From: an uncultured Spirochaetota bacterium
GTDB lineage: Bacteria; Spirochaetota; Spirochaetia; JAFGXN01
Direction of reading: 5' to 3'
DNA length: 64,000 nucleotides
NCBI GenBank assembly: GCA_944390005.1
Contig: CALXOJ010000009.1
Location: forward strand, 1-64,000
Shown: positions 1 through 64,000 of the stretch, one piece after another
Numbering within the stretch: position 1 is the stretch's first letter
Layout of the letters: each line of letters opens with the position of its first letter
Notes under the pieces: generated by a model
Told to the model about the DNA's origin: nothing
The model's input: the letters and a program-made list of their open reading frames with translations, nothing else
Databases searched by the model: none
Made by a program: the position numbers and the translations under genes

Positions 1-2
1 TT

Positions 3-167
3 CACACGATGACTGATGGGCCTATAACAAAATTTGACCTGAAAAAGGGTCGGTACCGCGGGTACTGGTGCATAGCGTCTGCTGCCCTGGTAAAGGCGCT
101 GGGGCTTGACGACACGGAACTGCACGACTGCAAGTATTATCCGCGCGATATGGCGCATTTTTGCTGA
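3..167 (+). CDS. C-terminal end of a PoNi-like (DUF1911) immunity protein, partial
   Basis: The open frame enters from the left edge and ends at TGA 165-167, leaving 54 residues. The readable end includes YRGYWCIASAALVKALGLDD, followed by a cysteine, YYPRD and a final HFC. A 'GYW...aLgLDD...YYP.D..H' ending is how I recall the C-terminal domain of PoNi/DUF1911 proteins, which neutralise PoNe-type nuclease toxins of polymorphic toxin systems. That match is from memory of the family, not from a search. The start and any toxin gene lie upstream, outside the window. Codon use is GC-rich, like the next gene. Confidence 0.5.
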   Translation, partial: HTMTDGPITKFDLKKGRYRGYWCIASAALVKALGLDDTELHDCKYYPRDMAHFC

Positions 168-180
168 AAGATAAAAATGG

Positions 181-215
181 AGGAGGTTTAAATGAGATTG
201 TTCTCATATTTATAG
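181..215 (+). other. Strong Shine-Dalgarno with a 7-codon stub ORF
   Basis: A perfect AGGAGG at 181-186 sits five bases before ATG 192. The frame reads only seven codons (MRLFSYL) before TAG at 213-215. It lies 24 bases after the immunity-like gene. A ribosome-binding site this strong before so short a frame suggests the start of a gene whose body has been lost. A leader peptide is possible, but no attenuator follows. Confidence 0.35.
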
Positions 216-229
216 TTTTCAGACGCCTC

Positions 230-400
230 TTCCGCAGCACCTTTCCGAAGGCGCGAGGGATTGAAGCGGAAATGAGCTGCCGACGGAGAGAAGGCGCAGG
301 GCAAAGCGGCAGCTTTGCCGCGGTGAAGGCGCAGGGAGGCTGCGAATTGCAGCGGAAAGCCCGGCGCCCCGCAGGGGCGCGCGCCCGAAAAACGAAAAGG
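230..400. repeat. GC-rich palindromic intergenic patch (REP-like)
   Basis: This stretch is far richer in GC than its surroundings and has no convincing gene. It holds a direct repeat GAAGGCGCAGGG (291-302 and 325-336). It also holds an inverted repeat GGCAAAG...CTTTGCC around 300-319 and a strong hairpin GGCGCCCC-GCA-GGGGCGC near 363-381. The clustered hairpins resemble a repetitive extragenic element. I saw no second copy in the window, so copy number in the genome is unknown. Confidence 0.45.
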
Positions 401-429
401 TTGACAGGAAGACAGGTTTTTTTTACTAT
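401..429 (+). promoter_or_regulatory. Promoter of the peptide-binding lipoprotein gene, probably leaderless
   Basis: TTGACA (401-406), a 17-base spacer and TACTAT (424-429). The -10 box ends six bases before ATG 436, so transcription should begin at or next to the start codon. There is no Shine-Dalgarno sequence. Confidence 0.6.
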
Positions 430-435
430 GGCGGC

Positions 436-2247
436 ATGAAGGGCTTTTTTTTGGCGGTTTTGGCGGCGGCTGCAGTTTCATGCGGTCCGAAAAAGGAAGT
501 GTCGGCGCAGGAGGCGGCGGCTTTGCGGGCGGAAGCCCAAAACGGCTTTCTGTCGCAGATGACGGTTCGACCGGGCGGCGGAGAGCGGAAAATCGGACAT
601 TACGGTGGGGTTTGGAACGAGGCGATGGAGTCGGACCCGTCGACATTCAATTTGACGCGCATCAATGATTTGCCGACGAGCGCTGTGATGAGTTACCTTT
701 GTCCGCATTTGTTGGAATATGATGTTTATGAAAAAAAATGGTCGGGGCACATTGCCGATTTTGAAGTCCGCGTTGATGAGCAGCGTCAGGTCACCGAGGT
801 TGATTTCACATTTAAGTCGGGTTTGTGTTGGTTTGTGCCGAAGACAGGCGAAACAATCGCATTCAATGCCGACGACGCTGTTTTTTGGATTGAGGAAATC
901 ATCAAAGATCCGGCTTTGAATATGGCTGAATATTCGGGGATGTTTGTGCCGATGCCGGACGGGAGCCGCGGCGAAATTACCGCGGAGAAGCTGACCGATT
1001 CGTCGTTTCGGTTGACTTTTCCGCGGATTGTCGCCGATCCTTTGTTGGCGGCGAATCTGCAAATCGGTCCGCGGTTTCTTTATGAGGCGGCAAAGAAGGA
1101 AGGCGGCTCTCAACGTGTAATTGATTTTATTACCATCAATACCGATCCGAGCACCGTTCCGACTGCCGGACCGTTTTACATCAGCCGTTACACGCCCGGA
1201 CTGGTTTTAGAGCTGCGGCGCAACCCGCACTATTTTTTGGAAGACAGCGTCGGTCAGCGGCTGCCCTACCTTGATACGGTGCGTTTTTCGTTCGTTTCCA
1301 ATCCTTCAACGCAGCTGCTGCTTTTCAAAAACGGCGAACTGGAAACGCTGTCGGTGATGCCTGCCGATTTGGATTCCGTGCTGTCCGAACAGGAAAAAGG
1401 CGGTTACGAGGTGATTAACGGCGGTCCGGCGCCGACAGCGGCTTTTATTACGTGGAATCAAAACCCTAACCGCAGTGCGCTGCCTCACAAGTATTATAAT
1501 TGGTTTTCCCAGAAAGAGTTCCGGCAGGCGATGAGCTGCCTTCTGGATCGGGAAAAAATCATCCGCAATGTTTACCGTGGTTTAGCGAAACCGGTCACCC
1601 ACTTTTTTCATGAAGCCTCGCCGGTGTTTGAGGAGAGCCTTGTTTTCAACTATTTTTACAATCCGGAAAAAGCGGCCGCGCTGTTGACGTCTATCGGAAT
1701 GGAGAAGGACTCTGCCGGCGTTTTACGCGATAAAGAGGGCAACGCCGTCGCGTTTGACTTTTGGATTTCCGCCGACAATCCGCAGCTGTCGGACATTGCC
1801 AACATTTATGCCGATGATTTGAAAAAACAGGGAATTGCGATGGAAATCCGCACGGTCGATTTTGCGAAAATGGTAGACTCCCTCCTCTACTCGTTCGACT
1901 GGCAGTCGCTTTCGATTGCGCTTTCCGGCAGCAACCTTTTTCCGAGTCAAGGCGTCAACGTTTGGCCGAGCGGCGGCAATCTGCACATGTGGTATCCGAA
2001 TCAGAAAACGCCGGCAACCGAATGGGAAGCCGAAATCGACCGTCTGTATACGGAAGCCTCCTACACCGCGGATGCCGAAAAGGCGAAAGCGTTGTGGGAC
2101 CGTTATCAGTCGCTGATCTGGGAGCAGGTGCCGCTGGTTTATCTGGTGCGGCCGTATGCGTTTTTGGCCGTTCGCAATAAATGGGAAAACGTTACTTTTG
2201 ATGCGCTCGACAGTTACGATATCCGCTACGTTTTTGAGAAGGAATAG
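436..2247 (+). CDS. Periplasmic oligopeptide-binding lipoprotein (SBP family 5)
   Basis: The 603-residue product begins with a short signal peptide ending in the lipobox AAVSC, so it should be a lipid-anchored envelope protein. The rest has the length and style of family-5 extracellular solute-binding proteins (OppA/DppA type). These include an early GGVWNEAMESDPSTFN segment, AFNADDAVFWIEEI, and a mid-protein PTAGPFYISRYTPG stretch typical of the ligand-binding fold. They capture peptides or similar solutes for an ABC importer. No permease or ATPase gene is adjacent, so it is an orphan binding protein here. The start at 436 is fixed by the signal peptide. It follows a leaderless-type promoter and is followed after 12 bases by a broken MATE gene. 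Confidence 0.85.
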   Translation: MKGFFLAVLAAAAVSCGPKKEVSAQEAAALRAEAQNGFLSQMTVRPGGGERKIGHYGGVWNEAMESDPSTFNLTRINDLPTSAVMSYLCPHLLEYDVYEKKWSGHIADFEVRVDEQRQVTEVDFTFKSGLCWFVPKTGETIAFNADDAVFWIEEIIKDPALNMAEYSGMFVPMPDGSRGEITAEKLTDSSFRLTFPRIVADPLLAANLQIGPRFLYEAAKKEGGSQRVIDFITINTDPSTVPTAGPFYISRYTPGLVLELRRNPHYFLEDSVGQRLPYLDTVRFSFVSNPSTQLLLFKNGELETLSVMPADLDSVLSEQEKGGYEVINGGPAPTAAFITWNQNPNRSALPHKYYNWFSQKEFRQAMSCLLDREKIIRNVYRGLAKPVTHFFHEASPVFEESLVFNYFYNPEKAAALLTSIGMEKDSAGVLRDKEGNAVAFDFWISADNPQLSDIANIYADDLKKQGIAMEIRTVDFAKMVDSLLYSFDWQSLSIALSGSNLFPSQGVNVWPSGGNLHMWYPNQKTPATEWEAEIDRLYTEASYTADAEKAKALWDRYQSLIWEQVPLVYLVRPYAFLAVRNKWENVTFDALDSYDIRYVFEKE

Positions 2248-2259
2248 CAGGAATCCGAT

Positions 2260-2890
2260 ATGAACATTCCGGCCGAAAAACAGCAGACACTGCGTCTGAG
2301 AGAAAGTCCGATTTCGCAACTTCTTTTCCGTTTTTCTTTTCCAGCAATCATGGCGATGCTGGTTCTGGCGCTGTACAACATGGTCGACCGCATTTTTATC
2401 GGCAACTATCCGCCGACGGGAGCCAACGGTCTGGCGGCCATTGCCGTATCGTTTCCGTTCCTGCTGGTGCTTCTGGCATTCGGACTGCTGATCGGCGTCG
2501 GCGGCGCCACGCTTTATTCTCTCCGCATGGGAGAGCGGAAACACGAAGAAGCCGAGCGGACACTCGGAAACGCTTCTTTCGCCGCGCTGGCTATTGCTGT
2601 TCTTTACGTTGCCGTTACATGGATCTTTACGGAACCGCTGCTGCGTTTGTGCGGTGCCGATACGACCGTGATGCCTTATGCCGTTGATTATATGAAAATT
2701 ATTATACCGTTTTCATTTTTCAGTTTCAGGCATTTGTTTACAACAACATGATGCGGGCCGACGGCAGTCCGACAATCGCCATGGCTGTCATGCTGGCCGG
2801 CGCCGTTACGAACATTATTCTGGATCCGGTTTTTATTTTCGGGTTCGGTTGGGGAATGGAAGGCGCCGCCTCGATCGGTTTGAAAAGAGA
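2260..2890 (+). pseudogene. MATE-family exporter, frameshifted and truncated
   Basis: The first frame (2260-2751) encodes the N-terminus of a MATE multidrug/Na+ antiporter, with NMVDRIFIGN and a glycine-rich GLLIGVGG helix. Near 2725 the match moves to the +1 frame, where QAFVYNNMMRADGSPTIAM and ILDPVFIFGFGWGMEGAA continue the family sequence. The similarity stops near 2880, about 205 residues into a protein that is normally about 450. The sequence beyond is unrelated and AT-rich. The gene has therefore suffered both a frameshift and loss of its 3' half. A complete MATE gene is present at 37421-38776. The frameshift could be a sequencing error, but the truncation could not. Confidence 0.85.
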
Positions 2891-2964
2891 AAATTACCAA
2901 TCACAATTTTTTCTCCGAGAGCACCTGTCTCTGATACGAAAACAGATTGAAAATCGCGTTCTAT

Positions 2965-3024
2965 ACTCATTTTGAACGAGTGAATATCATTAACATATTA
3001 TTTTTACTCATTTTTAATGAGTAA
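2965..3024. promoter_or_regulatory. Two ACTCATT-type palindromes
   Basis: 2965-2981 reads ACTCATT-TTG-AACGAGT, with one mismatch. 3004-3024 is a perfect palindrome with arms TTACTCATTT and AAATGAGTAA around a central T. Both share the ACTCA/TGAGT core with the palindrome over the promoter of the lipoprotein operon at 6803-6817. They lie between the truncated MATE gene and the operon's terminator. They may be protein-binding sites, but the regulator is unknown. Confidence 0.4.
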
Positions 3025-3043
3025 TTGAATCGGAACTCTATTT

Positions 3044-3072
3044 AAAACAGGCATCCTTTAAAGGATGCCTGT
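3044..3072 (-). terminator. Terminator of the LRR lipoprotein operon
   Basis: Inverted repeat AGGCATCCTT/AAGGATGCCT (3049-3070). Read on the minus strand it is followed by TGTTTTAAAT. It sits 32 bases after the stop of the downstream lipoprotein gene. Confidence 0.65.
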
Positions 3073-3103
3073 CTGTTTCCATCTTATTTTCCGATATAAT
3101 CAA

Positions 3104-5146
3104 TTACCGCGGAACCAATTCGGGAAAATTGCCTCCGGTCGAAACAAACTTTAACGCAAAATCTGGACCTAAAGCACTGTTCATTTCATCGACCGCCATG
3201 CTCCAGGTCAGAGAAGTTCCGTCTACTTTCAATCCGGTATCTTCGCCTGTCGCATTACCGCTCCAGTAGCAGGCAGTTATTGATTCTGCCCGATCGGCAC
3301 TGATTCCCTTCTGATATGTCCGTTCTTCCGAAGATTGGGTCGTCATCTCTGCGTCGGCACAATTGGCGGTAAAATGATATTGGTATCCGCAACCGCTAAT
3401 TCCTCCGATATATTTTCCGCCGGTTATCTTTCCGGAAAATAAACACCCTTTCAAATTGCGTGGATTACCTAAACCCATCGTTTCTCCCACGATGCCTCCC
3501 GCATAGAAGCTGTCTGGCGCATTAATCTCCCCGATAAAAGAGCAACCTTCAATATTTGCAGCATTGCTACTTCCGACAATTCCGCCGACGGCTCTTGAAG
3601 AGTTGTTACTGTTTGACAGGGTACCCGTAACGTGACAGTTGCTGATTCTGCCGTATTGGGAAATACCGGCAATACTTCCTATGTCGGCATCGCGTGTTGA
3701 TGAATACGAACTGCGTATATCGACATCTTTTAAAATCAGATTTTCGATTACTCCTCCTTTTGCGTCAGAAAACATTCCGACTGCTTTATCGGTTTCGGTT
3801 CCGACAATCGTCATATTTGCAATCGTGTGACCGTTCCCGTTAAAAGTAAAAGATTGCCATTCGGAAACCATCATCGGTGTCCAGTTTGATTCTCCTTCAG
3901 CCGGTTTTGCCAAAATGATATCAGATACCAGAATGCATCCTCCGCCGTTGGCAGCCCAAGCGCGTAATCCTTCCTCGTTAAAAACAGTATAAGTGTTCGT
4001 TTCTCTGTCGTAAATGAAACCGGACGCAGGCTCAACGGCCACCGTGCATTGCGCCGTATACCCGCCTTCGGCAGCTGTTGCCGTAATCGTTGCCAATCCC
4101 GGTCCGACAGGTGTAATGTGACAGCCGCCTCCCGTCTTTTCGCTGATCTCAATAATCCCCGTTCCCGGTTCGACCGACCACGTCAACTGCTTGTTTTCGG
4201 CATAGTCCGGAAAAAAGGCAATCGTCAATACGGCTTCCTCTCCCGTTTTCATATCGATCTGTTTTTGATCCGGTTCGATCTTTTCGAGCCGCGTTCCGGG
4301 AATCACCGCAAAGACATTCTTATTTTCCGCAATTGGCTTCCACTGAGTCCATTGTTCCGTCTGCCGATTGTTAATGGTCAAAGTCAGTTCCGTCTCTTTT
4401 CCGGATTCGTCCGTCTGCATTCCGCAGTATAATTCGGTTAAAGATGCCGATTCACTCACTGAAAGTGAGGTTAACCGGTTTGAAAAACACTTTAAAGTGT
4501 GTAAATTCGTCAAATTACTCACTTTAAGTGAGGATAATTGATTGTTTTCACATTCCAATCGGATTAATGTTTCCGGAAGCGTTTCGGGCAATTCTGTCAA
4601 ATTATTATCGGCACAGAAGAGTTCTTCCAGCCCGCCGAAATAACGAATCGCGGACAGATCGGTCAGACCGGCTCCGACCATAAAAAGAGAGCGGACGGCC
4701 TCCATTTTCCGACGGTTTTCGGCTGTCAGCGGAACGGTTCCGTCTTCGTTTTTCTGCCAGTCAATCGGCGGTTCGGCGCCGGATTCGACGGCCGCAATCA
4801 GAATCTTATCTTTGATAGACGATTCGACGGTGACCGTACAGTTTCCGCTTTTTTCGCTGCCGGTACCGGCAGCCGTGACCACGGCACGCCCGTCTTTTAA
4901 CGCAGTCACTTTGCCGTTTTCGTCGACAGAGACCACTCCGTCCCCTTCCGTCACACGCCATTCTACCGTTTTAATGCCTGCCTGCTCCGGTAAAACAATC
5001 GCCTTTAAAACCGAAGATTCGCCGACCGCCATCAATAATGATGACGGTTCGACGGTAACCGATTCAATCGGAATTGTTTCTTCGCAGGCAAACAGAAACA
5101 AAACAGACATAGCGGTTACAATCTGTTTCACTATGGAATTCTTCAT
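3104..5146 (-). CDS. Surface lipoprotein with Big_2, LRR and GLUG-type repeats
   Basis: 680 residues. The signal peptide ends in the lipobox LFAC, so the protein is probably lipid-anchored and surface exposed. In order: a bacterial Ig-like Big_2 domain at about 25-110 (SVTVEPSSLLMAVGES...), a short leucine-rich-repeat block at about 150-260 (LEELFCADNNLTELPETLP), a second Big_2-like domain at about 290-370, and a C-terminal region at about 375-620. The last region holds repeated GGIVG and GGISG motifs typical of GLUG repeats and beta-helix adhesins. Such proteins usually mediate adhesion or protein-protein contact; no enzyme signature is visible. It lies two bases after the related gene 5149-6774, so the two are cotranscribed, and its own terminator follows. 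Confidence 0.8.
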   Translation of the reverse strand: MKNSIVKQIVTAMSVLFLFACEETIPIESVTVEPSSLLMAVGESSVLKAIVLPEQAGIKTVEWRVTEGDGVVSVDENGKVTALKDGRAVVTAAGTGSEKSGNCTVTVESSIKDKILIAAVESGAEPPIDWQKNEDGTVPLTAENRRKMEAVRSLFMVGAGLTDLSAIRYFGGLEELFCADNNLTELPETLPETLIRLECENNQLSSLKVSNLTNLHTLKCFSNRLTSLSVSESASLTELYCGMQTDESGKETELTLTINNRQTEQWTQWKPIAENKNVFAVIPGTRLEKIEPDQKQIDMKTGEEAVLTIAFFPDYAENKQLTWSVEPGTGIIEISEKTGGGCHITPVGPGLATITATAAEGGYTAQCTVAVEPASGFIYDRETNTYTVFNEEGLRAWAANGGGCILVSDIILAKPAEGESNWTPMMVSEWQSFTFNGNGHTIANMTIVGTETDKAVGMFSDAKGGVIENLILKDVDIRSSYSSTRDADIGSIAGISQYGRISNCHVTGTLSNSNNSSRAVGGIVGSSNAANIEGCSFIGEINAPDSFYAGGIVGETMGLGNPRNLKGCLFSGKITGGKYIGGISGCGYQYHFTANCADAEMTTQSSEERTYQKGISADRAESITACYWSGNATGEDTGLKVDGTSLTWSMAVDEMNSALGPDFALKFVSTGGNFPELVPR

Positions 5147-5148
5147 AC

Positions 5149-6774
5149 TTATTGCTCCTGAACCTCGACACCGCGGTTAAATTCCTGCCAGTAAGATTTC
5201 CATGCACTATTTTGAGTGGCTGTCACCCGCAGAACAGTATTTAAACCTCCTATATCCTGCCCTCCGCAACGGAAAAAAGAAGAACTGGTTAATTTGGTCA
5301 GTGTCGTGATATCCAGCTCTTTTATCTTGTTCTTCTCGCAATCCAGATAGGTCAGTCCTGTTAATTTCGATACATCCAGTGAAGCCAGACGGTTTTTCGC
5401 ACAGGCCAGTTTTTTCAATGCGGTACCGATTCCGTTCATGTCCAAAACCGACAGCTGATTATCGTAACAGCTCAGCACCTGTAAAGAGGACAGTCCGGTC
5501 ACTTTCAAAGAAGTCAGACGGTTGGAATGGCAATAGAGTTCTTGCAGCTTTTGTAAAGCGGTTACATCCAATGCGGTAAACCGGTTAAAGCTGCAGTCCA
5601 AATAAGTCAGATTTGTCAGGGAAGCAACCGACAGAGAGGACAGCTGCGTTGCGGCGCATTCCAGTTTTGTCAGAGTTTCATTCAAAAAATTCACATCCAG
5701 AACTGTCAGGGGATTATCGCTGCAGTCGAGCTCTGTCAGTGTTGCCGGAAGAACGGTTTCATCAAGGCGTTCCAACCGGTTGTTGCTGCAGTCCAATGTT
5801 TTCAGATACGCTGAAGGTAATTTCAGATTTTCGGAAGAAATCTGATTACCGCTGCAGTCCAATGTTTCCAGGTTATGCAGATTGCCGACATCCAAAGCCG
5901 TCAGCCGGTTATCCGAGCAGTTTAAAGATGTCAGACCGGTAAAATATTCGATGCCGTCAAACGAAGACAGGTTTTTTCCGACGATCGATAAAGTTTCTAC
6001 TTTTTTAACGATTTCCGTATTGGAGAGATTCATCCGTACGGTTCCGTCTGCTTCTTTTTGCCACGGCTGGTGCCAAGGAAGAAGCGCATTTTCAACCGCG
6101 TCAATAAAAGCCAAATCGGCAATCACACCTTCCCGAATGACCTTAACCAGACAGGTGGCCGTTTCACCGCCGGCTTCGACAGCCACAGTTGCCGTACCGG
6201 TCGCTTTTGCCGTAATACGTCCTTTCTGATCGACTGTCACAATGCTGTCACCGGATGCCAGACTCCAGACCACCGTGGCGGCTGCTTCCGCCGGTTCGAC
6301 CGTTGCCTGCAACGTAACCGAGTTGCCCACCCCCAGCGTCACCGACGAACGGTCGAGCGTGACGGACTCGACCGCCGTCGACCCGCCTGTTCCGCCGCTG
6401 CCTCCGCCGTTACCGACCGTCACGGTACACGAAGCCGTTTTACCGCCGTCGACCGTTTCCGCCGTGACGGTTGCCGTGCCGGCTGCCATCGCCGTCACTT
6501 TGCCGTAACCGTCCACCGTGACGGCCGTTCCCTGCGTAACGCTCCAAAGCACCGCGTTCACGGAAGCGTCTGCCGGTTCCACTTCCGCTTTTAAAACCGC
6601 CGTTTCGCCGATGCCCAGCGACAGTGCCGTCGGCGTGACTTTGATATTTTCGACAGCTACGGCTCCGCCGCACGACATGGCCGTTAAGACGGCTGCTGCT
6701 GTCAACGCTTTTAATACAGAAAAACAAACGAACTGTTTCCGTTTCCGAACAGAAAAACTTCCCATAAACTCCAC
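5149..6774 (-). CDS. Surface lipoprotein with two Big_2 domains and a treponeme-type LRR array
   Basis: 541 residues. A basic N-terminus and hydrophobic stretch end in the lipobox TAMSC, so it is a predicted lipoprotein. Two Big_2 domains follow (about 42-120 and 133-212) separated by a Gly/Ser-rich linker (GGGSGGTGG). Residues about 225-520 form a long LRR array with units such as LTSLNCSDNRLTALDV, the cysteine-containing type known from treponeme LRR adhesins. It is the first gene of a two-gene operon with 3104-5146, whose product has the same Big_2-LRR design. A promoter with a palindrome at the expected start site precedes it. A role in adhesion or surface recognition is inferred from architecture only. 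The start could be one of two nearby ATGs (6774 or 6765). Confidence 0.82.
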   Translation of the reverse strand: MEFMGSFSVRKRKQFVCFSVLKALTAAAVLTAMSCGGAVAVENIKVTPTALSLGIGETAVLKAEVEPADASVNAVLWSVTQGTAVTVDGYGKVTAMAAGTATVTAETVDGGKTASCTVTVGNGGGSGGTGGSTAVESVTLDRSSVTLGVGNSVTLQATVEPAEAAATVVWSLASGDSIVTVDQKGRITAKATGTATVAVEAGGETATCLVKVIREGVIADLAFIDAVENALLPWHQPWQKEADGTVRMNLSNTEIVKKVETLSIVGKNLSSFDGIEYFTGLTSLNCSDNRLTALDVGNLHNLETLDCSGNQISSENLKLPSAYLKTLDCSNNRLERLDETVLPATLTELDCSDNPLTVLDVNFLNETLTKLECAATQLSSLSVASLTNLTYLDCSFNRFTALDVTALQKLQELYCHSNRLTSLKVTGLSSLQVLSCYDNQLSVLDMNGIGTALKKLACAKNRLASLDVSKLTGLTYLDCEKNKIKELDITTLTKLTSSSFFRCGGQDIGGLNTVLRVTATQNSAWKSYWQEFNRGVEVQEQ

Positions 6775-6802
6775 CTCTTCCTCTCATAAAAATGTTTTAA
6801 AA

Positions 6803-6851
6803 TGAGTGACACACTCACTACAAATATAATTTATGTTCGTTTTTCTGTCAA
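6803..6851 (-). promoter_or_regulatory. Promoter and candidate operator of the LRR lipoprotein operon
   Basis: On the minus strand, TTGACA (6846-6851), a 17-base spacer and TATATT (6823-6828). A 15-base palindrome, TGAGTGTGTCACTCA (6803-6817), covers the expected transcription start. A palindrome at +1 is a typical repressor site. The same TGAGT/ACTCA core recurs at 2965-3024, at the far end of the operon. Confidence 0.6.
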
Positions 6852-6854
6852 TAT

Positions 6855-6891
6855 AAAAAAAGCGGACGTTCATATTCCGTCCGCTTTTTTC
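6855..6891. terminator. Bidirectional rho-independent terminator
   Basis: AGCGGACG (6861-6868) pairs with CGTCCGCT (6878-6885), flanked by an A run on one side and a T run on the other. On the minus strand it ends the HAD phosphatase transcript and insulates the LRR operon promoter beside it. Confidence 0.85.
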
Positions 6892-6920
6892 TCTTTTTTC
6901 GGATATAACCCGGTTATCTG

Positions 6921-7745
6921 TTACCGGGCAAAATCCCCGACATCATTGATAACAATTTTCGGCCTGTAAGCATAGGTGTCGATTTCTTCGGGAGAGGTGA
7001 CGCCGGAGAGGACGAGGACGGTATCCATTTCGGTTTCGACGCCGGCGAGGATATCGGTATCCATGCGGTCACCGATAATCGCCGTTTCTTCCCGAACACA
7101 GCCGAGTTTTTTCAAAGCGGTGCGCATCATCAACGGATTCGGTTTTCCGACAAAGTAGCATTTTTTCCCCGTTGCCAGCTCGATCGGTTTGACCAGTGCT
7201 CCCGTCGCCGGCATAATTCCCTTTTCGACCGGACCGGTAATATCGGGGTTGGTTCCGACCAGCCGGGCGCCGCGTCGAACCAGATTGACGGAATGAGTCA
7301 GTACCTCCAAATTGTAGGTTCGGGCCTCTCCGACTACCACATAATCGGGATTGACATCATTGATTGTATATCCGACATTGTAAAGAGCATTAATCAGTCC
7401 GGCTTCTCCGATAATATAGGCACTGCCGCCCGGTTTTTGGGACGCCAGAAATTCGGCTGTCGCCAGAGCACTGGTATAAAAATGTTCTTTATCGACATCG
7501 ATTCCCAACCGGTGCAGTTTGTCAGCCAATTCCTGCGGAGATCGTTCGGAGCTGTTGGTGAGAAACAGGAATTTTTTCTTTTCCCGTTTCAGCCACTCGA
7601 TAAAATCTTTGGCGCCGGGAATCAGGCGATTGCCGTGATACAGAACACCATCCATATCGCAGATAAAGGCGTTTTTTCGGCGAATGGTGTCGAAGAGATT
7701 TTGATCAACCGTAATGCGTTTAAAGTCTTCATTGGGATTTTTCAT
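6921..7745 (-). CDS. HAD-superfamily class IIA phosphatase (NagD-like)
   Basis: The 274-residue product carries the HAD motifs in order. Motif I is FICDMDGVLYHG, with the nucleophile and acid/base aspartates. Motif II is FLTNSSERS. A substrate-specifying cap lies in the middle, GKPNPLMMRTAL holds the motif III lysine, and GDRMDTDI is motif IV. This layout belongs to the NagD/phosphoglycolate-phosphatase-like group of small-phosphate hydrolases in the cytoplasm; the true substrate cannot be read from sequence. Its ATG overlaps the TGA of the upstream gene (ATGA), so the two are translationally coupled. A terminator follows. Confidence 0.85.
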   Translation of the reverse strand: MKNPNEDFKRITVDQNLFDTIRRKNAFICDMDGVLYHGNRLIPGAKDFIEWLKREKKKFLFLTNSSERSPQELADKLHRLGIDVDKEHFYTSALATAEFLASQKPGGSAYIIGEAGLINALYNVGYTINDVNPDYVVVGEARTYNLEVLTHSVNLVRRGARLVGTNPDITGPVEKGIMPATGALVKPIELATGKKCYFVGKPNPLMMRTALKKLGCVREETAIIGDRMDTDILAGVETEMDTVLVLSGVTSPEEIDTYAYRPKIVINDVGDFAR

Positions 7746-8902
7746 ATTTTATAAATTCTCCGAAATTTTTCCAAGTCAAAATAGTGATCGAACATGGCTT
7801 TGACTTTGGCGATTTTATCATCGTCGTAGATTTGCAATTTTGTATTTTCAGCGGCTTTTCTGACTGTTGTCTCAATTTCACTTGTTGTCAGCGGAACGAA
7901 AAAGAACGGCAGATTCTGTTTTTCAAGCAGCTTTGCTTTTTCCTCTAAAACCTCCCGAGGCTGTTTGTCACTGCAAGAGAGGATGATGCCGCCGAGTTTA
8001 TCTTCAAGAACACTGTTGAATTCCAAAATCTTCTTTAACCTTCTTGTCGAAGCCGCATTCAGAAGAACAATATCCCCGGCATGAAGATACTCTTCCGGTT
8101 CGAAAATTTGATGAGGAAGAGTGATGATTTTTACCGAACGCGACGGTTTCTCCCACTGTTTTTCACTGACAATTTCCGTTAAATACGCATTGGGAAATTT
8201 GCGGACCAACAGCGCCATTGACGGCTGATTCAAAATATCGTCTTCGGGAAAATAGCCGAGCACCGACAGTGAGCGACGGCGGCGGTAAATGTCGTTGATA
8301 TTTTTTTCGGAGAGGTATCCTTTCATCTCATCCAATTTTTGCGGAAAAAGTTTATTGAAAATCACACCGCGGAAATCGGCGCCGTTGACGGTGAAGTAAC
8401 TCAAATCGGGCGAAAGCATATCGAGGCTTTTACCCAATCCGCCGCCGGCCAGATAAAGAACGGGAGCTTTCAGCATTTTGCTGACGTCGGCATTCGATAA
8501 TCCGATGAGGCTGCCAACGCCGGGGTGTCCGGTTCCTTCAGCGATAATGATTTTTTTATCTTTCATTTTTTCGACGGAGTCGGCAATTTTCTGCGCATAC
8601 TCTTTTGTCAAATGCGATTTATGCTTTGAAGTCAAATACTGTTTCGTGACGCCGGAAGCAATTTGAACAGGAGAAACATAGCGTAGGTCGAGATTGGGCA
8701 GACAGAATTTTTTGATGACAGCCGCGTCTTTATCGATTTTTTTTCCATCCTCGATTTCGACGGTTTCTTGACCGACCGGTTTAATGTAGCCGATGTCGTC
8801 GGGATCGAAAATTCGGCTCAACGAATGGATCATGCCGAGCGAGGTGGTTGTTTTTCCGGCATGCTGACGAAAGCCGGCAATATAAACAATTTTCTGTTTC
8901 AT
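7742..8902 (-). CDS. BioD-like P-loop ATPase (AAA_26; phosphotransacetylase N-terminal-like)
   Basis: 386 residues from the ATG at 8902. The N-terminus has a dethiobiotin-synthetase-type P-loop (AGFRQHAGKTTTSLGM), then IGYIKPVGQE and IIAEGTGHPGVGS, as in the CobB/BioD-like domain that precedes phosphotransacetylase or stands alone with a DRTGG domain. No phosphotransacetylase catalytic domain is present, so this is the stand-alone form, often proposed to be a sensor or regulator rather than an enzyme of biotin synthesis. It ends in a four-base overlap with the HAD phosphatase gene, which suggests a linked task. The longer frame from 8950 is less likely because the P-loop normally lies within the first 20 residues. 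Confidence 0.7.
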   Translation of the reverse strand: MKQKIVYIAGFRQHAGKTTTSLGMIHSLSRIFDPDDIGYIKPVGQETVEIEDGKKIDKDAAVIKKFCLPNLDLRYVSPVQIASGVTKQYLTSKHKSHLTKEYAQKIADSVEKMKDKKIIIAEGTGHPGVGSLIGLSNADVSKMLKAPVLYLAGGGLGKSLDMLSPDLSYFTVNGADFRGVIFNKLFPQKLDEMKGYLSEKNINDIYRRRRSLSVLGYFPEDDILNQPSMALLVRKFPNAYLTEIVSEKQWEKPSRSVKIITLPHQIFEPEEYLHAGDIVLLNAASTRRLKKILEFNSVLEDKLGGIILSCSDKQPREVLEEKAKLLEKQNLPFFFVPLTTSEIETTVRKAAENTKLQIYDDDKIAKVKAMFDHYFDLEKFRRIYKI

Positions 8903-8976
8903 TCTTTCCCTCTTGCCGATATAATATATAAAAGGAAAAATTTTTTCCATCGGTTTTTCGTATTTCGGAGTTTTTT

Positions 8977-10005
8977 ATGAATTCTTTACAAAAACAGAAG
9001 CCGCCGGCCGCTGTTTCCAAACGCAAAGAGAGGGGCGAGGCAAAAATTCTCTATCACCAGTACTCGAAAGAAAAATACGCCTGCCGAATAGACTTACCGG
9101 AACTCAGTGAACTGCCGGAACCCGATAATGTGTGGATCGAATGCGGCAGCGGCATTTCTCGGGAACTCACTGACCGATTGGGAAAACGATTCGGCTTCAA
9201 CAAACTGATTCTCGAAGACGCCGCCGTCGTGCCTCAGCCGCCGAAACTGGACGAATATGACGACAGCTGTTTTTTAACGCTCAACGCCGTCGATTGGAAC
9301 GAGCAGGAACACTGTATCGAAGAAAATCAAATGTCTTTTTTATGGAAAAAACGACTGCTGATTTCGCTCTCCGAAGCAGCCAATAGCGATTTAAACTTTT
9401 TGTTAACAAGATTAACCGACCCCTCTTCCAACGTACGTACCCTCGGATCTGATTATTTACTTTTTTCGATTCTCAATTTTTTGATTGACAATGCGTACAA
9501 AACGGCAAAGAGCATGCTTGACTACTACGATGATTTGGAAGAACAGCTTTTTTTCTCCGATTTTGACGACATTTCGAAGCTTCACGCATTTCGGAAACAA
9601 GTGACACGGCTCTCCCGTTCATTGATGCCTCTCCTTGTTATTCTGAACAAAATCTGTCAACCGGAATTTTCATTCGCTTCTTCAAAAACCAAAAAACTGT
9701 TTGCTAATTTGACAAACAACGTCACACAGGCAGTCAACCTCACCGAAAAACTGCGCGATTCGTTTTCTTTTCTAATTGACTCTTTGGATTCGAAAAACGC
9801 GCAATCGGTCAATCGCATTATGAAGGTTCTGACTATCGTTTCAACTGTTTTTATGCCGTTGTCATTTATTGCCGGTGTTTATGGGATGAATTTCACTGAT
9901 ATGCCGGAGCTGCGTTGGAAATTCGGCTATCCGTTTGCCCTTTTGCTGATGACTGCCGTGACACTCGGAATGATTATTTATTTTAAAAAGAAAAAATGGT
10001 GGTAA
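8977..10005 (+). CDS. corA: CorA-family magnesium/divalent cation channel
   Basis: 342 residues. There is a long cytoplasmic N-terminal domain and two C-terminal membrane helices. The first helix ends in the CorA signature YGMNF (in FIAGVYGMNFTDMPELRW), which forms the selectivity loop; the second ends in a basic tail (FKKKKWW). CorA forms pentamers in the inner membrane and imports Mg2+, sometimes Co2+ or Ni2+. A CGGAG Shine-Dalgarno precedes the start. No Mg2+ riboswitch fits in the short leader. The next gene begins immediately after the stop. Confidence 0.9.
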   Translation: MNSLQKQKPPAAVSKRKERGEAKILYHQYSKEKYACRIDLPELSELPEPDNVWIECGSGISRELTDRLGKRFGFNKLILEDAAVVPQPPKLDEYDDSCFLTLNAVDWNEQEHCIEENQMSFLWKKRLLISLSEAANSDLNFLLTRLTDPSSNVRTLGSDYLLFSILNFLIDNAYKTAKSMLDYYDDLEEQLFFSDFDDISKLHAFRKQVTRLSRSLMPLLVILNKICQPEFSFASSKTKKLFANLTNNVTQAVNLTEKLRDSFSFLIDSLDSKNAQSVNRIMKVLTIVSTVFMPLSFIAGVYGMNFTDMPELRWKFGYPFALLLMTAVTLGMIIYFKKKKWW

Positions 10006-10007
10006 AA

Positions 10008-11051
10008 ATGCAGAATTCGCTTAAAAACCGCATTATTATTTATATGAAAACAAGAAATATTTTCCCGGTTTTGATTTTGGTTCTGTTGCTTTCGTGCAGC
10101 TGTTTTGTGCCGGCCGAATCGCTTTCCATTTTGTCGTACAACGTTCAAAATCTTTTTGACGACGTTGCCGACGGCGGAGAATATCACAATTACAATCCCG
10201 AATCCGGTCAATGGGGTTCGGAAATGTTTCAAAACAAACTGAACAATTTGGCAGAGGTGATTCGAGAAACCGATGCCGACATCGTTCTTTTATTTGAAGT
10301 CGAAAATCAAAACTGTATTGACTCTCTTGTTCGATTCTATTTACCGACGCGCGGGTATCGTTTTAATTACTGTCTGGATCAGGAAAATTCCAATATTAAC
10401 TCCGCCGTGATTTCACGCATTCCGGTAAACGAAGTCAAAACCCACCGACTTGAACTCGGCCGCAGTATTTTACGCAATATTAATGAAGTCTTTTTCGAAT
10501 ACCGCGGAATCGAATTCGAAATCATCCTCAACCATTGGAAGAGTAAACTCGGCGGCGATGAAGAGACCGAAGAAAAACGCAAACTGTCGGCTCAAACGGT
10601 GAGACGGCTGATTCAAAATAACCCGCTGCCGGTGATTGTGGCGGGCGACTTAAACGAAGATCTGTATGAATTCAAAAAACAGGAGTTTCGTTACCCGACA
10701 GCACTGGTTTCGAAAAAGAACCTGCACCGTATTCCGAAAGAAGAACGGAACCGCTGTTTGGTTTTTTCCGAAAACAAAGAAGAAGTAAAAGGCGATGTTT
10801 TGTATTCGATTTGGAGCGAACTGCCGCCGGAAAAAGGCAGCTATTTTTACAGCTCCGAATGGGAAAAAATCGATCACATTTTTGTCAATGAACCGATTAT
10901 CGATCCGACCCAAAAACCGAATTTAATTCGCTGCGAAATTCCGGAATACGATTTTATGGTCAACCGGAACGGAAAACCGCGTTCGTTTTCAACCAAAACA
11001 TTTACCGGAGTTTCGGATCACTTCCCGCTTTTGATTGAATTGGAATTTTAA
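10008..11051 (+). CDS. Secreted endonuclease/exonuclease/phosphatase-family lipoprotein
   Basis: About 347 residues. A hydrophobic N-terminus is followed by cysteines in a lipobox-like LLLSCSC, so export and probably lipid anchoring are predicted. The catalytic fold is shown by LSILSYNVQNLFDD (the N of the EEP family), LLFEVENQ (metal-binding Glu), VIVAGDLNE (GDLN motif) and the terminal GVSDHFPLLIE (SDH motif). Enzymes of this family cut DNA, RNA or phosphate esters; secreted versions often salvage phosphate or degrade extracellular DNA. Start choice is uncertain: ATG 10008 has GGTGG before it, ATG 10044 gives a more typical signal peptide, and 9996 would overlap corA. Confidence 0.8.
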   Translation: MQNSLKNRIIIYMKTRNIFPVLILVLLLSCSCFVPAESLSILSYNVQNLFDDVADGGEYHNYNPESGQWGSEMFQNKLNNLAEVIRETDADIVLLFEVENQNCIDSLVRFYLPTRGYRFNYCLDQENSNINSAVISRIPVNEVKTHRLELGRSILRNINEVFFEYRGIEFEIILNHWKSKLGGDEETEEKRKLSAQTVRRLIQNNPLPVIVAGDLNEDLYEFKKQEFRYPTALVSKKNLHRIPKEERNRCLVFSENKEEVKGDVLYSIWSELPPEKGSYFYSSEWEKIDHIFVNEPIIDPTQKPNLIRCEIPEYDFMVNRNGKPRSFSTKTFTGVSDHFPLLIELEF

Positions 11052-11068
11052 AACTCTCTGCGAGGCGG

Positions 11069-11977
11069 TTAAAAACCGCCTCCCAACAGTTCGATCAATC
11101 GATTTAAATCATCGAGCGAATAATAATCGATGACGATTTTTCCCCGTTTTTCCGTTCCGTTGATAAGAACGTGAGTTCCCAGCCGTTCCATCAACTGCGA
11201 TTCAACGGCGAGAATATCCTCCGATTTGGACGGTTTTCCGGCGGCCGCTGTCGGTTCCGCCTTTTTTTCGTCTTTTGCCAGAAGTTTTTCAATATCGCGG
11301 ACGCTTAAACCTTTTGAGATAATCATCTGATAAAACTTCCGCATTTCCGATTCTTTTTTTAACCCGGCCAAACTCCGTGCATGTCCCGCTGTAATTTTAT
11401 TTTCTTCCAATCCGGTTAAAATGTCTTCAGGTAATTTCAGTAAACGGACGGCATTGGTGATTGTCGAACGCTTTTTTCCGACTTTTTCGGCAACCTGCTC
11501 CTGCGTATAACCGTAACGGCGCATCAACGCCTGATAAGCGCGCGCTTCTTCCAGTGGAGTTAAATCTTCACGCTGAATATTTTCAATAACCGCAATTTCA
11601 TCCGCTTTTTCGTCAGTCAACGACATTTCCACTGCCGGAATGGTTTTCAAGCCGGCTTTTACCGCAGCGCGATAACGCCGTTCTCCGGAAACAATCATAT
11701 ACCGCGACTCGCGACTGACAACCAAAATCGGCTGCAGAACGCCGACTTGCCGAATCGAATCGGCCAGTTCGTTTAAAGACTCTTCATCAAAATATTTTCT
11801 CGGCTGATCGGTATAGGCAAAAATATCATCGAGCGCAATTTCGCGAATACCGCCGTTTTGGGCCGCCTCTTCTTCCCACTTTTTTACGGAAGGAGCCGCT
11901 GCCTTCGGTTTCAGATTTTCGATCCCTTTTCCTAATCCCGATCGTTTCATTCTTGCAGGACGATTTTCATTTGCCAT
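11069..11977 (-). CDS. parB: Chromosome-partitioning protein ParB
   Basis: 302 residues. The ParB/Spo0J N-terminal domain is evident from DIFAYTDQPRKYFDEESL, the CTP-binding motif GERRYRAA and ENIQREDLTPLEEARAY. A helix-turn-helix follows (YTQEQVAEKVGKKRSTITNAV), and then a C-terminal dimerisation domain. ParB loads on parS and spreads as a CTP-dependent clamp, organising the origin for segregation. Two perfect parS sites lie 2.5 kb away at 14440 and 14491. The gene overlaps the end of parA by 11 bases, the usual parAB operon. A hairpin around 11062-11082 overlaps its stop but has no T tract. Confidence 0.96.
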   Translation of the reverse strand: MANENRPARMKRSGLGKGIENLKPKAAAPSVKKWEEEAAQNGGIREIALDDIFAYTDQPRKYFDEESLNELADSIRQVGVLQPILVVSRESRYMIVSGERRYRAAVKAGLKTIPAVEMSLTDEKADEIAVIENIQREDLTPLEEARAYQALMRRYGYTQEQVAEKVGKKRSTITNAVRLLKLPEDILTGLEENKITAGHARSLAGLKKESEMRKFYQMIISKGLSVRDIEKLLAKDEKKAEPTAAAGKPSKSEDILAVESQLMERLGTHVLINGTEKRGKIVIDYYSLDDLNRLIELLGGGF

Positions 11978-12728
11978 CGTTCATATACTCCTTTGCCAAA
12001 TTTTCGTAACTCTTTGCTCCAAGACATAAACTGTCGTATAAATTAATCGGAACGCCATGAGACGGCGCTTCTGCCAACTTGACATTCCGAGGAATGATGG
12101 TTTTAAAAAGCCGATCCGGATAGTTTTGATTCAAATTATCCACAACGTCACGGGAAAGAAGGGTTCTTGAATCGTACATTGTAAACAGTATACGAGGAAA
12201 TGTTAATTTCGGGTTAGTGGTATTCCGCACCATTTCAATCGTATCCAATAACTGTGACAAACCTTCCAACGCAAAATATTCACATTGAAGCGGAACAATC
12301 ACCTCATCGGCTGCCGTCAACGCGTTAATAGTCAGTACTCCCAATGCGGGCGGACAGTCAATAAAAATATAATCGTAAACGCCGCGCCATTCATCCATCG
12401 CTTCTTTTAAAACAAATTCCCGATCATCAACCGAAATCAATTCGACAGCTCCTCCCGCCAAATTGATATCGGTCGGACAAACAAAAAGATTGTCAACAGG
12501 CGTTTCGTAAACACATTCATTTGCATCGGTCTGCCCTGCCAGCAATTCGTAAATACCCTTCTCAACGTCGGCAATACCGACATTTGAAGAAAGATTTCCT
12601 TGTGGATCAAAATCGATTAAAAGAACTTTTTTCCCCGCGTCGGCTAAATACGCACCGAGATTTACTGTTGTCGTCGTTTTTCCGACGCCGCCCTTTTGAT
12701 TGACAAATGCCGTAATTTTTGTTTTCAT
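11967..12728 (-). CDS. parA: Chromosome-partitioning ATPase ParA (Soj)
   Basis: 253 residues from ATG 12728. It carries the deviant Walker A KGGVGKTTT immediately after the start, a Walker B-type segment (YIFIDCPPALG) and LLIDFDPQGN. ParA binds DNA non-specifically as an ATP dimer and moves ParB-parS complexes. The longer upstream frame is rejected because the Walker A lysine normally lies within about 20 residues of the start. The gene is first in the parAB operon and has no Shine-Dalgarno; its -10 box ends ten bases before the ATG. Confidence 0.96.
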   Translation of the reverse strand: MKTKITAFVNQKGGVGKTTTTVNLGAYLADAGKKVLLIDFDPQGNLSSNVGIADVEKGIYELLAGQTDANECVYETPVDNLFVCPTDINLAGGAVELISVDDREFVLKEAMDEWRGVYDYIFIDCPPALGVLTINALTAADEVIVPLQCEYFALEGLSQLLDTIEMVRNTTNPKLTFPRILFTMYDSRTLLSRDVVDNLNQNYPDRLFKTIIPRNVKLAEAPSHGVPINLYDSLCLGAKSYENLAKEYMNDGK

Positions 12729-12738
12729 ACTATAAATA

Positions 12739-12767
12739 ATAATAGTCAAAAAGGATTTTTTCTTCAA
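12739..12767 (-). promoter_or_regulatory. parA promoter, very short or no leader
   Basis: On the minus strand, TTGAAG (12762-12767), 17 bases, TATTAT (12739-12744), then ten bases to ATG. The expected leader is only a few bases long. Confidence 0.45.
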
Positions 12768-12793
12768 TAAAAACAAAAAAAAATCGAAATTTC

Positions 12794-12822
12794 TTGTCTC
12801 CGCACAAAAAAAGTGTTAAACT
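12794..12822 (+). promoter_or_regulatory. nfu promoter
   Basis: TTGTCT (12794-12799), a 17-base spacer and TAAACT (12817-12822). The short leader contains the Shine-Dalgarno AAGGAG before ATG 12841. Confidence 0.5.
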
Positions 12823-12840
12823 GCAAATAAGGAGATTTTT

Positions 12841-13059
12841 ATGGAAGAACAAGTCAAACAATATATCGAGCATGTCCGCCCTTCCCTTCAAGCCGACGGC
12901 GGAGATGTCGAATTTGTTAAAATGGAAGGAAACATCGCTTATGTAAAACTGAAAGGCAGCTGCCACGGCTGTCCGATGGCTCAAATGACCCTGAAAAACG
13001 GTATCGAAAAATACTTAAAAGACAATATTCCTGAACTGGAAGGCGTCGAATCGGTTTAA
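12841..13059 (+). CDS. NifU C-terminal-domain iron-sulfur scaffold (Nfu)
   Basis: 72 residues, matching the single-domain Nfu proteins. It has VRPSLQADGGDVEFV and the cluster-binding CHGCPMAQMTLKNGIE motif, with the two cysteines as CxxC. Nfu carries or transfers 4Fe-4S clusters to client enzymes in the cytoplasm. It stands alone between the divergent parA and a convergent secreted-protein gene, with its own promoter and terminator. A partner isc/suf operon is not in the window. Confidence 0.92.
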   Translation: MEEQVKQYIEHVRPSLQADGGDVEFVKMEGNIAYVKLKGSCHGCPMAQMTLKNGIEKYLKDNIPELEGVESV

Positions 13060-13076
13060 TTCGGATTTAACGACAG

Positions 13077-13099
13077 GCGGGCGGAGGCCCGCTTTTTTT
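13077..13099 (+). terminator. nfu terminator
   Basis: GCGGGC-GGAG-GCCCGC followed by seven T residues, 18 bases after the nfu stop. Confidence 0.9.
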
Positions 13100-13105
13100 G
13101 TGAAT

Positions 13106-14404
13106 TTACTTTATCCGAAACAGCTGCTTCATTTTTTCTTCGGGAAAAACCGCTCCGTTATCCGTTATTTCGACTTCCGTCTTCAAATCAGAATCGAACG
13201 AAAGAAAATCCCAATCAACGGAAACCGTACCGACAGACTTTTGTTTTTCTTCAATCAGCCGTATCAAACGGACAACTTCGGCTTCTTCAAAAATCAGACA
13301 AACATGTTCAGCTAAACTCCCTTCCTGTTTTTCGGGAAGAACAAACACAAAACGCTTTCCGCCGACCTCAGCCGCTGAAACGGAAATATTCGCTGTTTTG
13401 GTTTCAAATGAAACAGGAACAAACAACTCTTTACTGATGCGTCGTGTTTTTCTTAAACCAAATTCCTCGGGAAGGCAGCGCCTCACTTTCAGTACATAAC
13501 CGACCTGTTGAGCCGCCGCCGTTTTCGGAACTTCGACCGGCGCCGTGTTTTGTGAATCAAAAAAAGACGAAAGCAAACGAAGAAATTCTTCGCAGTCAAA
13601 ACGAAACGTTTTTTCTGTATTCGGAAAATTTAAACGCAATCCTACGGTTTGAAAGTCCGGCGCTGCGTTTTTTAAAACCGTTGATGATGATGTTTCCGTC
13701 TTTTCGTCTTCATAAATCAATTTAAGATTTTTCACCGGAACAAAAGAGAGTACAGCATTTTGAAGAGAAACGGAATTCTTTACATCGGAAAGTGACATTT
13801 GTGTCCCCGAAAACGAAGAACGGTTTAATTGAAACTCTTCGATAAGTTTTTCCTCAACCGTTTCTTCAATCGTCATTTCGACATTCGTTTGCAATCCGTC
13901 GGGAAAATATTTTTTTCTCTCAACAACAATTTCCTCATCGCGTGCCGTTTCCAGCTCAATAATCTTTTGTTTAACCGAATTTACATCGACTTCTCCGCCG
14001 GAAGAGCGGCTTTTTTCTAAAACGGTCAATGCTCGGACAAGAGGTTCGAGTTTTCTGTTGTAAATATCATATAAGCGATCAGCTTCCTTTTTGAAATGTT
14101 TTTCTTTTTCAAGAATATCGCTGCGAATTTTTTCTTCTTCTTTGCGGTATAAATTTGCCTTTTCCCGAATCTCGGAATAAAATTTAAACCCTTTCACTGC
14201 ATCTTCAACGGTAACTTTATCGGCAAATAACCCGACTTGTTTTTTAAAAGAAAAAACAAAAGCAGAGGTTCCCGCAATTTCAGATTCTTTAACAGCAACG
14301 GTCTTTTCCCCGGATCCGTCAATTTCAATCCGAATTCCATTTTGTTCAGCAAACGAACCGAACGCCGTAAAAACCGTTAAAAATAGAAAAACACACCGTT
14401 TCAT
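13106..14404 (-). CDS. Secreted coiled-coil protein of unknown function
   Basis: 432 residues with a cleavable-type signal peptide (FLFLTVFTAFGSFAEQ). Residues about 75-190 are rich in charged heptads (KEEEKIRSDILEKEKHFKKEAD) and probably form a long coiled coil. The C-terminal half is mixed alpha/beta with no motif I recognise. A periplasmic or outer-membrane-associated structural role is possible but unproven. Its promoter's -35 box directly abuts the first parS site, so ParB spreading could affect its expression. It converges with nfu. Confidence 0.6.
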   Translation of the reverse strand: MKRCVFLFLTVFTAFGSFAEQNGIRIEIDGSGEKTVAVKESEIAGTSAFVFSFKKQVGLFADKVTVEDAVKGFKFYSEIREKANLYRKEEEKIRSDILEKEKHFKKEADRLYDIYNRKLEPLVRALTVLEKSRSSGGEVDVNSVKQKIIELETARDEEIVVERKKYFPDGLQTNVEMTIEETVEEKLIEEFQLNRSSFSGTQMSLSDVKNSVSLQNAVLSFVPVKNLKLIYEDEKTETSSSTVLKNAAPDFQTVGLRLNFPNTEKTFRFDCEEFLRLLSSFFDSQNTAPVEVPKTAAAQQVGYVLKVRRCLPEEFGLRKTRRISKELFVPVSFETKTANISVSAAEVGGKRFVFVLPEKQEGSLAEHVCLIFEEAEVVRLIRLIEEKQKSVGTVSVDWDFLSFDSDLKTEVEITDNGAVFPEEKMKQLFRIK

Positions 14405-14410
14405 ACCGTA

Positions 14411-14439
14411 TAATTAACACGGATAAAAATCCATGTCAA
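14411..14439 (-). promoter_or_regulatory. Promoter of the coiled-coil protein gene, abutting parS
   Basis: On the minus strand, TTGACA (14434-14439), 17 bases and a weak TAATTA (14411-14416) six bases before the ATG. The -35 box ends exactly where parS begins at 14440. There is no Shine-Dalgarno, so it is again a leaderless arrangement. Confidence 0.45.
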
Positions 14440-14455
14440 TGTTCCACGTGGAACA
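14440..14455. other. parS: parS site 1
   Basis: TGTTCCACGTGGAACA is a perfect 16-base palindrome matching the widely conserved bacterial parS consensus (TGTTNCACGTGAAACA) at nearly every position. It is the ParB loading site. Confidence 0.95.
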
Positions 14456-14490
14456 TTTAAAAATCGATAAAGCCGTGAAGAAGCTCTTAA

Positions 14491-14506
14491 TGTTCCACGT
14501 GGAACA
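14491..14506. other. parS: parS site 2
   Basis: A second identical TGTTCCACGTGGAACA, 51 bases from the first measured start to start. The flanks match in inverted orientation: site 1 is preceded by GTCA and site 2 is followed by TGAC. Confidence 0.95.
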
Positions 14507-14519
14507 TTGACGGTACTGT

Positions 14520-14564
14520 CTTTATAATAAAACAAACACCCCGAAGCCATTCGGCTTCGGGGTG
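14520..14564 (-). terminator. gyrA terminator
   Basis: CACCCCGAAGCC/GGCTTCGGGGTG stem (14537-14564) with an ATTC loop. On the minus strand it is followed by TTTGTTTTATT, 19 bases after the gyrA stop. It also separates gyrA transcription from the parS pair. Confidence 0.85.
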
Positions 14565-14582
14565 CTGATGTCGTTCTGCGGA

Positions 14583-17033
14583 TTATTTTTCATCCGGAGC
14601 ATCTTCGTTAACAACGCGCGCCACTCCGACGAGACAATCAGGTTCTTTTACGCGAACCGCACGCACGCCTGAAGCAGATCTTCCCAATACGGGGATTTGA
14701 TCAACTTTCAATTTTAATGTCATTCCTTGAGAGGTAATGCAGACCAATTCGTCTTTTTCTGAAACGCATAGAGCGCCGACCAGTTCGCCTGTCTTTTCTC
14801 CGGCTTTATAGTAAATGATTCCCTTCGATCCGCGCGAGTGCGAGGTGCTGTTTTCAAGATTAGTTCTCTTTGCAAATCCAAATTCGGAAATCAGAAAAAG
14901 CTGTTCGTTTTCCTTAAAAGACAAAACAGCAACAACTTCATCCCCTTTGGTTAACCTGATTCCGCGTACACCTGAAGCGATTCTTCCCATAACGCGAACA
15001 TCTTCTTCTTTAAAATGAAGAGCAAGCCCTTTCCGCGTAACAAGGAACATTTCTCGATTTCCGTCTGTCGGAACGACACTGACAAGACGGTCGCCTTGCT
15101 GTAAACGAATCACGATTTTTCCGCGTGTTTTGGCGTTTTCCAACTCCGATGTAGCTAAGCGTTTAACGTTTCCGCATCCGGTTGCCATAAATAAAAACGA
15201 AGTTTCATTAAATTCTTTTAAAGCCACTACAGCGGAAATTTCTTCGTTTGCGGTAATAGAGAGCAGTTGTTTAATATGTGTTCCTTTAGCTACTTTGCTG
15301 CTTTCCGGAATTTCATGAACTTTCAGATAATAAGCTCGACCTTCATTTGTCAAAAAGACAATGTACTCATGCGTGGAAGCAATAAAAAGATGTTCAAGGA
15401 AGTCGTCTACATGGAATTTTGTCGAAGATGAACCGGCGCCTCCCCGATTTTGAATTCGGTACGACGAAACAGGCTGCCGTTTAATGAAACCCTTATTGGA
15501 AATCAGAACAACCACATTTTCTTCGACAATCATGTCTTCGGCGTCGATTTCTTCCGCTTCTTGCAGCAAAATTTCGGTTTGACGGTTTGATTGATTTGCT
15601 TCGGAGACTTGATCGATTTCCGTTCGTACAACCCCCATCAGTTTGTCTTCATGCGCTAACAAATCTTCATAGTACGCAATCATCTTCAAAATTTCTGCCA
15701 ACTCGTTTAAGATTTTTTCCGTTTCCAAGTTGGTCAGCTTTTGAAGCCTCATTTCGAGGATAGCGTTGGCTTGAATTTCGGAAAAGGCAAAACGTTCAAT
15801 CAAGCGCTTTCTTGCTTCATCAACCGTTTTTGACGCTTTAATAAGAGCAATAATTTCATCAATATTGGCAAGCGCAATTTTTAACCCTTCCAAGATATGA
15901 CATCGAGCTTTGGCTTTATTTAAGTCAAAAACTGTTCTGCGAGTGACAACCTCTTTTCGGTGCTCAACATAATGAAAAATCAGTTGTTTTAAATTTAATG
16001 TTTCCGGTTTGCCTTTTACCAAAGCCAAATTGATGATACTGAAACTTTTTTGTAAATCGGAAAGCAGGTAAAGTTTATTGAGCGTCATCTTGACATTAGC
16101 GTCTTTTTTCAACTCAATAACGATTCGAACACCGACTCTATCGGAAGATTCATCGCGCAGAGCGGAAATATCTTCGATTTTTTTGTCTTTCACCAAATCG
16201 GCAATCCGTTCCAACAACGATTTTTTGTTGACCATGTAAGGAATTTCGGTAACAACAATGCACATCCTTCCGGATTTCATTGTCTCAATCGAACACTTTG
16301 ACCGAATCAAAACTTTTCCGCGACCCGTTCTGTACGCTTTTTTAATTCCTTCTGTACCGTAAATAAGACCGCCGGTCGGAAAATCGGGTCCTTTTATATA
16401 CTGCATCAATTCTTCAACGGTAATATCCGGATTTTGAATATACGCGGAAACGGCAGCGCAGACTTCGTTGATATTGTGCGGAGCCATGTTTGTCGCCATA
16501 CCGACAGCAATTCCGTTTGATCCGTTGACAAGCAAATTCGGAAAAGCTGAAGGAAGAACGGTCGGTTCCTGCGTCGATTCATCATAATTCGGCATCCAGT
16601 CAACCGTATCTTTATTGATGTCGGTCATCATCAATTCAGCGTACTTTTCCATTTTGGCTTCGGTATACCGCATAGCGGCAGCCGAATCGCCGTCCAAGTT
16701 TCCGAAGTTTCCTTGTCCGTAAATCAACGGATATTTCAACGAAAACCATTGCGCCATACGGACCAACGCGTCGTAAACAGACTGATCACCGTGCGGATGG
16801 TACTTACCTAAAACTTCACCGACAATACGTGCGCATTTTTTTGTTTCTTTATTCGAAGCCAAACCCAATTCATTCATCGCGTACAAAATTCGACGATGAA
16901 CCGGCTTCAATCCGTCGCGAACATCCGGCAATGCACGGCTGACGATAACCGACATGGCATAATTCAGATAAGACTGTTTGACTTCATCTTCTATGGATAC
17001 GGGAATGATATTTCCCGGCTGCGTTTCTTCCAT
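14583..17033 (-). CDS. gyrA: DNA gyrase subunit A
   Basis: 816 residues. The catalytic tyrosine is Y123 in [10 protein letters not shown]. The N-terminal breakage-reunion domain is complete and is followed by a six-bladed C-terminal wrapping domain. Gyrase introduces negative supercoils ahead of forks and at the origin. Two oddities: the quinolone-determining segment reads [15 protein letters not shown], with Gln84 at the position of E. coli Ser83; and the GyrA-box is QNRGGAG (528-534) instead of the usual Q(R/K)RGG(R/K)G. It lies nine bases after gyrB and ends at a strong terminator. Confidence 0.97.
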
Positions 17034-17042
17034 GGCCGACTC

Positions 17043-18977
17043 CTAAATATCCAGATTGGTGACCGACAACGCATTTTCTTCAATGAATTTTTTTCTGGGC
17101 TCGACTTCGCTTCCCATTAAAACGGTAAAAATTCTGTCGGCTTCAACGGCATCTTCCATTGTCACTTTCATCATTTGCCTTGTTTCCGGATTCATCGTTG
17201 TATCCCAAAGTTGTTCCGGATTCATCTCTCCGAGACCTTTGTACCGTTGAATTTTTACAGAATTCTCTTCTTCCGAAATACCGATTTCGTTTAAAATCCT
17301 ATCTTTTTCATTGTCGTCGTATGCGTAATAATGTTTCTTTTTATATTCGATTTTATAAAGCGGCGGCATAGCAAGATATATGTGCCCGGTTTCAATCAAC
17401 TGCGTCATATAGCGGAAAAAGAATGCCAGCAACAGCGTTCGGATATGAGAACCGTCAACATCGGCATCGGCCATAATGATAACTTTGTCATACCGTAATT
17501 TTTCCAAATTAAAGTGTTTTCCGACATTTGTTCCCAAAGCCTGGATTACCGGTTTTAATTTATCGTTATCGACCACTTGCTCGATTCTGGCTTTTTCGAC
17601 GTTCAGCATTTTTCCCCAAAGCGGTAAAATAGCTTGATGTTTGCTGTCGCGGCCGCCTTTAGCGCTGCCTCCGGCCGAATCTCCCTCTACAATATAAATC
17701 TCACAAAGCGAAGGATCCCTCTCTGAACAATCGGCTAATTTTCCCGGAAGAGAACCGCTCTCCAAACTGTTTTTTCGAAGAACATTCGCCCGTGCTCGTT
17801 GAGCTGCCATCCGCGCCATGGAAGATTCAATCGCTTTCGAAAGAATCACTTCAACCGTATCCGGATTTTGTTCAAAATACAGAAGCAGATTATCATAAAC
17901 GATTGTTTCTGTAATTTTTTTGATTTCGGTATTTCCCAATTTAGCCTTTGTTTGTCCTTCAAATTGAGGATCGGGAACCTTTGCCGAAACAACGGCCGTT
18001 AAACCAAATCGGGTATCTTCACCGCTTAAAGGCTCAGTCAACTTTGAACGTTTACCAACCTTAGATGTTTTTAATTTTTCATTAAAAACTCTTGTTAAAG
18101 CTGTTTTAAATCCGCTGAGATGAGTACCGCCTTCACGTGTGTTGATGTTATTGACAAAAGATAAAATCAGCTCATTGTAACTTTCGCTGTATTCCATCGC
18201 AACTTCGATTTTTACAACGCCTTTTTCCGTCTCTTTTTCTGATTCAAAATAGATCGGTTCCGATTGAAGAGGTTTTTTATTTTCGTTTAAAAACGACACA
18301 AACGACTTCACTCCGCCTTCAAACAGAAATTTGTTTTCTTTCGGAACAGGAGTTCTGAAATCAGTGATATTGATTTTAATACCTTTATTTAAAAACGAAA
18401 GTTCACGCAGACGAGATGAAAGAATATCAAATTTAAAAATTTGCGTATCTTTAAAAATCTCTCCGTCCGGTTTAAATCTGACAACGGTTCCCGTCCTTTC
18501 CGTTGATCCCTGAACGGCAACCGGTTTTTCCGGAATTCCTCTTTTGTAGCGCTGATAAAAAATTTCGCCGTTTCTGTAAACGGTCACCTCCAACCATTCG
18601 GAGAGAGCATTAACAACGGAAACACCGACGCCGTGCAAACCTCCGGAAACTTTATACGAATTCTTATCAAATTTTCCTCCGGCATGAAGTTTAGTTAAAA
18701 CCACCTCCAGAGCGCTAACTCCCTCTTCGGGATGAATATCTGTCGGAATTCCGCGTCCGTTATCTTCAACTCTTATAATATTTCCTTGTTCGATGAAAAC
18801 ATCAACTTGATCGCAATACCCGGCCAAAGCCTCATCAATACTGTTATCGACAATTTCATAAACAAGATGATGAAGCCCTTCTTCACCGGTTGTACCGATG
18901 TACATACCCGGCCTTTTTCTGACCGCCTCCAAACCTTTTAAAATTTGAATATTACTTGCCGAATAATCTTTATGCAT
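17043..18977 (-). CDS. gyrB: DNA gyrase subunit B
   Basis: 644 residues. GHKL ATPase motifs are present: EIVDNSIDEALAG, VEDNGRGIP and GGLHGVGVSVVNALS. The Toprim domain holds EGDSAGGSAKGGRD and the metal-binding DADVDGSHI, and the C-terminal tail motif YKGLGEMNPEQLWDTTMNPE is intact. It supplies ATP hydrolysis and half of the cleavage site in the A2B2 gyrase. It is divergent from dnaA across 95 bases and is followed directly by gyrA. This gyrA-gyrB|dnaA arrangement marks the origin. Confidence 0.98.
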   Translation of the reverse strand: MHKDYSASNIQILKGLEAVRKRPGMYIGTTGEEGLHHLVYEIVDNSIDEALAGYCDQVDVFIEQGNIIRVEDNGRGIPTDIHPEEGVSALEVVLTKLHAGGKFDKNSYKVSGGLHGVGVSVVNALSEWLEVTVYRNGEIFYQRYKRGIPEKPVAVQGSTERTGTVVRFKPDGEIFKDTQIFKFDILSSRLRELSFLNKGIKINITDFRTPVPKENKFLFEGGVKSFVSFLNENKKPLQSEPIYFESEKETEKGVVKIEVAMEYSESYNELILSFVNNINTREGGTHLSGFKTALTRVFNEKLKTSKVGKRSKLTEPLSGEDTRFGLTAVVSAKVPDPQFEGQTKAKLGNTEIKKITETIVYDNLLLYFEQNPDTVEVILSKAIESSMARMAAQRARANVLRKNSLESGSLPGKLADCSERDPSLCEIYIVEGDSAGGSAKGGRDSKHQAILPLWGKMLNVEKARIEQVVDNDKLKPVIQALGTNVGKHFNLEKLRYDKVIIMADADVDGSHIRTLLLAFFFRYMTQLIETGHIYLAMPPLYKIEYKKKHYYAYDDNEKDRILNEIGISEEENSVKIQRYKGLGEMNPEQLWDTTMNPETRQMMKVTMEDAVEADRIFTVLMGSEVEPRKKFIEENALSVTNLDI

Positions 18978-19027
18978 AAGCCATTATACATTTTTTCCGA
19001 TAAAAAGTAAACATTAGAGATTTTTCC

Positions 19028-19056
19028 TTGGACTTTTTCGAATCCTTGTGTTATGA
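19028..19056 (+). promoter_or_regulatory. dnaA promoter
   Basis: TTGGAC (19028-19033), a 17-base spacer and TTATGA (19051-19056). The expected leader is only about ten bases but includes the Shine-Dalgarno AGGGGG before ATG 19073. Confidence 0.55.
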
Positions 19057-19072
19057 TGTCAGGGGGATATTT

Positions 19073-20458
19073 ATGAGTGATGATGAGTTAAAAGAAGATT
19101 TAGTTGATTATTTTAAAAAAGTCAAAAATACAAAATTTATTCCTTTTTTCGATTATGTTTCCTTTTCTCTGGATAAAAAAGTCCTGACAATCACTTGCCC
19201 TTCTTTTATCGAATCAAAAATCAAAAAAAATTATCAAACCAACATTGAAAGCTATTTAAAAATGAATTTCGACGATGAAATTTCTTTAAAATATGTTATC
19301 AGTGAAGAACCGGTTGTTATTCCAACAAAACCGACAAAAAAAGAATCCTCATCCGAAACACCAAAAATACAAAGCAAAGAAAACAAATTCTGCAAACTTA
19401 ATCCATTATTTACATTTGAAACATTTATTGAAGGGCAAAATAATAAACACGCAAAAAAAATTGCTTTATTGGCGGCATCTCATATCGGATCTGAAGCCTG
19501 TAACCCTCTTTTAATTTTAGGTCAAGTCGGAATGGGGAAAACCCATTTGATGCAGGCGATCGCTCACCGTATTCTGGAAGAAAATCCTGAAATGAATGTC
19601 ATTTGCATCAGTTCTCAAGATTTGATTGATACCCTTTATGACAATGTAAAATCCAAAATGGATAAAAAAAATAATACAAGTTTTTCTTTATTCGAAAATG
19701 CCGATGCTTTTTTAATTGACGACATTCATCTTTTTAAAGGAAAAGACGGTCTTCAGCATGAGCTCTTTATTCTTTTTAATAAACTGAAAGATAATGGAAA
19801 ACAGATTTGTTTTACCTGCGACAGACCGATTTCGGAGCTTCCGAATTTTACAGATAGATTGGCTTCTCGAATTAAGAGCGGAATAACGGTTGATATTTCT
19901 GAACCAACTGCGGATGTCAAATTCAAAATTTTAAAACAGAAAACCGAACAACTGAAAAAAGAGAACATCTTTAATCATAAAAATTTAAAGTTGGAAGAAA
20001 GTGTTTATTTTTATCTTTCAGAAAATATTTTCGGAAATGTTCGTGATTTAGAAGGAATTTTAAAATCATTTCTTTTCTTCATTGATTTTAATTCAGATAC
20101 GGGAACTTTGGAAGATGCAAAAGAATATATTAAAGAAAACAAGAATATGTCTAAAGTTCAAAATGATACAAAAATTTCCATGGATTTAATTGTTAAAAAA
20201 GTTTCCGACTTTTACAATGTTTCAACTGCCGATATTAAATCAAAAAGCAGGAAAAAAAATATTGTAATACTCAGGCAAACCGCTGTTTACATTGCAACTC
20301 AGATGACAGAATTAACCACAACCGAAATCGGAGATTATTTTGGACAGGATCACTCAACTGTCATTAATTCAAAAAATAAAATCTCTAATTACATTAAATT
20401 TAAAAATGACTTAAAATCCGACATCAACGAAATTCAAAACAGTCTGAAAAACTGTTGA
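19073..20458 (+). CDS. dnaA: Chromosomal replication initiator DnaA
   Basis: 461 residues from ATG 19073, chosen because AGGGGG lies seven bases upstream; the frame from 19028 lacks one. AAA+ motifs: Walker A GQVGMGKTHLMQAI, Walker B AFLIDDIHLF, and sensor/arginine-finger region TDRLASRIKSG. The C-terminal DNA-binding domain ends with the DnaA signature GQDHSTVINSKNKI. It binds DnaA boxes and melts oriC. It starts the plus-strand operon-like series toward dnaN. The gene is very AT-rich compared with genes 10 kb away. Confidence 0.98.
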   Translation: MSDDELKEDLVDYFKKVKNTKFIPFFDYVSFSLDKKVLTITCPSFIESKIKKNYQTNIESYLKMNFDDEISLKYVISEEPVVIPTKPTKKESSSETPKIQSKENKFCKLNPLFTFETFIEGQNNKHAKKIALLAASHIGSEACNPLLILGQVGMGKTHLMQAIAHRILEENPEMNVICISSQDLIDTLYDNVKSKMDKKNNTSFSLFENADAFLIDDIHLFKGKDGLQHELFILFNKLKDNGKQICFTCDRPISELPNFTDRLASRIKSGITVDISEPTADVKFKILKQKTEQLKKENIFNHKNLKLEESVYFYLSENIFGNVRDLEGILKSFLFFIDFNSDTGTLEDAKEYIKENKNMSKVQNDTKISMDLIVKKVSDFYNVSTADIKSKSRKKNIVILRQTAVYIATQMTELTTTEIGDYFGQDHSTVINSKNKISNYIKFKNDLKSDINEIQNSLKNC

Positions 20459-20700
20459 TAACTTATATAAAAAACTGTGCAAATACTGTTTTTTTTGATA
20501 TGATAAATAAGTTTTTATTGATAAACAAAGAGAAATTGACATTTTACATACAAAAGAGCATTTTAAATTAACAATCTACTATACAGTTTATTTTATATGT
20601 TAAAAGGATTTAAAAAGAGTATCAACAAATCAACCGTGTAATAAAGATAATGAATTAATATATAATACATTAATAGTTATCTATGTTAAGGAGAAATTTT
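20452..20700. other. Candidate replication origin (oriC), dnaA-dnaN intergenic region
   Basis: 242 bases without a gene, strongly AT-rich, between dnaA and dnaN, a common oriC position. DnaA-box-like sequences are TGTTGATAA (20453-20461), TATTGATAA (20516-20524) and GTATCAACA (20619-20627); each differs from TTATCCACA or its complement by one to three bases. T/A-rich stretches that could unwind lie between them. The gyrB-dnaA gap is too short to hold more. A TATAAT at 20661-20666 may serve dnaN. Confidence 0.55.
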
Positions 20701-21813
20701 ATGAAATTCACCTGTCAAAAAGAAGCTGTTTTAAAAGAAATTGCTATTGCTTATGAAATTGCTTCTTCAAGAAATTTTTCATCTTTCATGTCAAGTGTTT
20801 ATATTCAGGCTGTCGACAACATACTGATTATCAAAGCAACCGATTCTAATTTTAGTTATGAAACTTCTCTGGAAGTTGATGTTTTGGAAGAAGGATCGGC
20901 CGTTGTTTATTGCGATAAATTATTAACGGTTTTAAGAAGCTGTCCGGATGAAGAACTTCTTTTTGAATCAGTTCATACAGATTTTAACGTTACTTTAAAA
21001 AACAACGACAGTTTGTTTTATACACTGAAAATGACTGTTTCTGATGCATTTCCGGAAATCGGTATGGATGAGAATGTTGTTTCTTTTTCTTTTTCTCAAA
21101 AAGAATTTTTAAAAATGATTAATCATACTCTGTTTTCCGTTTCCAATGATGAAAACAGAATTTATTTGACAGGTGTCCTTTTTTGCAAAAAAAATTCTTC
21201 TTTGAGAATGGTTTCCACCGATATGAAACAGATGTCGATTATCGATTCATCCGAAACCGAAGTTCCCGATTTTAAAGATATTATTATTCCTAAAAAGGCA
21301 TTGACTCTTTTTAAAAGACTGACCGATAACGACGGCAATTTCGATATTATGATTGGTGATAAAAAAATAGTTTTCAAATTCGGAAATACTTATCTGTATT
21401 CGTTTATCATCAATAATTCATATCCCGATTACGAAAGAATTATTCCTAAAGATGACGACAAATCAATCGTTGTCAACAAAAATGAACTTATCAGCGTCAT
21501 TAACAGAATTTCCGTTATGATTGAAAATAAAACAAACAGAATCAATTTACGGATTACAAATAATGAAATGTCGGTCGAAACAGATAAAGAAAATACATTC
21601 GGAAAAGCGTTCGGAAAAATTCCGTGCGTTTATACCGGAGGCGATAACGTTACAATTTCTCTGAATTATATGTTTCTTCTCGATCCTTTAAAAATCATTG
21701 ATTCAGAAAATATTGAAATTCGATTTTCCCATCCGGAAAAAGCCGTGACGATTTACAGCGTACCTCAGGAGAAATTTTTACACATCGTTATGCCTATGAC
21801 AGCATCGCAATGA
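20701..21813 (+). CDS. dnaN: DNA polymerase III beta clamp
   Basis: 370 residues from ATG 20701, which has AAGGAG six bases upstream; the frame from 20683 adds residues without support. The three repeated clamp domains are recognisable in length and in the C-terminal IDSENIEIRFSHPEKAVTI...HIVMPMTAS ending, the usual 'P(V/I)MP(M/L)' tail. The ring tethers polymerase III and other partners to DNA. It is followed by recF with a four-base overlap. Confidence 0.96.
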   Translation: MKFTCQKEAVLKEIAIAYEIASSRNFSSFMSSVYIQAVDNILIIKATDSNFSYETSLEVDVLEEGSAVVYCDKLLTVLRSCPDEELLFESVHTDFNVTLKNNDSLFYTLKMTVSDAFPEIGMDENVVSFSFSQKEFLKMINHTLFSVSNDENRIYLTGVLFCKKNSSLRMVSTDMKQMSIIDSSETEVPDFKDIIIPKKALTLFKRLTDNDGNFDIMIGDKKIVFKFGNTYLYSFIINNSYPDYERIIPKDDDKSIVVNKNELISVINRISVMIENKTNRINLRITNNEMSVETDKENTFGKAFGKIPCVYTGGDNVTISLNYMFLLDPLKIIDSENIEIRFSHPEKAVTIYSVPQEKFLHIVMPMTASQ

Positions 21814-22883
21814 GTTTTCGTTCGATTACATTTTATAATTTCCGCAACATTCAGAACGGAACCGTTTATTTTCCGTCTAAAGAGATTTTTCTTGTTGGAA
21901 ATAATGGACAGGGAAAAACGAATATTCTCGAATCGTTGTACCTTCTCTCTTACGGTTCTTCGTTTAAAAGAAAAAGCGAGCAAATTTTTAAAAAATACGG
22001 AAACGACAGCTGTTCTTTAATCGGAAAATTTAATATTGAAGAAGACGAAGACAATGAAATCCGTTTTAAAGAAGAGAAAAGCCGTCAAATTTTTCTAAAC
22101 GGAAATCTTTTAAAAGACAGAAAAGAGTTAATTCGTCTTAATCCTGTTGTATTGTTTTCTCACGAGGATTTTCACATTATTACCGGCGAACCGGATTTGA
22201 GACGAAAATACATTGATCAAATTATTTGTTTTTACCACTGTGAATATATTGATTTAAAACGCAGGTACAAATCGATTTTAAATCAACGGAATACTTTACT
22301 GAAAGAAAAAAATTATCGTCTTCTTGATATTTATGACCGGCAGTTATCGCAAACAGCGTTTTCTATTTTCCGTTTTAGATCGGAACAAATAAAAAAAATC
22401 AACGGAATTTTTTCGGAAATCTATAAAGATATTACCGGTCAAAAAAACGATATTTTTTTGGTTTACCGTTCTTCTCTAAAAGGACAAACTGAAGAAGAAC
22501 AAATGAACGAAATTTTAGAAAACAGAAACGATGATATTCGATTTTTAACAACTTCAAAAGGACCTCATCGTGATAATTTTATTTTTATCTCCGAAAAAAA
22601 AGATTTTTCGAAAACAGCTTCGACAGGACAAAAACGCATTCTGTCGCTTATTTTAAAGTTGATTCAAACCGAATTTTTAAAAGAAGCCGGAATTAAACCG
22701 ATACTTCTGCTTGATGATGTGATTCTTGAAGTGGACGGTGAAAAAAGAAAAAGGTTTTTAAAAAGACTGAATTTTTATGACCAAATTTTTTTTACATTCT
22801 TACCGGAAGAGAATTACAGTGATTATATGAAAAATGAAACGACGGTTTTATTTGTTGAAGGGGGCCGAATCAGTGAGCGATAA
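21810..22883 (+). CDS. recF: DNA repair and recombination protein RecF
   Basis: 357 residues. SMC-like ABC ATPase motifs: Walker A GNNGQGKTNILES, signature TSKGPHRDNF and STGQKRILSLILKL, and Walker B PILLLDDVILEVD. RecF works with RecO and RecR to load RecA on gaps at stalled forks; recR is also in this window (31322-31906). Translation is coupled to dnaN through ATGA, and the next gene starts inside its 3' end. Confidence 0.95.
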   Translation: MSFRSITFYNFRNIQNGTVYFPSKEIFLVGNNGQGKTNILESLYLLSYGSSFKRKSEQIFKKYGNDSCSLIGKFNIEEDEDNEIRFKEEKSRQIFLNGNLLKDRKELIRLNPVVLFSHEDFHIITGEPDLRRKYIDQIICFYHCEYIDLKRRYKSILNQRNTLLKEKNYRLLDIYDRQLSQTAFSIFRFRSEQIKKINGIFSEIYKDITGQKNDIFLVYRSSLKGQTEEEQMNEILENRNDDIRFLTTSKGPHRDNFIFISEKKDFSKTASTGQKRILSLILKLIQTEFLKEAGIKPILLLDDVILEVDGEKRKRFLKRLNFYDQIFFTFLPEENYSDYMKNETTVLFVEGGRISER

Positions 22884-23307
22884 TCCGTTTTCGGAAGAAT
22901 CAAAATTTAAAAGATACGGAAAAATCATCAAAACGGTTTCACTCTCATCTTTATTTGAAGAATTTCAAATTATAAAAAAATCGCCCTTTTATAATTGGAA
23001 AGAAATTGTCGGTATCGGTTTAGCTGAAAACAGTTATCCTCTCTATTTTGATAAAAAAGGAAACAGATTGATTACAGCTGTTTCGCATCCGTCATTTCAA
23101 ATTACAATGAGATTCATAGAAAAAAAAATTATTAACGAGTTAAAAAAAAACAAAGGATGTGAAAATCTCAAAGAAATTTTTTATGTTTCCCGTCCCGATT
23201 TGTTTAAAGATCGTTATCATATTGATTTGATCCCGAAAAGTAAAGAAGAACAGAAAAAATTAAATTCCGTTATAAAAGAAATTAAAAAAATAATATCAGA
23301 AAATTGA
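22873..23307 (+). CDS. DUF721 (DciA-like) protein
   Basis: About 144 residues from GTG 22873, which has GGGGG ten bases before it; an ATG at 22834 in the same frame is possible but sits deep inside recF. The core SPFYNWKEIVGIGLAENSYPLYFDKKGNRLITAVSHPSFQ is the DUF721 fold. Members of this family near dnaA/recF include DciA, the ancestral loader of the DnaB helicase in bacteria lacking DnaC. That role fits the location but is inferred. It overlaps recF by 11 bases, so coupling is likely. Confidence 0.8.
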   Translation: MSDNPFSEESKFKRYGKIIKTVSLSSLFEEFQIIKKSPFYNWKEIVGIGLAENSYPLYFDKKGNRLITAVSHPSFQITMRFIEKKIINELKKNKGCENLKEIFYVSRPDLFKDRYHIDLIPKSKEEQKKLNSVIKEIKKIISEN

Positions 23308-23312
23308 AGCCC

Positions 23313-23341
23313 TTGACAATTCTGAATGTAAAATTTATACT
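23313..23341 (+). promoter_or_regulatory. rpmH operon promoter
   Basis: TTGACA (23313-23318), a 17-base spacer and TATACT (23336-23341), the best promoter within the origin operon. It leaves a leader of about 60 bases before rpmH, with GGAGAAAAG near the start. Confidence 0.75.
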
Positions 23342-23410
23342 AATAAAACAATCAATCAGAATCGTCTTAATTTAATATAAAAGATAAATTGCGGAATTGG
23401 AGAAAAGAAG

Positions 23411-23566
23411 ATGAAAATGACTTACCAGCCCAGTCGGGTTAAAAGAAACAGAAAATTCGGATTTAGAGCAAGAATGGCGACTAAAGGCGGTCGTTTGGTT
23501 TTAGCCAGAAGAAGAAAAAAAGGAAGAAAGAATTTAACCGTTTCCGATGAGAGAAAGCCTTACTAA
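23411..23566 (+). CDS. rpmH: Ribosomal protein L34
   Basis: A 51-residue, highly basic protein beginning [20 protein letters not shown] and continuing [19 protein letters not shown], the L34 signature. It is slightly longer than the usual 44-46 residues, with an acidic/aromatic tail ending in KPY. L34 is a 50S subunit protein. The rnpA start codon lies inside it, 20 bases before its stop, so L34 and RNase P protein are coupled. Confidence 0.97.
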
Positions 23567-23888
23567 GAAAGAAATTATTCGCCTTCGTAAAGATATAAAA
23601 ACACTTTTTACGAAGGCTGAAAAAATTTCTGCGGAAGGGATGAGTTTACGCTATCGAAAAAACGGTTTAGACTACAGCCGCATTTTAATTTGTCCGGTCA
23701 GAAAATTCGGGTGTTCCGTTAAAAGAAATAAAATCAGAAGACAGTTAAAAGAAATTTTCAGAAAAAACAAGAAAAAAATCAAAACTGGATTTGATTTTGT
23801 TTTTATCGTTTATCCGGGTCTGTATGAATACGAAGAACGGGAAAAACAATTCAATAAAATTCTCAAAAATAAATTTTTTATATACTAA
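23547..23888 (+). CDS. rnpA: RNase P protein component
   Basis: 113 residues. The conserved RNR-type motif is [20 protein letters not shown]. The protein assists the catalytic RNA in trimming tRNA 5' ends. Its start at 23547 overlaps the end of rpmH by 20 bases in another frame. The rpmH-rnpA-yidD-yidC-jag order is ancestral in bacteria. The RNase P RNA gene itself is not visible in the window. Confidence 0.93.
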
Positions 23889-24111
23889 AATCAATTCGTT
23901 TTTTTCGTTCTTTTTGATTTTACCGATTCGTTTTTATCAGATTTGTATATCTCCCCTTTTTCCGCCAACTTGTCGGTTTTATCCGACCTGTTCCGCTTAT
24001 GCGATTCAGGCGTTAAAAAAATATGGGCCGTTTAAAGGTTTATTTTTAACTATCAAAAGAATTTTAAAGTGCCATCCTTTTCATCCCGGAGGTTATGATC
24101 CTTTAAAATAA
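23824..24111 (+). CDS. yidD: Membrane protein insertion efficiency factor YidD
   Basis: The conserved core [25 protein letters not shown], followed by [12 protein letters not shown], identifies YidD, a small membrane-associated helper of YidC with conserved cysteines. The start is uncertain: ATG 23824 overlaps rnpA, ATG 23791 overlaps it more, and a later TTG near 23920 would give the more typical length of about 70 residues. yidC follows 17 bases later with a good Shine-Dalgarno. Confidence 0.88.
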
Positions 24112-24128
24112 AAATATAAGGAGATGTT

Positions 24129-25898
24129 GTGTTTAATTTTATAAAGAATTTTATTTTTTTCCTTTTTTTGGGAACAGTTTCCTTTTTGATTATTTTTTGG
24201 TTTAACCGTTCATTTGAAAATCAAAACAATACTGTTGGCGAAAATAAATCTGTCTCCGATACGCGGCCTGAAAACGCAGAGTTTAACAATGTTCCCGTTC
24301 TGCCGATTGGAGAAGATACGGCAAATGCGAAAGAATTTTCAGTTAAAACCGATGTTTATGATATTGTGTTCTCTCCTGTCGGTGGAACCGTCTCTCATAT
24401 TTTTGTCAAACCAAATGAAAAATCTCAGGAAGTTATCGATTTAATCCATGGTAACGGAACGGAAAAAGCATTCGATTTGAAATTCGGAAATTATCGCGGT
24501 AATGATATTGTTTCCGTTTTTGATTATACGGTTGAACAAAAAGAAAATGAAACATCGGTTATTTTTACCCGCGATTTTACGGATAAAAATAACGTTCCTT
24601 TCACTTTAAATAAAAAATACAGAATTTTTGACGGCGAGTTTATGATTGAACTGACCGTTGAAATTCTCAGTCAGGAAACAAAAATTCCGTTTTTATCCAA
24701 CGAACAGCCTTCTTATACATTGGAATTTTTACCGCAAATCGGTCCGGCATTTGTCGAAACTTCCAAAAAAAACAAATCCGGTTCGGCTAATTACAGAGAT
24801 TTCATCATTTATAAAGATGAAAAACTGAAAAAATATTCCGATTATGAACGGGTTTTAATTACGACACGTGTTGATTGGGTTGGAATTGAAAGCCGTTATT
24901 TTGCCGCTATTGGTGTTGAACCGAAGCTGACGACTCACAGAATCGTTATGGATAAGTATTCCGATAACGGCTATGTTTTTAATGAAATTTTCTTTGAGCG
25001 AAAACCTTTTAACGAAATCGAAATTACGGATACATATCGGTTTTACGTCGGACCGCGCGTTAAACATTTTCTGTCCATTTACAACAGCGAGAATGACAAC
25101 GCATTCGGTTACAGCGGAATGTCTCTGGATAAAGCCGGCGCCGGACGCGGAATCATTTCAGTCGCTTTAAAAGGCGTGATGAATTTTTTTCACAACATTC
25201 TTCATATTCATAACTGGGGTTGGGTCATCGTTCTTCTGACGATTTTTATCAAGTTGATTTTGGTTCCTTTTTCCATGTCACAGATGAAATCTTCGGCGGC
25301 GATGCAGAAACTTCAACCGAAAATCAAAGAGATTCAGGATAAATATAAAAATAATCCGCAAAAAATGCAGGCTGAAATGGCGAATTTTTATCGTGAAAAT
25401 AAAATCAATCCGATGAAAGGCTGTCTGCCGATGATTTTGCAGATGTTAATCTTGATTCCTCTGTTCAATTTGCTGCGATCCGATTACGATCTCTTCCAAG
25501 AGCCTTTTATCTGGTGGATTACCGACCTTTCGTCACCCGATTCGGTTTTCACATGGGAAAGAAACATTCCTTTGATTACCTCTTTTTCTCAAAACAGCAT
25601 TCGGATTTTGCCGATCTTGTTTATTGTTACTCAGCTTTTATCGATGAAAATCATGCAAATCGGAACGGAACAGGCCGCAAACAAACAGATGAAAATTATG
25701 ATGTATCTGCTGCCGATTATTTTCTTTTTTACGCTTTATAATATGCCGTCCGGGTTGTTTGTTTACTGGATTGTCATGAATATTTTATCTGTGATTCAGC
25801 AGCTGATTTACAATGCGGTAAAGAAAAACAACAAAAATAAAAACTCTTCTTCCGGAGAAAAGAAAATTGCCGGAAAGAAAAAAGTATTTGCAAAATAA
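24129..25898 (+). CDS. yidC: Membrane protein insertase YidC
   Basis: 589 residues starting at GTG 24129, with AAGGAG upstream. One N-terminal membrane helix is followed by a large periplasmic beta-rich domain (about 60-340), and then the conserved insertase helices (NWGWVIVLLTIFIKLILVP, then MKGCLPMILQMLILIPLFNLL). It ends in a basic tail (KNNKNKNSSSGEKKIAGKKK). The periplasmic domain is the Gram-negative form, consistent with a two-membrane cell. YidC inserts inner-membrane proteins with or without SecYEG. It is cotranscribed with yidD and jag. Confidence 0.96.
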   Translation: MFNFIKNFIFFLFLGTVSFLIIFWFNRSFENQNNTVGENKSVSDTRPENAEFNNVPVLPIGEDTANAKEFSVKTDVYDIVFSPVGGTVSHIFVKPNEKSQEVIDLIHGNGTEKAFDLKFGNYRGNDIVSVFDYTVEQKENETSVIFTRDFTDKNNVPFTLNKKYRIFDGEFMIELTVEILSQETKIPFLSNEQPSYTLEFLPQIGPAFVETSKKNKSGSANYRDFIIYKDEKLKKYSDYERVLITTRVDWVGIESRYFAAIGVEPKLTTHRIVMDKYSDNGYVFNEIFFERKPFNEIEITDTYRFYVGPRVKHFLSIYNSENDNAFGYSGMSLDKAGAGRGIISVALKGVMNFFHNILHIHNWGWVIVLLTIFIKLILVPFSMSQMKSSAAMQKLQPKIKEIQDKYKNNPQKMQAEMANFYRENKINPMKGCLPMILQMLILIPLFNLLRSDYDLFQEPFIWWITDLSSPDSVFTWERNIPLITSFSQNSIRILPILFIVTQLLSMKIMQIGTEQAANKQMKIMMYLLPIIFFFTLYNMPSGLFVYWIVMNILSVIQQLIYNAVKKNNKNKNSSSGEKKIAGKKKVFAK

Positions 25899-25916
25899 TT
25901 TATAAGGAGAATAGAA

Positions 25917-26582
25917 ATGACATATGAATTTACAGGAAAAACGGAAGAAGAAGCTATTCAGAATGCTGTCAATGAACTCGGTTTGGAAAGAGATGCTTTT
26001 GACGTTGAAATTATTGAGAAGAAAGGTTTTCTTAAAAGAGGTCCCGTAAAAATCAAAGTTTACGTTGACGACGGAATTGAAGAAGAAAAAGAAGAATCTG
26101 CCGGTGAGACGTATGAAATTACGGATTTAGAAATGGAAACGGTTGATTTTTTGAAAAATATTATCGAAAAAATGGATATTTCGGCAACTTTAGAAATCAG
26201 CAAAACAGAAGAAAACAAAATTCATATCAATATCGAAAGCGATAAAACCAATTTATTAATTGGCCGCAAAGGTTCAACACTGGATGCACTTCAATTGTTG
26301 GCGAATGTCTTTGTTTCCAAGAAAAAAGAAGATTTAAAAGTTGTTGTTGATATTGAAGATTATCGCGGCCGCCGCGAACATTCGTTGCAGGATTTGGCAG
26401 AAAAAACAGCTCGTCACGTGCGGAGAACGAAGACTTCGCATTTGTTGGATCCGATGAATCCATTTGAGAGAAGAATCATCCATCTGACATTAGCGGAGTG
26501 GGAAGACATCGAAACCATCAGTGAAGGCGAAGGTTTGTATAAAAAAGTAAGGGTCATTTATAAGAAGAATTTTAATGCCTGA
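25917..26582 (+). CDS. jag: Jag/SpoIIIJ-associated RNA-binding protein (Jag_N, KH, R3H)
   Basis: 221 residues. The Jag N-terminal domain is at 1-50 (TGKTEEEAIQNAVNELGLERD), with a charged linker at 52-75. The KH domain has INIESDKTNLLIGRKGSTLDALQ. The C-terminal R3H domain has RGRREHSLQDLAEKTARHVRRTK. It is an RNA-binding protein (KhpB) that affects cell-envelope growth in some bacteria; its role in spirochaetes is not established. It is the last gene of the origin operon, with a strong terminator 19 bases downstream. Confidence 0.93.
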   Translation: MTYEFTGKTEEEAIQNAVNELGLERDAFDVEIIEKKGFLKRGPVKIKVYVDDGIEEEKEESAGETYEITDLEMETVDFLKNIIEKMDISATLEISKTEENKIHINIESDKTNLLIGRKGSTLDALQLLANVFVSKKKEDLKVVVDIEDYRGRREHSLQDLAEKTARHVRRTKTSHLLDPMNPFERRIIHLTLAEWEDIETISEGEGLYKKVRVIYKKNFNA

Positions 26583-26600
26583 TATCTCGTATTTAAACAA

Positions 26601-26636
26601 AAAAATCCCGCGGCTTTCAGCGCGGGATTTTTTTTA
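26601..26636. terminator. Bidirectional terminator between jag and the flavodiiron gene
   Basis: AAAAATCCCGCG/CGCGGGATTTTTTTT stem-loop with A and T runs on the two sides, serving the converging genes. Confidence 0.92.
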
Positions 26637-26643
26637 ATCGGCA

Positions 26644-27900
26644 TCAGAAGACAGCACCGTCTTTCGGCTGACAATCGTTACCGCGGTCGGCATTAATCCG
26701 ATTCGCCATTTCACGGATTTCAGCGGCAGCTTTAGCCTTGTCTTCCTCTTTCGGCGCACCTTGAAATTCAACCGGATTTAAAAACGTCCAATTCAATTTG
26801 GCGGTCAGTTCATCGAGTTGCTTTTGAGCGCCTCCTGACCAACCGAAAGAACCGAAACGGAACGCCAACCGGTTTTTTATGTGGCTTCTGTCAAGCAAAT
26901 CGATGACATGAGCCATCGGTGGGAACATTCTGTATTCATATGTCGGCATACCGAGAATGATACCTTCCGATCGCCAACAGTCAGCTAAAACATACGAAAG
27001 CTTCGGTTCATCCGGAATGCGATAAACAGAATACGGAATGCCAACTTCGTTTAATGTGTCTATAACGGTTTTTAACATAGCTTCCGTATTTCCGTACATA
27101 CTGCTCCAAATTACCGTGATGCGCCGATCGCCGCGGACAGCAAAATCACACAGTTTTTGGTACCAATTGACAATGGTTTCGGGATTTTTTCTCCACACCA
27201 TTCCATGGGAAGGCGCGATGACTTTGATTTTTAAAGAAGCAAGTTTTTTCAATCCGTTGACGACAAACGGCGTAAAGGTCGAAACAATGTTGGAATAATA
27301 ACGCAGTGTTTCCGCCTGAAATTCGTTCATTTCCTGTTCGTTCATTTCATCGTCAAATGTTTTTCCTTCCGGAAGTGCTTTAAATGATCCGAAAGCGTCA
27401 CACGAAAACAGAATTTGATTTTTTGAATCATAAGTCATCATTGTTTCCGGCCAATGGATATTCGGCGTTTCCAGAAAAGATAAAATACGCCCATTGCCTA
27501 AATCCAAAGTATCACCATCGGAAACGGCTGTCACATTTTTTTCAATTCCGTAAAATGCTTTTAGCATTGGAACAGACTTTTTCGTACAAAAAATTCTGAC
27601 ATTCGGATTGAAGCGGGTTAATTTCAGCAGTGCACCGGTGTGATCCGGTTCCATGTGATTGATAATCAAGTAATCAACGGTTTTTAAAGAAGCATCGACA
27701 GCGTTCAGTTCCTCTTCGTATTCATTGATAAACTCTTCGCCTTTTTTGATAATATCGATTAAAACCGACTTCTCTTCCCGGATAAAATACGAATTGACGG
27801 AAACTCCGTCGGGAGTCGGCCAAATTCCTTCAAAAAGTTCTTCGTTTCCCAAATTACTGCCGATTTTCCAAGTATTTTCGGCTATTTGAATTTGTTTCAT
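26644..27900 (-). CDS. Flavodiiron protein (FprA-type A flavoprotein)
   Basis: 418 residues. An N-terminal metallo-beta-lactamase-like domain carries the di-iron ligands in NHMEPDHTGA (H82, E84, D86), with later DAFGSF and APSHGMVW. A C-terminal flavodoxin domain begins VIWSSMYGNTEAML, the FMN-binding loop. These enzymes reduce O2 to water or NO to N2O and protect anaerobes. That suggests an anaerobic or microaerophilic cell. No rubredoxin gene is adjacent. A Shine-Dalgarno (GGAGAAG) precedes the start, with a possible -10 TATAGT upstream. Confidence 0.94.
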   Translation of the reverse strand: MKQIQIAENTWKIGSNLGNEELFEGIWPTPDGVSVNSYFIREEKSVLIDIIKKGEEFINEYEEELNAVDASLKTVDYLIINHMEPDHTGALLKLTRFNPNVRIFCTKKSVPMLKAFYGIEKNVTAVSDGDTLDLGNGRILSFLETPNIHWPETMMTYDSKNQILFSCDAFGSFKALPEGKTFDDEMNEQEMNEFQAETLRYYSNIVSTFTPFVVNGLKKLASLKIKVIAPSHGMVWRKNPETIVNWYQKLCDFAVRGDRRITVIWSSMYGNTEAMLKTVIDTLNEVGIPYSVYRIPDEPKLSYVLADCWRSEGIILGMPTYEYRMFPPMAHVIDLLDRSHIKNRLAFRFGSFGWSGGAQKQLDELTAKLNWTFLNPVEFQGAPKEEDKAKAAAEIREMANRINADRGNDCQPKDGAVF

Positions 27901-28005
27901 AATTCTTCTCCGTTTTCACTATACAATAAAAAAGAGGTTTTGAAAAGAAAAAATAAAAAAGTAGCCGAAATTTAAAAGCTGTGCTATAATTTGAAAGGAG
28001 TCATC

Positions 28006-31000
28006 ATGGCAAAGAAAGCAGATTCTTTCATTCCCGTAAATAAAAACGCTGTTACCCGCTATCGGTTGACAGAATTTGAATTTTCTCCTGAAACGTATCT
28101 TAAAATCAAATCAGCAACGGTTGCTCGGAGATTGGCATTTGCTTTAAACAGTCGTTCCGAGACCTCTTTTGCCGGTCCGGCGGAAATCAGCGCCATCGGA
28201 TTGATTAATGCCGTTTATCTGACGATTGTCCGCGTTTACACAGAAACCGTTCAGCCGGATTTGGCTGAAAGATTGGAAAAATCGTTAAACGCGGCTTTGA
28301 CAACAACCGAACAGGAAGATTTAAAAAAAGAATTTTTTACCGAATTTCCCGAAAAAAGAGAAAAATTCGATTTATTTGAAGGATTTTTTGTTAAATCCCT
28401 GATTATTGATTTAAATAATGAAAATCCGGCTCTTTTAAGATACAAACCGGTTTTTGATAATACAAAACTTCTTCAAAACAGTCTGTACCGGAAAAAAATC
28501 AAAAGCGATGCTGCGGTTTTTAAAACTTCAGGAAAATTGAAAGGGCTTTCATTTGACGATTTTTTAAGGGAACCGTTTAAGCGCTTTCCAAATTCGATTT
28601 TTGATCAGTTGGCGTTTATCGCTGAAAATTGGGCAGATTTAATTCCCGATTTTTTGTTCGATCTGCAACTGGCGCTAAATATGCTCAAGGAAGATTACAA
28701 ACTTCCTTGGAGCGGCGGCGAAGAGGGCTCATCGGAAATTCCGGATTACGGGTTGGGACTGGATGAATTTGAAGCGTACAGTGAAGACCGCGACTGGATG
28801 CCAAAAGTCATTATGATTGCTAAAAGCACTCTGGTTTGGCTTTCCCAACTGTCGCAAAAATACGAAAAAGAAATCCGCCGTTTGGATCAAATTCCTGACG
28901 CCGAATTGGATATTTTACGGGATAGAGGAATTACAGCATTATGGCTGATCGGTTTGTGGGAACGAAGTGCCGCTTCCAAGCGCATCAAACAGATTTGCGG
29001 AAATCCGGATGCGGAAGCTTCAGCTTATTCCCTTTACGATTACGAAATTGCCGCTTCACTCGGCGGTTGGCCGGCGTTGACACGTTTAAAAGAGCGGTGT
29101 TCCAAACGGGGAATTCGGCTTTCGGCTGACATGGTTCCCAATCATACAGCCATTGATTCAAGATGGATCAGTATTCACCCTGACTGGTTTCTTCAGCTGC
29201 CGGAAAATCCGTATCCGCAGTACACTTTTAACGGTCCCGATTTGAGCGGTGATTCGAACATTACGGTTCAAATTGAAGATAAGTATTACAGCAAAGAAGA
29301 CTGTGCCGTTGTATTTCGCCGCTACGATAAAAACAAAAATGAAAACCGTTACATTTACCATGGAAACGACGGGACCGGTTTGCCGTGGAACGATACGGCG
29401 CAAATTAATTTTTTGAATCCGGAAGCAAAAGAAGCAGTCATTCAGGTGATTCTTCATGTGGCCCGCAATTTTCCAATTATCCGTTTTGACGCGGCAATGA
29501 CGCTTGCCAAGCGTCACATTCAGCGGCTGTGGTTCCCTGCTCCCGGGCAAGGCGGAGATATTCCGACGCGTGCCGAACACGGAATGCTGACGGTTGATTT
29601 CAATAAAGCTATGCCGCAGGAGTTTTGGCGGGAAGTGGTTGATCGAGTGGCGGCGGAAGTTCCCGACACACTGCTGTTGGCGGAAGCGTTCTGGATGATG
29701 GAAGGTTATTTTGTCCGGACTCTCGGAATGCACCGCGTTTACAACAGCGCTTTCATGAATATGCTCAAAAAAGAAGAAAACGCGAAATACCGTTATTTGA
29801 TTCGGGAAACACTGGAGTTTGATCCCGATATTCTCAAGCGGTATGTTAATTTCATGAACAATCCCGATGAAAAGACTGCTGCCGAACAATTCGGAAAAGG
29901 AGATAAATACTTCGGAGTTTGTCTGCTTCTGGCAACCATGCCGGGTTTGCCGATGATCGGTCACGGTCAAATCGAAGGTTTTTACGAAAAGTACGGAATG
30001 GAATTTTCCCGCCCGCAATGGGATGAAAAACCCGATCAGTGGCTGATAGACCGGCATGAAAGGGAAATTTTCCCCATTTTTCGCAAACGCTATCTATTTT
30101 CGGAAGTCGTCAATTTTCGGCTTTACAATTTCAATGATACCGAAGGACGACTAAACGAAAATGTTTTTGCCTATTCCAATAAATGCGGTAACGAAAACGC
30201 ATTGGTTGTTTACAACAATAAATACGAATCAACAGCCGGAACCATAAAACACACTGTTTTATATAAAGACAAAGCTGATGGGCAAATGAAACACACTGTG
30301 TTGGCTGATTTTATCGGAATCGAAGAGACGGAGCGGCGGTACGTTATTTTTACCGATTTCATTAAAAGCTTGTCGTACATCCGTTCTGCCCGCGATCTGG
30401 TTGACAACGGTTTGTTTTGTCTTTTGGCAGGTTACGAATATCAGTTGTTCACCGATTTTCATATCGTTGAAGATTTCGATGGCCGTTATGAAAATCTGAG
30501 AGCGAAGTTAAACGGCAGCGGCTGCGAAGATGTCGCGTTTGAAGCTGAAAAACTGGAATTTGAAGCAGTTTCGGCGTTTTTTAAACCGATTTTCGATAAA
30601 AATAAAACAAATTTCAAAAAACTGACGGATATTGTGCTTGGAAAAAAGACAGGAAAGCTCCCTCAGTGGAAATTTGACGAAAAAATCAAGAAAGAAGCCG
30701 AAAAAGCAACCGCAAAACTGACAGAAAAAGAGAGTTTTCGATCACTTTTAAACCGGAAAGAACGAATTTTCAGTCGAATCGAAAAGAATTGCGAAAAACT
30801 TGATAAAATTGCTCAAACGCTTTCGGACGCCTCTCCGTCACAAACGGAGTGGTTGGCTTCTCTTATCGGTTATCATGAAGAGTGGACGTTTGCCGCCGCT
30901 TTGTCTCTTTTAGCCGGTATTCCCGAGACCGAAGAGTTTTTAAACGGACAGATTCTGTTTGAAACGGTTTTCGAAGCATTGAACGGCCGGTCTTCCGTTA

Positions 31001-31308
31001 AGGCGGACCGCGGCCGGACATTCGCTTTGCTGTCGGTTTTTGCGCGGTTGTTGTGCCGCAAAGATAAAACGCTTGTCGGCGCTTTGAAAGACAAAGAAAT
31101 CCTGTCTTTTGCGGAAGTCAATCTGTACCGGGAAAAGTATTGGTTCCGCGGCGAAAAAATGCTTGATTTGATTGCGGTTTTTGCTTTTTACCGCGTTTTG
31201 AGCGGTGCCGCACCTGAAAAAGCGGCAAAGGAATTTTTTCGTCATTTGTCGGCGTTTGAAGCGGCTGAATACAGAATGGATCTTCTTGTTCAGCAACTGA
31301 CTGAATAA
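28006..31308 (+). CDS. Large alpha-amylase-family (GH13) protein
   Basis: 1,100 residues from ATG 28006 (AAGGAG upstream; TATAAT at 27985-27990). There is no signal peptide, so it is cytoplasmic. Residues about 1-290 are a helical N-terminal domain. A GH13 barrel follows: region I DMVPNH, region II IIRFDAAMTL with predicted nucleophile D495, region III LLLAEAFW with acid/base E560, and region IV FMNNPDEKT with D621. The usual histidine before that last aspartate is proline (P620), which is not typical of standard amylases. The C-terminus (about 830-1100) is charged and helical. It probably acts on storage glucan or maltodextrin, but substrate and hydrolase-versus-transferase activity cannot be told. 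Confidence 0.85.
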   Translation: MAKKADSFIPVNKNAVTRYRLTEFEFSPETYLKIKSATVARRLAFALNSRSETSFAGPAEISAIGLINAVYLTIVRVYTETVQPDLAERLEKSLNAALTTTEQEDLKKEFFTEFPEKREKFDLFEGFFVKSLIIDLNNENPALLRYKPVFDNTKLLQNSLYRKKIKSDAAVFKTSGKLKGLSFDDFLREPFKRFPNSIFDQLAFIAENWADLIPDFLFDLQLALNMLKEDYKLPWSGGEEGSSEIPDYGLGLDEFEAYSEDRDWMPKVIMIAKSTLVWLSQLSQKYEKEIRRLDQIPDAELDILRDRGITALWLIGLWERSAASKRIKQICGNPDAEASAYSLYDYEIAASLGGWPALTRLKERCSKRGIRLSADMVPNHTAIDSRWISIHPDWFLQLPENPYPQYTFNGPDLSGDSNITVQIEDKYYSKEDCAVVFRRYDKNKNENRYIYHGNDGTGLPWNDTAQINFLNPEAKEAVIQVILHVARNFPIIRFDAAMTLAKRHIQRLWFPAPGQGGDIPTRAEHGMLTVDFNKAMPQEFWREVVDRVAAEVPDTLLLAEAFWMMEGYFVRTLGMHRVYNSAFMNMLKKEENAKYRYLIRETLEFDPDILKRYVNFMNNPDEKTAAEQFGKGDKYFGVCLLLATMPGLPMIGHGQIEGFYEKYGMEFSRPQWDEKPDQWLIDRHEREIFPIFRKRYLFSEVVNFRLYNFNDTEGRLNENVFAYSNKCGNENALVVYNNKYESTAGTIKHTVLYKDKADGQMKHTVLADFIGIEETERRYVIFTDFIKSLSYIRSARDLVDNGLFCLLAGYEYQLFTDFHIVEDFDGRYENLRAKLNGSGCEDVAFEAEKLEFEAVSAFFKPIFDKNKTNFKKLTDIVLGKKTGKLPQWKFDEKIKKEAEKATAKLTEKESFRSLLNRKERIFSRIEKNCEKLDKIAQTLSDASPSQTEWLASLIGYHEEWTFAAALSLLAGIPETEEFLNGQILFETVFEALNGRSSVKADRGRTFALLSVFARLLCRKDKTLVGALKDKEILSFAEVNLYREKYWFRGEKMLDLIAVFAFYRVLSGAAPEKAAKEFFRHLSAFEAAEYRMDLLVQQLTE

Positions 31309-31321
31309 GCGATTCAAAGCG

Positions 31322-31906
31322 TTAAAATTCAATTCGTCCCCGCAATGAGCGGGAAAGCGTGATTTTGTCGATGTATTCCAAATCGCCTCCGACAGGAAGC
31401 CCCGATGCCAATCGGGAAACTTTGACGTTTTTTTCTTTTAACAATGAAACAAGGTAAAGCGCTGTCGTGTCGCCTTCAACCGTTGCGTTTGTTGCAATGA
31501 TCACCTCTTTTACGGTTCCGTCGCACCGTTTGAGCAGTTTATCAATGGTCAGATCTTGAGGACCGACGCCGTCCAGCGGCGAAATGGTTCCGTGCAGAAC
31601 GTGGTATAAACCGTGGAATTCTCCTGTGCTTTCGATGGAAGCCGAATCGGAAGATTGTTCCACAACGCAAATTTGAGTTCTGTCTCGCTGCGGATTATCA
31701 CAAATCGGACAAATTTCTCCTTCACAATAAGTACCGCAAACCGAACATTCGCGGATTTTTTCCTTCAATTCAATAATTTGAGAAGCTAAAAGCGAATTGA
31801 AACGATCATCGGTTTTTAGGAGCGAAAAAGCAATTCTCCTGGCGCTTTTTCGGCCGATTCCGGGCAGTTTGGAAAGGCTGAGAGTCAAGGCGTCGAGCGC
31901 GTCCAT
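31322..31906 (-). CDS. recR: Recombination protein RecR
   Basis: 194 residues. The helix-hairpin-helix is LPGIGRKSARRIAF, the zinc-binding cluster is CSVCGTYCEGEICPIC, and the Toprim part includes ICVVEQSSD, HVLHGTISPLDGVGP and a C-terminal ASGLPVGGDLEYID. RecR forms a clamp with RecO that helps load RecA. It ends the dnaX-ebfC-recR cluster and lies one base after ebfC. Confidence 0.96.
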   Translation of the reverse strand: MDALDALTLSLSKLPGIGRKSARRIAFSLLKTDDRFNSLLASQIIELKEKIRECSVCGTYCEGEICPICDNPQRDRTQICVVEQSSDSASIESTGEFHGLYHVLHGTISPLDGVGPQDLTIDKLLKRCDGTVKEVIIATNATVEGDTTALYLVSLLKEKNVKVSRLASGLPVGGDLEYIDKITLSRSLRGRIEF

Positions 31907-31907
31907 T

Positions 31908-32228
31908 TTACATTCCGAATCCGGGAAAACCGGGAATATTTAAACTGCCGGTTAAAGCGGCCGTTTCTCGTTGCACGGCGCTACGAATTTTTTCAACGGC
32001 GTCGGCGTGGGCGGCTTTGATGAGCGGCGGAAGCAAATCCAAATCTTCCGTTTTCAGCGACGACGGCTCAATTTGAATGTCAATCATTTCGAATTTTCCG
32101 TTCAATGTCACTTTAACGGTTTCTCCCAACGAACTTCCCGTCTCCGACAAACGGTCGAGTTTATCTTGAATTTCTTTCATTTGGGATTGAATTTTCCCTA
32201 AATTTTTAAAGGCTTCAAAAGGATTCAT
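31908..32228 (-). CDS. YbaB/EbfC-family nucleoid-associated protein
   Basis: 106 residues with a helical N-terminus (KIQSQMKEIQDKLDRL) and the family core VKVTLNGKFEMIDIQIEPS. Members are small dimeric DNA-binding proteins; the Borrelia member EbfC is a studied example in spirochaetes. It lies between dnaX and recR, as in most bacteria, which supports a link to replication or repair. A Met- and Pro-rich tail (PGFPGFGM) is visible. Confidence 0.92.
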   Translation of the reverse strand: MNPFEAFKNLGKIQSQMKEIQDKLDRLSETGSSLGETVKVTLNGKFEMIDIQIEPSSLKTEDLDLLPPLIKAAHADAVEKIRSAVQRETAALTGSLNIPGFPGFGM

Positions 32229-32251
32229 ACCGGTATTAAAGAGAATTTCGG

Positions 32252-33973
32252 TTAAAAATTCAAGTCCCCGTTTTCTTCGGGAGAAATCGGATTCTTTCCG
32301 ATCGGTTCGGCATTGAAGACTTGTTTAAAAAGTTCGAGTTCAGCTGCTTCCGACGGTATTTGATGGTTGACCGATAAATCGAGAGCGGTTTCCGTTTCGA
32401 TTTTATAGCCGATACCGGTTTTCTCAAAAACCTGCCTTTCAAGCAACGGGGTTGATTGAAAAATCGCGTCCCGATCGTAATCATTCTTGCAGTAAAGCGT
32501 CAGACGTGTTCCGTCAGCAACTGCTTTTTTGATTTCAGACAGTACGTTTTTTAAAAGAGGTTTTTTATTTTCAACCGCAATTCGGATTAAAAGCGGCAGA
32601 ATTTCTTTTGAAGTCAGCGGCTGTTCTGCCGCTTTATCCGCCGACAGTGTCTCTGATGACGGTTGACTCGGTTTTGTTTGCTTTTGCATGGAATCGACAG
32701 GTGTTTGATGAAGAATCGACTCGATCGGCGCAGACAGCAAATCCTCAACCGGCGGCTGCTTCAGAGTTTTAACGGGAATTTCGCTCTCTTTTTCCGGCAC
32801 GAAAACGGAGGATCCGTGTAAAGAAATTTGCTTTAAAAGTTGTTGTTTCAGAATGTCAAGCTCTTCTAAAATTTCCGTTTTTGTCAGAAAGTTTTTTAGC
32901 TGAGATAAACGGCTTAAAATCAATTCCAATTCAAACCGAGGATTGACAGAAAAGCGGATATCTCTGTAAAGCGAAAACAGAAGGGATAAAGCGTTTTCAA
33001 CTCCGGAAACAGAAAATGATTCGACAACTTTTGCATGATAACGATCTTTACGAACGCCGATTAAAGACTCTTTTTCGACACCGTTTTTTATCAGCAAAAT
33101 TCCGCGAAAATATTCAGCCAAATCGTTGATTAATTGTTCAATGGAAACGCCGGCTGAAAGAATTTCAGAGGCGGTTTCAAGAACATCTTTTTCTTTTCCG
33201 TCAGCCATCAATACTGCCAAATCGTTGATGCGATCAAAACCGATGACTCCCATGTTTTCCCGGATTTTTTGAAGCGTTATTTCTCCATTAGAAAAGGTTA
33301 AAATCTGATCGAAAAGCATATAGGCATCGCGTACTGACCCGGCAGATTCTTTTGCAATCCAGAGAAGAGCATCGTCTTCGAAACGAATTGTTCTTTCCAG
33401 ACATCGGTCTTTCAGCAGATTTTTAATAACGTCTGTATCGATTAATCGGAAATGGAATTGCTGGCAGCGGCTGCGGATGGTCGGTAAAACTTTATGAACT
33501 TCGGTTGTGGCGAAAATAAAAACAACGTGTTCCGGCGGCTCTTCAATGGTTTTCAATAAAGCGTTGAACGCGCTGTTGGAAAGCATGTGAACTTCGTCGA
33601 TAATGTAAATTTTAAATCGAGATGAATTCGGTGGAAAAAGGATTTCGTCTTTTATCACGCGGATATCGCTGACTGATGTGTTGGAAGCTCCGTCGATTTC
33701 GATGACGTCAAGCGAATTTCCGGCGATGATTTCTCTGCAGGAAGAGCACTGACAGCACGGATGAGGTGTCGGACCGTGTTCGCAATTCAACGCGGCTGCC
33801 AAAATACGCGCAACAGATGTTTTTCCGACTCCGTGAGGACCGGAAAAAAGGTAGGCGCGGGCAAAATTTCCGTTGACGATGGAATTCGTTAAAGCAGAAA
33901 CAACGAATTCCTGTCCGACGAGAGATTCAAAAGTATGCGGACGCTTTCGGATAGCTGTGACTTCATAGGACAT
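32252..33973 (-). CDS. dnaX: DNA polymerase III subunits gamma/tau
   Basis: 573 residues from ATG 33973 (MSYEVTAIRKRPHTFESLVG). The clamp-loader AAA+ core has Walker A GPHGVGKTSVAR, a zinc cluster (CEHGPTPHPCCQCSSC), Walker B IYIIDEVHMLS, and the SRC motif in RSRCQQFHF. A divergent Pro/Gln-rich linker and tau-like tail follow. I did not identify a programmed frameshift site. The upstream frame to 34018 is rejected because it runs into the SRP RNA gene 18 bases upstream. dnaX-ebfC-recR is an ancestral cluster. Confidence 0.93.
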   Translation of the reverse strand: MSYEVTAIRKRPHTFESLVGQEFVVSALTNSIVNGNFARAYLFSGPHGVGKTSVARILAAALNCEHGPTPHPCCQCSSCREIIAGNSLDVIEIDGASNTSVSDIRVIKDEILFPPNSSRFKIYIIDEVHMLSNSAFNALLKTIEEPPEHVVFIFATTEVHKVLPTIRSRCQQFHFRLIDTDVIKNLLKDRCLERTIRFEDDALLWIAKESAGSVRDAYMLFDQILTFSNGEITLQKIRENMGVIGFDRINDLAVLMADGKEKDVLETASEILSAGVSIEQLINDLAEYFRGILLIKNGVEKESLIGVRKDRYHAKVVESFSVSGVENALSLLFSLYRDIRFSVNPRFELELILSRLSQLKNFLTKTEILEELDILKQQLLKQISLHGSSVFVPEKESEIPVKTLKQPPVEDLLSAPIESILHQTPVDSMQKQTKPSQPSSETLSADKAAEQPLTSKEILPLLIRIAVENKKPLLKNVLSEIKKAVADGTRLTLYCKNDYDRDAIFQSTPLLERQVFEKTGIGYKIETETALDLSVNHQIPSEAAELELFKQVFNAEPIGKNPISPEENGDLNF

Positions 33974-33991
33974 GGCTTTTCCCAAAGAAAA

Positions 33992-34098
33992 CCCTTGAAT
34001 AAAACAAAACAGGCACAACCGGAAACAGCCGACTGTTGCTTTCTTCCGAACCTGGCAGGGTTGAGCCGCTCCGATTTGTCTGCCGTCTTACTCAAGGG
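33992..34098 (-). ncRNA. ffs: Signal recognition particle RNA (4.5S, small bacterial type)
   Basis: Read on the minus strand, the apical hairpin contains CCAGGTTCGGAAGAAAGCAA. That is the conserved SRP domain IV with its GGAA tetraloop and the A/C-rich internal loop bound by Ffh. The outer ends pair: CCCTTGAGTAA at the 5' side with TTATTCAAGGG at the 3' side, giving a single hairpin of about 107 bases. It sits three bases after tRNA-Ser and 18 bases before dnaX, so all three are probably one primary transcript that is processed. Confidence 0.93.
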
Positions 34099-34101
34099 AA
34101 A

Positions 34102-34188
34102 CGGAAAGAGGGGGATTCGAACCCCCGGTACGTATTACCGTACACACGCTTTCCAAGCGTGCACCTTAAACCACTCGGACATCTCTCC
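34102..34188 (-). tRNA. tRNA-Ser (anticodon GGA)
   Basis: 87 bases. The acceptor stem GGAGAGA/TCTTTCC has one G-U pair. The anticodon arm is CACGCTTGGAAAGCGTG with anticodon GGA. There is a long variable arm (TGTACGG/TCGTACC-type) as expected for serine, and the T arm is GGGGG-TTCGAAT-CCCCC. CCA is not encoded. The order tRNA-Ser, SRP RNA, dnaX is also seen in other bacteria. Confidence 0.97.
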
Positions 34189-34206
34189 AATGGAATTATT
34201 ATAAAG

Positions 34207-34264
34207 AGAGAACGACGTTTTGTCAACGATACCGGAAAGGTTTTCACAAAAGCGTCGTTCTTCT
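34207..34264 (-). terminator. Long hairpin downstream of the DUF2259 gene
   Basis: AGAACGACGTTTTGT pairs with ACAAAAGCGTCGTTCT across a loop of about 20 bases, with one bulge. It lies 15 bases past the stop of the minus-strand gene at 34279. The T tract is weak, so it may be a terminator or a processing signal before tRNA-Ser. Confidence 0.5.
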
Positions 34265-34278
34265 TTCAAAAGACGATA

Positions 34279-34956
34279 TTATAACGAAAGCGTTTCCACC
34301 ATATAACGAATGGAGGTCTCTCCGTCAATAATAACGGTTTTTGCTATTACAAATACGATCTGTTTGTTATCCGGAGAGATGATGACTTGCCGGATAAAGT
34401 AATCGGAAACATTTTCCCGCTGAAAATCGGGCATTCCAACCACTTTCGCCAGCCGATTTCCGTTGGCATCTGTTACCTTCACTGAAATGAAAAACGACGA
34501 CTTTAACGGGTTTTCGACTTTCATTTGGTTCAGCTCAATTTCGTAATTTTTCTTTGTAAAAAAATCACGGTAAGTCAAAACGTTCTTCGCTTCGGCTCCC
34601 GGTTCCAACGAATAAATCAAACGGCCGGTGTTCAAATGGTTGATGGCGTACGGTTTCAAAAAATTGTTCCATTCGGCAAGTAAATTAAATAAAGCGCCCA
34701 TATCCGAATAGCCGGCATTGACCGATCCTTCGTAAACGGCTTTTTTTATACCGTTTCTGACAAATTGATTTTTAACGACATCTACCAAATATCCGTTGGC
34801 GTAAATTTGTCCTTTTTCGAGATTTTGTCCCGTTTCAGCAAACAAAAAGAATCGGGAATCATTTGAAAAACCTAAATTGGCAAAAGAAGCGACATCGTTT
34901 GCGGTTGCCGCAAACGCGGACAACAGACAAAAAGCGATAAAAACGAATTTTTTCAT
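34279..34956 (-). CDS. Predicted secreted protein, DUF2259-like
   Basis: 225 residues from ATG 34956, with GGGAGG upstream. The signal peptide is KKFVFIAFCLLSAFAATAND. The mature start DVASFANLGFSNDSRFFLFAETG recalls the DUF2259 family of secreted spirochaete proteins; that is recognition from memory. The rest is beta-rich, with repeated 'sFDsryi/ifv' style strands such as VIISPDNKQIVFVIAK, suggestive of a small propeller or sandwich. The function of the family is unknown. It is divergent from the membrane protein at 35034. Confidence 0.65.
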   Translation of the reverse strand: MKKFVFIAFCLLSAFAATANDVASFANLGFSNDSRFFLFAETGQNLEKGQIYANGYLVDVVKNQFVRNGIKKAVYEGSVNAGYSDMGALFNLLAEWNNFLKPYAINHLNTGRLIYSLEPGAEAKNVLTYRDFFTKKNYEIELNQMKVENPLKSSFFISVKVTDANGNRLAKVVGMPDFQRENVSDYFIRQVIISPDNKQIVFVIAKTVIIDGETSIRYMVETLSL

Positions 34957-35033
34957 GGAACCTCCCGTCTCTATATTATCGAACAAAAAGAAAAAATCCT
35001 TGAATGATTTTCGTTTTTTTATAATAATGAAGT

Positions 35034-35834
35034 ATGACACTCAGAATGCGTAACCGATTGCTGAAAATCGTTTTTGCAGCAGGGCTTTTTTTGCCGCTGC
35101 TATCGGTTTTCAATTTTGTCTTTTTTTTGACGAACCGCAGCCATTACGATTACCGTTTTGCCGATTTTCCCGATTTTTTTTCGATAGCAGCGTTTTATGT
35201 TTTTCTTTTGGTTTTAACGCTTCTTATTTACGGTTTGATGGGATTAACTTATTACCGGTTTCGCGCCATTATGTCCAATGAAATTTTTTTTCATATTTTG
35301 TCTCTTTTTGTTCTATTGTTTGTCCATCTGAAAACATTTTTTTTAAATTATCCGCTTTTAAACGGTCCCGATTTTTTCTTTGTTTCCGGAATGAAAATTT
35401 TTTATGCGGTCATTTTGCTGGTTCCGCTCTATTCATTTTGCGGAGCGTTTTTTTCTCTGGGAATCGAAAACAATCGGTTTGATGTTATTTTTTACGTTTT
35501 GCTTGTCGGATTCGCGTTTCTTTCTGTTCTGATTCCGATTGATTCGGCAACCGTTGGAAAGGAACTTTATTACCGTTCTTATGTCCTTTTGTACATTTGT
35601 CTGCTTTTTATTCTTTTGGAATTGCTGACGGCTGTTATTTATCTGACAGATCGGAAAGTCAACACTTTAAAAGATAATTTCCTGCTGATGATTTCGGAAG
35701 TTGTTTTTTCGTTTTTATTTTTGGCGATTTATGCCGTCAATAAACTTCCCGTTTTAGCGGTTTTAACAGTTTTCTATTTTGCGGCCTATTCTTTTTATGC
35801 GAAAAAATTATACAAAATTTATTTGTGGCGGTAA
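35034..35834 (+). CDS. Multi-span inner-membrane protein of unknown function
   Basis: 266 residues, mostly hydrophobic, with about seven or eight predicted membrane helices (for example GLFLPLLSVFNFVFFL and VFSFLFLAIYAVNKLP). I recognise no family motif. The few charged loops are basic at the cytoplasmic side. The -10-like TATAAT (35020-35025) ends eight bases before ATG 35034, with no Shine-Dalgarno and only a poorly spaced -35 (TTGAAT at 35000), so start and promoter are tentative. It converges with YhhN two bases away, with no terminator between them. Confidence 0.6.
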   Translation: MTLRMRNRLLKIVFAAGLFLPLLSVFNFVFFLTNRSHYDYRFADFPDFFSIAAFYVFLLVLTLLIYGLMGLTYYRFRAIMSNEIFFHILSLFVLLFVHLKTFFLNYPLLNGPDFFFVSGMKIFYAVILLVPLYSFCGAFFSLGIENNRFDVIFYVLLVGFAFLSVLIPIDSATVGKELYYRSYVLLYICLLFILLELLTAVIYLTDRKVNTLKDNFLLMISEVVFSFLFLAIYAVNKLPVLAVLTVFYFAAYSFYAKKLYKIYLWR

Positions 35835-35836
35835 AA

Positions 35837-36499
35837 TTACAGCAGCGTTCCCATAATCAATAAAAACTGAGCCGGTACATAAGTCAGAATAATCAACGGC
35901 GTATGCGGCGGCAGTTTTTTGGCGATAGAGCGCAAAGCCAAGAGTGAGTCGGAAATCAAAAAAAGCAGACTTCCTAAAAGCGTCACAATGAAAGCCGTTT
36001 GATTTAAATGAGAATAACAACAGGCAATAGTGAAATTCAGAAAAATAACGGCTGAATAATAAATCAGTCCGGGAAGGATCATAATTTTTTTGTATTGAAG
36101 AACAATAAAGTAAGCGGCGAACAACAAAACGATTCCAACGGCTAAAATCAGCCATGCAAACGGCGGAACATTTTTGTAAAAATTGGAAATTTTAGCAAAT
36201 GTCAAAATGTAAAAAATGTGTCCGATGAGAAAAGCTGCCGTTCCGGCAAGAAAATACACTGTTTTTTCTTTTTTCAGAAGAAAAAGATCCCCGATCCAGC
36301 CAAAAAACAATGCTGCCATGATAAACGGATTGACTTCCGGCGCGTTGCACCAATAAAACAGCGCTAAAATCGGCATTAATTCGGATTTCCCGATAAACCA
36401 TCTTAAATGTGGTTTATGAAATGAAATAGCGAAAATATCTGCCAGTAAAAACGCATAAAGAGCAAAGAGGATCAGAATATTGGCGATTGAGAGTGTCAT
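35837..36499 (-). CDS. YhhN-family membrane protein (lysoplasmalogenase-like)
   Basis: 220 residues with about seven or eight membrane helices. The family-typical segments are FIGKSELMPILALFYW, FGWIGDLFLLKK and GSLLFLISDSLLAL, with conserved acidic residues inside the helices. Some YhhN/TMEM86 members hydrolyse the vinyl-ether bond of lysoplasmalogens, and anaerobic bacteria can make plasmalogens; activity here is inferred. Its start overlaps the end of the glycerophosphodiester phosphodiesterase gene by four bases, which supports a joint role in ether-lipid or phospholipid turnover. Confidence 0.8.
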   Translation of the reverse strand: MTLSIANILILFALYAFLLADIFAISFHKPHLRWFIGKSELMPILALFYWCNAPEVNPFIMAALFFGWIGDLFLLKKEKTVYFLAGTAAFLIGHIFYILTFAKISNFYKNVPPFAWLILAVGIVLLFAAYFIVLQYKKIMILPGLIYYSAVIFLNFTIACCYSHLNQTAFIVTLLGSLLFLISDSLLALRSIAKKLPPHTPLIILTYVPAQFLLIMGTLL

Positions 36500-37308
36500 G
36501 AATTTTGAACCGGTCGTTTCAGAACTTCAAGCATCAGCGCCGGATCATCGGTAAACAATCCATCAACTCCCATAGCCAAAAGCCGCCGCATTTCGTCGGC
36601 TTCGTTAATCGTCCAAATTTGGATTTTGATGTTTCTTTTATGACAATATTTAATAAAACGCTTTGTCAGCAGCCGAATGCCGTGTTTGGTTTCCGGCATC
36701 CGCTCCGGCATCTGAAATACACAGGACGGAAAACGCTTCCATAAAAAACCGAGTCCAAAGTTGATGGTCAAAACGTATTTCGCCACTTCTTTGGAGGTAA
36801 ACGAAGTCAGAGCGTCCGGCATAATTTTTCTTAAAAGAAAGATGTTTTGTGAGTGGAATGACGCCACACAGACTCGTCCGACTGCATTGTATTTCCGCAG
36901 CAGATCCGCCATTGCCTGCACCAGTTCCGGTTTGGGGTCTTTCATGTCGACGTTGATCCGTTGGTTTGCATTCAGTTCAAGAAGCTCGTCAAAACGGGCA
37001 ATGGTAATCCCCTTCCCTTCAAATGGTTTGTTTCCGTTTTCGTCGATATAAAAACAACCGGCGTCATGAGTCAGTAATTCCGCGTATGTTTTTTCGTAAA
37101 CGGGAATCGCTTCTCCGCAAAGCCGGGATAAATCATCATCATGCCAGATGACAACAACTCCGTCTTTTGTAATATGAACATCGGTTTCAATGACATCGAC
37201 TTTCATTTGAAGTGCGGAACGGAAAGCCGGCATTGTATTTTCAGGAAAACGCTTTGAATCACCACGGTGTGCTAAAACAACCGGATTCGGAGAAAAAAAC
37301 GGATGCAT
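36496..37308 (-). CDS. Glycerophosphodiester phosphodiesterase family protein
   Basis: 270 residues from ATG 37308, seven bases after AAGGAGG. The family motifs are VLAHRGDSKRFPENTMPAF (catalytic HRG and ENT), VDVIETDVHITKDGVVVIWHDDDLSRL (metal-binding E, D and H) and the C-terminal IQIWTINEADEMRRLLAMGVDGLFTDDP. There is no signal peptide, so it is cytoplasmic. It releases glycerol-3-phosphate from deacylated phospholipids. A TATAAT lies upstream near 37334. It is coupled to yhhN by an ATGA overlap. Confidence 0.92.
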   Translation of the reverse strand: MHPFFSPNPVVLAHRGDSKRFPENTMPAFRSALQMKVDVIETDVHITKDGVVVIWHDDDLSRLCGEAIPVYEKTYAELLTHDAGCFYIDENGNKPFEGKGITIARFDELLELNANQRINVDMKDPKPELVQAMADLLRKYNAVGRVCVASFHSQNIFLLRKIMPDALTSFTSKEVAKYVLTINFGLGFLWKRFPSCVFQMPERMPETKHGIRLLTKRFIKYCHKRNIKIQIWTINEADEMRRLLAMGVDGLFTDDPALMLEVLKRPVQNS

Positions 37309-37420
37309 AACCACCCCTCCTTAATGATATAGAATTATACCATAAATTACTTAAAAACCAAAGAAAAAATATTTTTTCGCTTTACTTTTAAGCATAAATT
37401 CGATAAAACGATGAACAGCT

Positions 37421-38776
37421 ATGAATGAAAATCAAAACGAAATTCTGACGAAAAATATCACACCTCTTTTTTTTAAATTCGGAATTGCCAATGTCATTTC
37501 GTTGTTAGCATTATCGTCGGCAAGCATGATTGACGCTATGTTTGTCGGAAATTTTTGCGGAAAAGAGCCATTGGCGGCAGTGAATTTGATTGCTCCTGTT
37601 ATGTCGCTGATGAGCGGACTGAATTTGGTTTTTGGCAGCGGCGGTTCGGTGAGGGTTGGCAAATATTTGGGTGAAAATCGCTTTGATAAAGCGCATGTCA
37701 TGTTCACAAAAACGATTATTGCTGTTTCTTCCGTTATGATTTTTTTCTCGGTTTTCTTTTTCGTTTTTGCTGAAGAAGTCACCTCTTTTTTAGGAGCCAA
37801 AGAAGGTCCGCTTCACACGCTGGCAGTCGCTTATTTGCGCGCTGTCAGTCCGTTTTTTCTAACGTGGGGACTCGTTTATACATTTTCGTTATTTATTCGG
37901 GTTGACGGTAAACCGAAATTGGCAACGTTTGGTCTGTTGTCGACGGCCGTCATTAATATCGCTTTGGATGCGTTGTTCATTGTCGGTTTTCAATGGGGTG
38001 TTTCCGGAGCCGCATTGGCGACCGGAATTTCTTCGGTCGGACCGACAATAGTGTTCTTGATTTACATTCTTTTTTTCTCGAAGAATCTGAAACTGAAACG
38101 ACCGAACGGACGTTGGCATGAACTGCTTCTGGCGGCGTTTAATGGTTCATCTGAATTTCTGTCGGAAATTTCGGCCGGTGTGGTTGTTTTTCTGTTTAAC
38201 CGAATTATGATTGCCGGTTTTGGTACGGACGGCGTCGCTGCTTTTACGGCTATCAATTACATTTTGTGGTTTGGGCAAATGACCTTATACGCCGTCAGCG
38301 ACGCTATTACACCGTTGATTTCCGTTAATTACGGAGCCGGCCGCCGCGAACGCATCCGCGAGATTTTAAAAATTTCACGGATAACCGCGTTTGTTTTTTC
38401 CCTCGGCTGTATTCTGTTTTTAACATTTTTCGGTGATGCGGCAGTTCATCTCTTTTTGGATGACAAATCCTCAAAGGCGTATGAAATCGGCTGCGAATTT
38501 ACGCAGTATATTCGATTTGCGTTTTTCTTTATCGGGTTTAATATGATTAACTCAGCTTGGATGACGGCTGTTCACCGACCGGTCGAATCGCTTTTGATTT
38601 CCGGAGCACGGGCCTTGGTTCTGCCGGTTTTATTTCTGACTTTTTTCCCGAAAGCGTTTGGAGTTCACGGAATTTATACGGCTGTTCCCGTTGCCGAAGC
38701 CGCAACGCTTTTGTTTTCGGCCGCTTTGATTTTTCGTTTGAGACAGAAAAACGAGCAGAAAAATTCCGGAATTTAA
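37421..38776 (+). CDS. MATE-family multidrug/cation antiporter
   Basis: 451 residues with 12 predicted helices. The N-terminal MIDAMFVGNFCGKEPLAAVNL, GSGGSVRVGKYLGE, and the middle NIALDALFIVGFQWGVSGAALAT are typical of MATE exporters. It exports organic cations or metabolites in exchange for Na+ or H+. It is intact, unlike the broken MATE gene at 2260-2890, and is not its near-identical copy. The start has no clear Shine-Dalgarno. It precedes the patatin gene by 12 bases. Confidence 0.9.
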   Translation: MNENQNEILTKNITPLFFKFGIANVISLLALSSASMIDAMFVGNFCGKEPLAAVNLIAPVMSLMSGLNLVFGSGGSVRVGKYLGENRFDKAHVMFTKTIIAVSSVMIFFSVFFFVFAEEVTSFLGAKEGPLHTLAVAYLRAVSPFFLTWGLVYTFSLFIRVDGKPKLATFGLLSTAVINIALDALFIVGFQWGVSGAALATGISSVGPTIVFLIYILFFSKNLKLKRPNGRWHELLLAAFNGSSEFLSEISAGVVVFLFNRIMIAGFGTDGVAAFTAINYILWFGQMTLYAVSDAITPLISVNYGAGRRERIREILKISRITAFVFSLGCILFLTFFGDAAVHLFLDDKSSKAYEIGCEFTQYIRFAFFFIGFNMINSAWMTAVHRPVESLLISGARALVLPVLFLTFFPKAFGVHGIYTAVPVAEAATLLFSAALIFRLRQKNEQKNSGI

Positions 38777-38788
38777 GGGAGGTAAAAT

Positions 38789-39829
38789 ATGGAACGCCGG
38801 TATGCGCTGGTTTTAGCCGGTGGAGGCGCCAAAGGAATTTACCAAATCGGCGTGTGGAAAGCATTGCGGGAGCTGGACATTTGCTATGATGTTGTTGTCG
38901 GTTCCAGCATCGGCGCCATAAACGGCGCTCTGATGACTCAAAACGATTGGGATTCGGCCTTTGAGCTGTGGCGCACTGTTACCCTTGAAAAAATTCTCGA
39001 ATTGCCGCCCCATGCCGGTATGAAAGATTTCTTTGTCGGAGTCATCAAAAATTTCGGCGTCAGTGCTGCGCCGTTAAAACAACTGCTTGAACGGCATATC
39101 GATGAGACAAAAATCAGAACAAGCGGAATCCGTTTCGGCTTGACAACATTTAATTTATCTCGACTTCGGCAGGAAGAGTTGTTTATCGAAGAAATTCCGG
39201 AAGGAGAACTGATTCCGCATCTCTTGGCTGCCGCAGCATTTCCCGGAATTAAAACGCAGTCAATTCACGGAAAACGGTGCATAGACGGCGGTATCGCCGA
39301 TAACATTCCCTTTCAAATCGTTCGTGACAGCGGATACAAAAACATCATTGTTGTCGACATTTCCGGATTGGGACGAAACAAAATACCCGATTACGAAGGC
39401 GTCAATCTCATTTACATCAAAAATTCGATTGATTTCGGAAAAATTTCGACTCTTTTCGGAGTTTTTGATTTCAACAGCGAATTTTTGGAACGCTTCAGCC
39501 GTTTGGGGTATTTGGATACACTGAAAGTTTTCGGTCGCTGTTTTGGAATTGACTATTTTATAGAAGAAGACGAATGCGCTTTGAAGGCCCGGGAAAAATT
39601 GCAAAATATCGGATTGTTGGAAGAATACCGCCGCCTCATGCCGAAAAATTTGCGTTATTATATTAAACCGGAAATTGCCGTTGCCGATGTGTTGGCAAAA
39701 CATCTTAACTTTGAACGCATTGTTTTATATCGTTTCGAAGAGATTTCCCGCCTGATTCGTTCAAAATTCAATGAAAATCCATCATTGAAGAACAAAATCG
39801 GCAGTTTATTTGAAAAGCTGATCGTATGA
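38789..39829 (+). CDS. Patatin-like phospholipase
   Basis: 346 residues. The oxyanion loop is LAGGGAKGIYQIGVWKAL, the nucleophile elbow is VVGSSIGAINGAL (Ser of GxSxG), and the catalytic aspartate is in CIDGGIADNIPF. Such enzymes hydrolyse acyl esters of phospholipids in the cytoplasm or at the membrane face. There is no signal peptide. GGAGG precedes the start, and it overlaps the next gene by four bases. The C-terminal 130 residues are less conserved. Confidence 0.92.
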   Translation: MERRYALVLAGGGAKGIYQIGVWKALRELDICYDVVVGSSIGAINGALMTQNDWDSAFELWRTVTLEKILELPPHAGMKDFFVGVIKNFGVSAAPLKQLLERHIDETKIRTSGIRFGLTTFNLSRLRQEELFIEEIPEGELIPHLLAAAAFPGIKTQSIHGKRCIDGGIADNIPFQIVRDSGYKNIIVVDISGLGRNKIPDYEGVNLIYIKNSIDFGKISTLFGVFDFNSEFLERFSRLGYLDTLKVFGRCFGIDYFIEEDECALKAREKLQNIGLLEEYRRLMPKNLRYYIKPEIAVADVLAKHLNFERIVLYRFEEISRLIRSKFNENPSLKNKIGSLFEKLIV

Positions 39830-40422
39830 AAAGAGCTGTCGGCAGCGGACAAAGCGAAACAGTTGTCTGCAAATCGAAATTTCTTGCTGAAAACTTTCTT
39901 ATTGATAATCCGGCTCAAGTCAAAGAAATTATCAGGCGGCAAAAAGAACGTTATTCCGACGCGACGCACGTTTGTCATGCATTCCTTTGCGGCCCAAGAA
40001 GAGAGTTTGCCGGCTGTTCCGATGATCATGAACCTTCCGGAACGGCTGGGCGGCCGATGCTGGAAGTTTTGAAAGGCAGCGGACTGACCGACATTTTGGT
40101 GACTGTCGTCCGATGGTTTGGCGGAACCAAGCTGGGAACCGGCGGATTGGTGCGTGCATACTCCGATGCGGTCAAAGAGCTGCTGACGCATTTGGAAACC
40201 GAAGAATTGACGGAAAAAGCGGCTGTGACGTTTGAAGTTTCTTACGCCGATTACGAAAAAATCCGCCGTTTTGCAGAGAAAAACGGCGGCGAATGGCAAA
40301 AAGAAAATTTCGGAGAAACGGTCGGCTGTTCCGTTGTTGTTCCGTTGTCGAAAGTCGACGAATTTCGAAGCGGAATTTCGGAACTGACAGCCGCCCGCGT
40401 CCGTTTTCTCGAAGACGTTTAA
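39826..40422 (+). CDS. YigZ/IMPACT-family protein
   Basis: 198 residues. The family motifs are KSKFLAENF near the start, SDATHVCHAFLCG, FAGCSDDHEPSGTAGRPMLEVLKGSGLTDILVTVVRWFGGTKLGTGGLVRAYSDAV (read in parts) and a C-terminal ferredoxin-like half. Bacterial members are of uncertain function; the eukaryotic relative IMPACT regulates translation control. It is translationally coupled to the patatin gene. About 125 bases of AT-rich spacer follow, holding the mnmA promoter. Confidence 0.9.
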   Translation: MKRAVGSGQSETVVCKSKFLAENFLIDNPAQVKEIIRRQKERYSDATHVCHAFLCGPRREFAGCSDDHEPSGTAGRPMLEVLKGSGLTDILVTVVRWFGGTKLGTGGLVRAYSDAVKELLTHLETEELTEKAAVTFEVSYADYEKIRRFAEKNGGEWQKENFGETVGCSVVVPLSKVDEFRSGISELTAARVRFLEDV

Positions 40423-40514
40423 AATTCGAAAAACCGGTTCGGTTTGATTTTTCCGCATTCGGGAAAGAACCGAATAGTTTGCGGCGTTTGTTTCTATTTT
40501 CATAGATAAAAATA

Positions 40515-40543
40515 TTCAAAATTTACAAAAATTCTGTTATAAT
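40515..40543 (+). promoter_or_regulatory. mnmA promoter, probably leaderless
   Basis: TTCAAA (40515-40520), a 17-base spacer and TATAAT (40538-40543), ending six bases before ATG 40550. There is no Shine-Dalgarno. Confidence 0.6.
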
Positions 40544-40549
40544 AACAAC

Positions 40550-41563
40550 ATGAAAATTGCTGTCGGACTCAGCGGCGGAGTCGATTCTTCCGTCTGCGCT
40601 TATTTGCTGCAACAACAGGGACATGATGTGACGGCAATTACCATGAAACTGACCTCCGAAGATGACCACAGTGATGCCAAGAAAACGGCGGAATTTTTAA
40701 AGATCCCGTTTTATGAAATTGATTTGACAAAAGAGTATCGCGAAAAAATTATCGCTTATGTCAAAGAAGATTATGAAAACGGGAGAACGCCCAATCCGTG
40801 CGTCCGCTGCAATCGAGAAGTTAAATTCGGAATTTTTTGGGAGAAAGCGGAAGAACTTGGAATCGAATTCGACCGTTTTGCAACCGGACACTATGCCGTC
40901 ATTGATTACGACGAAAAAATGAGGCGCTATCGCTTAAAAAAGGGTGCTCATGCCGAAAAAGATCAGGTGTATTTTTTAGCGATGCTTTCACAGCGGCAGT
41001 TAGCGAAAACGATTTTTCCTCTGGGAGAAATGACAAAAGCGGAAGTACGCAAAATAGCGGCGGCAGCCGGTCTTCCGACAGCCGAAAAAAAAGAGAGTCA
41101 GGATTTGTGCGTCGGTGATTACAAACGGTTTTTTTCCGATGAAACCGACGGTCCGTTTATAGAGCTGCCGAACGGAAAAGAAGTCGGCCGCCATCGCGGA
41201 ATTCACCGTTACACAGTCGGACAGCGGCGCGGATTAAACATCGGAATCGGCTATCCGCTGTTTGTATTGAAAATTGACGCCGAATCGGACACCGTTTACG
41301 TCGGTAAAGAAGAAATGCTTCTTAGCAAAACAGTCACTATCCGTGATGTCAATTTTTCGGCTCTGACAGAGTGTTCCGTCGGAACGGAAGGAGTCGTAAA
41401 AATTCGTTACCGCGATGAAGGTCATCTCGGCCGTATAAAAGAGGTGAAAGCCGACGGTCGTATTGTGATCGAATGGGAAACGCCGGTTCGCGCCGTGACG
41501 CCCGGACAGCTTTGCGTATTTTATAAAGGAGATTATGTCGGTTTTGCGGGATTTATTTGTTAA
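40550..41563 (+). CDS. mnmA: tRNA-uridine 2-sulfurtransferase MnmA
   Basis: 337 residues. The PP-loop is VGLSGGVDSSVCAYLL at the very start. The catalytic cysteines lie in NPCVRCNREVKFG and ESQDLCVGDY, with GQRRGLNIGIG following. MnmA thiolates the wobble uridine of tRNA-Lys, -Glu and -Gln. The start is certain because the PP-loop begins within a few residues. It overlaps the next gene by 29 bases in another frame, where that gene's Shine-Dalgarno also lies. Confidence 0.96.
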   Translation: MKIAVGLSGGVDSSVCAYLLQQQGHDVTAITMKLTSEDDHSDAKKTAEFLKIPFYEIDLTKEYREKIIAYVKEDYENGRTPNPCVRCNREVKFGIFWEKAEELGIEFDRFATGHYAVIDYDEKMRRYRLKKGAHAEKDQVYFLAMLSQRQLAKTIFPLGEMTKAEVRKIAAAAGLPTAEKKESQDLCVGDYKRFFSDETDGPFIELPNGKEVGRHRGIHRYTVGQRRGLNIGIGYPLFVLKIDAESDTVYVGKEEMLLSKTVTIRDVNFSALTECSVGTEGVVKIRYRDEGHLGRIKEVKADGRIVIEWETPVRAVTPGQLCVFYKGDYVGFAGFIC

Positions 41564-42560
41564 AAACAAAATTGTGTTTGTTTTATGCGCCCTCTTTTTA
41601 ATGAGCGGCTGCAAGAAAGAAGCTTCGGACAATATCCCGGAAGTACCAAAGGGCAATCCGAATCAAATTATTTTAACCGTCAACGGAGCTGAAATCACGG
41701 AAGACATGACGGACGCCAAACTCGGCGCCTACCTTATTTACAACCCGTTTGCGGGCGAAGACGACATTCGCGGCGCGCGAAAAACCGTCGCACTGTCTAT
41801 AGCCGAAGCGCTGCTGCTTGATCAAAAAGCGGCGGAAAACGGAACAAAGACGACAGCCGAAGAAGACGCCCAAACTGAAATTCTTATTGAGTTTGTTTAT
41901 AAAGACAAAAGCCGGATTGAAAAAGCCGCCGCATACAGAAATATTCCCATTTCGGAAATGCTGCGAGATAATTTAATTGAATATAAAAAAATGAAATTTT
42001 TAGCCGGTCTGCCCGAAGCTGAAAAGCCGACGAATGCCGAAATCGATCAATTTGTCGAAGAGAATCGAAAAACTTTTGCCGAAAAACCGCAGCGCAAAAT
42101 CATTTTTCAAATTCTGAAACGTCATGACGGAACAGAAAAAGGGAAACAAAAAGCGCGAAAAACGCTTGAAAAAGCGAAAAAAGCTGTCGAGAACGGCATG
42201 GAATTCGAGAAAGCCGTCAAAAAATACTCCGATTTGGAATTCGATGATCCGGCAACATTTTTAGGCGCTTTTTGGCCGGAGTTTCGAGGTTACGGAAAGG
42301 CCGTGACTGATACGGTTTGGGCGTTGGAGCCGGGAGAATGTTCCGCCGTGTATGAGGGCGAACCGCTCTCCTTTTCCGTTTTTTATGTCAGCGAGATTTT
42401 ACCGGAGGAAACGCTTTCCGAAGCGCAATGGAGAAGTTGGGCGGCGCTGCTGCTTACGCTTCAAAAGAATGAAAATCTTTATTATCGTCTTTCTGAGCTG
42501 CTTTTTGAAGATGCCGAAGTCATTTTTTCTTTGGAATACAATGCGGTTCCGGAGGTTTAA
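41535..42560 (+). CDS. SurA/PrsA-like periplasmic chaperone lipoprotein
   Basis: 341 residues. The signal peptide ends in the lipobox LMSGC. A helical N-terminal chaperone domain follows (about 45-165), and then a degenerate parvulin-like region (PQRKIIFQILKRHDGTEKGKQKA, then NGMEFEKAVKKYSDLEFDDPA). Members help fold outer-membrane or secreted proteins; whether the isomerase site is active cannot be judged. AAGGAG precedes ATG 41535. It is cotranscribed with mnmA and rsmE; a second protein of the same type follows at 43369. Confidence 0.7.
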   Translation: MSVLRDLFVKNKIVFVLCALFLMSGCKKEASDNIPEVPKGNPNQIILTVNGAEITEDMTDAKLGAYLIYNPFAGEDDIRGARKTVALSIAEALLLDQKAAENGTKTTAEEDAQTEILIEFVYKDKSRIEKAAAYRNIPISEMLRDNLIEYKKMKFLAGLPEAEKPTNAEIDQFVEENRKTFAEKPQRKIIFQILKRHDGTEKGKQKARKTLEKAKKAVENGMEFEKAVKKYSDLEFDDPATFLGAFWPEFRGYGKAVTDTVWALEPGECSAVYEGEPLSFSVFYVSEILPEETLSEAQWRSWAALLLTLQKNENLYYRLSELLFEDAEVIFSLEYNAVPEV

Positions 42561-43270
42561 TGAATCTGATTTTATTCGAACCCGGAGCATTTGTGTTATC
42601 TTCAAATGACGAACGATACCGTCATTTAAAAGAAATCCTGAAAAAAGGCGAAGGCGACACGTTTGCTGCCGGGATTGTCAACGGCATGAAAGGAACGGCA
42701 TCCATCGAATCGATGGATGAAAAAGAGTGCGTTTGCCGTTTTGAACCGCAAACCGAATCGCCGCCGCTGTTTGATTTGACTTTGATTATCGGTATGGTAA
42801 GACCGATTACCGCACGGCGGCTTTTGAAGGATTTGACTGCCATGGGTGTCGGTCGAATTTGGTTTGTGCAGACCGAATTGACCGATAAAAGTTACCGTGC
42901 CGGTTCTTTGTGGAAAGAGGAAAATTATCGAAAATTTCTGATTGAAGGCGCGGTTCAGGCGGGAGAAACCCGTTTGCCTGAAATTGCCGTTCCTTATTCT
43001 CTGAGATCTGCATTGGAAAAACTTTCGCCCGAAGAACCGCGGTTTGTTTTCGATAATCGGCCTAATGCCGTTTCGTTTCGGCAGCAGAGTGCGTTTTTAC
43101 TTCCGGCAACGGCGGCAGTCGGCAGTGAACGCGGCTGGACCGACAATGAACGGCGGCTGTTTGCGGATTACGGTTTTTCCGTTTACGCTCTCGGTGAGCG
43201 GATTTTGCGGACCGAAACGGCAGCGGCCGCCGCCGCGGCATTGATTTTGGAGCGCGGCGGTTGTTGGTAG
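42560..43270 (+). CDS. rsmE: 16S rRNA (uracil-1498-N3) methyltransferase RsmE
   Basis: 236 residues with a SPOUT knot. The N-terminal PUA-like part includes RYRHLKEILKKGEGDTF. The middle RRLLKDLTAMGVGRIWFVQTELTDKSY and EGAVQAGETRLPEI, and the terminal GSERGWTDNERRLFADYGF...LGERILRTETAAAAA, are the RsmE signature. It methylates U1498 of 16S rRNA. The start codon overlaps the upstream stop (TAATG) after a GGAGG site. Confidence 0.95.
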   Translation: MNLILFEPGAFVLSSNDERYRHLKEILKKGEGDTFAAGIVNGMKGTASIESMDEKECVCRFEPQTESPPLFDLTLIIGMVRPITARRLLKDLTAMGVGRIWFVQTELTDKSYRAGSLWKEENYRKFLIEGAVQAGETRLPEIAVPYSLRSALEKLSPEEPRFVFDNRPNAVSFRQQSAFLLPATAAVGSERGWTDNERRLFADYGFSVYALGERILRTETAAAAAAALILERGGCW

Positions 43271-43304
43271 AGGGTAGTAAGCTTCCCCACAACACAAAAA
43301 TGAC

Positions 43305-43333
43305 TTGACGGCGGAGAAAAATCGGTTTATAAT
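43305..43333 (+). promoter_or_regulatory. Promoter of the acidic PrsA/SurA-like lipoprotein gene
   Basis: TTGACG (43305-43310), a 17-base spacer and TATAAT (43328-43333), then about 30 bases of leader ending in AAAGGAG. A strong conventional promoter with a Shine-Dalgarno. Confidence 0.8.
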
Positions 43334-43368
43334 TTCATAAATAATATGACATTAAAGGAGTCAAACGC

Positions 43369-44640
43369 ATGAAAAATTTATCGTTTGCGGTAATAACGGC
43401 CGTATTTTTTCTTTTTAGTATAGTCGGTTGCGGTAATCGCCCGTATATGACTATTAATGGTGAAGTCATTACAGTCAGCGAATTTAATGAATTGCTGAAT
43501 AAAAACATGCCGCCTGAAGAAGAAATGTTCCCCGGTATGGAAGAACAGGTAAAAACCTTTACCGAGAATCAATTAATTCGCGAAACAGTCATTGATCAAT
43601 TAAAAAATGAATACAATATTCAACTTACGAAAGAAGAATGTGATCAAATTTATAACTATTATGTCTTAAGCGCCCGCCGTTATCCGACATTGGAAATTGC
43701 CGAAGAATTGTTTCCTTATCTTGAAAACGGTCAAAACAAAGACGATATTTTGAAGATGACACAATATGTTTTGCTGCAAGGAAAAATCATAGAAGCAATG
43801 TATGCCGATTCTTATCAGCAGCCGACGGAAGAGCAGCTTCAAAATTGGTATAACGAAAGAAAAGAAACGGCTTTTAGTGTTCCGAAGAGTTATTATGTCA
43901 GTCAGTTGTACATTGAGAAACCGGTTGAAGAAGAAGTGACCGAAGAGGTCGTTGAAGGGGAGATTGTAGAGGAGAATGCCGACGGAACAGAAGAACCGGT
44001 TGGTGTTGTGGAAGGAGTTGAAGAAACTGTTGAAGAAGTTGTCAAAGAAACAGCTGCGGAAAAACTTTACAAAGAATTGGAAGCAGAATTGCCTGACATA
44101 ACCTCTGAAAAGGCCTTTATGAAAACTGCCGCCAAATACATGAAAGACAATCCGTATTTCAACAAGAAAGATTATAAAGCCAACCGCGGATTTATCTATA
44201 TTACTGATACAACAAAAGACATTGACGATTTATTAAAAGATGTTCCGGCCGGTGGAGTCAGTTCCATTTATGATTATCAAGATTATAATGCATATATTGT
44301 TTTTTATGTTTATGCAATGATTCCCGAACATACTATCGAATTGGATCAAATTCAATCGTTTGCCAAACTCGATGCGGGAGCGCAAGTAAACGAATCGCTT
44401 TTCCGCCGGTTTTTTGAAGAAAAAATCAATGGAGCTGACGTGATTTATAACGAAGCTGATCGTCTTGCGGCTGAAGAAGAAATCATTTTGGAAGAGGAAG
44501 AAATTGATTTGCCTGCGGAAGACGCCCCCGTTGTCAATGACGGAATTGACGATTCGGTAATGGAAACCGAAACCGATAATGCTGAAGCGGCAGACCAACC
44601 GGCCGCCGAAGCAGCCTCTTCGGAAACGACTGCCGAATAG
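43369..44640 (+). CDS. PrsA/SurA-like lipoprotein with acidic insertions
   Basis: 423 residues. The signal peptide ends in FSIVGC, so it is a lipoprotein. Residues 20-150 are a helical chaperone-type domain. A parvulin-like region begins at SYYVSQLYIEKP but is interrupted by about 45 residues rich in Glu and Val (EEEVTEEVVEGEIVEEN and on) before AAEKLYKELEAEL resumes it. A second acidic, Ala/Glu-rich tail covers the last 60 residues. A periplasmic folding role is inferred from the layout shared with 41535-42560. A terminator follows 20 bases after the stop. Confidence 0.65.
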   Translation: MKNLSFAVITAVFFLFSIVGCGNRPYMTINGEVITVSEFNELLNKNMPPEEEMFPGMEEQVKTFTENQLIRETVIDQLKNEYNIQLTKEECDQIYNYYVLSARRYPTLEIAEELFPYLENGQNKDDILKMTQYVLLQGKIIEAMYADSYQQPTEEQLQNWYNERKETAFSVPKSYYVSQLYIEKPVEEEVTEEVVEGEIVEENADGTEEPVGVVEGVEETVEEVVKETAAEKLYKELEAELPDITSEKAFMKTAAKYMKDNPYFNKKDYKANRGFIYITDTTKDIDDLLKDVPAGGVSSIYDYQDYNAYIVFYVYAMIPEHTIELDQIQSFAKLDAGAQVNESLFRRFFEEKINGADVIYNEADRLAAEEEIILEEEEIDLPAEDAPVVNDGIDDSVMETETDNAEAADQPAAEAASSETTAE

Positions 44641-44656
44641 GACAAAAATTAAAGGT

Positions 44657-44697
44657 AAAAGCATCAATCTGTTAAAGTAACGGTTGATGCTTTTTTT
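44657..44697 (+). terminator. Terminator ending six bases before the next start codon
   Basis: AAGCATCAA pairs with TTGATGCTT and is followed by seven T residues (44691-44697). The next ATG is at 44703. Confidence 0.85.
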
Positions 44698-44702
44698 ATG
44701 AC

Positions 44703-45311
44703 ATGAAAAATTTAATTGCGGCAGTTTTTCTTTTTACGACTCTTTCGGCGGCGGCTCAGCGGATCGGCGGCAGTGAAACGGAAATTTTTTTAATGAGAGC
44801 TGAAGCCTCTTTGGCGAATCCGCTGCCTTTAGACGAAGATCTGCTGCATGAATTTCAAACGCTGACGGCCGCCTTTGACCGGATGATCGCCGAAGAATCA
44901 CCGGCGACTGTTGCCCGATTTTTCGACGTATCGAGGCGGATTGTTTCAAAAGAGAGCGAAAAAACCGATGGAAAAATCGGTCGTCTGGAAACAAGACGCA
45001 AACGTGATCGGTTGGCGTTTCGGTTTCTCGGCAGCGGCGCCGGGCTGGCGGCTGCGGGCGCCGCCTTGTTCGGCGGCGCGACCGTTCCGTACAGCCGCTA
45101 TACGGCCGCCGTTGAAACATCAGCTGCCGTCCGGTCGCGTAAAGAAACGGTTGCCTGTCTGGTTCCTGCCGGAGTTTGCACTGCAGCGGCCGGCGGTTTT
45201 TTGATTGCGGCGGCGGTTCTGTTTTCCGGCGACCGACCTCAAAAGACGGCATTTATCAATGCAGCTGAAGAAAAATATCGCCAGACTTATTTAAACAGGA
45301 ACAGTCTGTGA
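44703..45311 (+). CDS. Small membrane protein of unknown function
   Basis: 202 residues. It begins with a signal-like segment (NLIAAVFLFTTLSAAAQR), then a charged helical stretch (about 20-105), then two glycine/alanine-rich hydrophobic segments (about 108-128 and 150-175) and a short tail. No family is recognised. The start directly follows a terminator T tract with no Shine-Dalgarno, so either its promoter lies inside the terminator or read-through is used. It overlaps the next gene by four bases (GTGA), which implies translational coupling. Confidence 0.55.
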   Translation: MKNLIAAVFLFTTLSAAAQRIGGSETEIFLMRAEASLANPLPLDEDLLHEFQTLTAAFDRMIAEESPATVARFFDVSRRIVSKESEKTDGKIGRLETRRKRDRLAFRFLGSGAGLAAAGAALFGGATVPYSRYTAAVETSAAVRSRKETVACLVPAGVCTAAAGGFLIAAAVLFSGDRPQKTAFINAAEEKYRQTYLNRNSL

Positions 45312-46645
45312 AAAAGAAAATTTTAGTCTTATTGTCGGTTTTTTTCCTTTTTTCCTGTTTTGCATTCGAAAATCCCGTTGATCCGAAAAGCGGAAATTAC
45401 GTCGGTTTTCCTGTTGAGATCGGAACCAATGCGGTTGTCTTTTCGAAAACCGATTACGGGGAGTGTTACTATCCTGCCCTCGTTTGGACTTCAATTTCCG
45501 ATTCAGTTTATTATCTGGAATTCTCTAAAAACGAAGATTTTTCATATCATATCGACAACTATCAAGGCGTTTTTTCCGCCTCTCGATTGATTACGACAGA
45601 AACCTTTACGCAAAACGGCGGCTGGTTTATTGCCTACAATTCACAGTATTTGGATCGCTTAGGTGCCGGAACGTATTTTGTGCGCGCTTCCGTCTCCAAT
45701 GAATCGACCGGCAATCGCTTCGTCACATGGTCGCGGCCGACAACGTTCACACAAAAACTGAAGCAAATCAAAGCCGGTTGGGCTGACGATTCAAACTATT
45801 CGGTTTACAGTTATACCAATGACGGTTTATACAAAAAAGAAGACGCGTATTATCTCTACACTTCCGTTGAAGGTGTCACCGAAGCGCGGCATATCGAAAC
45901 CATTGTTTACGGTTACGACAGCGACGGTTTTCTGAAATACGAAGGAATTTACACCGATCCGAAAGCGCAGCCGTCGCATTACAACGCTCATTTTTATTAT
46001 TCCGTAACAGAAGAAACAGCGAATGCCGATTCGGAGGTTCGCTATCTGAACATCAATCAATATTATTCGGAAGATTTCAGCCAAACCGAACCCGACCGCA
46101 CGCGGTGGGAGGGAACGGAGCGGCGCGTCATCCGCAGCGGTAAAATCGAACGGATCGAATACTTTACCCGCCGTCCGGGAACGGAAAACGAAACCGGCGC
46201 CGGTTTGTCCGACAATGAGTTTCTGACGCAGTATTTTGTTCTTTCAAAGGAACGGATTTACAATTACAGCGGCGTAACGGCCCACTCTATCACGGAAAAC
46301 CATTACAACATCTCGACCGGAGAAGTCGCTTCTTTTTTTGTATTCAATATCGACGGAAGCGCCATTGTCCGCGGCGAATATTATGACGCTGCCGAGACGT
46401 TTGTTTATGCTTACGATGTCATTTATTACGATAATGAATTGAAAAATCCCGAAAAGGCGGTTTATACATATGCTGACGGCCGCACCGAGGATTATTTGTA
46501 TCGATATAATTTTTCGACGTATGATGCGGCAGAAGAAAATGCAACTGACGATTCCGTTGTCGTCATTCAGAAGGCAGCTGCAGCAAAAAAATCGGCCGCC
46601 GTTCCGGATTTTATGCAGCCGCCGACGGTTTCGGTTGTTTTTTAA
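45308..46645 (+). CDS. Lipoprotein of unknown function, beta-rich
   Basis: 445 residues starting at GTG 45308. The signal peptide ends in FLFSCFA, so a lipoprotein is predicted. The mature protein is rich in Tyr, Asn and Thr, with many alternating strands, and has repeated Y-D-G elements (YGYDSDGFLKYEGIY, then YTYADGRTEDYLYRYN) that resemble short beta-hairpin repeats. An early fibronectin-like segment (WTSISDSVYYLEFSKNEDF) is visible. No enzyme motif is seen. It is translationally coupled to 44703-45311, and both products are exported, so a joint envelope role is plausible. Confidence 0.6.
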   Translation: MKKKILVLLSVFFLFSCFAFENPVDPKSGNYVGFPVEIGTNAVVFSKTDYGECYYPALVWTSISDSVYYLEFSKNEDFSYHIDNYQGVFSASRLITTETFTQNGGWFIAYNSQYLDRLGAGTYFVRASVSNESTGNRFVTWSRPTTFTQKLKQIKAGWADDSNYSVYSYTNDGLYKKEDAYYLYTSVEGVTEARHIETIVYGYDSDGFLKYEGIYTDPKAQPSHYNAHFYYSVTEETANADSEVRYLNINQYYSEDFSQTEPDRTRWEGTERRVIRSGKIERIEYFTRRPGTENETGAGLSDNEFLTQYFVLSKERIYNYSGVTAHSITENHYNISTGEVASFFVFNIDGSAIVRGEYYDAAETFVYAYDVIYYDNELKNPEKAVYTYADGRTEDYLYRYNFSTYDAAEENATDDSVVVIQKAAAAKKSAAVPDFMQPPTVSVVF

Positions 46646-46651
46646 AAAGAC

Positions 46652-46680
46652 GTGACAAATTTCGTTCAATATATTATAAT
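46652..46680 (+). promoter_or_regulatory. thyX promoter
   Basis: GTGACA (46652-46657), a 17-base spacer and TATAAT (46675-46680). The short leader has GAGGTAAG before ATG 46699. Confidence 0.7.
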
Positions 46681-46698
46681 CGAAATTGAGGTAAGATT

Positions 46699-47520
46699 AT
46701 GGCGCATTGTGTCGTTCCCGAAGCGGAAGCCGTATTGGACAAAGCGTTTCCCGTTTTGGATAAAGGATTTGTCCGTTTGGTCGATTATATGGGAAGCGAT
46801 TCGCGGATTGTGCAGTCGGCACGCGTTTCCTACGGCGACGGAACGAAAACAGTTCGGGAAGATCAGGGGCTTATCAATTATTTACTGCGAAACGAACACA
46901 CTTCTCCGTTCGAACAGGTGGTTTTCACATTTCACGTCAAACTGCCGATTTTTGTTGCTCGTCAATGGATTCGTCACCGAACAGCGCGGCTGAACGAAAT
47001 TTCCGGCCGTTATTCTGTTATGCGTAATGAGTTTTACGTTCCGGCCGCCGAAGATATTGCGTTTCAAAGTCAGAATAATAAACAGGGGCGTTCGGAGGAA
47101 GAAGTTCCTGCCGCGCTTCGGGAAACGGTTCTGCAAAATTTAATTGATCAGCAAACTGCCGCTTACGATTCTTACGAAAAGTTGATCGGCGAAAACATTG
47201 CACGTGAACTGTCGCGAATCAACCTGCCGCTCAGTTTATACACGGAATGGTATTGGCAAATCGATTTGCATAATCTGTTTCACTTTCTAAAATTGCGGCT
47301 CGACGGTCATGCGCAAAAAGAAATTCGAAGTTATGCCGAAGTTCTGCTGATGATTGCTGAAAAAGTATGCCCATATGCATGCGAAGCGTTCCGTAACCAC
47401 GTTTTGAAAAGCGTAAAATTGTCGGAAAAAGAGAAAAAAGCGGTCAAAGCGCTGCTGGCCGGTGAAGAACCCGATTTGAGTGAACGCGAACGAACCGTTT
47501 TAGCCGAAAAAGTGAATTGA
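46699..47520 (+). CDS. thyX: Flavin-dependent thymidylate synthase ThyX
   Basis: 273 residues. The signature RHRTARLNEISGRYS is present, with QVVFTFHVKLPIFVARQWI before it and an N-terminal VRLVDYMGSDSRIVQSARVSYG. ThyX makes dTMP from dUMP with FAD and methylene-tetrahydrofolate. No thyA is seen in the window. It has its own promoter and a Shine-Dalgarno. The next gene starts 32 bases downstream behind a strong AAGGAGGAG, so both may share the transcript. Confidence 0.96.
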   Translation: MAHCVVPEAEAVLDKAFPVLDKGFVRLVDYMGSDSRIVQSARVSYGDGTKTVREDQGLINYLLRNEHTSPFEQVVFTFHVKLPIFVARQWIRHRTARLNEISGRYSVMRNEFYVPAAEDIAFQSQNNKQGRSEEEVPAALRETVLQNLIDQQTAAYDSYEKLIGENIARELSRINLPLSLYTEWYWQIDLHNLFHFLKLRLDGHAQKEIRSYAEVLLMIAEKVCPYACEAFRNHVLKSVKLSEKEKKAVKALLAGEEPDLSERERTVLAEKVN

Positions 47521-47552
47521 ATCCCGAAGAGGACAGAAAAAAGGAGGAGTAA

Positions 47553-49205
47553 ATGGACGAACAGAATGATTTCGGTGATTTGAGCGATATGCTTGACCGG
47601 TTTGAAGGTCAAATCGACCGCGATGCGGAAACTTCCGATGTCATCGGCGGTTCAGAAACGGTCGGATCTCAGGATGAACCGCAGGCAGAGAAAAAAACGC
47701 GGCTGACAGTTGATTTAACGCAGACACAATTCAAAGAAATTACTTCATTTTTTTCGGCGGACCCCAACGGTCTTTTCCAAGATTCCGATTATTACCGAAA
47801 GCTGTTGGAAAACGGCGGCACGGAAGCGGCGACTCTTCATAAAAATTTAAATGCATTCGTAAAAGCGACCGATTCGCAGGAAAAAACCATGTACCGCGGA
47901 AAGGTTATTTCCGCTTTCTGGAATTTTTTGGAGAACCATATTCGCGAAATGATTTTGCAGCCGACGCCGGAACGGGAAGGTTTGATTCGTTTCGGAGTGT
48001 TGAATTTGGCGTTGATGAACAGTGACGCAAAACTGCTTTTGTCGCACGTGATTTTGGATAAAGAAAACGATAACCCGGTGTATTACGTCGACGAATGGCT
48101 GAAATGCGTAGCACAGAACCAAATCGGAGCTTCTGCCGGTGACGAGACGAAAACCGTTAACGCCAACAACAAAAACCGCCACCTCGAATCGCAGATTCAG
48201 CGGGTGGAAGCCAGCATTCAGGCAACCGTCGATCACGCGAAAACCAAATCTTCGCAGCGCAAAGAATTGGAATCCGAATTGGAACGGTTGGTCACCTGTT
48301 TTCTCCAAAAGAAAGAGTCGCAGTCGTATCCCGGTGTTTTGTTTCCTTATGATGCGCAGCAGAAGCAGCTGTTTAATCAGTTCGGAATGTTGATGCAAAA
48401 AGCCAAATCTATCGATGCCGAATTAACCGCCGACATGAACAGTTTGGAGCGGTATCGGGAAAATCTCAAACAGGTGAAAGGAACGCTTGCAGAAGCCGGC
48501 GGCAGTTCCGCAGTTTTTGACGAAGATGTCATGAAAGAGGAATTCGGAATCGTTCGGCAGATGATGAAAATGTGCGTCGGTCGTCAGGGAAACCACTTTC
48601 CGATTTTCTTTTCTTCATACTTTGTTGCGGATAAAAACAATTTGGGAACCAGGGAAAACATTTTGCGAATTTTGGCAAAAATCGAAGACATCGAACCGGG
48701 GGTTTTCAAGCGGCCGTATAAACGGGAAGAGTATCGAATTCCACCGTATGTCATTGCCGTTCCTTGTTACGGGGATTTCGGAATCTGTTGGGAGCCGTTT
48801 GAAAAATACAACCGCGCTACCAGCCGCGGACGCGTTGCCGTTCCGATGTATCCGAAAAATTTGGAATTTGCCGTACTGACCGCTGTGGCCGATCTCCGCT
48901 GGCAGACTGCCAAGGAAAAGGCGGCTCAGTATTGGATGGAAGAAGGCATTACCGGCAATTATTATCAGTGGGCTTACGATAACAAACTCAAAGGCAATCT
49001 GAAAGATTATTTCATCCGCGATTACGTCATTTGGATCACCAAAGAAAGTCACGGGATTCAAAAGCTCGACAAAGAAGTTCGTCAGATTTTTTGGCGATAT
49101 TTACCGTTTAAGCAGGAAATTAAAGACGATTTGAGGAACCGAGGTTTTGCTTACAACGAGCTGTACAAAAAGGATATTAATCGAAGTCAATCCGACGGAT
49201 ATTGA
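47553..49205 (+). CDS. Large cytoplasmic protein of unknown function
   Basis: 550 residues without a signal peptide. The first 50 residues are acidic and low in complexity, probably disordered. Residues about 70-200 are helical, and about 205-330 form charged coiled coils (HLESQIQRVEASIQATVDHAKTK). The last 220 residues are globular and rich in Trp, Tyr and Arg (YVIAVPCYGDFGICWEPF, then WITKESHGIQKLDKEVRQIFW). I recognise no domain. It has the strongest Shine-Dalgarno in the area and lies between thyX and yhbQ. It may be a lineage-specific cytoskeletal or signalling protein, but that is a guess. Confidence 0.55.
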   Translation: MDEQNDFGDLSDMLDRFEGQIDRDAETSDVIGGSETVGSQDEPQAEKKTRLTVDLTQTQFKEITSFFSADPNGLFQDSDYYRKLLENGGTEAATLHKNLNAFVKATDSQEKTMYRGKVISAFWNFLENHIREMILQPTPEREGLIRFGVLNLALMNSDAKLLLSHVILDKENDNPVYYVDEWLKCVAQNQIGASAGDETKTVNANNKNRHLESQIQRVEASIQATVDHAKTKSSQRKELESELERLVTCFLQKKESQSYPGVLFPYDAQQKQLFNQFGMLMQKAKSIDAELTADMNSLERYRENLKQVKGTLAEAGGSSAVFDEDVMKEEFGIVRQMMKMCVGRQGNHFPIFFSSYFVADKNNLGTRENILRILAKIEDIEPGVFKRPYKREEYRIPPYVIAVPCYGDFGICWEPFEKYNRATSRGRVAVPMYPKNLEFAVLTAVADLRWQTAKEKAAQYWMEEGITGNYYQWAYDNKLKGNLKDYFIRDYVIWITKESHGIQKLDKEVRQIFWRYLPFKQEIKDDLRNRGFAYNELYKKDINRSQSDGY

Positions 49206-49208
49206 GAA

Positions 49209-49490
49209 ATGGCATTCGTTTATATCTTGGCGTGCGGTGACGGGACGTTGTACACCGGAGCGGCGGTTGATTGGAAACTGCGTCTCAAGGAACACCGTAA
49301 CGGAAAAGGCGCAAAATACACCCGCGGCCGTCAACCGCTGACTGTCGTTTTTTTACGCGAAACTTCGGACTGGTCTGATGCATTAAAGGAAGAGGCGCGC
49401 CTGAAAAAGCTGACAAAAAAGCAAAAAGAAAAACTGATTGCTGAATTTCAAGCGGAAACTGCGGCGTTAACGGAAACAGTCGGCGTTTAA
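49209..49490 (+). CDS. GIY-YIG domain protein (UPF0213/YhbQ family)
   Basis: 93 residues. The GIY-YIG core has FVYILACGDGTLYTGAAVDWKLRLKEH, where the second motif is YTG, followed by GAKYTRGRQPLTVVF and the C-terminal basic helix. Stand-alone members of this family are small nucleases, with reported roles in DNA repair in some bacteria. It starts three bases after the previous stop, without a good Shine-Dalgarno, so coupling is likely. It converges with lspA; the two stop codons overlap inside one terminator. Confidence 0.93.
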   Translation: MAFVYILACGDGTLYTGAAVDWKLRLKEHRNGKGAKYTRGRQPLTVVFLRETSDWSDALKEEARLKKLTKKQKEKLIAEFQAETAALTETVGV

Positions 49491-49510
49491 GCCGACTGTT
49501 TTTTCTTTTT
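49475..49510. terminator. Bidirectional terminator spanning both stop codons
   Basis: AACAGTCGGC (49475-49484) and GCCGACTGTT (49491-49500) enclose a six-base loop, GTTTAA, that holds the yhbQ stop and part of the lspA stop. A T run follows on the plus strand; CGTTAACGCC lies on the other side. Confidence 0.8.
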
Positions 49511-50128
49511 CCTTGTTTGAATTTCTTCGGAAATCATTCCGACCACAAGAATGGCAACAGCAACAACAACGCAGGCGTCGGCAAAATTCCAAGTCGGCCA
49601 ACGTTCGAACGACAACAATTTAAGAAGCGGAATATCGCGCAGCGCATCGATACCGAACCAAATTGTATCGACAAAATCAACGACATTTCCCGGACGGAAA
49701 ATTCGATCCGCCAAATTCCCAAAACCGCCGCCGATAATCAGTGCAAACGCAATCCGCTGATACAGAGGTTGTTCGTTTTTATAAAGCGAGTAAACAATTA
49801 ATGAAATGACGATAATCAACGGCAGCAGAATGAACAAAACTGTTTTCACCTCATCAGCAAAACCGCGACCTAACCCGAAGGCAATCGCCGTGTTACGGAC
49901 GTGAATGATACGCAAAATTCCTTCATAAGGATCACCCCAAAGCGAACCGTAGAGCGGAATGAAGCGGACGACCAACGATTTTGTAATCTGATCGATCAGC
50001 AGCGCAATCGGTGCAATCATTAAAATCGCCGTCTTCATTTTCCAATTTTTTTTCACTTCGGACGGAAATTCCTTCAAAACGGTTTGAAAACTTTTTTTGT
50101 CTTTTTTCTTTTTAGCAATGATTCCCAT
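49487..50128 (-). CDS. lspA: Lipoprotein signal peptidase (signal peptidase II)
   Basis: 213 residues with four membrane helices. Conserved boxes: DQITKSLVV, VRNTAIAFGLG, GGGFGNLADR, and the catalytic aspartates in GNVVDFVD and NFADACVVVAV. It cleaves prolipoproteins after diacylglyceryl transfer; the many lipobox proteins in this window would be clients. A basic 30-residue N-terminal extension (IIAKKKKDKKSFQ...) precedes the first helix, which is longer than usual. AGGAGA precedes the ATG. It lies eight bases after the Nif3-like gene. Confidence 0.95.
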   Translation of the reverse strand: MGIIAKKKKDKKSFQTVLKEFPSEVKKNWKMKTAILMIAPIALLIDQITKSLVVRFIPLYGSLWGDPYEGILRIIHVRNTAIAFGLGRGFADEVKTVLFILLPLIIVISLIVYSLYKNEQPLYQRIAFALIIGGGFGNLADRIFRPGNVVDFVDTIWFGIDALRDIPLLKLLSFERWPTWNFADACVVVAVAILVVGMISEEIQTRKKKKQSA

Positions 50129-50136
50129 AAAATCTC

Positions 50137-50892
50137 CTACAGTCCGGTCGGACAGTCAATGAACAGCGTTTTTAAACCGCAATCTTTTTCCGTCTGAGCG
50201 GCAACGGCTTTCACGCCGTAGGTTTCACTTGCGTAGTGGCCGATGCTCAGCATGTTGATGCAGGATTCTTTGCAGAAGTGGTAAATTTCGTGTTCTGCGT
50301 CGCCGGTAATGTACAAATCGATGTTTTCGGCGACAGCTTGAGAAAGTTCATCGACTGCTCCTCCCGAAACAACTGCTGCGGTTTGAATCTCTTTTTTACC
50401 GAAGTCGTACACTTTCAGGCAATCGCTGCGAGTCAGACTTAACCGACTGAGGACAGTGTCGATTGAAAGAGGTTGAGTCCACTCCCCTTTAAAACCGATT
50501 TTTATGCCGTGATATTCGCCAAACGGAAGAAGGTTCAGCAATCCGAGCGTTTGCGCCAAACGGACATTGTTGCCAAGTGTCGGATGTAAATCCAGCGGAA
50601 GATGAACGGCAAACAACGCCAGCGGCCGCCGAAAAAGCAAATCAAAACGTCTGTAAACAGATCCGGTCAGCGGGTATGGCTTTCCCCAAAACAGACCGTG
50701 ATGGACAAAGAGCAAATCGGCATTCGCATCGGCAGCTTTTCTGATGGTTTCCTCCGCTGCATCAACGGCAAACGCGACTGTTCCGATTTCCGCTTCCCCG
50801 TCGCCAACCTGAAGTCCGTTCAGACTGATGTCGTCGGTTTCGGAAATCCGCAGCAGCGATTCGTAATAGGCGCAAAGCTCTTTCAACTTCAT
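50137..50892 (-). CDS. Nif3-like dinuclear metal-centre protein
   Basis: 251 residues. The Nif3/YbgI motifs are LNGLQVGDGEAEIG near the start, LLFVHHGLFWGKPYP with the metal-binding histidines, and a terminal DLYITGDAEHEIYHFCKESCINMLSIGHYASETYGVKA. Proteins of this family are annotated as GTP cyclohydrolase I type 2 homologues, but the real substrate is unsettled. The promoter is leaderless in type: TATAAT ends five bases before the ATG. lspA follows. Confidence 0.93.
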   Translation of the reverse strand: MKLKELCAYYESLLRISETDDISLNGLQVGDGEAEIGTVAFAVDAAEETIRKAADANADLLFVHHGLFWGKPYPLTGSVYRRFDLLFRRPLALFAVHLPLDLHPTLGNNVRLAQTLGLLNLLPFGEYHGIKIGFKGEWTQPLSIDTVLSRLSLTRSDCLKVYDFGKKEIQTAAVVSGGAVDELSQAVAENIDLYITGDAEHEIYHFCKESCINMLSIGHYASETYGVKAVAAQTEKDCGLKTLFIDCPTGL

Positions 50893-50897
50893 AACGC

Positions 50898-50926
50898 ATT
50901 ATAGACGGAAAAATTCGTTTTTTCAA
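50898..50926 (-). promoter_or_regulatory. Promoter of the Nif3-like gene, probably leaderless
   Basis: On the minus strand, TTGAAA (50921-50926), 17 bases, TATAAT (50898-50903) and five bases to ATG 50892. There is no Shine-Dalgarno. Confidence 0.7.
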
Positions 50927-50950
50927 CCCTTCCTTCCGCTGCGATGGGAT

Positions 50951-50977
50951 AAAAAAAAACCGGCAAAAGCCGGCTTT
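50951..50977 (-). terminator. flgM terminator
   Basis: On the minus strand, AGCCGGC-TTTT-GCCGGT followed by a run of T residues, starting right at the flgM stop codon. Confidence 0.88.
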
Positions 50978-51258
50978 CAGATTTTGAAAATCTCCATTAA
51001 CTTATCCGCTACGACAGATAAAACCTTATCGTTGATGAAGTCCGGATTTTTCATTTGATTCATCACTTCGTCAATTTTGTCTTGGCGGATATCGGGAGTC
51101 TGAGCGACTTTTTCGCGTAACGCATGAAGGCGGCTCATTTTTTCGGCATCGGAAGAAATCGAAATAGAATCGGATCCCGCAACCGATTTCGTTTTTACTG
51201 TTTCTTCGATTCGAGTTGTATTAGAAATTGGATTGATTCCGTTGATTTTTCCCAACAT
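50977..51258 (-). CDS. flgM: Anti-sigma-28 factor FlgM
   Basis: 93 residues. The C-terminal FlgM core is DSISISSDAEKMSRLHALREKVAQTPDIRQDKIDEV, after a flexible N-terminus (LGKINGINPISNT). FlgM holds the flagellar sigma factor FliA/sigma-28 until the hook is complete. It implies a flagellated, motile cell. It lies two bases after rsmI, away from any flagellar operon, so its transcription follows rsmI. A clear terminator follows. Confidence 0.9.
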   Translation of the reverse strand: MLGKINGINPISNTTRIEETVKTKSVAGSDSISISSDAEKMSRLHALREKVAQTPDIRQDKIDEVMNQMKNPDFINDKVLSVVADKLMEIFKI

Positions 51259-51260
51259 GA

Positions 51261-51980
51261 TTACCTCTCTTTTTTATTATCGGTTTTTTTGATTTCCGAC
51301 TTTAACTCTTTTTTTCCGTTTATCAATAAAACCCACTCGCCTTTGATCATATTTCTCGATTCAAATAAATTCAGAACCGTTTCTGCCGTTCCTTCGACGA
51401 TTTCTTCATGCTGTTTCGTCAGTTCGCGGCCGACGGTAATAAGCCGTTCACTGTCTGTATCGGCTATGTTGTGCAAAAGTTTAATAATGCGGAACGGAGA
51501 TTCGTACAGAATAAACGGAACGTCGCCGTTCATCAGCTCTTCGAGACGTCGTTTACGGCGGCCTTCTTTCGGACTGAGAAAGCCTTCAAATCGAAAGCCT
51601 TTGCCCTCCGCCGCCGCGACACTGATTAAAGCGGTGACAGCCGACGCTCCCGGAACCGGTACGACGCGGAAACCGTTTTGGCGGACGATCTGCGCCAACC
51701 GCGCTCCGGGATCACTGATGCCGGGGGTTCCCGCGTCGCTGCAATAGGCCACCGACTGCCCCGCTTCCAGGGCGCGGCAAACGGTTTGTGCGGCGGCCGC
51801 TTCGTTTTGAGTTCGGCAGCTGATCAGTTTTTTGGCAATCGAAAAGCGGTTTAAAAGCTGCAGTGTGCGGCGGGTGTCTTCGCATGCAATTAAGTCGACC
51901 GCTTTCAGCGTTTCAAGCGCGCGCAGCGTAATGTCACCGAGATTCCCGATCGGTGTAGCCACCATGTACAATTCGCCCAT
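51261..51980 (-). CDS. rsmI: 16S rRNA (cytidine-1402-2'-O) methyltransferase RsmI
   Basis: 239 residues. Tetrapyrrole-methylase fold motifs: LYMVATPIGNLGDITLRALETL at the start, DLIACEDTRRTLQLL, VAYCSDAGTPGISDPGARL, and PFILYESPFRI. It methylates C1402 of 16S rRNA. The first residues are essential to the fold, so the start is certain. Its promoter is leaderless in type and divergent from pepD. flgM is cotranscribed downstream. Confidence 0.96.
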   Translation of the reverse strand: MGELYMVATPIGNLGDITLRALETLKAVDLIACEDTRRTLQLLNRFSIAKKLISCRTQNEAAAAQTVCRALEAGQSVAYCSDAGTPGISDPGARLAQIVRQNGFRVVPVPGASAVTALISVAAAEGKGFRFEGFLSPKEGRRKRRLEELMNGDVPFILYESPFRIIKLLHNIADTDSERLITVGRELTKQHEEIVEGTAETVLNLFESRNMIKGEWVLLINGKKELKSEIKKTDNKKER

Positions 51981-51985
51981 GATTC

Positions 51986-52057
51986 ATTATAGCGCGGAAA
52001 CGAATTTCCTGCAAGACGCTTTCTCAGCTTGCCGAAGAGGGAAAAAAACAATATACT
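51986..52057. promoter_or_regulatory. Divergent leaderless promoters of rsmI and pepD
   Basis: Minus: TTGCAG (52009-52014), 17 bases, TATAAT (51986-51991), five bases to the rsmI ATG. Plus: TTGCCG (52029-52034), 17 bases, TATACT (52052-52057), six bases to the pepD ATG at 52064. Neither gene has a Shine-Dalgarno. The two -35 boxes are 14 bases apart. Confidence 0.7.
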
Positions 52058-52063
52058 GAAACC

Positions 52064-53464
52064 ATGAATTGGAAAGAACGGTTTCTCGAAATTACGAAAA
52101 TTCCGCGACCGTCGGGAAAAGAGGATGCGATTTGCGCTTATCTGATCGATTTTGCGGAAAAAAACGGGTTTGCGTGGCAGACGGATGACGCGGGCAATCT
52201 GATGATAGACGTGCCGGCAACCGCCGGGTATGAGAATCATCCCGGAGTGGTGATTCAGGGGCATACCGATATGGTCTGTGTCAAAACGGCCGATTCGCCG
52301 GTGAATTTCGAGACCGATCCGATTCCGGTTATTGACGACGGAAAACGGCTTTCGGCCGACGGAACATCTTTGGGAGCCGATAACGGCGTCGCGCTTGCCT
52401 ATGCGGCGGCTCTTTGCGAAGATTCGACCGCCGTTCACCCGGCGCTCCGGCTGCTGCTGACCCGCTGCGAAGAGGAAGGTCTGTGCGGGGCAGCCGCTTT
52501 GCGTCCGGAAGCGTTCCGTTACAACCGGCTGATTAATTTGGACTCAGAAGAAGACGCCGTTATTTATGCCGGGTGCGCCGGGGGGCTTACTTTGTGCGGT
52601 AGACGGCAGCGCACCGCGGCGGCATCGGGCGAACGAGGCGGCGGACGCTTTTATAAAATGTCACTGAGCGGGTTGCCGGGCGGTCATTCCGGCTCCGACA
52701 TTCATCAAAACCGGCCGAACGCGATTGTCGAAGCGGCAAAAATCATACGGGATTTGGGCGGCCGGGCTCCGTTGCGGCTCTGTTCGCTGACCGGGGGCGA
52801 AAAACACAACGTGATTCCGTCGCAGGCCGAAGCCGTTTTTGCTTCCGAATTGAGCGGCAGCGAAATCGAGGCTGTTCTTTCCGGTGTCCGGGACGGGCTA
52901 CCGGCCGGTGCCGCACTGACACTTTCCGGGACGGGTGAAGAACACGGCTTGGACGAATCGACGGCGGCCGCTCTGATTGGGGTGCTGACGGAGCTGCCGT
53001 GCGGGGTGATCGAATTCAGCCGGGAATTCGAAGAGACGGTGGAAACATCGGCCAATCCGGCAATCGTGCGGTGCGGCAGTGACGGGAACAGCGAAGTGAT
53101 CATCTCCGTCCGCTCTCTGGCGGCAGAGAAACTGGCCTCGGCAGCCGAAACGGTGCGCGCCGTTTTTCGAAAACACGGCTTCGCAACGGAAGAAAGCGAC
53201 GGTTATCCGGCGTGGACACCGAATCCGCAGTCGCCTCTGATTGCCCTCGCCCGCCGCGCCTACCGCGAAAACGGAACGGAGGCTGCCGTGAAAGTGATTC
53301 ATGCCGGATTGGAATGCGGAATTTTCGCTTCGTTGAAGCCGCAGCTTGACATGGTTTCTTTCGGACCGCAAATGGAAAACGTTCACTCGATCAACGAATT
53401 TCTTGACATTGCTTCTGCCGACCGCACATACAATGTTTTGAAAACGCTTTTATCGCTATGCTGA
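52064..53464 (+). CDS. pepD: Aminoacyl-histidine dipeptidase (PepD, M20 family)
   Basis: 466 residues. M20 metallopeptidase motifs: VIQGHTDMVCVK (first metal His and Asp), GTSLGADNGVALAYA (bridging Asp), RCEEEGLCGAAAL (catalytic Glu pair), and the C-terminal VIHAGLECGIF with the last metal histidine. It hydrolyses Xaa-His and other dipeptides in the cytoplasm. GC content is high for this region. It overlaps the next small gene by seven bases. Confidence 0.95.
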   Translation: MNWKERFLEITKIPRPSGKEDAICAYLIDFAEKNGFAWQTDDAGNLMIDVPATAGYENHPGVVIQGHTDMVCVKTADSPVNFETDPIPVIDDGKRLSADGTSLGADNGVALAYAAALCEDSTAVHPALRLLLTRCEEEGLCGAAALRPEAFRYNRLINLDSEEDAVIYAGCAGGLTLCGRRQRTAAASGERGGGRFYKMSLSGLPGGHSGSDIHQNRPNAIVEAAKIIRDLGGRAPLRLCSLTGGEKHNVIPSQAEAVFASELSGSEIEAVLSGVRDGLPAGAALTLSGTGEEHGLDESTAAALIGVLTELPCGVIEFSREFEETVETSANPAIVRCGSDGNSEVIISVRSLAAEKLASAAETVRAVFRKHGFATEESDGYPAWTPNPQSPLIALARRAYRENGTEAAVKVIHAGLECGIFASLKPQLDMVSFGPQMENVHSINEFLDIASADRTYNVLKTLLSLC

Positions 53465-53790
53465 ATTGGAAACGGCTGCGTTTATACGAAGATTTTTTTT
53501 ATTCTTCCGGAAACTATGAAAACGCGGCGGAGACCGTTCGGTTTTTCGGCGAAACCGCGCTTTACGTCCGTTCTCCGGAGGGCGGAAAGACAATTCCCCG
53601 CGGCGTTTACGTCTTTCTTCAGTCGAGGGAACCGCTTTCTGATGATTTTATCGCTCAAAACCGGGCGGATTTGGAGAGCTTCTGTCTTCATAAAAATATC
53701 GGAATCTGGCCTGAGCAGGCGGTTTTCCGGACGGTTTTTGAGGACGGACAAACCGCTTACCAGCTGTGGATTCCTTTAAAAACAGATTAA
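53458..53790 (+). CDS. Small protein of unknown function, coupled to pepD
   Basis: 110 residues, no signal peptide, mixed alpha/beta (FYSSGNYENAAETVRFFGETALYVRSP). No motif is recognised. Its ATG overlaps the end of pepD (CTATGCTGA), so translation is coupled. The codon use matches pepD. It is probably a genuine gene because of the coupling and length, but it could be lineage-specific. Confidence 0.6.
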   Translation: MLNWKRLRLYEDFFYSSGNYENAAETVRFFGETALYVRSPEGGKTIPRGVYVFLQSREPLSDDFIAQNRADLESFCLHKNIGIWPEQAVFRTVFEDGQTAYQLWIPLKTD

Positions 53791-53817
53791 ATTTTCATTA
53801 TATTTAAACCGCCGCTC

Positions 53818-53846
53818 TGTACAAAAAGAATTTCTCGTGGTATCTT
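53818..53846 (+). promoter_or_regulatory. Promoter of the ankyrin gene, possibly leaderless
   Basis: TGTACA (53818-53823), a 17-base spacer and TATCTT (53841-53846), ending six bases before ATG 53853. Both boxes match consensus at four of six positions. Confidence 0.4.
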
Positions 53847-53852
53847 TAATTG

Positions 53853-54494
53853 ATGAAAAAAGTCGGCTTATTGGCAGTTCTTTTATTTTTACCGTCTCTG
53901 CTTTTTGCAAATTATCTTGAAGATTTGCTGCGGGTTGCAACGGTGAAGGAGTTGCAGGCCGCCCGCGACGCGGGAGCCGATTTTACGGTTCGTTTTGATG
54001 ATATGGAAACGGCATTGATGATTGCTGCTGAACGGAATCAACATCCCGAGGTCATTGAATGGTTAATTGGACTCGGAATCGATGTTAACGCTCGCGAGGA
54101 AGATCAGAAAACGGCATTGATGATGGCGGCTGAAAAAAACCGCAATGTTGAAATTATCAAAACGCTCATTCGCTTTGGCGCTGATGTGAATGCCATTGAA
54201 GAAGACGGCGAAACGGCTTTGATGTTTGCAGCCGAAGAAAACCGCAATCCGGACGTTATTGTCGCACTTTTGGAAGCGGGTGCCGATTCCGATTTACAAG
54301 ATGAAGACGGTCAAACTGCGCTGATGATTGCCGCTGACGAAAGTCACAATCCGCAGATTATCATTGCTTTAATTAATGGCGGAGCCGACATTTCTCTGAC
54401 TGACTACTCCGGCCGCACCGCTTACGATTATGCGAAAGGCAATCCGGTACTCCAAACCAATCAGGCGATTATGAGTCTGTTGAAGAAGAATTGA
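53853..54494 (+). CDS. Secreted ankyrin-repeat protein
   Basis: 213 residues with a signal peptide (GLLAVLLFLPSLLFANY). About five ankyrin repeats follow, with units such as ETALMIAAERNQHPEVIEWLIGLGIDVNA and DGETALMFAAEENRNPDVIVALLEAGAD, and a last partial repeat ending in YAKGN. Ankyrin repeats bind proteins; a periplasmic partner is unknown. The units are unusually alike in their TALM-AAE-N core, suggesting recent duplication. The start at 53853 is preferred over a TTG three bases earlier. There is no Shine-Dalgarno. Confidence 0.85.
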   Translation: MKKVGLLAVLLFLPSLLFANYLEDLLRVATVKELQAARDAGADFTVRFDDMETALMIAAERNQHPEVIEWLIGLGIDVNAREEDQKTALMMAAEKNRNVEIIKTLIRFGADVNAIEEDGETALMFAAEENRNPDVIVALLEAGADSDLQDEDGQTALMIAADESHNPQIIIALINGGADISLTDYSGRTAYDYAKGNPVLQTNQAIMSLLKKN

Positions 54495-54552
54495 TTATTG
54501 CGAGCCGGTTGACAGCTTTTTGTTTCTGTGTTTAATTAATAACAAGAAAAAA

Positions 54553-56103
54553 ATGATGCCTGTTGCCGAATCTCGAAAAAGAAATACTTTTTATAATTTT
54601 CTGATACCGACTCTGATTACTTTTGCAACAATATTTCTAAAGCTTTTTGAGGTACGACTCTTCCTGTCCGTTTTGGGAGATTCTTATAACGGGTTACAGA
54701 GCATGGCAACGCAGGTATTATCATACCTGAATATTATCGAATTGGGAGTCGGAGCCGCATTTATTTTTCATTTTTACAAACCGTTGGCCGAACACAACGA
54801 ACTGAGAGTTTGTGCCGTGTTTAACGGTGCCAAAATCATTATGCGCCGTATCGGGTATGTGTTTACGATTCTTTTATTCATTGCGGCAAGCTGTTATCCG
54901 TTTTTTGTCAAAGATGTCCGCAACGGGAATTTTTCTTTTGTGATGGTTTCCGTTACGATTATCATGTTGGGACTTTCTTCTCTTTACGGGTATTTTTTAT
55001 CTGCACCCGAGTCACTGTTTCTGACAGCCAATCAAAAAGGATATATACAAAGAATTTTGGGACTGTTTTCATCGTTAGGCATTCCGCTTGTTTCGATTTT
55101 TATTTTTTATTCGGCTCAATTCTACGGAGATTTCAATCGAAATTTTTTATACTCGATTATTTTATTATGTAAGGCCGCTATTTCATTTATATCATCGGTG
55201 ATCACGGTCGTTTACGTTCGGAAGAAATATCCGTATTTATACAGGCATAAAGAAGAGAAAGATACTTCGATTTTCGGTATGACAAAAGATTTATTGCCGC
55301 ATAAAATAGCCGGATTACTGGTTTTCAATACAACACCGATTTTACTGTCTTTCTTTTCCACTTTAAAAGTCGTTTCGATTTATAACATTTACTATCTATT
55401 AATATCATATGCCAGTATGATTTTAAGTTTAGTTTTATCGGCACCGCAAACCTCACTGGGAAATTTATTAAACAGCGATAAGTTAAGATTTTCAAGAATA
55501 TATAAGGTATATGAGAATTTTTCTTTCTTTTTGGTCACGTCCGCAACTGTTTTTATGCTGCTGTTTTTTTATCCGTTTGTGAATTGGTATTTGCACGATA
55601 AGTTCGATTATTCGATCGTTCTTTTAATGATTTTATTTTCTCTGAATTTTTATTTTCGCAATATCAGAATGCCGTTTGTTGCCTTAATCGATATTACGGG
55701 AAATTATAAAAAAACAAAATGGATTGCGATTGTGGAAGCTGTGATGATTTTCAGTATTTGTATCAGCGGACTGATGATTTTTAAAGAATGGGAAAAACAA
55801 TTAATGATCGTCAGTCTGGCTCCGGTGATTTCTTATATTGTTTATGATATTTTGCAAATGTTCACGGTAAATAAGGTAGTTTTAAATAGAGGGTTTTTTA
55901 TTCTTTTTGTTAAATGGATTTTTTCTTTTGCAGTTTTGATAAGTGTCTTAATCGTTTTTGTTTTTGTTCTGCCTGTTTTAAAAACAGTACAATGGACATT
56001 TTTGAATTTATTTCTTTATGGTTGTCTGTTGGTATTTTGTATTGGGCTACCATCCGGTGGGTATTATTTATACTATCGAACAAAAAAGCGGGCAAAAGTC
56101 TGA
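54553..56103 (+). CDS. Polysaccharide flippase-like membrane protein (Wzx/MOP superfamily)
   Basis: About 516 residues with 12-14 predicted membrane helices and few charged loops. The N-terminal FEVRLFLSVLGDSYNGLQSMATQVLSYLNIIELG is typical of O-antigen/teichoic-acid exporter proteins of the MOP superfamily, which flip lipid-linked glycan units. The gene is markedly AT-rich compared with pepD and pheA on each side, a sign of transfer. Upstream TTGACA (54510-54515) and TTAATT form a plausible promoter. Starts at 54553 or 54556 are both possible. A terminator includes its stop codon. Confidence 0.75.
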   Translation: MMPVAESRKRNTFYNFLIPTLITFATIFLKLFEVRLFLSVLGDSYNGLQSMATQVLSYLNIIELGVGAAFIFHFYKPLAEHNELRVCAVFNGAKIIMRRIGYVFTILLFIAASCYPFFVKDVRNGNFSFVMVSVTIIMLGLSSLYGYFLSAPESLFLTANQKGYIQRILGLFSSLGIPLVSIFIFYSAQFYGDFNRNFLYSIILLCKAAISFISSVITVVYVRKKYPYLYRHKEEKDTSIFGMTKDLLPHKIAGLLVFNTTPILLSFFSTLKVVSIYNIYYLLISYASMILSLVLSAPQTSLGNLLNSDKLRFSRIYKVYENFSFFLVTSATVFMLLFFYPFVNWYLHDKFDYSIVLLMILFSLNFYFRNIRMPFVALIDITGNYKKTKWIAIVEAVMIFSICISGLMIFKEWEKQLMIVSLAPVISYIVYDILQMFTVNKVVLNRGFFILFVKWIFSFAVLISVLIVFVFVLPVLKTVQWTFLNLFLYGCLLVFCIGLPSGGYYLYYRTKKRAKV

Positions 56104-56118
56104 TTGCCCGCTCTTTTT
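56087..56118 (+). terminator. Terminator of the flippase gene, overlapping its stop
   Basis: AGCGGGCAA (56087-56095) pairs with TTGCCCGCT (56104-56112), followed by CTTTTTG. The stop codon is in the loop. It also serves the converging pheA fusion gene weakly. Confidence 0.85.
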
Positions 56119-56134
56119 GTTTGGTTCTCAGTTT

Positions 56135-58027
56135 TCAGTCTCTGTTGCGTTTGAACATGCCGAGAACTTTAAAAAATTCGGTATGTGTTTTGATATTGTC
56201 GAATACGGCGGCCGTATCGGTTTTTTCATCGATGTCGAGGCTGACATAAAACAGGTATTCCCACGGTTTTCCGAACAGTGGCCGCGACTCCAGTTTGGAA
56301 AGGTTAAGTCCGTTGTCGGCAAAGACAGTGAGGATTTTCAGCAGTGCACCGGGTTCGTCTTTTGTCGAAAAAACCAGAGAGACTTTGTCGGGAGTGCCGG
56401 TGTCGGGTTTGTTTTCTTTGCGGCAAATGATGTAGAAGCGGGTAAAATTTTTCGGATCGGACTCGATGCCCGGTTTGAGAATCTTCATGTTCCAGTATTC
56501 GGCCGCCGCTTCGCCGGCGATGGCGGCCGCTTCGGGATCGTTCATTTCTTTCACCATGGCGACGGAACCCGACGTATCAACAACGGCAAATGTCTGATAG
56601 CCGTGCTCTTCGATAAAACGCGCGCACTGACTAAGCGCCTGAGGATGCGAATAAACCCGTTTGATATTTTTCAATTCTGTGGTTTTGATACCGATAAGGT
56701 TGTGTGAAACGCGGATTTTTGTTTCGCCGCAAATCGTCAGATCCGGATATTGCAGCAGCAGATCGTAGTTGGTGTGAATCGATCCGGCCAGCGAGTTCTC
56801 GATGGGAATGATGCCGTATTTCGACTCCCCTCTCAGCACCGATTCGAAGACATCGTGAAAATTTTTGCACGGAAGGGAACGGTACTTTTCGGTATCGAAA
56901 AACTTTTTCAAAGCGATTTCACTGAAGGCGCCGTGTTCGCCCTGAAACGCTACCAAATGCGGGTGCGCTGCGGTCGGTAAAACGGTTTCAGTTTCGGTTG
57001 TCGGCTGCGGAATGCGGGCCAACTCTTTGTTGAGAATAGCCGTTATTGACCGCAGATCGCAAACCATTTTTTCGAACTGCTCGGGATAAAGCGACTGTGC
57101 GCCGTCCGAGAGAGCCTTTTCGGGATTCGGATGCATTTCCACAATCACACCGTCGGCTCCGGCTGCCGCGGCTGCCATCGCCATCGGAATTACGCTGTCG
57201 CGCCGTCCCGTTCCGTGGCTCGGGTCGACGACAATCGGCAGGTGGGTCACTTTCTTCAGAATCGGAATCATCGACAAATCGAGGGTGTTACGCGTTTCGG
57301 TTTCAAAAGTGCGGATACCCCGTTCGCACAGGATCACATCGTCGGTGCCGTTGGAAAGCAGGTATTCGGCCGCCATCAGCCATTCCATCATCGTGGCCGA
57401 CAATCCCCGTTTGAGCATCACCGGCTTGCCCAGTTTGCCGACTGCTTTCAGCAGTTCGAAGTTCTGCATGTTGCGGGTGCCGATCTGGTAAATGTCGACA
57501 TACGGTTCCATAATCGGAATGTGTTTTTCGGAAACAATTTCGGTGGCGATCGGCAGTCCGTATTTGCGTCCGGCCGCTTTCATCAGTTTAAGCCCCTCTT
57601 CGCCGAGCCCCTGAAACGCATACGGAGAGGTTCGGGGTTTGAAGGCTCCGCCGCGCAAAATGACGCCGCCGCTTTCGGCTACGATGCGGGCGGCGGTGTC
57701 GATCTGTTCGGCATTCTCCACCGCGCACGGGCCGCCCATCACGCAGAAGCGGTTGCCGCCGATTTTCACACCGCCGACATTGATAACGGTGTCGGTTTTT
57801 TTGAATTCGCGCGAAGCCAGCTTGTACGGTTTGGAAATCGGAATGACCTCCGCCACGCCCGGCAGCACCCGAATCTCGTTGTGATCGACCGCCGCCGAAC
57901 CGACCGCCCCCAAAACGGTGTCGGATTCGCCCTGAATCTCGCGAATCCGAAATCCTTTTTTGCTTAAATAGTCGACAATATGTTCTTTTTCGTTTTTTTC
58001 GATCTGTTTTTTGAGTACAATAATCAT
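56135..58027 (-). CDS. Fused DAHP synthase - prephenate dehydratase with ACT domain
   Basis: 630 residues, three parts. 1-70: a ferredoxin-like regulatory domain as in type I-beta DAHP synthases. 75-345: the DAHP synthase barrel (MGGPCAVENAEQI, KPRTSPYAFQGLG, VDPSHGTGRRDSVIPMA), which joins PEP and erythrose-4-phosphate. 357-535: prephenate dehydratase (FQGEHGAFSE, IPIENSLAGSI, NFTRFYII with the catalytic TRF). 545-630: an ACT domain with ESRP, the phenylalanine-binding motif. One protein therefore holds the first shikimate step and the phenylalanine-specific step, with no chorismate mutase domain. GC-rich; promoter at 58045-58073; AGAGG before the start. Confidence 0.93.
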   Translation of the reverse strand: MIIVLKKQIEKNEKEHIVDYLSKKGFRIREIQGESDTVLGAVGSAAVDHNEIRVLPGVAEVIPISKPYKLASREFKKTDTVINVGGVKIGGNRFCVMGGPCAVENAEQIDTAARIVAESGGVILRGGAFKPRTSPYAFQGLGEEGLKLMKAAGRKYGLPIATEIVSEKHIPIMEPYVDIYQIGTRNMQNFELLKAVGKLGKPVMLKRGLSATMMEWLMAAEYLLSNGTDDVILCERGIRTFETETRNTLDLSMIPILKKVTHLPIVVDPSHGTGRRDSVIPMAMAAAAAGADGVIVEMHPNPEKALSDGAQSLYPEQFEKMVCDLRSITAILNKELARIPQPTTETETVLPTAAHPHLVAFQGEHGAFSEIALKKFFDTEKYRSLPCKNFHDVFESVLRGESKYGIIPIENSLAGSIHTNYDLLLQYPDLTICGETKIRVSHNLIGIKTTELKNIKRVYSHPQALSQCARFIEEHGYQTFAVVDTSGSVAMVKEMNDPEAAAIAGEAAAEYWNMKILKPGIESDPKNFTRFYIICRKENKPDTGTPDKVSLVFSTKDEPGALLKILTVFADNGLNLSKLESRPLFGKPWEYLFYVSLDIDEKTDTAAVFDNIKTHTEFFKVLGMFKRNRD

Positions 58028-58044
58028 AAAAGCCTCTTTTCTTT

Positions 58045-58073
58045 ATTATAGCCAATCGCAAGAAACAGGTAAA
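58045..58073 (-). promoter_or_regulatory. Promoter of the DAHP synthase-prephenate dehydratase gene
   Basis: On the minus strand, TTTACC (58068-58073), 17 bases and TATAAT (58045-58050). The leader is about 17 bases with AGAGG. No attenuator or leader peptide is visible. Confidence 0.6.
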
Positions 58074-58077
58074 GAGG

Positions 58078-58106
58078 TTGACAGACAGGAATAAATGGGG
58101 TGTAAT
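58078..58106 (+). promoter_or_regulatory. Strong promoter before a 37-residue ORF, leaderless type
   Basis: TTGACA (58078-58083), a 17-base spacer and TGTAAT (58101-58106), ending seven bases before ATG 58114. It is back to back with the pheA-fusion promoter. Confidence 0.65.
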
Positions 58107-58113
58107 AAAAAGA

Positions 58114-58227
58114 ATGCAAAGTAACGATTCTTCTCAAGAACAATCTCCGCAGACTCCCGTATACAGAAGCAGTTCGAAACGAATCGCCAAAAATATTTTA
58201 ATTTATTTCCATTACTTATACAAATAG
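58114..58227 (+). CDS. 37-residue ORF, possible remnant of a membrane protein's N-terminus
   Basis: The frame reads a polar, Ser/Gln-rich start (MQSNDSSQEQSPQTPVY), a basic patch (KRIAK) and then a hydrophobic, aromatic end (NILIYFHYLYK) before TAG. That profile is like the cytoplasmic head and beginning of the first membrane helix of a larger protein, for example a polysaccharide-chain regulator, but no family can be named. The excellent promoter spaced as for leaderless genes argues that it was or is expressed. It may be a gene remnant or a genuine small protein. Confidence 0.35.
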   Translation: MQSNDSSQEQSPQTPVYRSSSKRIAKNILIYFHYLYK

Positions 58228-58358
58228 GTGCAAAGCTTTATTCTGCTACTTGCTGTTTTAAAGAAAACAATTAATGACAGTGTGTTAATTATTTGTAGAC
58301 TTCAATCATCCTAAATAGTAAATAGAATATAAAAACTGTTATAAAATTATAACAATAT
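58228..58358. other. AT-rich intergenic stretch without recognisable content
   Basis: The 131 bases between the small ORF and the fucosyltransferase remnant are very AT-rich with no open frame, tRNA or terminator that I can support. It may be eroded coding sequence. Confidence 0.5.
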
Positions 58359-59307
58359 TTAAACATCAACCGTAATAAATGACGGAAGGATTAACGGTGA
58401 ACAAAAATCTTTTCTGTTATTAAACCGACTAGGACTGATAACAATTTTATTTGGATTTTTTGATAGTTCTTGTACCCACCAGCTAAAGGTAGAATTGGCA
58501 ATAATAAAATGTTTGCACGCAGTCATTAGCCTTAATTTTTCCCACACGGGATCTGTTCCTAATTCAAAATGAGTTTCTTCGGGTAAATCTGAAAAAGTAG
58601 CTTTACACCATTCGATATCATCCGAAAAAAAGAAAAGTGTAGGAGTTTTGATTCGTTTACGAATTTCTTCTATGGCTTTAAAATAATATTCGGATGTACA
58701 GATATGGAAATGATTTTTGTATTCCGGGGCTAAAAAATCGCCTCTTCTGACAGAAATACAGATAGATTCGGTTTCATTAATACGTTTTAATAATTGTATG
58801 TTGTGGAATAGTATGGAAGGCACAGGGGTAAATTCTTCCAGAATAATATTTTTGATATCGTTCCAATACTCTTCGGCTTCATAAAATCCGTTTACTATAA
58901 TATCTTTATTGTAAATAAATTTTTGCGGTAGAAAACCTTCTTCCTGTATATAAATACCTTTGTAATTAAAAATTTTAGAAAAGATTTTTTAATAATTTTC
59001 CATAATGCGCCAGTTTTTTATTTTGTGGCGAAAGAATAGATATGGAAAAAGAAGTAGCTGATTGGGTAAAGAAATATGTTTTTCACCATTTTGCAGCATT
59101 ATCATATTCATATTGAAATTCGATATACGGATTCAGTTTAAAATATTGAATTTGATTTCCGAACCACTCATCTGATTTTTATTCCTGACCGGCAAGAAAT
59201 GTCATAACAATTTTCGGATTGTTCTGGGATAATAATTGTAATTTGCGGGCAAAAGCATATCTGAAAAACTGATTGCCGAGCCTGCCTGACATATAAACAT
59301 GAATCAT
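58359..59307 (-). pseudogene. Alpha-1,2-fucosyltransferase-like (GT11) gene, inactivated
   Basis: The N-terminus starts at ATG 59307 with MIHVYMSGRLGNQFFRYAFA, the GT11 nucleotide-sugar motif. After 'TFLAGQE' a TAA stops it (59179-59181). The same frame continues KSDEWFGNQIQYFKLNPYIEF to a TGA near 59083. The sequence then resumes in another frame, which has a further TAA near 58987. From there an open frame runs to 58359 with SICISVRRGDF, TLFFFSDDIEWC and HFIIANSTFSWWVQEL, the conserved GT11 C-terminal motifs. At least three lesions make it dead. It is AT-rich. The promoter is intact (59314-59341). Confidence 0.88.
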
Positions 59308-59313
59308 ATTTTT

Positions 59314-59341
59314 ATTATACACTCTTTTAAAAAATAGGCAA
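59314..59341 (-). promoter_or_regulatory. Promoter of the fucosyltransferase remnant, leaderless type
   Basis: On the minus strand, TTGCCT (59336-59341), a 16-base spacer and TATAAT (59314-59319), six bases before ATG 59307. Confidence 0.6.
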
Positions 59342-59353
59342 TCCCGGAATCGG

Positions 59354-59382
59354 TTGACAACCGTTGTTTTCCCTGTTAGAAT
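59354..59382 (+). promoter_or_regulatory. rfb operon promoter, probably leaderless
   Basis: TTGACA (59354-59359), a 17-base spacer and TAGAAT (59377-59382), ending eight bases before ATG 59391. No Shine-Dalgarno precedes rfbA, unlike rfbC. Confidence 0.75.
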
Positions 59383-59390
59383 GATTTGAT

Positions 59391-60275
59391 ATGAAAGGGA
59401 TTGTGCTGGCCGGGGGATCCGGAACACGGCTGTGGCCGTCGACAAAGGTTATTTGTAAGCAGCTGATTCCGGTTTACGATAAACCGATGATTTATTATCC
59501 GCTTTCGGTGCTGATGCTGGCCGGAATTTCGGAGATTCTGATTATTTCGACTCCGCAGGACACACCCCGTATCGAAGGACTTTTAGGTGACGGCGAGTCG
59601 CTTGGGTTAAAAATTTCCTACGCGGTTCAGGCGCATCCCAACGGTTTGGCGGAAGCCTTCATCCTCGGTGCGGAGTTTATCGGAAACGATTCGGTCGCCC
59701 TTGTTCTCGGCGACAATATTTTTTACGGGAATCAGCTGTCGGCATTGGTGCAAAACGCGGCAAAGAAACAAACCGGTGCAACGGTATTCGGTTACTATGT
59801 CACCGATCCCGAACGGTACGGCGTGATTGAGTTCGATAAAGATCGGAAAGTGCTTTCCATTGAAGAAAAACCGCAAAAACCGAAGTCCAATTGGGCGGCC
59901 GTCGGACTTTATTTTTACGATAACCGGGTGGTTGAATGGGCCCGGAATTTAAAACCTTCGGCACGCGGCGAGCTGGAAATTACGGATATCAACAACCTCT
60001 ATTTGCGGGACGGATCGCTTCATGTCGAGCTGATGAAACGCGGTTTTGCCTGGCTGGATACCGGAACGCAGGATTCGCTTCTGGAAGCCTCCAATTTTGT
60101 GCAGATTATTCAGAAACGGCAGGGGATCAAAATGTCCTGTCTCGAAGAAATTGCTTACAGAATGAATTATATTTCTCTCGAAAAGCTGGAAGCGTTGGGC
60201 AATGAATTGAAGAAATCTGAATACGGACACTATTTACTGGAAATTGTCCGACAGGAGAAAGAGAATGCCGTTTGA
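59391..60275 (+). CDS. rfbA: Glucose-1-phosphate thymidylyltransferase
   Basis: 294 residues. Nucleotidyltransferase signature: [33 protein letters not shown] (read in parts), then VLGDNIFYG with the metal-binding aspartate and [21 protein letters not shown]. It makes dTDP-glucose from glucose-1-phosphate and dTTP, the first step to dTDP-rhamnose. It is first in the operon rfbA-rfbC-rfbD-rfbB. The start is certain since the GGSGTR loop lies within ten residues. Confidence 0.97.
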
Positions 60276-60846
60276 ATTCGAACACTGTAATATCGAAGGT
60301 CTTGTCGTGGTGACGCCGAAAGTGTTCGGCGATAACCGCGGGTTTTTTCTGGAAACCTATTCGAAAAAGGCGTTTGCGGAAGGCGGCATCGTTGCCGAAT
60401 TTGTTCAGGACAACCATTCCAAATCCAAACGCGGTGTTCTGCGCGGGTTGCATTTTCAAAAGCGGAAAGCGCAGGGCAAGCTGGTGCGCGTTACCGCCGG
60501 GCGGGTGCTTGATGTCGCCGTCGACTTACGTCGCCACAGTCCGACATTCGGCAAATGGAAAAGTGTCGAGCTGTCGGCGGAAAACAAAAAAATGTTTTAC
60601 ATTCCGGAAGGATTTGCTCACGGGTTTTTAACGCTGGAAGACAATACCGAGTTTCAGTACAAATGTACCGACGATTACGCACCCGAGTATGATTCCGGGA
60701 TTCTTTGGAACGATTCGGATGTAAATATCGACTGGAAGTTTGCGGAATACGGACTGACGGAAGCCGATTTGGATTTTTCGGAAAAGGATAAAAAGCAGCA
60801 GACTTTTCGCTGTTTTGTCGAAAGCGGGGAGGAAATCCGCAAATGA
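60265..60846 (+). CDS. rfbC: dTDP-4-dehydrorhamnose 3,5-epimerase
   Basis: 193 residues from ATG 60265, with AGGAGA upstream; it overlaps rfbA by 11 bases. Cupin-fold motifs: [33 protein letters not shown] with the catalytic histidine, and [15 protein letters not shown]. It epimerises C3 and C5 of dTDP-4-keto-6-deoxyglucose. It precedes rfbD with a four-base overlap. Confidence 0.97.
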
Positions 60847-61688
60847 TTCTGATTACGGGTGCCGACGGGCAGCTGGGTTACAGTCTGCAGAAGATTCTGA
60901 AAAAGCAAAACCGCCCCTTTGCGGCGACCGATGTCGGCGAATTGAATCTTCTCGATTTTCCGGCGGTTGAAAAGTATATTGCCGATCATGAAATTTCCTG
61001 TATTATCAACTGTGCCGCTTACAACGATGTCGATAAGGCGGAATCGGAACCGGATCTTTGTTTTCGATTAAATACGGAGGTTCCGGCTTTTTTGGCCAAA
61101 ACCGCCCGAAAATACGGTTGCCGGTATGTAACCTACTCGACCGATTTTGTTTTCGACGGGAAAAAGGGATCGCCCTATACGGAAGAAGACGAGCCGTGTC
61201 CGTTGTCGGTTTATTCCAAAGCAAAACGAGCCGGGGAGATTGCGGTCTTTGATAAAAATGACCAATCATTGGTCATCAGAACTTCCTGGGTCTTCGGTGT
61301 CGCCAACCGGAATTTCAACAAACAGGTAATCGGCTGGGCGGAGAAAAACGCCGTCTTAAAGATTGTCGACGATCAGATATCTTCACCGACTTACTCCGAA
61401 GATTTGGCTATTTTTTCCCTCGATCTTCTCGATCGGAACGGGAGCGGTCTTTACCACATGAGCAATGACGGAGAAGCCTCGAAATTCGATCAGGCTGCCT
61501 ATCTTTTGAATCGGATCGGTTGGAAAGGAGAGCTTCTGCGGGCAAAATCATCCGATTTTCCTCTGCCTGCCGAGCGTCCCGCTTATTCCAAACTGAATTC
61601 CGAAAAACTGGAAGCAGCTGTCGGGAAAAAAATCCCGTCCTGGCAGTCCGGAATCGACCGTTATCTTGAGGAGATGAACGAACAATGA
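60843..61688 (+). CDS. rfbD: dTDP-4-dehydrorhamnose reductase
   Basis: 281 residues. The Rossmann loop [14 protein letters not shown] is at the start, CIINCAAYNDVDKAE follows, and the catalytic YSK motif is in YSKAKRAGE after the STDFVFDG motif. It uses NADPH to make dTDP-L-rhamnose. It overlaps rfbC and rfbB by four bases on each side, so the enzymes are made in step. Confidence 0.96.
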   Translation: MILITGADGQLGYSLQKILKKQNRPFAATDVGELNLLDFPAVEKYIADHEISCIINCAAYNDVDKAESEPDLCFRLNTEVPAFLAKTARKYGCRYVTYSTDFVFDGKKGSPYTEEDEPCPLSVYSKAKRAGEIAVFDKNDQSLVIRTSWVFGVANRNFNKQVIGWAEKNAVLKIVDDQISSPTYSEDLAIFSLDLLDRNGSGLYHMSNDGEASKFDQAAYLLNRIGWKGELLRAKSSDFPLPAERPAYSKLNSEKLEAAVGKKIPSWQSGIDRYLEEMNEQ

Positions 61689-62884
61689 AAACCTATCTGG
61701 TGACCGGGGGAGCCGGTTTTATCGGCGGTAATTTTGTCAAATATATACTGAAAAAACACGATGATATTCGGATTGTGATTCTCGACAAGCTGACTTATGC
61801 GGGCAATTTGGGGACGATTCGTGAAGAGTTGAACGATACGCGCACGGAATTCGTGAAGGGCGATATCGGCAATCGCGAGCTGGTCGAAAATCTTTTTACC
61901 CGATACGATATCGACGTCGTCGTTCATTTTGCGGCCGAATCCCACGTCGACCGGTCAATCGAAAATCCGCAGATTTTTCTTCAAACCAATGTTCTCGGTA
62001 CTCAGAATTTACTCGATGTCGCCAAAAAATTCTGGACGACGGGAAAGGACGAAGGCGGGTATCCGGTTTACCGTCCCGGAAAGAAGTTTCATCATGTGTC
62101 GACGGATGAGGTTTACGGTTCGCTGACGCGGGATTTCAGTCAGCCGCAGCCGTTGACACTTTACGGTGTTGCGCAGAAATTGGGAGAGAACCGCCGGCCT
62201 CCGCAAACGTTCGGCGCGAAAATGTTCGACGAAAAAACGCCGCTCGATCCCCGGTCGCCCTACTCGGCTTCCAAAACCGCATCCGATATGATTGTAGCCG
62301 CATACGGCGAAACATATCATTTTCCGTACAATATTACCCGCTGTTCCAACAATTACGGACCGTACCATTTCCCCGAAAAGCTGATTCCGTTGATGATAAA
62401 AAACGTTTTGGAAGGGAAAAAGCTGCCGGTTTACGGCAAAGGCGAAAATGTCCGCGACTGGCTTTATGTCGAGGATCACTGCAAGGCGATCGATCTGGTT
62501 ATCGAAAAAGGCCGCCCCGGTGAGGTGTACAATATCGGCGGCTTTAACGAGGCACAAAATATCGATATTGTCAAACTGGTGATTGCGGTGATTGCCCGTT
62601 TTATGAAAGAACAGCCGCAGTACCGGTCTTATTTAAAGATACCGGTCGAGGAGATTAATGAAAATCTGATTGCGTTTGTCGCCGACCGCCTGGGTCATGA
62701 TGCGCGATACGCCATCAACCCGGAAAAAATTGTAACCGAACTGGGGTGGTACCCCGAAACCGCGTTTGAAAGCGGCATCGAAAAAACCGTCGAATGGTAT
62801 CTGCAAAACCAGGATTGGGTCAACGAAGTCACCTCCGGAGATTACCTGAAGTATTATGAAAGGATGTATGGGGGAAGAGGATGA
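61685..62884 (+). CDS. rfbB: dTDP-glucose 4,6-dehydratase
   Basis: 399 residues. NAD-binding GGAGFIGGNFVKY; catalytic region VSTDEVYGSL and YSASKTASDMIV; then RCSNNYGPYHFPEKLIPL. These are diagnostic. It makes dTDP-4-keto-6-deoxyglucose. An insertion of about 40 residues between VYGSL and PLDPRSPYSASK (including LYGVAQKLGENRRPPQ) makes it longer than the usual 350 residues. It is placed last of the four rfb genes and overlaps the GT2 gene by four bases. Confidence 0.96.
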   Translation: MKTYLVTGGAGFIGGNFVKYILKKHDDIRIVILDKLTYAGNLGTIREELNDTRTEFVKGDIGNRELVENLFTRYDIDVVVHFAAESHVDRSIENPQIFLQTNVLGTQNLLDVAKKFWTTGKDEGGYPVYRPGKKFHHVSTDEVYGSLTRDFSQPQPLTLYGVAQKLGENRRPPQTFGAKMFDEKTPLDPRSPYSASKTASDMIVAAYGETYHFPYNITRCSNNYGPYHFPEKLIPLMIKNVLEGKKLPVYGKGENVRDWLYVEDHCKAIDLVIEKGRPGEVYNIGGFNEAQNIDIVKLVIAVIARFMKEQPQYRSYLKIPVEEINENLIAFVADRLGHDARYAINPEKIVTELGWYPETAFESGIEKTVEWYLQNQDWVNEVTSGDYLKYYERMYGGRG

Positions 62885-63879
62885 ATAATCAACCGGATGT
62901 ATCGATTATTGTGCCTGTGTATAACAGTAAAACATATTTGGAAGAATGTAAAAATTCACTGACAGGTCAGACATACAGAAATATAGAAATTATTTTCGTA
63001 GATGACGGAAGCCCGGATGAAAGCGGACAAATGTGCGATTTCTATTCAAAAGAAGATTCGAGAATACGGGTGATTCATCAGAAAAATCAGGGAATTTATT
63101 ATGCAAGACAAACAGGATTAAATGCATCATTGGGACAATACATTATGTTTTGCGATGCGGATGATCTATACGAAAAAAACGCGGTAGAAATTCTGATTAA
63201 TCTTATAAAAAAACATAACGCAGATTTGGTGTATGCAAAACGTGTTAATTTGCTTTATAAAAACAAACAAATTGTTTCAAAATCATTTCAGGAAGGAGAA
63301 ACGGAGATAGAAATAACAGATAAAAAAAATGAGGAACTTTTTTTATCGGCTCTATGGTCATGCTTGTTTAAAAAGGATATATTAATCAAAGCTTATACAA
63401 TACCTTTTGGTCCCCGAACTTATGAAGATTATCCTGTTTTTATGAAATATATAGCATTATGCAATAATAGAGTTGTAATATATAATCAACCGCTTTATAG
63501 GTGGAGACAAAGAAGATCTTCTTTTTCACATACAAGAGTATCAAAAATAGAAGACATCCTTCAAATAAAAGAATATATGTTTCAGAATTTATTACAATCG
63601 ATATCTTGTAATCAGGATTTATTACGCAAACGACAGAATATTCTTATATCGGGATTTTGGTATGAGTTGATAGAACCTGTAACATTTTCAATAAATCCGA
63701 AAAAAGAAAAAAATAAAATAGAAAACAATTTGGGGCAGTACAGCTATAATTCTTTGAATACCCCGGTCAAGCTGAAAATAAAAAAATATTTTTTTTACAA
63801 AGAGAAATTTCACCTTCTCAAGGTATTCTTTTTCTTGAATCACGTAATAAAGAAATTTAATTTTAATTTGTTTCCGTAA
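62881..63879 (+). CDS. Family 2 glycosyltransferase
   Basis: 332 residues. GT-A fold: VSIIVPVYNSKTYLEECKNSL, IEIIFVDDGSPDESG, and the metal-binding DAD of MFCDADDLYEKNAVE. It adds a sugar from a nucleotide donor to a growing glycan; the donor may be dTDP-rhamnose but cannot be told. It starts inside the rfbB stop, yet its base composition is far more AT-rich than rfbB, so it was probably joined to the operon recently. Confidence 0.92.
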   Translation: MNNQPDVSIIVPVYNSKTYLEECKNSLTGQTYRNIEIIFVDDGSPDESGQMCDFYSKEDSRIRVIHQKNQGIYYARQTGLNASLGQYIMFCDADDLYEKNAVEILINLIKKHNADLVYAKRVNLLYKNKQIVSKSFQEGETEIEITDKKNEELFLSALWSCLFKKDILIKAYTIPFGPRTYEDYPVFMKYIALCNNRVVIYNQPLYRWRQRRSSFSHTRVSKIEDILQIKEYMFQNLLQSISCNQDLLRKRQNILISGFWYELIEPVTFSINPKKEKNKIENNLGQYSYNSLNTPVKLKIKKYFFYKEKFHLLKVFFFLNHVIKKFNFNLFP

Positions 63880-63932
63880 CAATAACCGGAAATTAATTAA
63901 TCAGTGAAATATACAGACGGATAGGAGACGAA

Positions 63933-64000
63933 ATGAAAATTCTTTTCTTAACAGGATGTATCAATCGAATCGGAGGAATCGAACGGGCAACTCTTGATTT
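63933..64000 (+). CDS. Start of a glycosyltransferase (probably family 4), partial
   Basis: ATG 63933 follows TAGGAGACG. The 22 visible residues include ILFLTGCINRIGGIERATLD, a start typical of GT4/GT-B transferases (glycine-rich nucleotide-sugar loop IGGIERA). The frame runs off the right edge. It would continue the polysaccharide cluster. Confidence 0.7.
   Translation, partial: MKILFLTGCINRIGGIERATLD

Follow-up and report, generated by a model that had tools for sequence, protein, structure and literature searches.

Regulators of the Fur/PerR/Zur (with 7-1-7 boxes), MarR, TetR and GntR types act at dimer operators, which are dyads of about 15 bp. NarL-type regulators recognise the heptamer TACYYMT, and such heptamers may form inverted pairs. 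In looping repression of the LacI/DeoR type, operators lie both at the promoter and downstream of it.

The palindromes described here lie at both ends of an operon of LRR lipoprotein genes, within a stretch of 64,000 nucleotides (the window) of a genome of 1.95 Mb (G000, hereafter this genome), which was compared with its sister species (G001) and with a genome of the same family (G002). They resemble the first group of systems in the 7-1-7 layout of CTCATTT-N-AAATGAG, in the position of the dyad over a promoter and in the small number of targets; to our knowledge, the half-site CTCATTT fits no consensus operator. The string TACTCAT, present at 3005-3011 and at a second gene with the element (C2), fits the NarL-type heptamer, whereas the leading T is absent at the LRR promoter and at a third locus (C1) and the spacing is different. 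Sites at the promoter and downstream are shared with LacI/DeoR-type looping, but the distance here is 1.9-3.8 kb and takes in the whole operon.

An operator with a small regulon is a known kind of system, and the motif string itself has no match in the literature searched: six spellings of it gave none, which is weak evidence because motifs are rarely printed in that form. Judged by title, none of the papers listed (8 of 12) for the regulation of BspA-like or Listeria-Bacteroides repeat proteins was on this subject. We consider it likely, from the sequence comparisons given below, that the palindromes are operators of one dedicated, predicted transcription factor whose regulon is very small.

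The LRR lipoprotein operon and its promoter

The features of the operon and its surroundings are listed in Table 1. The lipobox of gene 1 was identified by eye and that of its copy in the sister species by pattern, and the counterpart of gene 2 was missing at the corresponding place in that species. The inverted repeat taken as the probable terminator was not returned by a terminator scan that requires a loop of 3-8 bases plus a T run. An Rfam search of positions 1-12000 of the window gave 0 matches at the gathering score, and none that would indicate a structured RNA leader.

The earlier note on this DNA had proposed that a palindrome covers the predicted start site of the operon, and this was borne out. 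The palindrome TGAGTGACACACTCA at 6803-6817, which reads TGAGTGTGTCACTCA on the minus strand, is an exact 5-N5-5 dyad and starts 5 bases after the TATATT that ends the promoter match, so that the expected start point is covered. In the sister species, the copy of this 5' element has a single changed base in the non-symmetric spacer, in addition to differences in the flanks.

Table 1. Features of the LRR lipoprotein operon, of its putative operators and of other lipoprotein genes
Feature	Position	Strand	Description
Predicted sigma-70 type promoter of the LRR operon	6823..6851	minus	TTGACA-17-TATATT; 11/12 match, best of the region; consensus only
Composite operator-like element, 5' end	6787..6823	minus	Half-sites TAGTGAG / CTCATTT / degenerate third; contains the palindrome at 6803-6817
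3' palindrome ACTCATT-N3-AATGAGT	3006..3022	no strand	ACTCATTTTTAATGAGT; perfect, extension giving arms of 9; aligned counterpart in G001
Imperfect 3' palindrome ACTCATT-TTG-AACGAGT	2965..2981	no strand	ACTCATTTTGAACGAGT; one mismatched arm pair
Operon gene 1	5149..6774	minus	541 aa; two Big_2 domains and LRR_4 repeats; lipoprotein-like signal
Operon gene 2	3104..5146	minus	680 aa; Big_2, LRR_4, GLUG; lipoprotein-like signal by eye
Probable operon terminator	3047..3072	minus	Perfect 13-bp inverted repeat
MATE transporter pseudogene, convergent neighbour	2260..2887	plus	Loses its frame a little before 2751; truncated at about 2887
G/C runs before other lipoprotein genes	L071:644-656, L162:4252-4263, L165:4422-4438, L175:3408-3420 (G000); L181:2589-2631 (G001)

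The palindromes beyond the terminator

Two ACTCATT palindromes had also been described beyond the operon terminator, and both were confirmed, one perfect and the other imperfect, 24 bases (3006-3022) and 65 bases (2965-2981) past the inverted repeat. After the imperfect one, the string TCATTA at 2987-2992 could by eye be a degenerate third half-site, off the 11-bp step described below; the aligned counterpart of this palindrome in the sister species is an element with three half-sites.

When the two species were compared by blastn, positions 2888-5651 of the window gave no alignment except for a 91-bp piece (73%) in gene 1, and the flanks of this block were about 96-97% identical. The block, which comprises part of the LRR region of gene 1, gene 2 and the 3' spacer, is absent or unaligned in the sister species and represents a local replacement of a surface-protein segment. 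Nearly the whole MATE pseudogene is also missing at the corresponding place in the sister species, which retains a 26-bp remnant with its end at the same breakpoint.

In a global alignment, both 3' palindromes face two palindromes of the sister species in the same order, with the caveat that the palindromes may have steered the aligner. The preservation of this order amid otherwise unaligned DNA would be hard to obtain without selection. Both species have sites at both ends of the operon, across a span of about 3.8 kb in this genome and 1.9 kb in the sister species, and the 3' sites constitute a footprint at a location unusual for operators.

The 3' pair might instead be the control region of something else, either a short antisense transcript, which would begin within the palindromes and end at the terminator hairpin of the operon in its opposite reading, or the relic promoter of a lost gene, an explanation that we regard as possible though doubtful. 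In the sister species, the first 3' palindrome is overlain by a TTTAAA-18-TATAAT match that reads towards the operon and has a terminator-like hairpin in front of it; the window shows, by eye, a weaker TTAACA-17-TTTAAT at the equivalent position (2990-3018), and the spot is unstable, as seen from the MATE pseudogene and the absence of gene 2 from the sister species. However, the sequences of the would-be transcript are not conserved between the species and have no Rfam match, and the promoter matches are to the consensus only, of a kind that AT-rich palindromes readily yield.

A common array of alternating half-sites

The TGAGT/ACTCA core, to which the likeness of the two ends had originally been attributed, proved to belong to a larger design. 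In a gap-free alignment of 11 sites from both genomes over 37 columns, copies of the half-site CTCATTT/AAATGAG follow one another at 11-bp intervals in alternating orientation, and TGAGT-N5-ACTCA and ACTCATTT-N-AAATGAGT are overlapping readings of this same array, which unites the 5' and 3' palindromes. Since the 11 sites and their register were chosen by hand, the alignment is illustrative rather than an independent test. Three half-sites are clear at the C2 gene and its sister-species counterpart (C19), at the C1 gene and its counterpart (C3) and at the second 3' site of the sister species; in the LRR promoter array the third half-site is degenerate, and the remaining 3' sites and a further locus of the sister species (C18) have two only. 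Relative to the gene, the element of the LRR operon is oriented opposite to that of the C2 gene, a difference that operators may show.

Other loci with the element

With at most two mismatches to the 17-mer ACTCATTTNAAATGAGT, all five places in the sister species were accounted for by the two 3' sites of the LRR operon and by sequence ahead of the C19, C18 and C3 genes, and four of the six in this genome were at corresponding loci (the LRR 3' pair, C2 and C1). The places C2:45919 and C3:65421 of this genome, within the same threshold, were coding. The targets encode LRR_4 plus Big_2 (LRR operon), Flg_new (C2) and Flg_new plus LRR_5 (C18) domains; the C1/C3 target is a gene of 145 aa, the product of which had no Pfam hit in this genome. 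The C18 gene, a third lipoprotein gene with a site, was found in the sister species only. At the corresponding place in this genome (C2, about 91.1 kb) there was no match for it, as only the first 628 bases of the 921-base query aligned, and the approximately 40 bases between the neighbouring genes contained no site; the gene and its site are both missing there.

At the C2 gene, the sole promoter match found (9/12, consensus only) is spanned by the element from -35 to -10. At the C18 gene, the element lies just upstream of the -35 of a 10/12 match, also to the consensus only, whereas the scan at C1 gave only a 9/12 match that overlaps the element, with a TATAAT further down by eye. In the same-family genome, no site was found either exactly or with one mismatch.

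The dyad recurs above chance at the promoters of functionally related, unlinked genes, and the element is kept at the same promoters (LRR operon, C2/C19 and C1/C3) in this genome and in the related species; as it occurs in two species only, the independent observations are few. The earlier suggestion of a dedicated regulator, which is still a predicted one, gains good support from this composite element at the promoters of unlinked LRR/Listeria-Bacteroides-repeat lipoprotein genes in two species.

The matching palindromes at both operon ends could also be recombination or boundary sites of a mobile or invertible surface-protein cassette, a reading that would also suit the failure of the 3' part of the operon to align by blastn between such similar flanks. 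This is very unlikely: C2, C19 and C18 are each preceded by a site but, at the thresholds used, lack one at the other end, the sites lie at promoter regions, and the divergent block starts inside gene 1, at 5651, and not at the 5' palindrome.

Frequency of the element compared with chance

As a genome-wide motif, the bare core TGAGTN5ACTCA was rejected, being near background. Exact copies were found at 2 places in 1.95 Mb, compared with 1 for the backward control, and with one mismatch the window had 3, the expectation being 0.86, and 9 of 100 shuffles reached 3. The second exact core of this genome, at C2:96636, lies in front of the Listeria-Bacteroides-repeat lipoprotein gene, and its match extends well past the core. 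The extended form TAGTGAGT-N5-ACTCATTT, with 16 fixed bases, occurred exactly at 2 places in this genome and 2 in the sister species, where the loci correspond (the LRR operon and the C2/C19 lipoprotein gene); exact copies were absent from the same-family genome, and none at 0 or 1 mismatch appeared in ten simulated genomes. Genome-wide, the core alone does not exceed chance, but the extended 16-base element does.

For the 17-mer, 6 matches with up to three mismatches were found in the window against 0.56 expected, and 0 of 100 shuffles reached 6, although three of these matches (4517, 21304 and 58558) fall within coding frames and were discounted, and the one at 6791 belongs to the 5' element. 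Genome-wide, up to one mismatch gave 2 places in this genome, 3 in the sister species and 0 in the same-family genome, with none in the ten simulated genomes; up to two mismatches gave 6, 5 and 2, respectively, against 0.7 simulated. At up to three mismatches the count in this genome was 22 against 17.9 simulated (0.7 + 17.2) and 4 for the backward control, with 14 against 7 in the sister species and 16 against 28 in the same-family genome; the simulations used the average composition of the window, and AT-rich spacers raise the background. The 16 places of this genome with exactly three mismatches comprised 12 in open frames, one overlapping a hisD-like frame at its start (C1:162659; gene name by eye), one in the 5' element (C9:6791) and two intergenic.

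Over 37 bp, the LRR and C2 elements are identical at 26 bases, for which the expectation is 0.1 matches per genome. The bases shared with the LRR 5' element numbered 24 for C1 (4.5 matches expected), 21 for the second of the sister species' 3' sites, 17 and 19 for the 3' sites of the window and 18 for C18. By this measure alone only C2 stands out, and the remaining sites belong to the set by virtue of the array's other dyad.

A profile made from the 11 sites was run on 14 genomes, and every match with E < 0.008 was a training site, the E-values for these being circular because the profile was built from the sites that it then finds. The next matches were in G016 (0.0084) and G002 (0.013); among other genomes of the class, the best ones in G016, G002 and G021 were inside open frames and were rejected. 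The everted 19-mer AATGAG-N7-CTCATT with two mismatches gave 87 matches against 42 for the backward control in this genome, 60 against 38 in the sister species and 207 against 184 in the same-family genome, and by these counts is too loose to name more targets. In the window, palindromes ACTCAC..GTGAG at 4455-4469 and 4517-4533 were in the LRR-coding part of gene 2 and were attributed to the period of the LRR repeat.

That the sites are short AT-rich palindromes without function, as the near-background counts of the bare core and of the three-mismatch 17-mer genome-wide might suggest, is hardly credible in view of the extended element, its conservation in two species and the class of genes that it precedes.

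Predicted regulator and proposed mode of action

If the palindromes are operators, a trans-acting, probably dimeric factor would bind the CTCATTT half-sites, which alternate one helical turn (11 bp) apart; CTCATTT-N-AAATGAG and TGAG-N7-CTCA are two views of the array, in which as many as three half-sites are present. In the LRR operon this array runs from directly after the -10 box over the start point, and at the C2 gene across the -35 to -10 span. Arrays at either position, in either orientation, fit a repressor operator. From this we infer protein binding and repression as the simplest mode at both loci, in which the bound protein would exclude RNA polymerase or block its escape until a signal is received. 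At the C18 gene, with the array just upstream of the -35 match, either activation or repression would be possible. Repression as the main action of the factor is, in our estimate, somewhat less certain than the existence of the operators.

The 3' pair would be bound by the same protein, which there could either anchor a loop with the 5' site or control a short antisense transcript. A wider scheme, in which one regulator acts through the 11-bp-phased array on a select subset of LRR and Listeria-Bacteroides-repeat lipoprotein genes and needs a second operator cluster past the terminator, kept by selection through the replacement of the 3' half of the operon for switching from both ends (by a loop or a regulated antisense start), seems unlikely to hold in full. 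Looping between the 5' and 3' sites, as proposed before, is likewise unlikely; the one observation that speaks for it is the retention of sites at the two ends in both species, despite the shorter span in the sister species.

Two weak leads point to the regulator. A three-mismatch copy at C1:107045 (L069:1546-1562), with the same letters in the sister species, precedes an XRE-plus-cupin regulator gene by 63 bases; as about 17 three-mismatch matches are expected by chance, it is only a weak lead to an autoregulated XRE-cupin regulator. In G008, another genome of the class, the best profile match (L192:1501-1527, E 0.06, below trust level) overlaps an HPr gene at its end and lies before a Fur-family gene that reads away, and this neighbour, together with the 7-1-7 layout, gives a weak lead to a Fur-type regulator. 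As a lead only, the intergenic place C2:19388 (C1:206664 in the sister species; profile E 0.05-0.07), upstream of a gene for a 344-aa HD-domain protein, may be a further target. The element offers a defined 37-bp probe for fishing out the regulator of this surface-lipoprotein subset.

Size of the gene set and other surface-protein genes

Profile matches to PF02368 and PF09479 (E <= 0.001) were found in 26 distinct open frames of this genome, 16 and 10, respectively, by our own tally from 28 and 17 rows, with one of the 26 found only below the curated cut-off. The element stands over three of these 26 Big_2/Flg_new frames, under two promoters, and it is therefore not a general surface-protein switch. 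The proposed control of surface-protein expression would thus apply to a subset of lipoprotein genes and was too broad as originally worded, as one of the targets is, moreover, the 145-aa gene without a Pfam hit.

In at least four other lipoprotein genes of this genome, runs of at least 12 G or C lie at or near the promoter (Table 1), as expected of phase-variable expression. They resemble the poly-G tracts of treponeme tpr genes; a search for literature linking LRR lipoproteins, poly-G and phase variation in Treponema found none. The bacterium may vary its surface in two ways, by a regulator and by random switching at homopolymer tracts.

Inside the start of another lipoprotein gene (L164:4013-4023, G000:C7) there is a run of 11 C, read as G on the coding strand, which is a possible translational on/off tract. 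In the sister species, a 72-bp tetranucleotide repeat (L180:2229-2300, G001:C16) lies at a contig end upstream of a Listeria-Bacteroides-repeat lipoprotein gene, and a short version of about 3 units precedes two genes of this genome in L171. That region (G000:C3:227500-234000) holds a tandem pair of lipoprotein genes that have identical N-termini and share about 250 bases of upstream sequence, a recent duplication.
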